Below, piece after piece: positions 1 to 64,000 of a DNA stretch of 64,000 bases (positions are counted from its first letter, which is position 1; the number at the start of each line of letters is the position of its first letter). The stretch covers positions 2,108,001 to 2,172,000 of the forward strand of contig NC_088711.1 in the NCBI RefSeq assembly GCF_963576615.1. The letters are read 5' to 3'. The notes under the pieces were generated by a model. That model had not been told where the DNA came from. It saw nothing but the letters and a program-made list of their open reading frames with translations, and ran no database searches. Source of the DNA: Watersipora subatra (taxonomy: Eukaryota > Bryozoa > Gymnolaemata > Cheilostomatida > Watersiporidae). A program made the translations under genes and the position numbers.

Positions 1-618
1 GCAAGGACAACGACCGACCTACGACAATAACATGGGCAATCATCAGCTGCTTACTCTTGGACAAGCACCAACACAGTGTACTAGTGTACTGCAACTTCGA
101 ACAGCTACTATGGGCATCATAGAACTACCTAGACTATGGCAATTTGTGGAAAAATAAAATAACATCACATGACTACATGAAAACTGCACCAGAATGTAAG
201 TACAAAGGTTTGCTGAGGCTGTCCACTGGGTAAAAACTATTTGAATAAATGGTTCTTGCACAAACGCCTCACTCTATTCCAACTACCTGTAAAGCCTTAA
301 GGCGTGGTCACACGAGCACCGCACCGACGTAGATTCGGTTCGGAGGCTGGTTCGGTTCGTGGCACATGTCACACGGCATCCGAAGTCACTTCGCTTCCTA
401 GATACCATACGCATGGAGACAGGACACTGTTTCATTAGTAGTTTTTATGTATTGGAGTTAAATATTTCTATTGTAAACAAAAAACTTTGAAGAACAATTA
501 TAAATTATAATTACGCAGCAGATTTATCAGAAGATCGTTCAGCTGCTCAAAATAAATCACTCGATACAAAGATTTTGCCAACCCTTTCCATCAACATAAT
601 CATATTTTTTTATTAATA

Positions 619-1743
619 CAGTCAAACATGGATAACTCGAACTTCACGGGACCGAGCAAAAGTGTTCGAATTATCAGAGCGTTCAAGTTATCAGAGCACT
701 GTCACAAATCCATGTATTTACTTATTTATTAATAGATACATGTACGTATGCAAACTATAATATAAATCAAAAGCACAAATGGCTTGTTTCAAATTAAATG
801 CTTTTAATGTAAAGTTTAAAACGTTTTTATCAAAAAGTATAGAGATTTTTCTATCACTTGAGATTGGTTTGTTGTTTGAGGTGATGTTATTGCCAGGACG
901 TTTTTTAGATTGACATTGGCAAAACTTGATCGTTGTTGCAATGCTCAAAAGAAAAGACATCTTTTTCTTTTGAGCGTTTTACCCACGATCAATTTTGCCG
1001 ATTTTTCTTGAAGTTTATGCAAAGATTACCTCACTTTACCTGGGATTCGTTAAGAGCAACACTCCGAGGCAGTTCAATTAAAAGTTTTACGAGGTTTTAC
1101 GGTACATTGTATATCACTCACGCTTTTTGAATGGATACTTATTGAATGTACACATGTATTCTGTGTTTAGGTCAAATGATGAATAGTTTTTTTTTAGCTA
1201 AGACAACGTATACGTTTAATTACAACAATTTTTAAGACGTTTTAAACATTCAACATTCCGACGTTGATTCAACACGGAATCAACGTCGGAAAACTATTCG
1301 TCACGGGCTAGCCGGATCACGCACTCAAGGATTTTCGCCACGCACATACAAAACAACATGCTGTTTTTGTTTGGTATGTGCGTGGCGAAAATCCTTGCGC
1401 GCGTGACCCGGCAAGCCCGTGCTATTCATCGTATAGCAGTATAAATCAAATTTGACCAAACCTTCAGAAAAGTCGTTGACAAAAATATTTTGCCGATGGT
1501 GGTAATAACAACGCTTATGAATTACGAAAAGATGAGGTTTACCTCTATGGCTTTGAATAAAGTGATTTTCTAAAGCGATAACAACCGTTTCGGTAGCCGT
1601 TGGGCAAAAAAACAGTTCGAATTAACAGTGTTGAGTTCGAGTTATCTATAGCAATTTATTATTACGTGGGAACGGACCAAAGGAAATGTTCGAATTAACC
1701 ATGTGTTCGAGCTATCCGTGGACGAGTTATCCATGTTTGACTG
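619..1743. mobile_element. Tc1/mariner-pogo type MITE nested in the Harbinger-type element
   Basis: Perfect inverted ends start CAGTCAAACATGGATAACTC at 619 and mirror at 1743; both sides have TA (617-618, 1744-1745). The interior repeats motifs of the form TCGAA..TATC near both ends. A related copy lies at about 58014-58684. No intact transposase frame. Confidence 0.8.
1256..1421. repeat. Two adjacent hairpins (15-bp and 48-bp arms)
   Basis: 1256-1270 pairs perfectly with 1277-1291 (6-base loop). 1302-1349 pairs with 1374-1421 with a few mismatches around a 24-base loop; the arms contain GGATTTTCGCCACGCACATA. Flanking GATGAATAG (1178-1186) and CTATTCATC (1422-1430) extend the symmetry, so this may be another foldback insertion inside the TA-flanked MITE. 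Confidence 0.75.
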
Positions 1744-2288
1744 TATATGAATGTTTTTCTATGCTGAGTACATAACAGACAAAAACAGTCTTTATCATAG
1801 TACTGTGGTTTTACATAAATAAATCAGTCAACGATTCTTCATCAGGATGAGTATGACACATTCCTTATATTCTACACAAAAGAAAATCACAACCATTCTC
1901 TTACATTTATGCAAAACTTAAGTGCAGCATCTTACATTTATGCAACACAATCACAAGTCCGGGTGAGCCTTGTCGTAAATTGCTTCATGTTGTTCATTTA
2001 ACGAAATAAAAGTATCGTCCCATTTCTTTTTTAACTTTGCTCACACGCACGTAAGGAGAAATGTGACGCGTGTTCGCTGGAATTTTAACCAGCCAATAAG
2101 AGCAAGGGTTCAGTCAAGAAATTTCGAGCAGGACTGAAATGATTCGTTTCGGCCAGAAATGTCTTCGGCCGAACAGTTTACAGCTGACAGCGACGTCGTT
2201 TTGCGTCATTTAGTTTGTTTCGGCTCTCGTGTGACCACCCCTTTACTCTATTCGAAGTATCAGTAAAGCCTTACTCTATTCCAATTAC

Positions 2289-5200
2289 CTGTAAACAACT
2301 GGTGACGGCACGCAGAAGCGTACCAGAGTCTTTTTGATATTTTCGTGCAGAATTCTCTGATCCATGTACCATGCAGCATGTGAGTCGCCATCAGGGCCAG
2401 CGGTGGGGTCTGTGAAACAAGATGATACAATGTAAAATCAAAGCAAGTACTTGAACATAAAGCTGCTCTGTGTGGAGCTAATGGGCCGGAACACGTAACC
2501 AGCAGATGGTCAGCTGATTGAACCAGTAGAGTAGCATTGCTGTGACTGACTACTATAATAGGTAAATACTTAATAGTGCTAACTCGGACTACAAAAGACC
2601 AAGAGGTGTATGGCCCTCAGACTACATAAGACCAAGAAACGCATGGCCCTCAGTCTACACAAGACCAAGAAGCGCAGGCCCTCAAACTACACAGAAGGCC
2701 TACACCTCAGAACAAGATGGTAGAACTCTGAGAGTATCCATGCAATAAGTACAGATAGAGCCGATTTAGAGGTAGTTACAACATCTCTGATGCACTGATA
2801 CACACGTACTCAACAAATTGATTCACAAATCTCTAAAATCTGCACATAAATGAAAGTGAGTGGGCAACCAGGTGAATAAAATAGACATTCAGGACAAAGC
2901 TCTGTATCGACCAGCTGACAAACCAACGTATAACAACAAAAGAGCAGCCTGCTAACAATTAGTCACTAGGTCCTAGAGGCTGAGTGGCCAGACACGAAGA
3001 GACAAAGACCCAGTCAATAACAAAGTGCAAGCGGGCTGCTGATTCACGATGGACAGTAAAATATGTAATAACACGAATCCAAATGAGTCTTAATGACACT
3101 GAGCCAGACACGGTAGCTGAAGATACTGGGTGGTGACTGTTGCCCTGATGAGCCACTAGCATCGACCACCAGCGATAAACACGCACAAGTGATGAGGCAA
3201 TGTGATGTGTGATCCAGACCTTGCCTCGTAAACGAATTACCACAGCTTAAACAACTCAAAATATAAATGTACAGATGGGTATGTAGGTAGCCCATGAGAG
3301 GGCCACACAGAGCATGCGACTCGAGTCGTCCTCTAACATCATGCAACCACCTTACATACATGTTGTTCATGCATTTTACTTCCATTCTACGCGCAGCCTG
3401 AATATCTTCATTGCATGCCACTCAAGATATTCATGTCCAGTCACAGCATCATAACTGCGTAACCATGAAACCTCATTATTCATCTTTCTACATTGACATC
3501 TTTAGTCTAAAAAGTGATGAAGATTCCCAAATTTAATGAGCAGAACGCATTGAAGACTTGCCTTTTATAGGCAGGTGTATAATTGCTGTTCTCTTACAAG
3601 GAGAAAAGACAAAATATTGGAACTAGTAAAAGCAGTCGCTATACCTGGTGCACCATCTAGGTTGTTGATGGCTGAAGGAACGGTAGCGAGGAGCTCATCA
3701 AGCAGTCGCTGCGCCGTCGGTAAAATCTGTCTGTCTTGCAATTCATGTATCAGGTACTGAGCGAACTTCTGCAGCTGAGACCTGCCCAGCCTACCGAGGC
3801 TTTCCGATATAGGCGCCCTCAGCTTCACCTGTGATGCCTGTATTTCAAGATAATAACAGTTATCAAGTGCTAGTATTTGCTTGTAGCATCTCCCCATTGT
3901 ATGTATCTGTTCTGTAATGCTAAGAAATAACAACTAGCTAAAAACTAGCTAGTACTAATAGAGCTTGGTTACTAATATATACTAATAGAGGAGGGTAGTG
4001 CTAATAGAGGAGGGTAGTGCTAATAGAGGAGGGTAGTGCTAATAGAGGAGGGTAGTGCTAATAGAGGAGGGTAGGGCTAATAGAGGAGGGTAGGGCTAAT
4101 ACAGGAGGGTAGTGCTAATACAGGAGGGTAGTGCTAATAGAGGAGGGTAGTGCTAATACAGGAGGGTAGTGCTAATATAGGAGGGTAGTGCTAATATAGG
4201 AGGGTAGTGCTAATAGAGGAGTGTAGTGCTAATAGAGGAGGGTAGTGCTAATACAGGAGGGTAGTGCTAATAGAGGAGGGTAGTGCTAATATAGGAGGGT
4301 AGTGTTAATACAGGAGGGTAGTGCTAATATAGGAGGGCAGTGCTAATAGAGGAGGGTAGTGCTAATATAGGAGGGTAGTGCTAATAGAGGCGGGTAGTGC
4401 TAATACAGGAGGGTAGTGCTAATAGAGGAGGGTAGTGCTAATAGAGGAGGGTAGTGCTAATAGAGGAGTGTAGTGCTAATATAGGAGGGTAGTGTTAATA
4501 GAGGAGGGTAGTGCTGATACAGGAGGGTAGTGCTAATAGAGGAGAGTAGTGCTAATACAGGAGGGTAGTGCTAATATAGGAAGGTAGTGCTAATAGAGGA
4601 GGGTAGTGCTAATACAGGAGGGTAGTGCTAATAGAAGAGGGTAGTGCTAATATAGGAGGGTAGTGCTAATAGAGGAGGGTAGTGCTAATAGAGGAGGGTA
4701 GTGCTAATATAGGAGGGTAGTGCTAATATAGGAGGGTAGTGCTAATAGAGGAGGGTAGTGCTAATATAGGAGGGTAGTGCTAATATAGGAGGGTAGTGCT
4801 AATAGAGGAGGGTAGTGCTAATAGAGGAGGGTAGTGCTAATATAGGAGGGTAGTGCTAATATAGGAGGGTAGTGCTAATAGAGGAGGGTAGTGCTAATAC
4901 AGGAGGGTAGTGCTAATAGAAGAGGGTAGTGCTAATAGAAGAGGGTAGTGCTAATAGAGGAGGGTAGTGCTAATAGAGGAGGGTAGTGCTAATAGAGGAG
5001 GGTAGTGCTAATAGAGGAGGGTAGTGCTAATAGAGGAGGGTAGTGCTAATAGAGGAGGGTAGTGCTAATAGAGGAGGGTAGTGCTAATAGAGGAGGGTAG
5101 TGCTAATAGAGGAGGGTAGTGCTAATAGAGGAGGGTAGTGCTAATAGAGGAAGGTAGTGCTAATAGAGGAGGGTAGTGCTAATATAGGAAGGTAGTGCTA

Positions 5201-8200
5201 ATAGAGGAGGGTAGTGCTAATACAGGAGGGTAGTGCTAATAGAAGAGGGTAGTGCTAATATAGGAGGGTAGTGCTAATAGAGGAGGGTAGTGCTAATAGA
5301 GGAGGGTAGTGCTAATATAGGAGGGTAGTGCTAATATAGGAGGGTAGTGCTAATAGAGGAGGGTAGTGCTAATATAGGAGGGTAGTGCTAATATAGGAGG
5401 GTAGTGCTAATAGAGGAGGGTAGTGCTAATAGAGGAGGGTAGTGCTAATATAGGAGGGTAGTGCTAATATAGGAGGGTAGTGCTAATAGAGGAGGGTAGT
5501 GCTAATACAGGAGGGTAGTGCTAATAGAAGAGGGTAGTGCTAATAGAAGAGGGTAGTGCTAATAGAGGAGGGTAGTGCTAATAGAGGAGGGTAGTGCTAA
5601 TAGAGGAGGGTAGTGCTAATAGAGGAGGGTAGTGCTAATAGAGGAGGGTAGTGCTAATAGAGGAGGGTAGTGCTAATAGAGGAGGGTAGTGCTAATAGAG
5701 GAGGGTAGTGCTAATAGAGGAGGGTAGTGCTAATAGAGGAGGGTAGTGCTAATAGAGGAAGGTAGTGCTAATAGAGGAGGGTAGTGCTAATATAGGAAGG
5801 TAGTGCTAATAGAGGAGGGTAGTGCTAATAGAGGAGGGTAGTGCTAATATAGGAAGGTAGTGCTAATAGAGGAGGGTAGTGCTAATACAGGAGGGTAGTG
5901 CTAATAGAGGAGGGTAGTGCTAATAGAGGAGGGTAGTGCTAATATAGGAAGGTAGTGCTAATAGAGGAGGGTAGTGCTAATATAGGAGGGTAGTGCTAAT
6001 AGAGGAGGGTAGTGCTAATAGAGGAGGGTAGTGCTAATAGAGGAGGGTAGTGCTAATAGAGGAGGGTAGTGCTAATAGAGGAGGGTAGTGCTAATAGAGG
6101 AGGGTAGGGTTAATAGAGGAGGGTAGTGCTAATACAGGAGGGTAGTGCTAATAGAAGAGGGTAGTGCTAATAGAGGAGGGTAGTGCTAATAGAGGAGGGT
6201 AGGGTTAATACAGGAGGGTAGTGCCTATTTAGTAAGTACAAATTATATGGATTCGCTCAAGAGAATATCTCACCAAATAATGCTACAAACTGGTGAATTA
6301 CTAATTCAATTTAAACCACGGAGGGCTCGCAAAGCAAACTTAGATTTTTCTGGCTCAAGCCCTCTGGGACTTTCAAGTTTATACTGAGCAAATATATGAA
6401 CAACAGAACACAGAAAACATAGGACCACTAGATGGCTATCACAAGACGACTGCAGAAGTTAGGTCAGTGACAAGCCGAGGGTAAAAGAGGGAAAAAAGAG
6501 GACACATTAGGACTGACCTTATTAATACGGTGGAGGCAGAGAGCGACTATATGCTGACACCAAGCTGATTGCTCGCAAGTACAGTTGTTGGCAGTGATAC
6601 GCTGCCGGTCAAAAACTACACTCGTTCTATAGCCATCTTTAAGTAGCCGATTAGACTGAGATGTCTGCGGAGGACAAACCATTCCGCTCAGATGAAAACC
6701 TGGTCAAACATAGTAATCATTTTTTCTCTAGGTGTTTTAGCTGCGAGGTTTGACTTAGATTATTTGGACATTATAAACTAATTATTTATTTATATTCAAA
6801 CAATTTCCAAAACAGCTAGATATATTACTACTAATCTATTTTCAAGGAAAAACAGCTAAAATCGTTGTTCAGCTATTCACAAGCTAGCATATTTTAAAAA
6901 TTAAGCAATGGTACTAGTTTATAATTTTTCATAAGAGTTACTAAAGGCAAAAAGTCTCATGTAACTAGTCGATGAATCAAGCACTTGCAAAGGCTGTCAC
7001 AGCAATATACCCAGGTTTATGGCGCAATGAGAAACTACACAACCAACTAATTTGGTTGAAATGAACACAAAACTGTCTCGCAAGTAACACAGCATAAATA
7101 TAACAATAAAAGCGACAATGGCTGTGTGCTCAAATGCAACTCCAAGGCATGATAAGGACTTACCTATCTGTATGGCATCCTTAACAGCCTCAGCCTTGTG
7201 CAAGGCCTCTCCTTTTGCATATTCCTCAGGGCTGCCATTAGCTAGACAAGAGTACAGCCTGGAACATATAGAGTGATCACATGTACCATTCTGTTAAACA
7301 AGACATATTCCATACCATCAATTATGGAATCAGAGATCATCCTGTTTGGCTCTACTTTGGAAGTGTAAAAGATTCACTGCTGATAGGTTAACAAGTCAAA
7401 TATATTCAAGCCGTAAGTCACTACTAGATGACAAATTTTATTAAGCCAAAGTTATTATCATGGCGAGCATTGTGGGCATAACCTTACCATGCCTCTGAAT
7501 ATAATGTGTTTTTCATACCTCATACTACCTAGTATTATTTATTATATGATTTGTTATTTTTCAAAATGATTTAATAAGTTCAATTTAGTTGACACTTACA
7601 GCTTCAGTTACATTGAAATGCCAAAGAAAAGCATACAGCCAGGTGAATAAAAAACAGACAGAGGACAAGAGCTTGTTAAAAGGTACGCACAACAACCTGG
7701 AGAATTGAGAAAAATATTTCTAAGACGAGAGGTTGTAGTTAGTTACCTCACATGACATCTATGTCATGTAAGGTAACTCTACTGTATAGGAGAATGCTTC
7801 AAAAAAAGGTTTAGAAACTTCTGTAAAAGAAATTTCAAACAGTTAAATGATAACTATAACACTATTGACAGTACTAGCTGCAAGCGGTACACTGTCACAC
7901 AGATAACTTTGGCTAGATCTTCATTATCACTTCCAATTTGTGGGTCAAATTCATTAAAAACTGTATTAATGGACATATCTTACTTAGAACGCTTCAAAAA
8001 AATAATAGATTAGGTAGCCTACTAGTCCAGTGAAATAATCCACATTTCACGATCAGTATTCCAAGTATTTATTTGTTGGCTATATTGGCAAGTGTTAACT
8101 CACCGAATATCCTCTTCACTGTTGGGAAAACTCCAAAAAGCTATCTTCAGCTGTAAATCCTCAGGTATTGGCTCTGAATAACTCTCAACCACAGCAAACG

Positions 8201-8649
8201 GAATGGATGCAGCTACTGCTTTCGCCGCTATCTCTATTAGAGAGCTTGCATTGCCTGTCACAAGCCAAAAATAATAGATGTTTTCTGGCACACACAGTTA
8301 CAAATTTAATCGCGTCACCTTGAATGAAAAATTAAACTATTATAGAAAACAAGGGTATACCATTGGATGAACGCTGTGCTGTATTTACATAGCCCTGGTT
8401 ACGACTCTTCCATGTCCATCCTCTCCAGACATTACACTCAGGCTCGCTTGTCTCTGAGCCTAAAGACTCCTCATAGTAACCATCACTGTCAAATGAGCAT
8501 CTGTCTCCATCCCCTAAAACATAGTGACTTGTCTACATTATATCAAGTACTATGTGGTCATTTAGACGAAGCGCTTCATAGAAATCATTCAAGAAAAACT
8601 GACACTGACAACTTCACTCACCTTCAGCCCCATGGAAAAAATTATCCAT
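2289..8649 (-). CDS. ZSWIM8: ZSWIM8-type SWIM zinc-finger E3 ligase receptor, N-terminal part
   Basis: Seven exons in transcript order: 8649-8622 (start ATG), 8513-8361, 8254-8104, 7258-7164, 6699-6518, 3837-3645, 2409-2289. All junctions are GT..AG and the phases fit, giving 307 codons plus two bases. An acidic N terminus with a WRGW motif is followed by the block IAFWSFPNSEEDI, then LYSCLANGS, then a SWIM zinc finger (NCTCEQSAWCQH, pattern CxCx5CxH), then VKLRAPISESLGRL and QLQKFAQYLI, ending at VPSPVVY. This order and spacing match animal ZSWIM8 (Dorado/EBAX-1) better than ZSWIM4-6. The family is a Cullin-RING substrate receptor used in target-directed microRNA decay and protein quality control. 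The gene continues beyond the left edge; the next exon was not found in 1-2288. Intron 5 holds a 2.3-kb minisatellite. Confidence 0.9.
2586..2690. repeat. Short tandem repeat, about 34-bp unit, 3 copies
   Basis: Three imperfect copies of a unit with the core ACAAGACCAAGAA followed by GGCCCTCA. It lies in ZSWIM8 intron 6, which otherwise shows nothing recognisable between 2410 and 3644. Confidence 0.7.
3962..6230. repeat. 19-bp minisatellite, about 119 units, in ZSWIM8 intron 5
   Basis: The unit is GTGCTAATAGAGGAGGGTA, with variants mainly at the base after AATA (G, C or T) and in the G run. A 608-bp block (32 units) is tandemly duplicated: 4581-5188 and 5189-5796 carry the same ordered variants. 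On the ZSWIM8 transcript strand each unit reads as a pyrimidine run ending in TATTAG, which resembles a 3' splice site. Confidence 0.97.
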
Positions 8650-10023
8650 GAATCAGAACAGAATAGATGGAAAATTTAGGTGCTTGACAGCAAACAGTTC
8701 GAGCCGTTCACAACACCCCCAAATAGCAAAGACTAAAAAAAACAAGTGTTCCATTATTTATGGCTTTAGAATGAAACCAAGCAGTTGTCGACAACTACTG
8801 CAAATACAACACGTCTAAAGTGCCATTGACAAGAACCTATACAGCTAGTCCTTAAACCTTGAACCATCTTCATGAAGCCACTGCATTAATTAAATGCAAG
8901 CAATACTCTTAACTTCCATACTACAAGAGTAATGCAACACGGCCACAACGGCACCATATAAACTTCAAGCACTAAAAGAAAGACATGCTACACTTAAATA
9001 ATTTTTACACCATAAAATCATAATGCTCTAACGCGTGTCCAATGATATAAAGCCCCCCATGGGGGGCTGTATATCATTGGCGTGTCTAAGCATAGTAGAA
9101 ATTTAATATTACTAGTAAAGTAAACCCGCTAATATAAAACTGAATCGTTTTAATTTATCTCAAAACACATATACTTTTCAGTTCTATAAATAATAGACAC
9201 GACTACATCTATTCCGCGTATCACAGCTTCATTATCAACAATGTCAAGAACAATACTAGCTACTTACACATCACACACACACTAATAGCACTGAACCCCC
9301 AAGGACAAAAGTTCAACACACGGCTGGCCCATATCTCGCATAATGCGTGAATCGTTTTGCGAGACTCCTTCTCTTTTACACTTCCTGTGGCACTAGTGGT
9401 AAGTATTTTTGGCTACAATTATTTTATTCGCGTTCATCTGTATCATGTGTTCATAAATAATAGCAAAAAAGTTATAACTTGCACGAAGATTCAGGATATG
9501 TTATATTCGCTTGCTTTTTATTTTTACTGTTGTTGTAGTTGCTGTGTGGGTTTCTAGTGAAAATACACCTGCGTTTCAAATGCTTATTGTTAGATCGAGT
9601 AAGATGCTGGACCGCATGTTAGTGGTGTGTGATAGCAATGAAACGACTCAATCAAACCATTTTTTATTAAATTGTGCTTAATAGTCAAATGATGAGAAAG
9701 CAATTTTACGAGCGACTACGTTGAGTTTATGCACGATCAAAAGTAGAGAAGTAGAAGTCGGTTGAATTAAGCAGTACTAGGCTACCGGAAAGGACTGTCT
9801 AATTAGCTCTGCTCATCTCGTAAAGTGTGCAGTAGTTGAAAATAATTTTTGTAGTTTTGTATTTTCGAGTTTCTTTTTGCCTTATCTGCAGCAGAATTTA
9901 AAATATCATTTTGGTTCTAGTCTACTGTGGTCATATCTGACAACTATCTAGTATTATTACTCTCGTAAGAAATAGTTGATTACTACTTTTTATGCGTGTA
10001 GCCCAGCCTAGGAGGTCTTCAAT
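8650..10023. promoter_or_regulatory. Shared upstream region between ZSWIM8 and RPS14
   Basis: The two start codons are 1.37 kb apart and diverge, so both promoters probably lie here. No TATA box or defined element could be assigned. An ATG at about 9991 would be out of frame with RPS14 if transcribed, so either transcription starts downstream of it or a 5' UTR intron removes it. Apart from the 42-bp palindrome at 9039-9080, nothing else is recognisable. Confidence 0.4.
9039..9080. repeat. 42-bp palindrome with no loop
   Basis: Arms 9039-9059 and 9060-9080 are complementary at 20 of 21 positions, centred on CCCCCCATGGGGGG. Both sides are followed by CGTGT (9034-9038 and 9081-9085), like a target duplication. 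Confidence 0.85.
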
Positions 10024-18280
<8,257 letters not shown>

Positions 18281-19001
18281 AACTTAATTGAAGTTAGATA
18301 CATCTGCCAAACTACCAATTCAGTTTTCTGTACACTGTGCTTGATGGGCCAATAAACTGCAGGTCTCCGAGCTTGTCATCCTTCGCTGAAATTTTGTTTG
18401 GAAGCTAGTACAGCTTATATTCTTGTATTTGGGAATTCTGAAATCTATTTGCATGTAAAATTGATCTAGTCAGATTCCTAAACCACAAAGCACATAAAGT
18501 AAGTGAAATTGCCATCACATGTTTGGCGGTACTGTCTTGTCTGATGGTTACGGCTGTTTCATATAATTTCATTCCGCACCATTTTTACACTCATGAATGG
18601 TACTCATGTCGATTGTGCAGTAAAGCTTATCAAAAAGAGAACAAACATCGCTGCAATTGTAAACATTGTTTTGGGTCGTTACTCATTTGAGTCAAGATAT
18701 AGATCAAGAAAAGTGACTGACTATGTATGCATCTGTATTTAACATTGCTCACAGTGCAGGTGCCATAACTCCTTGTTTGCTTGTATCATTTGAAACGAGG
18801 AATAAACTGGCTAATTGATGATTTCAACGGTGTACTGCACATTTCTCATGTATTCCATAAAAGATGCATCGAATCCGACTAGAAATAGATCATGGCTATA
18901 AAAAAATTCCATAAAGCTGTGGAAGATTGTCATGATTAGCTTTGCAGAAACTGCAGTATTCATTGTAATGTCAGCAGCCTCCAATCCTGACTGGTGTATC
19001 A
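18281..19001. other. Convergent intergenic region RPS14 / EFA6
   Basis: This stretch contains the RPS14 3' UTR with AATAAA at about 18350, and presumably the 3' UTR of the EFA6-type gene from the other strand. No further gene, RNA or repeat is recognisable. Confidence 0.6.
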
Positions 19002-22000
19002 TCAGAGCCTCTCATCATAGACGGCTAACCTATAGCTTAATCGACTGCCAGCCAGGTACAACTGCTCGGATTTGGTGATATCAGTTGGTTTTATAGCAAG
19101 ATGTTGTTTTGAAGAGTTGCTCCCACGTGTGAGGTTCAAGCGCTTGGTTAATACATTGACATAGGTTGTATACTTCTGCATCTAGAACACAAAAGGGAAA
19201 TAAATGACGTCATGTTTGGCAAAAAATGTCGGTATTTTGTATCAAATCTTAATGTTGAGCAATCTAAAATAATTTAAAATCCAACCTTTAAGAACAGCGC
19301 TGCGTTAAATTGGTCTCTTGAACTTTTTATTATCATAATGCTGTATCTGGTGATAAGATCATTTTAGTTATTGGGTGGTGCACCTGAGCATACTTCATTA
19401 TAATATGTATATGACAGTATTCATGAGATCATCAGATTGATAAAAAGCTAATGCATGCTTAGTGAAAGAATGGTTCCCACAGTTCCTGAGAATGGGTGTG
19501 TTATAATGCCATAAAGCATAGCTACTCGCAACTACATGTAGCTTCCACAAAACTAATATATAAATTGTTGGTGGTTAATTATTAGTTATCACCATGTCAC
19601 ACGGTATTACAAATGGATTGTCACTAATAGAACAATTTTTATTGTTTTCTCATTCATTTTGAAAGTTCGCAAAGAAACTACCGGTTTGAGTATATTCGCT
19701 TATATATAGCTTCGGTATTGAGTACGTTTTCTCGTGATGTTCTTTATAGCCGTTGTTACATATGTTGTGGTGTAGTGAGCTTATGGAAAAAGATTTATTG
19801 TCCAATTTATTCACTGTCACTTGTGCTGAAATTAGTGTGACATTCCCATATTTGTTCAGTTTCAAATAAATGAGCCATCCTAAAATGCTCTGCGAAGACG
19901 CTTCCTTTGGGTGAGTATAGTACAACCAAAAGTATTAGTGTGCTAGTAGCTATAGATGGAAAGTTGAGTTAGGCTAAATTTCTTGCGCTATCATTAATTC
20001 TAAATATCGAGCTCGATACTGAAAAAACGTTGATTGTTAAAATTGAACTGATTTTGATGTTATAATAAATGTAAGATTGCAACTGTCAATATGTTTTATA
20101 CAACAAAGACAGCTTAGAAGTGTAATAACCTTCTTATTTTGCAAAGCGACTCTTGAAACACAAAAAGTTTTCTAAATTTCGTATATTGAGGCATGCTTGC
20201 ATTTAGGATCCACCGCACTTCAAACAAGTAGTACTGTATACTCACGAGGTGTTCTTGTAACAATCTCTGCTTAGAGACTTCTTTCATGTGTTTCTTGCTC
20301 TCATCATCCTTCAGGAAGTGATCCTGGTCAGTGATGAGCTGGTCACCGATGTCTTTGACATACAACTTGTAGCGTCTCAGTTTTTCTCTCTACAAGCGAT
20401 TGAGTAAAAGAATTTACATATGTACCCGGTCAACTGGCCAAATTTCAGCATTCCCTCCATTTAGATGACAGGACTTTTGATCCATTATGAAACAATATGC
20501 AGGATTTACCATGTGGCTCGGTGTGCCTGTCGTAGAGGTTTGTAATGAACTTTCCTCTTGGACAGCGATTGAATTGTCCAGTACATCTTCACTGGAATAG
20601 CTCGCACTTGTAAGGTTGATGCTGTCAATCCACTCTTGTCTTATTTCACAGTTCCTGTCAGAGAAAATGAGGCACTGAGAAAAGCTTAACTCTAGATGAA
20701 TTACAACAGCGATGCACTTTTCTGCTATTTACATTCAAAAAGAGTGGCTAAGATAAATTAATCATAGATCCTTTTTCCTAAACATAGTTTGCCCTGCCTA
20801 TTATGGGCTCCTTATCAAGTTGTTTAGAATTGCTCAGAGCGAAGTTGGTAAGGTATTGTCGAAACTAGTGATCTTGTGATAGTAGTCACTGTTGTGGTGT
20901 GAGAGTTAGAAGAACAATGTAATACTATCCTCTTAGGAGTTTCTAGTTTGTTATATGCTCGGAGTTACTAAATTTTTAGCTTGAGCAATTGAGCATATTC
21001 TCACCCGGCGATGAAGAGAAACTCAGACCCATCAGATGTGATGAGAGAAAAGCCGTATTTCCTCTTTGTGTAGTAGGACGCTACAGTAGCATACGCATTG
21101 TTCAAATCTATTGATTTACAAGCCTTATGGCTGTGGCTGCGCTTATCAGACTTTAGAAGTTTCAACTGCAGGCCTTGTAGTATGACAAAATGTCGTTTCC
21201 AGCCTCGTTTTCCTGATGCCGCTACAAGAAATTTGTGCGATTATATCAGTGTATCTGCAATAGCCTGTGTAATCTGAAAGTGCTCATTTTTTCTTAAAGC
21301 GTTCACCACTTAAAGACTTCGCATAACTTGAGAATGCCTAACTGACTCATCAATGTATATTCAAAGTCAATGCTCTAACAGAAACGCTAAAAATTAGTAA
21401 TTTGTTTTTGGTTCAACATTTTTAGAAAAGATGTGAAACTGAAGTTTTTCAGTAGACAGTCACTTACTTTTAATTCCATTAGAACCTTTGCAATGTTTCT
21501 TCAGCAAATATCCTGTCATCATTTCATCATCCATTTGACACCCAGGCTGCAAGAACAATTTTATATAATCCATTTGATTTGATATTTTATAATTCAGGAG
21601 TGACTAGGCACTTTACTACTCACCGTTTAGTACACAATCATTGCAATCACAATAAACATGCTATTTTGCAAAAGAAGTATTAATTTAGGTTATGAATCCT
21701 TACTGAAAATTGATTGAGAAAAGATTTTCCGGAGGGAGCAGACAACTCTGAATTAGAATAGCACCGTTGTGTAGCACTTGTGTCGCGTCTGCAAAATATA
21801 AAAAAAACTGTATTTGAAATAGTTTTTGCACAGTAAATAAGCCGAAAAGTTGAGACATCTTGTACTGTAAGGTAGCATTAAGGGAATGATAGAGTTGAGA
21901 AGGGTGCTCCTACTGTGGAAGTTTGGTGTCTATGGGCTCGACTCCATAGTTTATTGCATCTGAGAGTCTCTTTTGTATGTCTTCATCTCTGTAATTTAAA

Positions 22001-25000
22001 CCAAGCAACATATACTTAGGATCATACCAACAGTATTAGTATGTCATCAAACACATAAATCAACTTATGAAAATCTATGCTTCTATTGAGTAGTTTTTGA
22101 GACTTGTCATTTTTGGAACCGATTGTCAGGTCAACTTTGAATACAAAATTGCATTTTTCTGTGGTGTTTATACTAAGCAATCACAATACACAACCTTTGC
22201 ATTAAGCCTCTGATAAAAAATATAGCACAGTCCAACCTCCACACATATTTACTTCAACATGGAATTTCTTACAAATAACATGTTGACAAATGTTGGCATC
22301 TACACTCAAAGTAATTTTCAGCATACTGCGTTAAAATAAAAAATTTTAAATAGTGTAGTTTTATGATGGGACTAGTAAAAGTTAACAGCAAAATAAAAAA
22401 CTATATAAAGGTAAGTTGGGTTGAACTCCACCAAGTATTTCTTAAAGAATTATTGTAGGGTTTTGGGATGAAAAGGAAATTAAATAAATCAGTGTATTCA
22501 AATAATGCTGTTTGTTGTAACGTGTCTTAACATATGAAGCGGATTTGGAACAAACCAATATCATATGTGGAGGTTTGACTGTACAACTTCGACTGTGGTA
22601 CGCCTCTTTACAGTAACAATTGAGGCCAATTGATATAGTACAATAGCTCACCAATAAAATCGATAACGCAATAATTAGTGTTACTAACAAACTAGTTTTT
22701 GGTAAATCTGGCTTTTTATCAAATTAGTTTCCATAATTCATAGTATAATCATATAAAAATATAATATATGAAAATGGTCAATAATAAATGTCATACGTCA
22801 ATACATATTACATATTATAGTATAATGTCATATGTAATACATGAAACGCGTCATATTCTCTTTTCCTATTGGCCAATAGAACAGATAATGGTAGCAACCT
22901 ACTAATTCTAACTATTTAAAACTAATCATTAGCGAGTTGCACTAAGTTGTCAGTCAGCAAGGTCAATAAATGACAAACCTATGGTTGTGGTTTGTCATAA
23001 AAAAAAAAAAAAAACTACTGATCGACTGGCCATGACAATTCGGTATTAAGATACAATTACTTGTGCAGTCAGTAGATGAGTAGCCTTAGAGACATGTGAT
23101 TAGCAATTGCCACATTGCATACATCATAGTCTAGTGTGAAGGTATCTTGACTCGGATATCTAACATTCACACTTGACCTACCACTAGTCAGATGTCATCA
23201 CCTTTTCTAGCACCTACCAGCTGCAACTTACCCCATTGTTGAAAAGAGAGGCTGCCCACTAATGTCTCTGTAAAGAACAGTTAAATATTGCTTCGGAAAG
23301 TCGACACCATTGTTTAGCTTGCTAAGACTTTCAGTAAATAGCCTCTGGGTGACCTGTCGATTGTCCTGCAAAGAGTACAAAGGCTGTGTTACTAGCGTCA
23401 TTCTCTTTATGTGTGTTTACTTTCTCAGAAAGGTCTTCTGTGAAAGCAGCTTTTCTATATAATGAAACTTCTTTATCACGATTACACCACAAGTCACAAT
23501 AACCTCAACATACGATTTCTCAATGCATGATGTAAAACTAGAGGAAAATATTTGACTATTAAGTTAGATAAATAGATAGACTCGAAGTAATTTCCACCAG
23601 ATGTTACAGTTTTGGAGGTGAAAGTAAAGAAAACAGTAAAATTTTAAACTCAAACGTAGAGAAGTTTAAAAACAATAATAACTTTTCCCAATAAAAGTTA
23701 CACTTTATATTTCTGTCAGACGTTTGACTTAAAACTTACACAACGATAAGCGTACATCTCTGTTTAAATATCTCTAAGGTAAGTAATAATAAAAACCTTC
23801 TTGTATTAATTACATTTCCTTTGCTATATAAAACTTTTCTACTTAGTTTTTGCGCAGTTTCATATAATATATTTCTTTTAATACTCTATGTGATTATAAG
23901 CATTATTCATTCAGGCTTTATTGTAGTTTTGTTGTATTCGCCCTTGGGAACAGATTGATTAAATTGCAATGTATTCTCGTAAGAATACTTGCTCCAACAT
24001 ACAATGGTTTGAAAAGTATTTACTTTGTATATAGAGGCTAGACTGTAATAGTAATGTTACATTCTTCACGCTAAAATAAAAAGAATCATTTGTTTTGTAG
24101 TATTCACTCCCACAACCTGTGACAGCTCTTTATTTGCTAAATTCAATAATGACACTTGACTAATTGTTTAGTCACGTCTTATATTTCAGTTACAAAACAC
24201 CATCATGAAAAGTTTGAGAGGCTGGAAAAAGTGCAGAATGTTCATTACACCAACTCCAGTTAAGCAAGTAGGTGGAGTTTGAGAAGAGAACACTTTGGCT
24301 GGTAGTACAGTATACAGTAATTGGTAATGTGCAAATGTTTGAAGGTAGAAATTATGAAATCTCCTACCGTCTCTGTGGAACCATGTAGGTCTGTGTTGAG
24401 AAGAACCAGTGCACACACTAATGTGTGGCATGAGTCTACAAAACGAGGTGATCAGTATCACCCACATATACAGTATCAGATGTGGTCACTATCACCTATG
24501 GTTATAATGTAAGGGGTGGTCATCACCATCCAAGTATATACTATCAGGTGTGGTCAGTATCACCCAGGTATATATTGTAAGGTGTGATCAGTATCACCTA
24601 GGTTTATATTGTAAGGGATGGTCATTACCACCCAGGTATATACTATCAGGTGTGGTCAGTATCACCCAGTTATATACTATCAGGTATGGTCAGTATCAGC
24701 CAGGTATATACTATCAGGTGTGGTCAGTATCACTTAGGTATATACTATCGAGTAGCAGAGCTACATTTAGCACCAAAGTATTATATTTGATTTGTTTGTT
24801 AGTTTTATTTCACATTAAATCATGATAAAATAAGATTATAGTAAATTAAGGTGCAATGTGGTCCCATATGCGCAGTAGCATGGCTATTCGAGGTGCAGAT
24901 TTAGCAGATGAGATTGTTAATGAAAAAAACAAGGTTGTCTAAGTAATAGAAATCGGAACAAATCTAATCAATCTAATCAATCTAAATAAGTACTGCTTTA

Positions 25001-28000
25001 AAGCAGCTCTAAAACCATCATGACTACCAATTTTCCTTGGCCAAATTGGCAACGGGTTCCATGCTGATGACACACGATAAGCAACCCGTCTATTGCCACC
25101 AGTAGAGGAGGATGGTGGAAGAGGTAATGAATGTAAGGAATGACGAGTGTTATAATGTGTTGACAAGTTAGTTTGAGATTTAAATTGTGTGAAGGCTAAA
25201 AAACATATTCTTAGTTGGTAAAGTTCCTGTATAGGCAAAACACAGATCTTTTAAACAAAGGAGTTGATGGAAAATAAGAGTTTTTATGATATATTATTCT
25301 CAGCAATCGCTTCTGGATGACTAAAATTTTGGTTAAGTAGCTCATTGGAGCATTTCCCCATGCTTCCAAGCAATAAACTATTTTACTGGTAATTAGAATA
25401 TTATATAAAAGCAAAAGAGGCATTTCTGGTAAGATCAACGAGGCCTGGTAAATAAGTCCCAAGCTTTGTCGCAGTTGTTTCCTCAATAGTTCTATGTGTC
25501 TTGACCAGTTTAGTGTACTATCTATTGAGAAGCAAGGTTTCATTGTTTGTTGTACCAAATGCAAATATTTTACCATTAGTACTATAATATGCTGCCTACT
25601 AAATTCTTTTTTAACTACTATTCTAACACTTGACAGTCTTCCGGCAAAGAGTGGCTGATCTAAAACCTGGATCATATTGTTCTTACAAGCTCACACCATA
25701 GGAAGCCATTGAGTGTGTCGAGTGAGAAGAAACTATTTTGGAGCCGCTGTCAGGCTCTCCTCGCACAAGCTCATTATTCATGGGCTGTTCTTTATAAAAA
25801 AAGATCCACATCATTGCTTTTTAGTTCATAAGACAGATCATTTTTAGTAAAAATTAAGATTTTTTTGCAGGTTTTCCTCATCCATAGTGTAGCCGAAACA
25901 AAAAATACACAAAGATTGACACTGCATAACGGAATAGAAAAAAGCAAAACCCGACATTTACAATGAGGTTAGCTGTGTGTCCGTCACACGGCTCGTTTAA
26001 AATATATTAAAGCAAGCCTTTAAAATATATATTAAAGGCCTTGCATCTGGAGATTGACTTGAGATGCAAGGCCTAGCTCAGCAAGGGAGCTGTTAGCTGA
26101 AGTACAGCTACTTCGTACATGAAATTTAGTTCACTAATCTACTATCACTAGCAAATTCCTAGATGCTTATATTTAGTAGAACATGTTAGTTCACACCAGT
26201 TACGTATATGTCTGTCTCCACTTGTTATATTACTGCAGTAGAACACGAGTTGGCTAGTAAGACAATTGGCTTATTAAGCCTAAATGAAATACACAAAGCT
26301 TGCCTTGCTGTAACTCTCATAAGCACCACTGCTCAAATACAGTTTCGTCATGTTAAGAAAACAAACTCTTATGAAGCATTATTTTATAACAAATCAACAT
26401 ACCAAAATGCTAGGCTAACATCGACCAGCCAAATTAGGCTCAAATGAATGCTGGTCATAGCTATCTTGAGGCTAATTTTAAGGGGTTTCAGATCAGGATA
26501 TTATGTTCTAATCTAGTTTTACCATAGGCAACATCTATCCCAATATCTCAGAGGAACAATGCAAGACCTTCGGCTATGCAGGTTTTGGTTGATCAATGGT
26601 AGTGCTAAACTATATATATATTTCTCAAACTCCGTGTGTCGTCGTCGTATGTCTGCATTCCGACTATAGATCTTAAAATCTTGATATTAAACTACCGCAT
26701 TTAGAATGGTGTTTAGATGGGTTTGAACACACAACGAATTTTGAAAACATCGACAGGTTCTTATCCGGACACTCTACGCCTGAGCTAGAACACCATAGTG
26801 ATCATATATGTTATCATATAACAGATAAACCATGCACGCACTAATTATTTTAGCCTTACGTCCACGAGTTACGATGCTCCTGTTCAGAAATATTTTGGGA
26901 CCCAAGTATATGCAACGCGATGCTTATTCGTCTTTTTTCATTAAAGCTAATTTATTTTAAACTTAAAATTTGGCGATTTTTGTACTGATTATATACGTTA
27001 CCAAAATATATATGTTGAATCGACATTTCGTAGTTTACATACTTGCTATTTATTTTACATCTACATTTAGTTCGCTACTAATTTATTCCAGCTGCTCAGA
27101 AGACTTTTTCCCAGCTATATTATGTTTTTTGGATTCTGATTTCATACCTTGCGTTCCACAATCATTAAATACGAACAAAATCTTTGTTCATTTAAAAAAT
27201 CTTACGTTATTTCCTTTAGTTAAAATTGAACATCTTGGTTTGTATGAATATTTTTTAGTTTGTTATTTAACGTATATTTTAATAGCGATATAGTATATTA
27301 ACAAACGCAATTTCCTTTTCTCAACAGATGAATAAGGCGAAGTTCGCTAAACACGCGCTTCACAAAAGTTCCTACCAGTGTTCGCTTTGAATAATATATT
27401 TTTAGATTTACATTCTCTTATTACATTCATAAAATTCTTATAACTTTGGAAATTTATAATATAAGTTTTTAAAGTTTGTTTCATTATCGTTATTTCAACT
27501 TCCATTTTTGAAATTTAATTTGAGTATCGCGTTTGAAGTTTAAACATTATTCATTTTCCTATCACTCTTATTATTACTTAGTTAGTTTCCCATCTTTATT
27601 ATTAATATTAATTTTGCATTCAACCATTTTTGGCAGGCACTGTTCAAATAAAATTTCAACTACAAAATACTACCATATTCTGTCATATATTTTTATTTAT
27701 CTGTTAAATACATGTATTATCAGAAGTTACACATTGTCTAATGCCTCCAAAGAAAAGAATCTGTCCTGCACAAAATAATTTCCTCATGATATGAAGTTTG
27801 AAAGTTAAAGTTGTTTGACAAAGTTTTGAAACCTTTACAGTTGTTTTTATTTTTCTCTTAATTTATTTCAACTACACAAAACACTTCTCTCATCTGTCGT
27901 TTGAAAGTAAGAATGGGAAATGTTGTTATATGTTAAATACAAATCAATTTTCTGTCTAAATACTTTTTTATTACCTGAACAACGCCGGGTAGCACAGCTA

Positions 28001-29298
28001 GTCTATATATAGTAGGCCTATATATATGAAATATATTATATTTCTCAAATTATGTCTGTCATTCCGGCTATAGATATAGCTATAGCGCACGCTGATTATT
28101 TTACCAATGCGGATACGCGTTACGATGCCCCTATTAAGAAATATTTTTCGTAAGGATCAATTACTATATCTGGGGTCAAGGCCAATTCTTTTCATGCAGA
28201 CATTATATCGTCTCCGTGAGAAAGCCTCGACATTATCTCTCCGTTCGGTCAGACAAAGACAGTACCATATCTCATTTTTACATTTGCACTAGTATCGAGA
28301 GGTACCAGTATCGTCGTATTTAAAGTTTTGATGGATAGCTTCTGGTGGAACAGTAACCTTTTTTATACGCACGCACTTATATGCAAGAGTTGTTGTTATT
28401 AATTCAACATATTCAGGATTTTCATTTTGTTGTTTCAGTTTGTATTAATTGTATTATTACAGAGTCATCTTCTATTGTAATTGTAGTAAAACCGACTTAA
28501 TTTAGCTATTACTCGCTAATTATTTCACATTTTCTTCCAAACCTTTTTATAGTCGTTTTACTTTTTTTAATTTAGTTTATCTGCATGAAAATTTTTTCTT
28601 ATGATATAAAGTTTTAAAAGTTGTTTGACAAAGTTTGAAAACCTTTACAGTTGTTTTTAGTTAGAATGGCAAATGTTGTTATATGTTAAATACAAGTCAA
28701 TTTTCTGACCAAAGACTTTTTTATTACCGGGGCAACGCAGGGTAGCACAGCTAGTATTTATATACTTGTTCCAGTGCTAAATAGAGATTGTTAGATTTTC
28801 TGTAGGAAACCATCTTGCCATTTGAACTGAAGATTCAAAAATTCCATTACAATTACCTTTATAATAACTAATAGCTGTACCTCCCGGCGTTGCCCGGGTA
28901 TTAAAAATCAGCTTATAAGCAATGAGAAGTGATGAGAGTTGCCTATTACTTGCTATTAACCTGGCGCATTGCCAATGGAAAATGGTATTAAAAATTATCT
29001 TATAAACAATGAGAAGTGATGAGAGTTGCCCACCACTTGCTATTAGTCTGGCACATTGCCAATGGAAAGTAGTATTAAAAATCAACTTGTAAACAATGAG
29101 AAGTAATGAGAGTTGCCTGCCACCTGCTATTAGCCTGGCACATTGCCAATGAAAAATTCCAGTAAGCTAGTTAATAAGTGCTAGGCTTCTAAAGACGGTA
29201 GGCCATGACGTTGCATCAGTGTTGTTGTCCAGTTATGCTATTCTAATAATAGCTATAGCCGAAATGACACACAGGTATATCCACACCCAACCTTTGAG

Positions 29299-29337
<39 letters not shown>

Positions 29338-32300
29338 TTGTCTTCCTCGTGGTAATGACCCTTACAGATGAGTAATGATGGATGAGTCATTCACTGCTTC
29401 TATACTATTGCAATTATGTACAATATTGTAATTTTGCTCTTTAATGCCTGTGCCAGCACGTTTAGAACATTATACTGAAAATAACTTAAAACTCATAATG
29501 AGCTCTTCAGAAACGTGTACCTTAATACCTTAATGCCCAAAAAGAGATACAGGAAATTTTCCACTTAGCAGGATAGTCAAATGGAGCTATTGTGTAAGAT
29601 GCGTTAATTGTATTGGAATAAACAGATAATTGTAAGCTTGTCTCAGACATAATTTAATCTGCTCATTAACAGTTATCCAATCATGTCTAGCTTTGCTCAA
29701 GCATGGCTGGCAAAATTAAGTTTAAAGATTTACTCGGTAAGGTTGGAGTTTTCAGTCCTTTATTTGCAAGAAGGGTAGCATGGAGACGTTATAAGGGTAC
29801 AACTGATGTTGCTAGTATTCCTTCACCATCCAGCAAAGAGTGACATTTTAAACACCATTACACAGACTGAAGGCTGTATGGTATGTTCTCCAAAGAATTG
29901 ATTGTTTGAAAAACCTCAACTGCTTTGTAAAACAACCTTGTGTGCTTCACGCAAGCTCGAAATAGATTATGCAGTTGCGTTCCTTTCACCTCAAGGATTA
30001 CTCTTGCAAGCATCTTCATCTACTTCCTTCGTTATAGTAATAAATTTTATTAGAACAATATCGCAAAAAATCCATACGACTTTTTTGATGGTAGGTCATA
30101 AATGCTTGTGATGCAAATAAAAAATTTTATGATACTAACTATAATTTTCCAGTATATTTTGAGTCATGAATAGATGATAAACATGAGCTCAATGGATAGG
30201 ATGCTACTGTAAATATTTTTACGAGTTTTTGAAATTGTATGAACTTTTATAGTTTCAGCACAAATAATAGTGAAGAACTTTTTTTTTCTGTTTGATGACA
30301 TTCGCTGTGGGTTGCCCGACTTTTTTTACTAGTGTTTTATTAAATATCATTGTATTAGGGGCCCATTTATATACATGTACATTTAATTAAAGTTCAAAAA
30401 CTTCCAATCGTTGGACAAATTGCCCAGGGTTACTGACATGCATTGACAAGAACGCCCAGGGTTCAAAGGGTTAATCTGAAGACTAAGGAACTCCCTTACA
30501 ATCACCTTTATCATACCCATTATCTTGCTATAAGTGATGAGTCTGATGACCCTTTGTACAGGTGAGTAATGACAAACCTGAGATTAGCCATATTATGTCA
30601 TATAGCTCTATTATTCCACGGATATTATAAAGGAAGAATATTTTTGGGGAACATTAGGAATTGTCATATTAATTAGGTAACTCTATAGAATGATAACATG
30701 TATAGAGTGCAACTCACACAAGAATAGAAACAAAATATGATTTCTGTTTTATTACCTTCTGAATGGAATGTCTGGGAGAACTCTGTTAATTTATTGCATT
30801 CAAGGTATCGCCGCGCAAAGTGCAGTAGAACTGTTTCCTGTTCTTTCATCACTTCTCCTGCTAGCGAAATCTGTTTGAGAAATGTTCTCAGGCTCTCCGT
30901 CAAAGAATAACCAGTGAAATCGAAAAAACTCATAAACTCCTCTACCACTTTCTTTGTAAACTCATCGCTACAAACAATAATGTGGGAATTTTAGCAAGGA
31001 AAGACCTTTGCCATGGACTGCTCCATGGACTGCTCACTCAAAGAGTAGACCAAATCGTTACCATATTTTTTAGTCTCTCTGAGTTGGAGTTCTTTAAATA
31101 TTCTTTAAAATTTTTGGTATGCGTTTGATATCGGCTTTTTTTAATGGATACTTTACCAGCTGAGTATTTATGCACGGAGTTGTCCACACAATTGTAGAGT
31201 ATTTATTCAACCATAATATTCTACAAATTGTTGATATATAACCTGGTTGAGTCCACTTAGCTTTACATACTAACTAAACATACAATATTTTATTCATTAA
31301 AGTTTATTTTATTGTCTCAAGTTATCTAAAATAAAATATTTGAATATCTTATATTTCAGGAATTTTGTTTGAATCTTTGTAATATTTCAAGAGCATTAAT
31401 AAGCAGCATGGCAGCGTAGTGCAGGAAGGAGGCATAGTGAAGCTTGACATTATAGCGCAGTATAGCAGCATAGTGCAGCATCACAGCGTAGAGTGGCACG
31501 GCAGCATAGAGTGGTATGGCAGCATAGAGTGGTATGGCAGCATAGAGTGGTATGGCAGCATAGAGTGGTATGGCAGCATAGTGTGGTATGGCAGCATAGA
31601 GTGGCACAGCAGCGTAGAGTGGCACGGCAGCATAGAGTGGCACAGCAGCATAGAGTGGCACGGTAGCATAGAGTGGTATGACAGCGCAGAGTGGCATGGC
31701 AGCATAGAGTGGTATGGCAGCATAGAGTGGTACGGCAGCATAGAGTGGTATGACAGCATAGAGTGGTATGGCAGCACAGAGTGGTATGGCAGCATAGAGT
31801 GGTATGGCAGCATAGAGTGGTATGGCAGCATAGAGTGGTATGGCATCAAAGAGTGGTATGACAGCATAGAGTGGTATGGCAGCATAGAGTGGTATGACAG
31901 CATAGAGTGGTACGGCGGCAAAGAGTGGTATGACAGCATAGAGTGGTATGGCAGCACAGAGTGGTATGGCAGCATAGAGTGGTATGGCAGCATAGAGTGA
32001 TATGGCAGCATAGAGTGGTATGGCAGCATAGAGTGGTATGGCAGCATAGAGTGGTATGGCAGCATAGAGTGGTATGGCAGCATAGAGTGGCACAGCAGCA
32101 TAGAGTGGCACAGCAGCATAGAGTGGTTTGGCAGCTAATTAGAGATTGTAAAACAATAAGTTTCAATAATAAGACCCTCTTTTATGGCAACATCCTCTCC
32201 AAATCTGTTGCAAACAGCTCATAAGAAAAACAATGCTTAAGCTTTAAAAGGTCATCAGTACTGACCAGAGACAGCGGTGCATGCTAACAGCTCTACACTG

Positions 32301-34130
32301 CTGCAGTCAAACTTCTGATCTCGCAACAATAAGGTAAAAGTGACATCTAGCTCCATTTGCTGGCCAAAGTATAGTTCATAGTTTAGCTGTTGGTGTCAAG
32401 GCAATTAATAGGTTGTCTAAAAACTTAAAGTTTTGGCATCCTCGATAAGCATTTCAGACCAAGTTTTCTTATCAAAACTCGAGAAGCTGAACAAGGTAAA
32501 TCACTAACTTGATAGTTATCTGAGAGAGTGAATGTGAGACAAATGTGTTAACCAACGTTATCTTCTATTGGTAAATGATAAGAACTCAACGGCAGAATCA
32601 AAACCTTATAGATTGCGTGCCCTTTGAATGACTTTCCTACACAGTGACAAGGAAAGTCCTTAGTGGAGTATCTGGTGCATGATGTTTGTTGGAAACTTCA
32701 AACATGAGGATGAGTTATGCTAAGAGATTTTTGCTCTCTAAATGCTAGCTTTTAAGTATTTTTTTAAGTATTACTTCTGCACTATTATAACCATTATAAC
32801 CAAAAGCATTGACATTTAATTCCAGTCAGGGATGAAAAAGAGGAACTCTACTCTGTCTGGCTGACTCTCCCATTTTCTAGCCATTGGTTACGGATTTATG
32901 TATGCACTGATCACTAATCATATTTGATTAGGCGAAACGTAATTGTTACAATAAGGCAATACCGCAGCACGACCTCAGTATAGATGCTTCGCTAATTATC
33001 TTCAAAAGATCTGTGGTCAGAAATAAAGACCGATAAGGAATTGCTCAAACGGCTTACTTAGTTGATTAGCTGAAGATGAGCATAGAACTGATGGCCCTCT
33101 GCCCTAACACCTCGTGCTAACCTTTAGATAAAGGAGGAGAGGCTATCAATTATGTTACGGAGATGGGATGAGGACTATAGTGCTCATCAGGTTATCACCC
33201 TGTGAATCACCAGCTGGCTTATAAAGTGAGGCAAGGGTTGTGTATTGTTAGGATTGGTAACTGTGATTAGCCCGATCCACCCCTAGTTAGATTAGGTGGT
33301 GTAGGCTATTTATTAGATTACCTTATCTGCCTGGGGTCCCCACCCTCTAGGCAATGGCTGAAAAAAGGGGACCAATTTTTGCAAAGCACTGGTACCCTAC
33401 TGATGCCTACAACCACTTACATATGTATAAATGATAATTCACTGAAGAGCAAGCATTAGGCTACTCAAATAAGATGATAGAAAAGACTTGACCGGGAGAG
33501 GACAGACATAAGCACTTCTCACCTTTTGCTCAGGTAGTGAGAGACGTCTGTTAGCTTAAAACCATCTAGTTGGTAGAGACGCATTGCGAAGCGTTTGGCA
33601 GACGGCTCGTCTACTGTTGTCAGGTCACCAGATGGCTCAGTTACTTGTGACTGATAGGTTTGGTACTCTGCAGCAGCGTGTCGTGTGGCAGACATAGTCT
33701 CATCTAACTCCAGGCTCAGTCTGACATCGATGCCACTATCCTCGGCACTAAATGTTGTCTCATCCAGTATGTGTGGCTTAGCATCGCTTGTTTCGCTCAC
33801 ACGCATGAAGCCTGGAATAAACTCCTTGTTTTGTGAGCATGTGTAGGGTGATACAACAGCGCCAAACTTCTCTTCTGGCTCATTATTATCTCTATTATTA
33901 TTTCTTTGGTCATTGCTAACACCGAATTCAGCCTTCGGTTGATCCCTGAATTCGACTACAGGAGGGTCATGTGATAACTGCCTCGTAGGTTTGAACGGAT
34001 TGAAGTTGGTCCTAATAATAGCGTCTCCTGTCATCACAAATGTATCAAACCCTTTGCGTTGTTGTTCAAGACCAGCCATTTCAGTACAAACAATGTCCAT
34101 AGCCGGTGCTTCAGTTCTGCCTCCTCCAGA
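19002..34130 (-). CDS. PSD: EFA6/PSD-type Arf guanine-nucleotide exchange factor (Sec7 + PH), 5' end missing
   Basis: Eleven exons in order: 34130-33523, 30967-30756, 24435-24368, 23365-23232, 21988-21914, 21788-21704, 21546-21468, 21221-21005, 20654-20510, 20389-20246, 19181-19002 (stop). Every junction is GT..AG with matching phase; 648 residues. A disordered N-terminal stretch leads to FAMRLYQLDGFKLTDVSHYL, then a Sec7 domain (about 180-350) with the Glu-finger loop ISLAGEVMKE and LVLLNTDLHG, then a PH domain (about 400-510: GYLLKKHCKG, GKRGWKRHFVILQG, QEWIDSINL), then a charged helical tail with KLRRYKLYVKDI and MQKYTTYV. This is the EFA6 order. The family activates Arf6 at the plasma membrane and shapes cortical actin and microtubules. 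Introns hold minisatellites and transposon debris. The first coding exon and start codon were not identified upstream of 34130. Confidence 0.88.
24446..24760. repeat. 34-bp minisatellite, about 9 units
   Basis: Units with the core TATACTATCAGGTGTGGTCA and alternating ATTGTAAGG variants. The array sits directly upstream, in transcript terms, of the small 68-bp Sec7 exon of the EFA6-type gene. Confidence 0.85.
24935..25680 (-). mobile_element. 3' fragment of a non-LTR retrotransposon (L2/CR1/Jockey-like)
   Basis: Two reverse-strand frames, 25675-25211 and 25238-24939, joined by a frameshift, read as the end of a reverse transcriptase. They contain SIDSTLNWSRHIELLRKQ, IVYCLEAWGNAP, HYNTRHSLHSLP and SSAWNPLP, a C-terminal pattern seen in L2/CR1/Jockey-type elements. 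A short (GATTA)n-like tail at about 24959-24986 marks the 3' end. It is 5'-truncated and dead, inside an EFA6 intron. Confidence 0.8.
26036..26074. repeat. Hairpin with 13-bp perfect arms
   Basis: AGGCCTTGCATCT at 26036-26048 pairs with 26062-26074 around a 13-base loop. It lies in the long EFA6 intron; the neighbouring 25700-26600 has no other assignable feature. Confidence 0.8.
26623..28001 (+). mobile_element. Probable Helitron-type non-autonomous element, copy 1
   Basis: It starts near TCTCAAACTCCGTGTGTC after an AT run and ends with AACGCCGGGTAGCACAGCTAG before T. The end, a CCGG-based hairpin about 10 bases before CTAG, is Helitron-like, as is the lack of inverted ends. Copies 2-4 share the interior and the TCTCAAA start. 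Confidence 0.5.
28043..28754 (+). mobile_element. Probable Helitron-type element, copy 2
   Basis: Starts TCTCAAATTATGTCTGTC and ends GGCAACGCAGGGTAGCACAG then CTAG at 28751-28754. The segment with GTTTGACAAAGTTT and ACAGTTGTTTTTA matches copy 1 at about 27810-27850. Shorter by internal deletion. Confidence 0.5.
28868..29310 (-). mobile_element. Probable Helitron-type element, copy 3 (reverse)
   Basis: Reverse orientation: 3'-type hairpin CCCGGCGTTGCCCGGG at about 28883 and 5'-type TGAGAAATATATAT at about 29303. Inside, a unit of about 90 bp containing AACAATGAGAAGTGATGAGA is repeated three times (28918-29150). An AT run follows at 29305-29334. Confidence 0.45.
29304..29334. repeat. (AT)n microsatellite
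   Basis: About 15 uninterrupted AT dinucleotides. The 29335-30755 stretch after it is EFA6 intron with no other feature I can support. Confidence 0.95.
31480..32132. repeat. 18-bp minisatellite, about 36 units, in an EFA6 intron
   Basis: Unit AGCATAGAGTGGTATGGC with scattered changes. Because 18 is a multiple of 3, several frames on both strands stay open for up to 250 codons (for example repeats of YAAIPL or GSIEWY). These frames are a by-product of the repeat, not genes. Confidence 0.95.
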
Positions 34131-37100
34131 CTGCAATACACAATCAATAAACAGGTTAACAAGAGAAAAGCAGAGCTCTTGGGCAGCACAGGTTAGTAGC
34201 TAAGTGCACTAACATTTATTCTCCAATCACTGCCTGTTTACAGCAGAATAAACTAGGAATAAAGAGGTAAAACAAGTGAATCGATCTGATTATTCAACTC
34301 CTCAACACGTGCAGCTTTCAGCTGTGTTGCCTCTGGCTGTAGGCAGTCACACATAGACAGGGCTTATACAATGGATGGTATCTGGTATAAGTGAGCTGTA
34401 ATGATTTCAACCAGAAAAACTGAAAGCTGAAACCCTCATAAATTCATTCCTTTGCTCATGTGTATCTCCTACAAACCTATCAAAGTCAGTAGATGGCGGT
34501 CATTACTGAGCTCCTTCATAATTTCTTGAGACTTGACCTTGACCTTTGAAGCATAAACAAATGAACTTGCCGTCTATACCTAATAGTAGAGCATAAATGA
34601 ATGGAGCTGCAGCAACCTCTAAGTAAGTTGCCTTCTACTGTCTACTGTATTAAATACCCCTGGCTGTTAGTGATCGAGATGACATGGTGGAACGGTTTGT
34701 TTTTCTGAGATTTTATGGTTGGATTTATCTGCCAAAGACAACGGTCATCGCTTAATTATATCAAATGATTCACCTAGAATTTTGTTAAAAATTTGTTATT
34801 TCATCAGTGTTGAGAGACGGCACCACTGCCCAAGACATCCATCCGCAGCTCCATGGTTAGCGATGCCAACTACCACACTGACTGCTGTCAAGGCTAGTAT
34901 ACCTTCAGTTTTCTCGTGTCTAAGTGTTGTAGCTAGTAAGCATTTGTCATTTTTACATGCTGCAAAGTGTCAGGGCCTCAGTTATCAGCGATCGCTGAGG
35001 TGCAAGGGGTTGCCCCTGGTAAGGAGCAATCAATGGAGAGTAATATAAGGAGCAGATGTAGCTGTTAGATTTTCCTCAGGTCTGCACTAGCCTGCACGCC
35101 CTCAGCTGGTACTAATGTTGTAATGTTTATTTGATGGCCTCTTAGCGCTGATTGATAGGATCTCAAGTGGCAAATATGGCTGTTCAAGGAATATCTCCCC
35201 GCCAGTACAAATGATCCCTGAAGGGTCTCCGTATTATGCAGGAATGGCTAAACAATATGTAACATTATAATAAGTGAATGGAGTATGGGAGTATGTTCAC
35301 ATCTGCAATATTTGAACCTACAGCCAATCAATGCGCTACGCAGTGGCAGCGCCATAGACGCCATTTGACATCTGGTACAAGTACAAATTTTACACTTTCT
35401 AGCAAAAGAGGGGAGTGGTGGTGGACCATTGTATCTACCAAATACCCAGCATATGGTCTCATTTAAGGTCATATTCGCAAGAGGGAAGTTAGGCAGACGG
35501 ATTGTACTGGCTAACTATCACTACTGGAAGGGGGATACAGGAAACTGATACGGAGAGTTGTTTGGAAGTGTAGAACTGCACTGGGTGCTGCCAGTCGTAG
35601 TTACAGGCTTGATGAGCAACTGTGGCACGCAAGGAGCTTCCCCGACATCTCAAGCACCCATCTGCTAATACTGCAGACCAACCACTGACAGCCAGCGCAC
35701 ACAATAAACCTGTAATGATGTTTATAATTAATCAAGGCATTGTAGCAATCAGGTGCTATCGCGATGGCAGATTCTTTTGTGAATTCTTCAACTTAACCTC
35801 TAGTCTCTACAGAGTGACCTGACTGAGAAAAGCACTGGCAGCGTAGGAGACACTGAGCACAACAAAGTTTTACTGCATAGCAATGAAGCAGACGGGTTAT
35901 ATTAGTCCAGTAAAAGTTTTTTGTTAGATTCGCAATTTCGAATGTCATATTTGTTTTATGTAACTTTGTGTGTTAGGACTAGCGAAACTCAACCCTTTTG
36001 CAGTTAGTCGAGATCAAGTTGCAATGGCAGCCTATCAGTTCTAAAACTCGCTTACCCACCTCCCCTTCTCATAGCGCAACACCTTTTTTTTAGCCCTCTC
36101 CCCATAGGCCACTGTATTGATAAATGAAGGACGGGTGGGGGCAGGTTGGTGAGAATAATGACTCGCGTCTAGCTCTACCTTCTCCCCAGAGGTTGCCGGC
36201 AGCGTGTGTCCTAGTCAGCGTTCATACCGAGTGCTGACTCAAGGATTGATTTTTGTTTGAGGGAGCCAGAGACATCTGCCTGCCTCACAATTAACTAAAT
36301 ATGCTGCGTGTTAACAATAAGTTTAGTTGCAGCGAATGTCATCTCATGCTCCGGCTTCACCTTAGCTCCTTTCCTCTCAATCCTTCGCTACGGGTGGGCG
36401 ATACAAACAGCCAACACAAATCTAAGACTATGTAAACTCATCGTAAACAATTTCTTCCCAAAACATGAATGTTGGTATGTGTAGGTAGCTAGCCTGTGGT
36501 TCTGAAGTGATGTTTGTGAAACCGTTTGGAGTACCCCTGGGCACCCCTCATCCAATGACTAGAACCATAAGAAGGAATTGGTTCATTTGTTTAAAACTAT
36601 GTTAATGTTAAAAATCTCCATATCTCAGGTATCTTTGTTTTTATTTCGTTTTACTTGTTTGTTTATTGAATAAAGCTGTGATCTTACTTTGTTATATAAA
36701 GCATCCATTGGGTTGTAGTAGGACTCCACGCTACTTATAAGGTTTGAGTCTTAAATCATATGCTATAGTAGTTATGATAAACAAGCCTTCATCCGTTAGT
36801 TGAAATATAGTAAACCTAGCTTTTAAGCAAATACGTAACCCGAAGGGTTGAACAGAGTAAACTTTTTGAAACTAAACGAATGGATGCCAAATTATAAATG
36901 AACCAAAACTGAATTTGGCCACAGCAGTTTATCAAGAAAGAGTGCACAATTGTCTAGATATTGAATGATTGCAGGCGGCTGGTGAGTCTGTCATCAAAAC
37001 CCTCTAAACATTCGGTATCTATCACAAGTTAGTCGACTTTATAGGTTGTGTTCTACTTTTTGTCCTCACAACTCAACTAAGGTGAATAGTGTACCCTTAC

Positions 37101-39875
37101 CTAGCAAGCTGGTTGCTTTCTTCCGGTGTTGTCCGCTAACATCTGGAGAGAGAGAGAGAGAGCGTGAGTGAGTGGCTGACACACAGTCTCGCGCTAATCT
37201 GACCACTCCAGAGGTCAGCCGTCCTATGAGCTATCGACCACGCGTAGTGCCGCACAGGTGGATACTCTAGTTGTGCAAACACAGTCAATAAAATTTAGAC
37301 GGTTTCATCGCTGTGACGCTACTAATGAAAGGAAAGATACTCTATAATTGTACCTACTGCGAGTGACTCCGTATTGTAATCAACTGCTTACATGCAGAAT
37401 AGAAATATTTCAATCTCTTGTTTATATTATAGCTACACACAAGCATTATCACAACAATGTATATAGATTTTGTGTTCTTTCTATTATTGGTTGCTCATGA
37501 TGCTTTGGGTAATCTTGGCCCATACATAACTCTTATGCACCACAGCAACTGCTTACATGCTGAGTCTTTGACTTGACAGTGGCAGGCTAATACACAAACA
37601 TACCAATGTGCTGAAATCCTGGTACTTTAACATATCAACATGCTGACAGACTAACATACCAACATGCTGATAGACTAACATACCAACATGCTGATAGACT
37701 AACATACTAACATGCTGCCAGACTAACATACCAACATGCTGACAGATTAACATACCAACATGATGATAGACTAACATACAAACATGCTGACAGACTAAAA
37801 TAGCAACATGCTGACAGACTAACATACCAACATGCTGACATGTTAGTAGACATCTAAGTTCTGATGTTCTAACATACTAAAACACCTACAAGCATGTTAC
37901 TGCAAGTTAGGCCTCGATATCTTAGATGAAAAGCGGTCAGTGACAAGGTATATTTTCATCTTTGCATTTTATAGTGTGAAATTGGAGTGAGAAACAAGGC
38001 ATCATATCAGAAGCTTGACACAGTATTATTTGAGACCAAAGAGGCCTGAATACCGCTATACCCTAAGTTGATGCTGCTTTCCACTAGTTCAACTAATTAA
38101 ATACTCACAGTGGAAAACACAAGCAAACAGCCAAATGTTAGGTTTAATATAATAGTTGGGCAGCTAGAAAGCTATATTTAACAGAAACCCACATTATATG
38201 GCAATATGGCATCGGTTATAAACACTTGCAAGGCATACCACGATATGCTACATCAAAAGGTGTTGACATCTACAGACTAATAAACCATAGCAAGTATACT
38301 AGGTGAGTATCGATAACAAGAAGAAGGAGCAGTAGTAAGTCTATCAGTTGGTTCGTTATAATCAAATGAAAGCCTGAGTGTTGACATTGACTGTGTTACT
38401 GACACGTGCCCGTAAATATTTATAAAACCAACAAGCTGTTTTGAGTTGTACCGCAGAAAAGGTCTCAGAGAACCATCTATGGGTGCTGTTGTTGCTAAAC
38501 TAGCCTTTTGTACAAGCAAGTTTAAATCTTGGTTTAAGTTTTATGATAATGATAATTTGAAGTTGTTTGCCCTTTTAACACCATCAAGTTGACACATCCT
38601 AGTTTATGTAAAGTACAAATGCCATATCACCATATACTGAATAAGCTGTTTAAAATTTGTTGAATAAGTGTTGTTATTGTAACAGATCAAATATATGCGG
38701 TAGCTTAGTTGATTGAACCTGTACCTACTGTACCCTGTACTGACAAAGCATAGACACAAGCATGTGCCACACAACAAACATAGTGTGGCAAGGTCTCACC
38801 AATCAGCAACAACTATTCTCTGTTTTTGTTCTCTTATAGTAATATAGAGTTGAAGGTCTGATATTAAATGTAGCGGACAGAGCGTTAAAAGGTGTTACTA
38901 CTGACAGGAGTTGTCTTCTGGTTCTCATTTGTTAAACATACTGGACGTAGACTGGAGAAGGGGCAAAAACAACTTACTTGGTAAAATAACCTTTTGAAGC
39001 ATGAAGTTGTCTGCTCCACATTAGAATCTACAATTGTGTACCAGCAGATGTATTTTTGGACCTTGGGCAAAACAAGTGGTAAAAGCCTCTTTGGTTGTGA
39101 CATTATCAGACTCAATTTTGCACAGGTTGACACACCATTGACTTTGAAAAAATGATAACGGGCCTAAAACTTATAACATTAATTGTGTCTATACATTTTT
39201 TGTAAACAATACTGTATTTTATCTATATAGGGTTCAAGAATCTCATAAAAAAGATGTTAAAATTTATTTTTAAATTCTCAGATTGATGCGTTTAATTAAA
39301 TATATAACTGAAATAGAATATGCCTTTGACCACCCAGGTCACGTCCGCCAAGGTCACTTTCATACATGAATTAAGTTAGAGCTTTCTAGTCCCATTAGTG
39401 CAGTGTATAAAAATACTAATGAACCTGTTCTAATTGTTTAGTATGTAAAGGGTTTTTTATTATTTTGAAAAACCTGATACACATTTTTATACTGATCCCA
39501 ACAGTGTCTTACTCCAGGATTAATAAAGAACAACAGGATTCTTTTGACATAGCTGACTGCTCAGTGTTTACAGCGTAAACATTTTAAATACATGAAAAGA
39601 TGCAAGCTCATACTCCAGCAAAACAACTCACTATTTTTGGCCATTTTTGTGCTGCTTCATGTAAAATAATACGTCCTGGAACGAAAAGGCTCCAATACGC
39701 CAGTTGTATCAATAATTGAGAGTTGCGCTCTCCGCCACAATATCGCCTTTACCAATCACGGTTCTCGATCACTTTAGTCACAAAGCCTGTCTGCAATAGG
39801 TTGAAAGGTTCACTACCTTGACCGACGTCAAATAAATATGGCCTTCCGATAACGAATGATTTTGTGTAAACAAAC
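34131..39875. other. Region upstream of the EFA6-type exons, mostly unexplained
   Basis: 5.7 kb that should hold the 5' exons or promoter of the EFA6-type gene and the promoter of the plus-strand membrane-protein gene. A possible small exon at 37142-37101 (minus) has good splice signals but no phase-compatible reading. A minus frame at 38519-38277 (80 codons) looks partly protein-like but matches nothing I know. Apart from the 24-bp array at 37635-37845, no repeats are evident. Confidence 0.4.
37635..37845. repeat. 24-bp tandem repeat, about 9 units
   Basis: Unit CAGACTAACATACCAACATG plus CTGA, with single-base variants. The minus-strand frame of repeated MLVCQHVG/MLVYQHVG comes from the repeat. 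Confidence 0.93.
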
Positions 39876-42800
39876 ATGGTATTGCTAAGAAGTTGCTGTT
39901 GCTGGTGGGAACATAATGATTCTTTAAAACGAGGAAGTTATGCATCGTGTATTTATTCAACAGTAAGTTTTATTGCTATAACTTTAATTGATTTTCCTGC
40001 GAAGCTAGAAGTCTTTTGCCCAAAGGTTGGTATAGATTTAGCTAGCGTTGGTGCTTAATAAATGTCGTGAACGATATTATTTGGTAGTGTATTTTTGAAG
40101 GCGTTGCTAAACGTACACTATCAGGTTAAAAAATGTATAAAGACCAAAATGTTTTATTAGTGTTGGTCATTGCCATAGCTGGCCAGTACCCAGTTGCATG
40201 TGTTATAGCCAGCTGACCTACTTACGTGTTAGGATACATTTTACGAAGGTCAAGTTTTTACTATGCCATGCTATTTCTCTGTTATTACTTTGCTCATTAG
40301 GTAGTTTTTGTTTTTTTAATAATGAACAAAAAATTGAGTTTTAGAAATTATAAAACGGCCTTCTGCTAATCTCGTTTCTCATACGCCAATGGCTATGCAA
40401 TTTTATTAAATACATGTATATATAAATACTAGGTGAATAAAAGTCTTTGCAAATAAAACTTATTTTTATTTAACATATTACAACAGTTACCATTCTAACT
40501 TTCAAACTTCATATCATGAGAAAAGTGTTTCTTGCAGTTTAAATAAATTAAAGAGAAAAAAGCAAAACAACTGTAAAGGTTTTCAAACTTTGTCAAATAG
40601 CTGTAACTTTCAAACTCCATATCATGAAGTAAATGTTTTGTGCAGGTCAAATAAATTAAAAAAAAGTAAAACAATTATAAAAGGGTTTAAATGTAAAAGT
40701 GAAATAATTAGCAAGTAGGCCTAATAGCTAAATTATATCTGTTTTGCTACGATTGCAATAAAAGATGATTTGGTAATGATACAATTAACACGAACTGAGA
40801 AAACAAAATAAAAATCCTGAATATGTTTAATTAATAATAACAATTTGTGCATAAAAGTGTGTGTATAAAAAAAGTTACTGTTCCAGCAGAAACTATCTAT
40901 TAAAACATTGAATTATGACGATACTGGTACCTTTTCATACTGGTACAAATGTAAAAATGAGATATCGTACTGTCTTTGTCTGATTGTACGGAGAGAGAAT
41001 GTAAACGCTATTCCTACTCAAGATAGCACAATTGTCCACGTGAAAAGAATTGGCCTTGTCCGGGATTTAGCGATTGAACCTTGCGAAAAACTGGAAATAG
41101 CAGTTCATGAAAACACGAAAAAGCATCGTGTTTCATCAAGTTAATAGAGTTAATAGAATTTCAATTGATTCATCATTTAGCGCGTGCAATCGAGAAAAGG
41201 GTGTATATAGTAAGAGCTATGAATTATAAGGGCTCTCTGAGATAGAGAATCGGATCGGTAATCTGCGGTTGCAATACTCGAGAGTTCGAGTTCAGCAGAA
41301 TGCGAAATTTTAGTTCCAAGATTTTAATAGCTATAGCTGGACATACTGAAGGACACACACAGACACAAACGAGAAATATATATATAGATGCATGTGCTAT
41401 ATAAATAAAAAATGTCTTGTACATATGGAAATAAATACGAGTTGTATACATAGAAGTAAGTATGAACTATGCCTGGAGACATAAATGTGTTATAAACGTA
41501 GCAATAAACACAAATAAATGTAGACGTAAACATGAATCAAATGTATTTAAACAAACCGATACTTTAAATATGTAGATGAACATGTGTATTATATACATGT
41601 ATAAAAATAAACAGGAGTCGTATGTATAAAAATAAATAGAAGTCATATACATAAAACTAAACAGGAGCCATATACATAAAAATAAACAGGAATCATATGT
41701 ATAGAAATAAACAGGAATAATATATATAGAAATAAACAGGAATAATATATATAGAAACAAACAGGAATAATATATATAGAAATAAACAGGAATAATATAT
41801 ATAGAAACGAACAGGAATCATATGTATAGAAATAAACAGGAATAATATATATAGAAATAAACAGGAATAATATATATAGAAACAAACAGGAATAATATAT
41901 ATAGAAATAAACAGGAATAATATATATAGAAACGAACAGGAATCATATGTATAGAAATAAACAGGAATAATATATATAGAAATAAACAGGAATAATATAT
42001 ATAGAAACAAACAGGAATAATATATATAGAAATAAACAGGAATAATATATATAGAAACGAACAGGAATCATATGTATAGAAATAAACCGGGTCATACATA
42101 TAAAAATAAGCGTGTGCTTTAGTTAGAGAAAGGAACTGTGGGGCTTCCCATTAATCATCTCTCTGTGAACAAATTTATCACCTAATATTATCTCTTTATT
42201 CAAGAATGTATAGAATGTAAGAATTTCTATCGATCTATTTATTCCTGTGCCCCGCTTCTTACAGGTCAACATGCGTTAACAAGCAGTCCTATTAAACTTT
42301 TTAATATTGTACTGTAGATTGTAGCAGCATTTCAGCTATGCCTCTGCGGCTGGGCAATATACACAACTCTTTGGATTCGCTACGCTCCTGACCTCAACAA
42401 GCGATGGCAGCCAAATGAAATAGCCAACTGGTTTCCCCCAGGTGAAAATATGTTTGTGTTTATATTTATATCAGCGAGGAGCTGTTTTATCATCCGCTTG
42501 CAGATAAGTCTTTGCTAATTTCATATCGTTAAAACAATGGTGTTTTGGTTAAGCTTTATAAAATTGTTGTGTAGAAATTCCTATAAATTGTTGTCTTTTT
42601 TAATAATTTTATATTGAATGTTTGCCTCATTTTCACAATCTCTAAACTTTGCAAGTATGGTAAAATGACAAGCAATAACATTTATAACCAATGATCAAAC
42701 CTAACTGCTCTGGGATTCTAGTAGTTTTGCAATCAGTGAAACTTTGTGTAGCTTAATTTTCAAGGCAAGGCTCGCTTTTGAAGCTACAAAAATGAAATTC

Positions 42801-45800
42801 AATAATGTATTCTGCTGCATGCTTCATGAGTCATGTATAGTAGTACTTGTAAAGTTCTATCTGTCATGAGGCATATATACTAGTACTTGTAAAGTTCTAT
42901 CTGTCATGAGGCATATATAGTAGTACTTGTAAAGTTCTATATGTCATGGGGCATATATACTAGTACTTGTAAAGTTCTATCTGTCATGAGTCATATATAC
43001 TAGTACTTGTAAAGTTCTATCTGTCATGAGGCATATATACTAGTACTTGTAAAGTTCTATCTGTCATGAGTCATATATACTAGTACTTGTAAAGTTCTAT
43101 CTGTCATGAGGCATATATACTAGTACTTGTAAAGTTCTATCTGTCATGAGGCATGTATACTAGTACTTGTAAAGTTCTATCTGTCATGAGGCATATATAC
43201 TAATACTTGTAAAGTTCTATTTTTCATGAGTCATATATACTAGTACTTGTAAAGTTCTATCTGTCATGAGTCATATATACTAGTACTTGTAAAGTTCTAT
43301 CTGTCATGAGGCATATATACTAGTACTTGTAAAGTTCTATCTGTCATGAGTCATATATACTAGTACTTGTAAAGTTCTATCTGTCATGAGTCATATATAC
43401 TAATACTTGTAAAGTTCTATCTGTCATGAGTCATATATACTAGTACTTGTAAAGTTCTATTTTTCATGAGTCATATATACTAGTACTTGTAAAGTTCTAT
43501 CTGTCATGAGTCATATATACTAGTACTTGTAAAGTTCTATTTTTCATGAGTCATATATACTAGTACTTGTAAAGTTCTATCTGTCATGGGTGCATATATA
43601 CTAGTACTTGTAAAGTTCTATCTGTCATGGGGCATGTATACTAGTATTTGTAATTTCCATAATTACAATAGTGTTTTATAGACTTGATATGCTCATGCTA
43701 AACCTGACTATTGTAAAATTTTTCTATTATGTAAAATTTTCTCTGGTTGATTAAAGGTTTCTGTAGACATCGGTTTTTGGCCAATGTTAATCATTTATTA
43801 TGATTTATTTAAAAAAATACATTAGCCGAGGCATCGCTGTATATTGACATTCTAGAAATCAACCAAGTGAGATGCATATATAACTACGAGGTGAGTTTAT
43901 GACGTTCTCCATATTTTAGGATCGGATGGCTTCCTCTATATGGCGTTCATCTTTGTAATAGCCAAGTTGGTCGTTGGCATCTTGCTCTGGAGTGGAATCC
44001 AAAGGGTTTGTTTTCCTTGATTAGCTTCTACACAGATTCTTACATGAGTTTCAGCCCTTGTTGTCCATCGGTTCACAGCAGAAATGTAGGCTACACACTG
44101 TTGCATGGATGGTGCAAGGGATTAGTGCAAGTGCAATAAAAATATTAAAGCTGCTACTTGTTTAAAGTATTTTTATGGTTGCTTTTGCAAAAGTGTAAGA
44201 TTAAGTGAGTAATCGTTGTTGATTTTGTGCATCAGATCCTCCAGAAATAAATCTTCAGTTTGTAAGTCTTTATAAAAGTAATAACAATAAGAATATAAAA
44301 GCCATCAACAAAGAGATGGAAAGAGATGAGATATTTAAATAATGAAATGACTAAATATTTTGGATTGACAGCCAGCCTGGTTTCAATATGGCTCATCTTC
44401 AAGTCCTCTCATGTTTTTGTTTTCAGCTTCAATTTTATTTTGTAATCGTTGCTTCTTTCATCAGTAACATTTCTTCAGAGTAATAAAGGTTTGCGCTATT
44501 ATTTAGCATAATAAACTTTAATACTTGTAATACTGTATGCTACTTCCGTCTCCTTGTTGATGTCTGGTGTCTATAATTGTGTTAAGCTTTAGAGCATTAG
44601 ATCCACTGTGACAAGGTTTATATATTTAGCCATGCATGTTTTTTTCCTGTTGAGTGCCCAGGAATGTAGGAGAGTTTGTAAAGCTAGTAAGATGGAGGTG
44701 AACTATAGTATATGACTAAATGATAGCAGAGTGTCAACATCCATGATGACCATTTTTGTGTTCTTCTGATGATTAAAATCTGATTGATTAATGATCTATC
44801 ATGACAGACGGCCCCAGGTGCTTGTTAGGTAGCATAATTCATTCAACATTGATATATGGTTGTATATGTACCAGCTGTCTATCTCAAGTTCCTTTGCTAT
44901 CCGCTGCAGGGCCAATACATCAAGTCAAAGAATTATATAAAGGCCTGGCTCATCACCAATCTCACATTCCAACTATACATAGTTGTGGTTGTTACTTATG
45001 TCTGCGGGTTCCTGCAGTTCTATAGATTATATGTGAGTATTATCTAACCAGTCTTTGCTCATCCTTAGCTGTCCTGTTGATGTACATCAAGTTTTCTGAG
45101 AATCATCCTCTCATACTAAACAAGCATGTCTGACTCATGTCTTCGTTTATTTTCAGGACATTTATTTCATGAGCCGAGGACTGGTAATCGGTGTATGGTT
45201 CGGTGTGCTAGACTACGGAGTTGTCTTCTGGGCTCTTATCTGTGTCTTCTCTTTTTATCAGCAACTCGAAGAGCACGAGTTTAGAATGTTCAGGAAGACC
45301 AAACGTGCACTTTGGGGTTTTGACCTTGGTAAGTGTTGAAGGCCCAAGTTTCACTTTTAAAAATAGCAGGTTTTAAATTTTCGAGTTCTATTATTTAATG
45401 TGTTGCTGGTATTCAAGACATTTCATGTTGATGGTCCGTGTTGACGGTGTTGGTGTGGCTCTCAAATGATAAGCCTATGTTCAAGTCTCAAATATGTAGC
45501 CGCTTGGTGGATATATTCAGTTAGGTGCTAAGTCATATATTAATCCACTGGCAAAAAGTAAGTTTTGCTGATATCACCGTAATAGTTACACTAGGAGCGA
45601 GTACGTGACCAATTGCGTGTAGATACAAAGGAAACATACACAAATTAATAAAAAGATTCAATAGGTTGTATTCAGCTAGAAATAATACTTTTGTAATACA
45701 AGGTAGGATCCTAAGTGAAATTCTTTGTAACATGACACAAAGATAATGGGAATATATCCAAATGGCTAAACTATGAATGCGTTGTTTTAATCATTTGCTT

Positions 45801-46503
45801 GTTGTTACTGCAACGCATGTCATTGTAGTCGCGGGTCCATTAGCAATATGTCCTTCCTAAAAAATTTTGCTTGCTCTGAAATGCATGCTCTCTGGGTGGC
45901 TACCACCCAAGTTTTGTAGGTTTGTGAAAAAAGATTTCTCTAATCAGACAATTGTTATGATCAGAAACAAGCTACTGCATTTACCAATGCTTCACTAGAT
46001 GTCAGGTAAAACCTCTCAGGTGTATGATGAAATCCAAGCAGTAGTGATTATTGCAGCAATTTGCAAGATGGCCAATATATTTGTGCCGAAATTGCGTGTG
46101 CCGTTATTGGTCAGTTGCCTTGTATATAATTATTTCGTATGTACTCGTGCCTCACCTTAAAAGTTATATCATCTGCATGCAAACTCTTTTAATGCTACTG
46201 TAACTATGCAACTGACACAATCAATTTCTCCAACTTTAGTGCAATTCGTTCCTAACATCCGTTCAGTAGGACTAGCACCATCCTTGCTTGTGCATGAGTG
46301 TTACACAACCATCTTGTGTTAGTGCTGGCTTTCCTAGGACTTTTTGAAATTCTTCCTTTTTTATAGGCTTGACTGTGCGCTCGGGCAGCATCGGGACATC
46401 TCGGCCTCCCTCAACAGCCTATTCCTTTGAATCTCTGGCAGTGGACAATAAACCGAGACCGTTACCTCTCGATTCTTACGGGGTGAACAGCAGCTCAGTC
46501 TAA
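39876..46503 (+). CDS. Four-pass transmembrane protein of unknown function
   Basis: Exons 39876-39962, 42318-42441, 43920-44005, 44910-45032, 45157-45328 and 46367-46503, all GT..AG with fitting phases; 242 residues. The N terminus is short and Cys/Trp-rich (MVLLRSCCCWWEHNDSLKRG). Four hydrophobic segments follow at about 27-48, 75-97, 112-135 and 148-176. A short charged loop (YQQLEEHEFRMFRKTKR) leads to a Ser/Pro-rich tail of about 45 residues ending NSSSV. The Cys-rich N terminus before TM1 and the four-helix layout recall LAPTM-like and invertebrate DUF4728-type proteins, but I see no diagnostic motif. The tail end SSV could be a PDZ ligand (inference). Introns 1 and 2 contain a Helitron-like copy and two minisatellites. 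The start is the only in-frame ATG of exon 1; a further upstream exon cannot be excluded. Confidence 0.8.
40431..41385 (-). mobile_element. Probable Helitron-type element, copy 4 (reverse)
   Basis: Reverse copy of the family at 26623-28754: shared blocks near 40500-40660 (CAAACTTCATATCATGA, AACTGTAAAGGTTTTCAAAC) and a start-type end GAGAAATATATATATAG at about 41370-41389. Its 3' hairpin is missing; it ends ..ATTCACCTAGT on the element strand. Inside intron 1 of the membrane-protein gene. Confidence 0.5.
41600..42115. repeat. 25-bp minisatellite with a 125-bp higher-order repeat
   Basis: Unit ATAGAAATAAACAGGAATAA plus TATAT. A variant pair with CGAACAGGAATCATATGTAT recurs at about 41808, 41933 and 42058, exactly 125 bp (five units) apart. 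Minus-strand frames of FLYILFLFISIYIIPV-like repeats are artefacts. Confidence 0.93.
42832..43655. repeat. 40-bp minisatellite, about 20 units
   Basis: Unit TAGTACTTGTAAAGTTCTAT followed by CTGTCATGAGGCATATATAC, with GGC/GTC and CTG/TTT variants. It fills the first part of intron 2 of the membrane-protein gene. Units are contiguous, with no unique spacers. Confidence 0.95.
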
Positions 46504-47103
46504 GTTATGCCCTCTTACGCAGACGTAGTGTCAAACATTCCAGTCCAAGTCAATTCCATATATGTACTTCTATGTTGGGTAGAACACAACGACGTGGCTA
46601 CATGTACATAAATGCTGCTATCACACTGCTTTGACTCACAGGTGTTTTATTAAACCACTGCTGATATCTGCTATGCTTTCTAATTTATATTTAGTGTTTG
46701 AGTGTGTCGCTTCTGTTCAGGGTTCATATCTTCCTTTCTCGAAGGTAAAGCAAAGAATTAAATACTATTTTTTTATCTTAACTACATAATATGCACATTC
46801 GTTTGAGATTAATGTTGCCTTAGTAGCACTGTGTTACACATTTTACCCTGGCCGCAAGAACATTCCAGAATTAGTTACATTTGTACTGTATAGCATTGCT
46901 TATGACATTTATTTTGTATTTTATTGGACTATCAAATACAAGTTATACTTTTTAACTAATGTCTACAATTCTACGGAATCAAATATTGGTTTTGTCAGAA
47001 AATACTGCATACAACCAAACCAAAAATTAATTGAAAATTTGAACAATACACGAAGGTGATTTCACCAAAAAAGTTAGGAAGCGTGGGGCTTTTAGTTTCC
47101 AGA
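46504..47103. other. Convergent intergenic region, membrane protein / xylose isomerase
   Basis: The 3' UTRs of the two convergent genes share 600 bp. No gene, RNA or repeat is evident; no clear canonical poly(A) signal could be assigned to either gene. Confidence 0.55.
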
Positions 47104-50100
47104 CTATATGTAATAATTGAAGACTCCCTCGTAGTGCTCCTGTGCTGCCGATCGCTGCTCAGGTTCACCAGTCTTGGTAACATAGTCCTACAAGGTACGT
47201 ATTCAGAGCCGTTTGATTGCATCTACACTGACACGCTGTCAGTAGAAACAACTATCCTATACTCTCTTAACTTTATCACACTACTTTGACATGACAAAGG
47301 TCCTTAACCAATTTTTGCTACACATAAGCCTTGACACGCTTACACATAAGCCTTGACACGCTTACACATTGGTATACTGTTTTACCCGCTGAGCACAGAT
47401 CTAATGTGACTTTTGTGCTGTTGATCTACGCTAGAAATGAAACGTATCCTTATACTATTGTTTCTACAGACATTTCTGGCATAGCATCACTTAGCAATGT
47501 TAAAGTGTGGCATAATAAGATTCTATTTTTACAAGGCAATAAATAATGATATTCCCACTAATCGAGTGACCCACCAGCTAATACATGTAACTTACAACAG
47601 TTGATGACGGTCTCGCATTCATGACTCGTTATTTCAACTGCATCGAAATGCTTTGCCCTTGAGAAAGTAGTCATAGCTCTTTTAGAATGCGTGTTGCGGT
47701 TTACTGGTGAAATAGTGGTGCATAAATTTGCTTAACAAATTCATGGCTAGAGGTCAGAACGTTCCTAACTTTTATTCGAAGCCTTTTTATAGCTAAACAT
47801 CTATTATTATACATGGCTATCACGCTTGGTTAGACCAACATGATTAAACATTGCTTGACCTTGTATTACTCTTCACTCTAGGCTTTAAAGCTTGCATAAG
47901 TAAAATTAGATTGCTTGCTTTTACCAGGTTATTAAATCAGCCGTGAGAAAATGTGATTACAGGCTCTTGAAAGCTAAAAAATGAATGGTTAGTAGCCGCC
48001 ATCACTAAAATGCCGTAACAATTTTATCAACTATTACAACTATCAGACCAAGTTGACATATCCCGACAGTTGCTCAACTTTTATACTAGTGTTTTTGAAA
48101 CATCTAAATCTGTCACAGTATCTGCAATCACAATGTAACTGCATTTAACTAGTACCTATTTGATTTATAATGCATTTAAATTGCATAAAATACAAAATTA
48201 ACAGCTACATACCGCCAGTTCCTCGAGACTTGTTGTACCAGCCTCTATCTTGGCACCAATTCCTGACTTGAAGGAGTTGTACCTCTCTGCCTTAGCTTTG
48301 CTCAGCACAGCCTCATGCTGCATTCGAGCAGCATTGCGGAGTCCCCGAGCAAATGCATCCATAGCACCTACATGCAGAGTAACAGAAACAAGGTGGATGC
48401 ACACCTCAAAAGATAGATTCATGCAAAAGGTTTCGTAGAATTTGCACCCATAGTTATACATACAGTATCTTGTGACCAAACTGGAAGGACAGGAAGGATT
48501 ACTAAAGGTACAGCATGATAAAAGCCTGCACCAACCAGTCATATTAAAATACTTTTTGCAGTTGGATAGAGAGATCTTTGAATGGCGAGAATTACAACAG
48601 TAAAACATACGGAGCCAATATTACACCTACCAGGGTATACTATAAGCATATAAGCGATGAGTGTGTAGTATCTATAATGAATATGCAATACATATGAGAA
48701 TACTGATAACGTCCTATTTATGTGAGCTATAAGAGAACCATATCTATGAAAAGAACACACAATACTTTTATGAGTTGAGAACATTGAATGCTAGTATGTG
48801 TGATGAATGTGTGGTACCCGTATGAAAAACATACCGTACCTATATGAGCTATGAACATGTCATTGATAGCTATTGACTCGCGCCTCACTTTTGCATCAAA
48901 GTTCAGACCTCCGGGAGCAATTCCTTTCATGTCCAGGACAGTCTGAAAATATAAAACATGGCTCAGATGACACAAGAAAAAACATAGATTGTAGGTGCAC
49001 AGAGTGATTCAGTGGGCATAACTCAGGCTAAAGGAGATTATCAGACGAGAGAATAATAAGGAAGACCTGTAAATGTTAGGGGAGATGATAAAGTAATAGG
49101 TTACAAACAAAAGAGCAGCTTGTGTCTTTCTTGCCATCCTTGAGCATTTATCAGTTATGAAATACTTGTTAAATTCATAAGCAGGCAGGTGGAAGGCTGA
49201 TGACCATTTACAAGTGGATCAAGGCAGCTGTATCGGTCTACGGTGCTGGCAGTTCTGCTTTGTATAGCGGACACATGTCTAAAGCTCACAAATTATACGT
49301 ATGTGTCACGATATATTATTTATGATCAATCACAGGTATGTCAAAGAAGGATAAGATCGCTAATACGGAAATATTGACAAAAGACCAGGAAGATGGTCAT
49401 TTATAACCAACGTAACCTGAACAAATATGAGGTGGTTGAGATATGTTGAGAGAATGGATAGTGATGAAATGCCCAAGAGCTGTTCTTCCCCCAATATAAA
49501 GAAGAAAGCGCAATCAAAGGACTATACTGGGAATTAAAGACACCTTCAGGAGAAGTATGAACACATTGAATATGAACACGAACTAATGACATAGATAAGA
49601 AAGAGAGCTGGAGATGCTGGGTTAGACTAAAATGAAAACAGCCACATGCAGACTGTTACAGTGTGTGATGGTGATGATGATGACACAAAAAGAATATATT
49701 ATTCCGTTGCATTCATCTGACACACCTCGAAGGACAGTCTCTGAAAAGATTCCAGCATTACACTGGTCATTACACTTTACACTGGTCAGAGATACAAAAA
49801 GGATGATGCCAGCTGTCTCAGACAGCATACATGACTACTCCAGTTAAGTTCAAGTGTGACCAGGGAGCACTATTGTATAATTCACCTCATGTGACTGCAG
49901 TTAGATACAGCTGATAGGAACCTTTTAGACAGGCAGCACTATTGTATAATTCACCTCATGTGACTGTAGTTGGATACAGCTGATAGGAACCTTTTTGACA
50001 GGCAGCACTATTTAATGAGTTGGAATCATTTTATATTAAAATTTAACATTACAAATTGCTCACATTTAAGAAAACGACTACAACCAAAACCGAATAACCA

Positions 50101-53100
50101 ATATTTAAAACCTAGCTTTATTCTTAAATATTTTTAGAAGGCTAGTAAACGCTATATTCTAAAATACCTGCCTCAATTAGTAATGGTATAAACATATGAC
50201 ACCTGCTTCACTAAGCAAGAGTACAGCCATGTATGACACCTGCCTCAATTAGCAATGGTATAGATATATGACACCTGCCTCAATTAGAAATGGTACAGAC
50301 ATATATGACACCTGCCTCAGTTAGCAATGGTATAGACATATGACACCTGCCTCAGTGATGCCCACAATGATGCTCATGAAGGGATCTCACTGGGTCAGAG
50401 TATGAGACAGATTTATGTATTTTTTTTATTTTAGTCTTTTATTTTGATTTATATTAAATTTCTTTAATGAAAACTGTTTCCATTCTGAAGTTTGGAAACC
50501 CCAAAAGCTGACCTGCCAAGCGGTGAAGAATTACTTTAAATAAGAAAGCAGTAAAAAGAGTTTATTCATGTGAAACGTTAGACTGAAAGCTGCGTAAATC
50601 TGATCAGGGCAGAGACACTAAGGCAGAGACACTAAGGCAGAGACACTAAGGCAGAAAAACTAAGGCAGAGGTACCAAGCTATGTTACCTGCATGACTGCG
50701 GTTGTAGCTCGGATGTCCATGGGAAACTGGTCAGTATCCCAGCCCATATCAGCTGAGCCAGTGTTAGAATCGATAGAACCAAGCATGTTGTATCTGTAAG
50801 AATCCCACAAAATAGAGAGAATATAACCAAGAACTTGTAAGCTTACTATGACCCTTTTAAGATCGCATAAATGAAAATATACTACTATGGCTAAAGAGAT
50901 TATTGATACAATGCCTTTCAAACAGCCTCACAGGCCAATAAAGAGGCGGAGAAGGTAGATACCAAACAAGTGAATTCACCTGACTAACCATTGCAATTCA
51001 ATTGTTGCACAAATTACATTCAAATGTCACGCTATTGTAAATACATACGCAGCAGCAAAGGCGATGTCGTGCTCAAATGGATGTCCTGCCAAGGTTGTGT
51101 GATTTGGCTCCACGTTAATCTAAAAGATTTGACTCTAACATATGGGGAAGCTTGGCACTGGTAAAAAACTCTTATGATTATTTTAGGTAGCTTCTATGTC
51201 AGCAAAGAACATCATTGCTCGATAAATACAAGGTTTCTGCAACAGTCCTTCAGTGTACACTTAGAGATGCAAGATGTCGTACGACTAAGGTAGGAAATAG
51301 AGCCACAAACATCAGAGAGATTACACTAGTTTAATTTACACTATATTAATTTACACTAGATCATCACTAGTTTACACACACTCTAACTAATAACATAATA
51401 GATATCATATGGAATAGAAATATAATTTTACCTTAAAGTGTTTTTCCAGGTTGTAGGTTTTGAGAAAAGCAATAACAGTCATGGCATCTAAGGAACATAA
51501 GATGTTAACGTATAGAAGGGCACGCAGTATTAGAAAAGACAGGAGCAAACAAAGTCAAGAGGCAAACAACACACGCTAACAGATATTAGTTCTTGCTTGG
51601 TGCCGCACACTAACTCATGTGTACAATTGATCGTTTAGTAACAGGTAGAGTTCAACTCAACAAAATGTGTGAAACAGAAAGACACTCACACGAAGAGGCA
51701 GTGATGAACAGCACACAAACTTTACAATATGACTCACACACAAATACATGCTAATCAAGACTGAACTACTGATGGGTCTAGATGATAAAAGTGTGAGAGA
51801 TGTTTTGTAAAACAGAACAATGCATACCATAATCATACTGATGTCTAGTAGGTTCCTTCGCTTTGGGCTCAATAAGCAGCTGCCCATCGAAGCCAATCTG
51901 GGTCTTGTAACCTAAACAGGAAAGCAGAGATGAAATGATATCTGACAATTTCGCCTCACTTTTAGTTAAACTCAGTATGACAAAATCCAGCGGACGAAAG
52001 TACGTCCGCATACTCTCGTACGTCCGCGTACTCTCGTACGTCCGCGTACTCTCGTACGATAATCAGAAAATAATCTACCTGCACACATGCATATAGCAGT
52101 CAAGGCAGAATATACCAGCAATCTTCATATTTTCATACTGTATTTAACTTCACCAATCATCTTCATAGTCTCATATTTAACTTCACCAATCATCTTCATA
52201 CTCTCATGTTTAACTTCACCAATCATCTTCATACTCTCATGTTTAACTTCACCAATCATCTTCAGTCTCATATTTAACTACACCAATCATCTTCATAGTC
52301 TCATATTTAACTTCACCAATCATCTTCATAGTCTCATATTTAACTTCACCAATCATCTTCATACTCTCATATTTAACTTCACCAATCATCTTCATAGTCT
52401 CATATTTAACTTCACCAATCATCTTCATACTCTCATGTTTAACTTCACCAATCATCTTCATAGTCTCATATTTAACTTCACCAATCATCTTCATACTCTC
52501 ATATTTAACTTCACCAATCATCTTCATACTCTCATATTTAACTTCACCAATCATCTTCATAGTCTCATATTTAACTTCACCAATCATCTTCATACTCTCA
52601 TGTTTAACTTCACCAATCATCTTCATAGTCTCATATTTAACTTCACCAATCATCTTCATACTCTCATATTTAACTTCACCAATCATCTTCATACTCTCAT
52701 ATTTAACTTCACCAATCATCTTCATACTCTCATATTTAACTTCACCAATCATCTTCATAGTCCCATATTTAATTTCACCAATCATCTTCATAGTCTCATA
52801 TTTAACTTCACCAATCATCTTCATACTCTCATGTTTAACTTCACCAATCATCTTCATACTGTATTTAACTTCACCAATCATCTTCATACTCTCATATTTA
52901 ACTTCACCAATCATCTTCATACTCTCATATTTAACTTCACCAATCATCTTCATATTCTCATATTTAACTTCACCAATCATCTTCATACTCTCATATTTAA
53001 CTTCACCAATCATCTTCATAGTCTCATATTTAACTTCACCAATCATCTTCATACTCTCATATTTAACTTCACCAATCATCACATATACACAGAGTTTATG

Positions 53101-56100
53101 TTTTGAGTTGTGCACACTTGTTGTCATTTGCACATAGCTCAACACATATACATAGAGTTCATGTACACGCTGAAAAAATTGTCTGTTATATTTAAGATTC
53201 TTGGTATGAAGGCTTGTCGGTTCAGTTTATCTTGCAAATAAAATGATCTCCTCATGGCAATGATTAGTGATACCGTTACCATGCACCTATAAACCATGCT
53301 GGAGGACTAGCGATTCTTTGCTAATTGTTCTACCAATGAAGTAGAAAAGAGTAGAGCTTGGAAAACTCTAAACATCAATAACACTCTTTGCATGAAAAAT
53401 GAATAAAAAGGAATGAAATGATTGATACTTACTAATAACCATCTTGAAGAAGTTAGCCATGTGATCCAGCTCCTTCCTTATATCAGTATTGAGGAGGGTG
53501 CTGTAGCCCTCCCTACCTCCCCAAAACACTGTCAAATATTTAACGACTGATGTTGCAAACTTTTAAAGAAACCAGACAATGACCTCAGACCTCATTCTAT
53601 GAGTTTCGAGAAAGGTGATATGTTAGGCTCATCCAACTTCTTAAAAGAAAAAATTCTCTATCAGTCTTATTCCTCTCTATCTTATTCCTTGGTTAGCTCT
53701 ATCTTATCCCTCGGTTAGCTCTATCTTATCCTTTGTTTAGCTCTATCTCATCCCTCGGTTAGCTCTATTTTATCCCTTGGCTAGCTCTATCTTATCCCTT
53801 GGTTAATTCTATCTTATCCTTTGGTTAACTCTATTTTATCCCTTGATTAGCTTTATCTTATCCCTTGGTTAATTCTATCTTATTCTTTGGTTAACTTTAT
53901 CTTATCCCTTGGTTAGCTGCTGTGACCAGCTATGATGCTACGATAGACAAGCTGAAAGGCAAGCGATATACACCACTAACCAAAGTTCTTTGCTCCTAGC
54001 CGCTTTGCTACATCAAGGCCTTTCTTTACCTGCGCAGCAGCATAAGCAAATACATGCGCATCAGGATTTGTCAAAGCACCATTCATGTACCTGAAACCAA
54101 TGGCAGCAAACCTCAGCTGAAGCGCAGACGAGCATGGGGGTTCAGCGGGTAAGCTAACAAACATGTATAAGCAGACAACTCGAGAAGGACACATATTAAT
54201 ACATGGCATGCCTACGCCATGAAAGGACATGTGCTAAACACACTAAAACCAGTGCTAATACCAATATTGACACTAGTAAGATAGTCAGGGGGTAGCGGTT
54301 GGCTAGGAGTAAAAGCAAAGAACCCAGACACTCATATTTTCATCTGTTTGCTAAAGATGTTGCATGTGTTTCACAATGCTCAATTCGGTGAACAAACAGG
54401 TTACAGGTGCTCTACAGCACTCACCTTGAGTGAACAAACAGATTATAGGTGCTCTACAGCGCTCACCTTGAGTGAGCAAACAGGTTACAGATGCTCTACA
54501 GCACTCACCTTGGGTGAGCAAACAGGTTACAGATGCTCTACAGCACTCACCTTGGGTGAGCAAACAGGTTACAGGTGCTCCTACAGCACTCACCTTGGGT
54601 GAACAAACAGATTATAGGTGCTCTACAGCACTCACCTTGAGTGAGCAAACAGGTTACAGGTGCTCCTACAGCACTCACCTTGGGTGAACAAACAGGTTAC
54701 AGGTGCTCTACAGCGCTCACCTTGAGTGAACAAACAGGTTACAGGTGCTCTACAGCACTCACCTTGGGTGAGCAAACAGGTTACAGATGCTCTACAGCAC
54801 TCACCTTGGGTGAGCAAACAGGTTACAGATGCTCTACAGCACTCACCTTGGGTGAGCAAACAGGTTACAGGTGCTCCTACAGCACTCACCTTGAGTGAGC
54901 AAACAGGTTACAGATGCTCTACAGCACTCACCTTGGGTGAGCAAACAGGCTACAGATGCTCTACAGCACTCACCTTGGGTGAGCAAACAGGTTACAGATG
55001 CTCTACAGCACTCACCTTGGGTGAGCAAACAGGTTACAGGTGCTCCTACAGCACTCACCTTGAGTGAGCAAACAGGTTACAGATGCTCTACAGCACTCAC
55101 CTTGGGTGAGCAAACAGGTTACACGTATTCCATAACAACTTTATGTTGTATCTGGCCATCAGCTCTTCAGCAAGATCTACTAATTCATCTAAGTTTTTGT
55201 TGGTGGCCTCAAGGCTGGAGCCCTCTGGAGCAATATCTCTGTAACATTCATGCAAAGTCTAGAAGGCATCTGCTGACAGCAGCTTAATATTCAGATCATG
55301 CGAAAATTCCATAACTGCAAGCAGTAGCTTTCCCAACAAAAGTAGCATGCATTGGCTCCTGTTTCTGTGTCATATCGAGTAGGTGGCACTGACCATTTCA
55401 GGTATAGATCAGATACTCAACCATGACCCTCCAATGTTGGACACGGTACGAATCACCACGGTATCACAGAAAGGAGGAAGGAATAAGACTAAACTGTAAA
55501 TGTAGCGTGGCTACACACTCGTAACTAAGTGTGTAGCTGCCATACTAGATGGCATCAAAGGAGTGACATGAGAATTTTATAGAGTACAGTGGAACCTCGG
55601 TTTTCGAACGACTCGCAGTTCGAACAAATCGGAGTCCGAACAAAAAATTCAAGAAATTCTTGCTTCGTAGTTCGAACAAAAATCGGAGTTCGAATGCCGG
55701 TACGACGCGTGAGTGCGTACGTGAGGGTGGGATGCTGAGCGGCGTACGGGTGTAGATCGCTCTCTCCGTGACCAACTGTTGTCGCACGCGGACGTGCTGC
55801 GTTTTGCTCTCACGTTTTATATAGGTGTACGAAGTGTTTTAGCCCTTAATCATGCCTCCAAAGAAAGTCAGTGCAAGCCACCAGAGTCATCAATGACTTA
55901 AACGACACTATCATGAACCACTTCCGAAAAGTGCTAAAAAGAAGGCAGAAGCAAGTGTCATTGGATAGATATTTTAAGAGAAAAGAACATCCAGTATCCT
56001 AAAAAGTCCTATTCATAATTCTTTACTTTATCCTTTTTTTATTTTTATATGTTCATATTAGCGTAATCTTTCGTATGGAAGATTACGATAACGCGAACGT

Positions 56101-59100
56101 ACGATTAGCCTGGGTTACATTTATGTTTATGTTATTTGTGTCTTTGCCATTTTGCTTAACATTTTCTGAGATATACATTGCTTTTTATGTGTTGGTCAGC
56201 ATTTTAATGTGCAATTTCATGCATAAAATAACGTATAAAATACTAAAAAGGTAAACATTCAGGGTGTTGGAACGGATTAAAACGATTTACATTATTTGTA
56301 ATGGGAAAAATGATTTCGGTGTTCGAACAAATCGCTTTTCGAACAGGGTTTTGGAACGGATTATGGTCGAGAACCGAGGTTTTACTGTAATTATCTGCTT
56401 TAGCATTGTTACATTTGCCATAATGAATTTCAGATTTGCCTTTCTTGGTCTGTACTTTAGGTGGCCACGCACGAAAATACTGCTGACTGACCTTTTTTAC
56501 TGCTGTCCAAAAAAATCTACATAAGTCACAAATTTTACCAAAAAATTAAAAACATGAGCTGTCTTTATATTTTTGCTGCAGTAAAATAAGAGATTTTGTA
56601 TGAGCTGTTTTGTAATATTTGAACGGGTACGATAAAACAAAAGACCTTGTTGACTTCTCCCATAAAATATTACTCATTTGATTACGTTGACAGTAGGACT
56701 CACTTTTGTCATCAATATTAGGCCATCATCAGCAAGACTCTACAAATGCATCGAACAAAAATGCACACTTTGACTTCTGTTTTATGCATGCTAGTAGGAT
56801 GCTGGTAGGTTCTAGTTAGCCAACTTTATATTCCATTACATGGCTAAAATGACAATCATTTGTGTTTGGTGTTGAATAGGACAGGAAAAACTAATATTAA
56901 CCTTACTCAGAGTAGATATTTACCTGCTATAGACGAGCTAGTACTAGATTCTGGGTGGATATTTACCTGTCATGGAAGGACCAGTACTTCACTCCTAGCT
57001 TACTCATAAACTCAAAGGCAGCGTGCATCCTCCTTTTGGCATTGAACAAAGAGTCGGAGCCATCATCCCAAGGCCGTGAGATAGTCGGAAGCCCAAAAGG
57101 GTCAGCTCCTGCAACCATGCAGAGCCAATAAAATCATTGTAAACTATTCTGCCATAAAAGAAGGAAAGCTTTACAAAAATGTCGAATGAACAGATGCTTC
57201 TTAAAGTTGAGATACAATCAGCCAACTAACATGTATAACATTGACTATGAAACCGAAAATACCTACGTATGTATAATGTTCAGCCATGTTGATAATTGTA
57301 TTGGAGTGAGGATAGAATTAGGGTGATAGCTTTAGATAAACCAGGAAATGTGTGACACTTATGTAGCTTGTCACTTGCCTTAGCCTGTCACTTTGAATGT
57401 CTTGTCGTAGACTAACCCTAGCATCTGAATGTCATGTGTTGCACTCACCTGCCCCAAAAATGTGTTAAACTTACTCTGGCCCTTAAATGCTGTGTTAGAC
57501 TTACCCTGACCACTTTAGGGATGTTTTAGACTCACCCTGACCACTTTAGGGATGTTTTAGACTCACCCTGGCCACTATAGGGATGTGTTAGACTTACCCT
57601 GGCCGTGAATGGTGTGCTAGACTTAGCCTGGCCACTAAAAGGATGTGTTAGACTTACCCTGACCACTATAGGGATGTTTTAGACTCACCCTGACCACTAT
57701 AGGGATGTTTTAGACTTACCCTGACCATTTTAGGGATGTTTTAGACTCACCCTGGCCACTATAGGGATGTGTTAGACTTACCCTGGCCGTGAATGGTGTG
57801 TTAGACTTAGCCTGGCCACTAAAAGGATGTGTTAGACTTACCCTGGCCACTAAAGGAATGTGTTTAGGGTTGCACAATAGCTAAATAGTCGACTGCGATA
57901 GTCGGTAGTTGTCTTCTCGATATGAATATGTTGCTTATTTTTAGCCTATCAAAACATCCGAAACTTATATATCGTTATCGAATAATAAAACAGAATATAA
58001 CCCGATAGTTTTGCAGATAAAATCAAACTCGGATAACTCGCCCTCGGATAGCTCGAACACATGGTTAACTCGAACAGTTTTTTGCCCAACGGCTACTGCA
58101 ACGGTTGTTATCGCTTTAAAATATCACTTTATTCCTGGCCATAGAGATAAACCTCAACTTTTAGTAGTTCTTAAGCATCATTATTACCACCATCGGCAAA
58201 ATATTTTTATTAACAACTTTTCTAAAGGTTTGCAAAAAATCAAATTTTACCAGCTATCCCTTTAGCGCTGGCCCTCCGAAAGCAAGGAAAAGTGAGCTAA
58301 CCTTCGAATCAACTTTAAGAAAAATCGGCAAGCTTGATCTTGGTTAAAACGCTCAAAACAAAAAGATTTCTTTTCTTTTGAGCATGTCAACAGCGGATCA
58401 AGTTTAGCCAATTTTAATCTGAAAACGTCCTGGCAATCACATCACCTAAAGCAACAAACCAATCTCAAGTGATAAAAAGTCTCTATACTTTCTGATGACG
58501 TGTTTTTTAAACTTTAGAGTAGAAGCCTTTTAATTTGCAACAAGCCATCTATGCATTTAATTTATATATAGTTTGTATATATGTGTACATTTATCTACTA
58601 ATAAATACATTAACTTGTGACAGTGCTCTGATAACTCGAACACTTTTGTTCGGTCCCGTGAAGTTAGAGGTATCCGACTTTGCTTGTAGTTTTTATTTTT
58701 TCTGCAAATTTTTTTCTGCAGCCCTTCCTATCCCTTCCCACAATCCTCGATCTTTTCAGGCACGATAATACGATAGTTTTCCCAGCTGCCAAGTCACGCG
58801 ATAACTATCGGTGAACTCTGTCTGCTCATTGATAATTCGATAGCTATCGCTGGGACAACTCCAACGATAGTCGATAACACCTCTCCAAACCACAAACGCC
58901 ATCCCTAGATGTGTTAGACTTACCCTGGCCCTTAAACGGTTTGTTAGACACCCTGGCCTCTGAATGTTGTGTTAGCCTTACCCTGGCCTCTGAATGTTGT
59001 GTTAGACTTACCCCGGCCCCTGAATGGTGTGTTATACTTACCCTGGCCCCTGAATGTGTGCCAGTAGCAGACGCTAAACCTTAGCCATTCAGCCATCGTT

Positions 59101-59114
59101 TTGCCATTTATCAC
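47104..59114 (-). CDS. xylA: Xylose isomerase, eukaryotic intron-rich copy, first exon missing
   Basis: Twelve exons in order: 59114-59042, 57108-56967, 55238-55101, 54090-53981, 53528-53433, 51911-51828, 51487-51432, 51119-51049, 50793-50688, 48942-48840, 48367-48213, 47187-47104 (stop TAG). Phases fit throughout; 405 residues, so about 30 N-terminal residues are lacking compared with class II enzymes. It interconverts xylose and xylulose in a metal-dependent TIM barrel. Catalytic and metal residues are all visible: the His of WSFHD (about 69), Glu of [17 protein letters not shown] (201), Glu and His of NVEPNH (237, 240), Asp of LGSIDSN (265), Asps of GWDTDQFP (276, 278) and Asp of LNFDAKVRR (308). 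Both family signatures are present ([16 protein letters not shown]; the LIEPK block). Twelve introns-split exons show it is a resident animal gene, not bacterial contamination. The exon for the first residues was not found up to 64000. Confidence 0.95.
49866..50010. repeat. Tandem duplication, about 68-bp unit, 2.1 copies
   Basis: Two near-identical copies containing GCACTATTGTATAATTCACC and GATACAGCTGATAGGAACCT, in xylose isomerase intron 9. Confidence 0.85.
50170..50355. repeat. Imperfect repeat, about 36-bp unit, 5 copies
   Basis: Units containing GACACCTGCCTCAATTAG and AATGGTATAGACATA, in xylose isomerase intron 9. A shorter (GGCAGAGACACTAA)n run of four copies lies at 50607-50670 just beside exon 50793-50688. 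Confidence 0.8.
52002..52058. repeat. 18-bp tandem repeat, 3 copies
   Basis: Unit TACGTCCGCGTACTCTCG, rich in CpG and CGTACG palindromes, in xylose isomerase intron 5 just before the 33-bp array. Confidence 0.85.
52130..53080. repeat. 33-bp minisatellite, about 29 units
   Basis: Unit AACTTCACCAATCATCTTCA followed by TACTCTCATATTT; variants TAGTCTC/TACTCTC and ATATTT/ATGTTT alternate. It occupies most of xylose isomerase intron 5. Open frames on both strands (339 and 298 codons) follow from the 33-bp period and are not genes. Confidence 0.96.
53680..53920. repeat. 22-bp tandem repeat, about 11 units
   Basis: Imperfect unit CTTGGTTAGCTCTATCTTATCC in xylose isomerase intron 4. Confidence 0.88.
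54380..55123. repeat. 42-bp minisatellite made of copies of an exon end plus its 5' splice site
   Basis: Seventeen intronic copies plus the real exon end (55101-55123). On the transcript strand each unit holds the last 23 bases of exon 55238-55101 (ending CTGTTTGCTCACCCAAG), then GTGAGTGCTGTAGAGCA. So every unit repeats the exon-donor junction AAG/GTGAGT. The array begins at the true splice site and fills most of the intron. Confidence 0.93.
55587..56387. mobile_element. pogo/Tigger-type element, internally deleted
   Basis: Inverted ends CAGTGGAACCTCGGTT.TCGA (55587 onwards) and the complement ending at 56387, with TA on both sides (55585-55586, 56388-56389). Inside, an ATG at 55852 opens [11 protein letters not shown] and a nearby frame ends [15 protein letters not shown]. 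These resemble the first and last residues of Tigger/CENP-B-like transposases, joined by loss of everything between. Lies in xylose isomerase intron 2. Confidence 0.8.
57440..59071. repeat. 31-bp minisatellite made of copies of an exon end plus its 5' splice site, split by a transposon
   Basis: About 17 clear units in two blocks (57440-57864 and 58908-59041) adjoining exon 59114-59042. On the transcript strand units read CATTCAGGGGCCAGG then GTAAGTCTAACACA or close variants; the first 15 bases match the exon end. Most units keep GTAAG or GTGAG; two have CTAAG instead. A block with GTGAATGGTGTG is itself repeated 183 bp apart. More decayed units extend to about 57390. Confidence 0.92.
57865..58907. 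mobile_element. hAT-like element inserted in the 31-bp array, with a nested MITE
   Basis: Near-duplicated 8-mers AATGTGTT (57857-57864) and GATGTGTT (58908-58915) flank it. The ends TAGGGTTGC.. and ..GCCATCCCTA are only partly inverted; CGATAGTCG-type motifs recur near both ends. Within it, about 58014-58684 is a copy, in reverse, of the TA-flanked MITE at 619-1743 (shared GGATAACTCG ends and the TTGTTCGGTCCCGTGAAGTT end block). Confidence 0.65.
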
Positions 59115-59766
59115 CTACCAAAAGAGAAAGGATACTCTTCTAGTGCTGATAACTTTGACAGAGTAAGCCATATTTGAAGAATTAACAAAGCGCAGACTAC
59201 ATCCTTTTTTAAAATCTGAAACAGCAAGCGGATCATCAGCAAACCCTAGACCTCCAGCCCCTCCTCAAACCAACTGTCTATAAAGCCTGGTACACCATGA
59301 ACTCTCTCCACTGACTTGACTTCAACCCGAGTATTGGCTTTGTCCAGCTTTGTCTTTATGGACAGCTTTTATCGTTAAAAACACGAAGCTTCCGCAATTA
59401 ATTATTGCAAACAATGCTTTTGCTTGCAAATTTTTTATTTTAGTATCAAAACAACACCGAAAAATAATATTATTCAAGAGAATGACGATCGTTTTCTACA
59501 AAAATAGCGGCTTTTTCGTGGACGAGTGCATGTGCAAACAGGGTGATGACGTCAAAAAAACGATGGATATACTGACTCCTACCAAATGATACCAATAGGA
59601 ATTGGTCAAACCTTTCCCTAGTTGACCAATGTGAACGTTGACTGTCTGATGATGGGTCTGTAGATGCACAAAGTACTAGGCATAAAAGAGTAAAACTGAC
59701 TGGATAATATTCATGCAAATCTCACAAATGTATCATAAAAAGTCTCCCTAGTGCTAAACACTAATA
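59115..59766. other. Upstream of the first visible xylose isomerase exon, no feature identified
   Basis: Probably intron. A minus-strand stretch at about 59220-59360 reads as KTKLDKANTRVEVKSVERV and later GFADDPLAVS, hinting at a decayed reverse transcriptase, but too short and broken to call. Confidence 0.4.
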
Positions 59767-62700
59767 GCAGAATGAGTTGAATGATCCTGTTAGTGCAGTG
59801 ATCTGTTTTGGCACAAAGATAGCACCTACTATCTATGAAATGAATGAGTTGAATGATCCTGTTAGCAGAGCTGCTCTCAAATCATGGTGATTTGAATATT
59901 TGAATATTTGAAGCAAATCATTTTGTACTGATTTGACACAAATGATGATTTGATTCGATTTGAAAAGCTTTGGAAGTAACTTGAGTTGATTTGAAGTTTC
60001 GGGCTGATTTGAAGACTTGATTTGAAAAATAATTCAAATCACATCGCTATTGATAGCCTTGTCTTCTGTAACCGATCGAAACATTTTCACGACATTTGCG
60101 AAGTTAGCCCAAACTTTGGCAAGAAATGCACACCATCAGTACCGAGGCTAAGCAACCGCGTGTGTGTGTCTCTCTACAGAAAAAAGAAAAGGACCGCGTG
60201 TCGTGTGTGTAAAAGAAATCAACATGAGCAGCTCTGGTAAGTTGTGGAAAAGGCATGTTTGTAGTTGTGGTGCTGGCATTGAATACTTTGATGTCAATTA
60301 TTTGATTGCTAGTAATTGGTTGTGACTATCCCACTCTAACCTCACAATCACTAGCCAAAATAAAAATTACTTGTGCTGTGCCTACGGCATGAATGAATGA
60401 ATATAGTATTATAATATATAATATTCTATACAATACTATTCCATGCCGCCGACACATTCAATATTCACAGTAATGACAATGTTCATGAATATAAATATGC
60501 ATTATATTATAATTGGGTAGGATTTAATTTATAAAATAAATTAAAATTTTATTTGTTATATCAAATTTATTAGAATAATATTAAATAACATTTTGATTTA
60601 ATTTATTATTTTAAATTATAAAAAAATAGCATAACAATAACATTCTATCCAAGTAAGTATAATAAATGTAATATTTATATATCATACATAGTTTTAACAT
60701 TTATCTATACATTATTATTATATAATTAATTATATTATATGTATAATAATATAATTAATAATATTTTATACACAGTCACTTACTTACTAAGTGAAGTATA
60801 ATACTTAAAACGGGATTTCGATTAAAAAGGACGATGTACAGAAAGAGGAAGTCACATGCACTCAGCAAATACAAACATGTGTTAATGAAGATACGTTCGC
60901 TGATTTTTTGAATAGAGCACCTTTAGCTAGTACAAGTAACCTAGATTCAGTACATCAGGAGATTGAAAAGTATATGGCGAAAAGCAGATTTTCTTGTAAC
61001 ACTCTAAGCTATTGGCAAGGTGAGACACAGTTACTGAGGCTTAGCAAGCTGGCGCTGAGGGTCCTTTTAGTACCAGCTTCATCAGCTCCCATAGAACGGG
61101 TTTTTAGTAAAAGTGGCTTCATCATGAGGCCACACAGGAGCTCCTTGACATCTGAAAACTTGCGCAAGCTAGTTTTTCTAAAATGCAACAAGTGTATTTA
61201 AGTAAATGTGTTAATATAATGTAACTGTTGATTATAGGCTCAATGCTTAGTTTCATTTCCTTCAAGTTCAAGCCTCAGTAACTGTGTTTCACTTGCCAAT
61301 ATTTTCAGGTTTTATCTTATACTTGTATCTTATATTTTGTAACTTTAAAAAAGTATCGAAAGTTGTTTTTTTTACATTTGTACATTCTTGCTTAAAAGCT
61401 TCAATAAAAGCAGTCACAGCCATGACCACAAACTGTTACATAACCCTCCACTCATTCATTGATGTATCCAGCCAATGGTATGATGTGCTTTGCCATGATG
61501 TTTTAATATACCTCGAAGAACACAGAAAAAAACCTTATCTAGTGATGATTTTAGCATACATAACACATATAGTGGTACAGAGATACAGCTATACTATTCC
61601 TATCCATAGAACCCAAAACGGGCACGGGGCAAATCCCCTACCCTTTCCCCCTGGTTCAGGTCCAATGGATAGGAAGAGTACAGACTATGCCGCTACAGCT
61701 ACACTGTAGATTGATCATACTATGCAATAATTGAGCAAACAATTTGAAAGAGTATTTCAAATCATTCTCAAATGATTCAGGATTTGAATTCGTTATTGAG
61801 CTGATTCGATTTGATTTGCTTTGAATCTGCCGACAACGGTAGGGGATTTGATTTGATTTGTAGTTTGCCGGATATGATTTGAGTCATAAAAAAGTCATTT
61901 GAAAGCAGCTCTGCCTGTTAGTGCAGTGATCTGTTTTGGCACAAAGGTAGCACCTACTATCTATGAAATGAATGAGTTGAATGATCCGGTTAGTGCAGTG
62001 ATCTGTTTTGGTACAAAGGTAGCACCTACTATCTATGAAATGAATGAGTTGAATGATCCTGTTAGTGCAGTGATCTGTTTTGGTACAAAGGTAGCACCTA
62101 CTATCTATGAAATGAATGAGTTGAATGATCCTGTTAATGCAGTGATCTGTTTTGGTACAAAGGTAGCACCTACTATCTATGAAATGAATGAGTTGAATGA
62201 TCCTGTTAGTGCAGTGATCTGTTTTGGTACAAAGGTAGCACCTACTATCTATGAAATGAATGAGTTGAATGATCCTGTTAGTGCAGTGATCTGTTTTGGT
62301 ACAAAGGTAGCACCTACTATCTATGAAATGAATGAGTTGAATGATCCTGTTAGTGCAGTGATCTGTTTTGGTACAAAGGTAGCACCTACTATCTATGAAA
62401 TGAATGAGTTGAATGATCCTGTTAGTGCAGTGATCTGTTTTGGTACAAAGGTAGCACCTACTATCTATGAAATGAATGAGTTGAATGATCCTGTTAGTGC
62501 AGTGATCTGTTTTGGTACAAAGGTAGCACCTACTATCTATGAAATGAATGAGTTGAATGATCCTGTTAGTGCAGTGATCTGTTTTGGTACAAAGGTAGCA
62601 CCTACTATCTATGAAATGAATGAGTTGAATGATCCTGTTAATGCAGTGATCTGTTTTGGTACAAAGGTAGCACCTACTATCTATGAAATGAATGAGTTGA

Positions 62701-63989
62701 ATGATCCTGTTAGTGCAGTGATCTGTTTTGGTACAAAGGTAGCACCTACTATCTATGAAATGAATGAGTTGAATGATCCTGTTAGTGCAGTGATCTGTTT
62801 TGGTACAAAGGTAGCACCTACTATCTATGAAATGAATGAGTTGAATGATCCTGTTAGTGCAGTGATCTGTTTTGGTACAAAGGTAGCACCTACTATCTAT
62901 GAAATGAATGAGTTGAATGATCCGGTTAGTGCAGTGATCTGTTTTGGCACAAAGGTAGCACCTACTATCTATGAAATGAATGAGTTGAATGATCCCGTTA
63001 GTGCAGTGATCGGTTTTGGTACAAAGGTAGCACCTACTATCTATGAAATGAATGAGTTGAATGATCCTGTTAGTGCAGTGATCTGTTTTGGTACAAAGGT
63101 AGCACCTACTATCTATGAAATGAATGAGTTGAATGATCCTGTTAGTGCAGTGATCTGTTTTGGCACAAAGGTAGCACCTACTATCTATGAAATGAATGAG
63201 TTGAATGATCCTGTTAGTGCAGTGATCTGTTTTGGTACAAAGGTAGCACCTACTATCTATGAAATGAATGAGTTGAATGATCCTGTTAGTGCAGTGATCT
63301 GTTTTGGTACAAAGGTAGCACCTACTATCTATGAAATGAATGAGTTGAATGATCCTGTTAGTGCAGTGATCTGTTTTGGCACAAAGGTAGCACCTACTAT
63401 CTATGAAATGAATGAGTTGAATGATCCCGTTAGTGCAGTGATCTGTTTTGGTACAAAGGTAGCACCTACTATCTATGAAATGAATGAGTTGAATGATCCT
63501 GTTAGTGCAGTGATCTGTTTTGGTACAAAGGTAGCACCTATTATCTATGAAATGAATGAGTTGAATGATCCTGTTAGTGCAGTGATCTGTTTTGGCACAA
63601 AGGTAGCACCTACTATCTATGAAATGAATGAGTTGAATGATCCTGTTAGTGCAGTGATCGGTTTTGGTACAAAGGTAGCACCTACTATCTATGAAATGAA
63701 TGAGTTGAATGATCCTGTTAGTGCAGTGATCTGTTTTGGTACAAAGGTAGCACCTACTATCTATGAAATGAATGAGTTGAATGATCCCGTTAGTGCAGTG
63801 ATTGGTTTTGGTACAAAGGTAGCACCTACTATCTATGAAATGAATGAGTTGAATGATCCTGTTAGTGCAGTGATCTGTTTTGGTACAAAGGTAGCACCTA
63901 CTATCTATGAAATGAATGAGTTGAATGACCCTGTTAGTGCAGTGATCTGTTTTGGTACAAAGGTAGCACCTACGATCTATGAAATGTAA
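59767..63989. repeat. 72-bp minisatellite, about 30 units, interrupted by a hAT element
   Basis: One unit and part of the next at 59767-59865, then about 29 units at 61914-63989. The plus frame translates as VSAVICFGTKVAPTIYEMNE followed by LNDP, 24 residues per unit, open for 696 codons and ending in TAA at 63987. Units differ by single bases, both silent and amino-acid changing. GGC variants at 62947, 63163, 63379 and 63595 are 216 bp apart, a three-unit higher-order period. An in-frame TAG lies just before the first unit. Confidence 0.95.
59866..61913 (+). mobile_element. hAT transposon, 2,048 bp, with C-terminal transposase remnant
   Basis: Inverted ends CAGAGCTGCTCTCAAATCA (59866) and the near complement ending at 61913, flanked by the exact 8-bp duplication CCTGTTAG (59858-59865, 61914-61921). 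A plus frame at 60908-61201 encodes the hAT dimerisation domain: LSYWQGE, LRLSKLALRVLLVPASSAPI, ERVFSKSGFIMRPHRSSLT, ENLRKLVFLKCN. The rest of the transposase is gone or unreadable, so it is not autonomous. Motifs of ATTTGA are frequent inside both ends. Confidence 0.93.
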
Positions 63990-64000
63990 AGAGAAATTCT

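Follow-up and report, generated by a model that had tools for sequence, protein, structure and literature searches.

A minisatellite at a splice junction of the Watersipora subatra xylose isomerase gene carries a splice donor in every complete unit

A minisatellite placed at an exon-intron junction of the human gene IFI-6-16 reportedly supplies several splice donors, as Turri et al. are said to have described in 1995. Its units, of about 12 bp, are said to be in frame, and several of the donors are reportedly used. The array described below, from the bryozoan Watersipora subatra, resembles this case in that minisatellite-size units span an exon-intron boundary and a donor is present in 17 of the 17 complete units. 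It differs in that the units are 42–43 bp long, 23 nt of each derive from conserved coding sequence, the later donors are closed by TGA, and arrays of this sort recur at unrelated genes of one genome.

Two further known phenomena resemble what is seen at this locus. Zhuo et al. (2007) reportedly proposed intron gain by tandem duplication crossing a boundary. Recursive splice sites, which serve as ratchet points, have the consensus C/T-AG followed directly by GTRAGT. As in these sites, the donor in the xylose isomerase (XI) array directly follows a pyrimidine-rich stretch ending in AG, but this stretch ends in AAG rather than C/T-AG and the sites stand in tandem at 42-nt spacing. Intron gain via tandem duplication of AGGT-containing segments is set out in an excerpt of PMC4974935; the XI tandem duplication likewise crosses a splice boundary and multiplies splice signals, but the XI acceptor lies outside the repeat and no new intron is evident.

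Human genes that lie in segmental duplications are also described as having internal tandem repeats (units averaging ~30 bp) where exon meets intron, and these can alter splicing (PMC2812944). Those repeats belong to recently duplicated primate genes compared as paralogues, whereas the XI unit is confined to a single locus, is seeded by an exon end and bears a donor in each copy. An excerpt on earthworm metallothionein describes intron minisatellites and names no splice-junction source for them (PMC12783039). Searches of the open-licence PMC literature turned up no bryozoan with arrays of this sort. The kind is already known from the human cases, and the bryozoan arrays belong to it. What did not appear in the open-licence PMC literature searched is recurrence across unrelated genes of one bryozoan and an in-frame array in a kinesin gene, nor did long exon-derived units, or a closed frame in one XI array beside open frames in the kinesin array and in the other XI array.

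The XI array and its source exon

The window (C4:2108001-2172000) is a stretch of 64,000 nucleotides from the published W. subatra genome (783.70 Mb according to an excerpt of PMC12902671). Its minus-strand gene is identified as XI by homology over the protein together with the family domain: 380 amino acids spliced by hand are 100% identical to part of P0001, a 461-aa RefSeq protein of W. subatra (xylose isomerase-like), and the family domain PF01261 is matched at E 8.7e-10. Searching with P0001 by tblastn placed 12 coding pieces in order within 59114-47107, corresponding to residues 57-461; for residues 1-56 the same search gave no placement in the window. Features are listed in Table 1.

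Table 1. Positions of the two XI junction arrays and associated features in the window.
Feature	Position	Strand	Basis
XI coding exon; ends in phase 2 (AG/G); last 23 nt supply the exon-derived portion of the unit	55101..55238	minus	translation, match to P0001
True donor GTGAGT	55095..55100	minus	sequence parse and protein continuity HPR/YMNGA in P0001
42/43-bp minisatellite, 17.5 copies, begins 23 nt inside the exon	54387..55123	minus	TRF, direct parse
16 copied donors, first 55058, last 54424	54419..55058	minus	direct parse
Truncated 18th copy without donor	about 54375..54405	minus	direct parse
Non-repeat rest of intron, acceptor TTTCAG at its end	54091..54382	minus	sequence
Next XI exon	53981..54090	minus	translation and tblastn
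XI exon whose end seeds the second donor array	59040..59114	minus	tblastn of P0001
30-bp donor array, 5.1 copies, begins inside exon 59040..59114	58910..59060	minus	TRF and parse
31-bp array, 13.2 copies, unit resembles that of 58910-59060, deeper in the same intron	57460..57864	minus	TRF and parse

The larger array was called by TRF with a period of 42 and a 93% match, and its units were then parsed directly for AAG followed by GTGAG[T/C]G. This gave 17 intact donors (the genuine splice site, at 55100, plus 16 copies of it) with donor-to-donor spacings of 42 or 43 nt; 15 of the 17 read GTGAGT and two read GTGAGC. An initial annotation of this DNA had described 17 extra copies of the junction and 18 near-identical donors. 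The copies are real, but they number 16 complete and one truncated, and the eighteenth (CACCGAATTGAGC) has lost its donor, so that the statement that every unit keeps a donor applies to the 17 complete units and fails for the last. The same annotation was correct in placing the start of the row at the real splice site, on which TRF and the direct parse agree.

The exon ends in the 23 nt TGTAACCTGTTTGCTCACCCAAG, which are followed by GTGAGTGCTGTAGAGCATC, and it is the resulting 42-bp piece that repeats. In agreement with the earlier description of the unit as the exon end joined to the true donor GTGAGT, the 23 nt are found again in copies 1-16 with 0 to 4 mismatches (exact in 7 of 16). Since the best ungapped match to them elsewhere in the window is 16/23, chance similarity of the units to the exon end was ruled out. 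Variation among units consists of transitions and of a 1-nt insertion in 4 of 17. The 150 nt following donor 4 are identical to the 150 nt following the true donor (donor 0), and growth of the array has therefore proceeded partly by four-unit blocks. Beyond the array, about 290 nt of non-repeat DNA are crossed before the acceptor at 54091 is reached.

The direction of copying was judged from the protein. The exon end encodes TCNLFAHPR, which is exact in 9 of 15 aligned sequences and one or two residues off in the other 6, these 15 having been chosen among 120 listed of 8,000 matches (14 of the 15 come from named animals). This conservation in animals points to the exon as the old part and the source, and to the array as a derived copy of it. 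Searching the genome with 635 nt of the array returned three matches, all at the XI locus; on this result we rejected an origin of the array from a mobile element or from a satellite dispersed in the genome (note that the search skips very common words).

Our preferred reading, which we regard as probable, is that the minisatellite was born by tandem duplication across the 5' splice site and has been tolerated because the exon-proximal donor is used. A duplication with its left edge 23 nt inside the exon would have copied exon end and donor into the intron, and slippage or unequal exchange would then have expanded the array to about 17.5 copies, partly as four-unit blocks. A donor would be present in each copy only because the seed carried one. 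The genome is rich in minisatellites, and the same process may have operated at further splice junctions in it.

Several other features were recorded in the window. Another XI intron (52141-53080, minus strand) holds a 33-bp array of 28.6 copies that is mostly one long open frame. A 72-bp array of 28.8 copies, 98% alike, occupies 61914-63986, and a short piece of a similar unit can be made out by eye near 59780-59860. The plus strand carries exons of a Ribosomal_S11-family protein, which we take to be RPS14, at 10131-10529 and 12190-12510, and a PH-domain exon lies on the minus strand at 21240-21004.

Junction arrays elsewhere in the genome

The XI junction array is not singular, there being a second one in the same gene and more in other genes. 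Exon 59114-59040 ends in ATTCAGGGGCCAGG, directly followed by GTAAGT, and this end starts the 30-bp array, in which the first three copies can be read through in frame. Deeper in the intron, past a spacer of about 1,045 bp of other sequence, stand about 13 similar units. This spacer begins with AGGGATGGCG and ends with TGCAACCCT, a weak inverted match that is perhaps that of a mobile element.

In the first 3.48 Mb of C1, 8 distinct loci with triple donors were delimited by eye. Six were judged, leaving out 2193k (where the stretch lies inside the array) and 3480k (where the upstream end falls outside the stretch). The end of an exon coincides with the array start in 2 of the 6, a DNMT1 exon at 1460k and an open exon at 1754k, and no sense exon stands at the array start in the other four (352k, 521k, 2139k and 2327k). 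The DNMT1 exon was identified jointly with the preceding exon (E 2.2e-39 to PDB DNMT1); searched alone, it has no Pfam match. The open stretch at 1754k, for which no match was found in Pfam or PDB, is a probable exon. The array at 3480k runs from G000:C1:3480598 to beyond 3483350 (>2.7 kb); in it CAGGTAAGT recurs at intervals of about 28 bases.

Kinesin genes were surveyed using the best 90 of 131 matches; neighbouring matches sometimes share arrays (e.g. L050/L119), so these are not fully independent. Donors are spanned by arrays in 2 of the 90, L044 and L116. In L044 the array takes in about 9 nt of exon, as judged by eye. In L116 (G000:C1:56449304-56450353) the exon's terminal 38 nt, SSRSHSVFTVTL, together with GTAAGTG form a 45-bp unit, (GKCSSRSHSVFTVTL)n, which begins at about base 560, is repeated in 10.9 copies up to the end of the stretch and keeps the frame open through all copies seen. 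Any donor of L116 would give an in-frame product, and L116 is closer to IFI-6-16 than the XI array is. In L110 the array begins at about intron position +4. On the acceptor side, the arrays of L060, L074 and L106 end at the AG, that of L098 ends three bases short of it, and that of L059 ends at the acceptor or about 20 nt before.

Array edges were counted in these kinesin matches with corrections by hand at the donors of L044 and L116 and the acceptors of L060, L074 and L106. At donors, 3 edges fell in the 50-nt junction window (1 by script, 2 added by hand) versus a mean of 2.5 per 50 nt across the next 400 nt; arrays occur at donors about as often as they do deeper in introns, and thus no special targeting is seen at kinesin donors. 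At acceptors, 5 edges fell in the junction window (3 by script, 2 by hand; 4 without L059) versus about 1.6 per 50 nt, and acceptor-side arrays may be in mild excess.

Donor-bearing arrays were also compared with a control in which the motif was reversed. Triple AGGTRAGT patterns numbered 6,023 versus 688 for the reversed pattern, and distinct loci, clustered by eye, numbered 8 in 3.48 Mb versus 6 in 36.97 Mb, or about 14-fold denser. A stricter donor pattern gave 443 matches versus 68 for its reverse, the listed matches coming from two arrays. Outside arrays, in 163 kb sampled from exon-rich DNA, single motifs numbered 17 versus 7, a smaller excess than that of the array loci. With 2 of the 6 judged arrays beginning at an exon, seeding at junctions accounts for some of the donor-array excess; something besides it may favour donor-bearing arrays.

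Donor choice and alternative explanations

Translation past the true donor reads HPR-stop-VL-stop, confirming the earlier observation that read-through meets an in-frame TGA at once. P0001 reads HPR-YMNGA at the junction with no inserted residues, and so does P0002 (from a 1,689-nt contig, 82-83% identity). P0001, itself a computed model, strongly suggests that the first donor is the one used; it fits the previous proposal that only this donor yields the enzyme, since later ones keep the TGA. Any later donor, leaving the TGA just past the exon, would give a truncated and probably degraded message. The extra donors would then be mostly passive, at most weak competitors.

In exon definition an exon is recognised between its acceptor and the nearest donor. 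Such recognition would favour the first donor; in the mirror arrays it would likewise fit splicing to the last acceptor. Predicted RNA structure was examined as well. The exon-derived arm GCTCACC and its variants (7 bases, just before the donor) can pair fully with GGTGAGT/C in 17 of 17 units (54424-55123, minus strand), in some by G-U pairs. Folding of the first XI unit gave z -1.53, a fold that 16 of 200 shuffles equalled; across nine folded sequences (four XI units and five other junctions) z ranged from -1.75 to +0.43. A hairpin masking the donor was set aside, the fold of the first unit not being exceptional against shuffles. The stretch that was folded takes in 14 of the 17 donors; their predicted mean unpaired probability was 0.14-0.25, with 0.24 for the first donor, so predicted structure gives the first donor no advantage.

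The initial annotation raised the possibility that the array acts as a U1-binding decoy. A selected function of this kind, by which XI splicing would be slowed or tuned and the proportion of unproductive transcripts would depend on copy number, would account for the unbroken run of 17 near-identical strong donors, for the GTGAG kept in every complete copy and for donor-bearing arrays being commoner in the genome than the reversed control. The donor columns show no excess conservation: of the unit's 42 nine-base windows, 13 show variation equal to or lower than that of the donor (17 young copies give this comparison little power), and selection keeping the donors is not supported by the unit sequences. 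Kinesin junction arrays at donors are also no commoner than deeper intron arrays. We consider such a function improbable.

The units might instead act as recursive splice sites, with removal of the intron in steps, in each of which the copied exon end (pyrimidine-rich, ending in AG) would be the acceptor and would be joined to the next donor. Acceptor-like and donor-like sequences do abut, in that CCTGTTTGCTCACCCAAG is directly followed by GTGAGT, and the form is matched better still in L116 (TTTAG followed by GTAAGT) and at C1:1754k (CTACAG followed by GTAAGT). On the XI acceptor side, CCAAG or TCAAG precedes GTGAGT or GTGAGC, which departs from the C/T-AG consensus, and the 42-nt spacing is below the usual size of metazoan introns unless several units are skipped. 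We consider recursive splicing here very unlikely.

Slightly less credible again is that the duplication created the intron itself. An AGGT-containing exon end has been duplicated, as the intron-gain model demands (excerpt of PMC4974935), but the acceptor lies in the non-repeat DNA past the array and does not itself copy the unit, and the array thus did not supply both splice sites; the connection to intron origin drawn in the initial annotation is accordingly weak. Tandem repeats are prone to misassembly, but with an array of only 737 bp in an assembly from PacBio HiFi reads (excerpt of PMC12902671), units that differ in an ordered fashion and junction arrays present at other genes, we give an assembly artefact almost no credence.

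Implications for Watersipora

The arrays invite a wider and rather doubtful generalisation, which we offer tentatively: Watersipora junctions, at the acceptor as well as the donor end of exons, may time and again give rise to minisatellites, such that many exons are flanked by near-identical sites and are recognised only via exon-proximal choice. Where units are in frame, as in L116 and in the first copies of 59060-58910, changes in copy number might then produce graded protein isoforms.

Most work on how identical splice sites compete has relied on minigenes built by hand. The XI locus is nature's version, with 17 near-identical donors in a row, a conserved enzyme and one productive choice, and the same genome adds mirror cases at acceptors as well as in-frame cases. 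RNA-seq of the species (BioProject PRJEB62167), mentioned in an excerpt of PMC12902671, could be used to count donor choice per unit and would provide a direct test of exon versus intron definition. The birth of minisatellites may be a route by which raw splice sites are fed into introns, and junction arrays offer natural experiments on the choice of the correct splice site by the cell.
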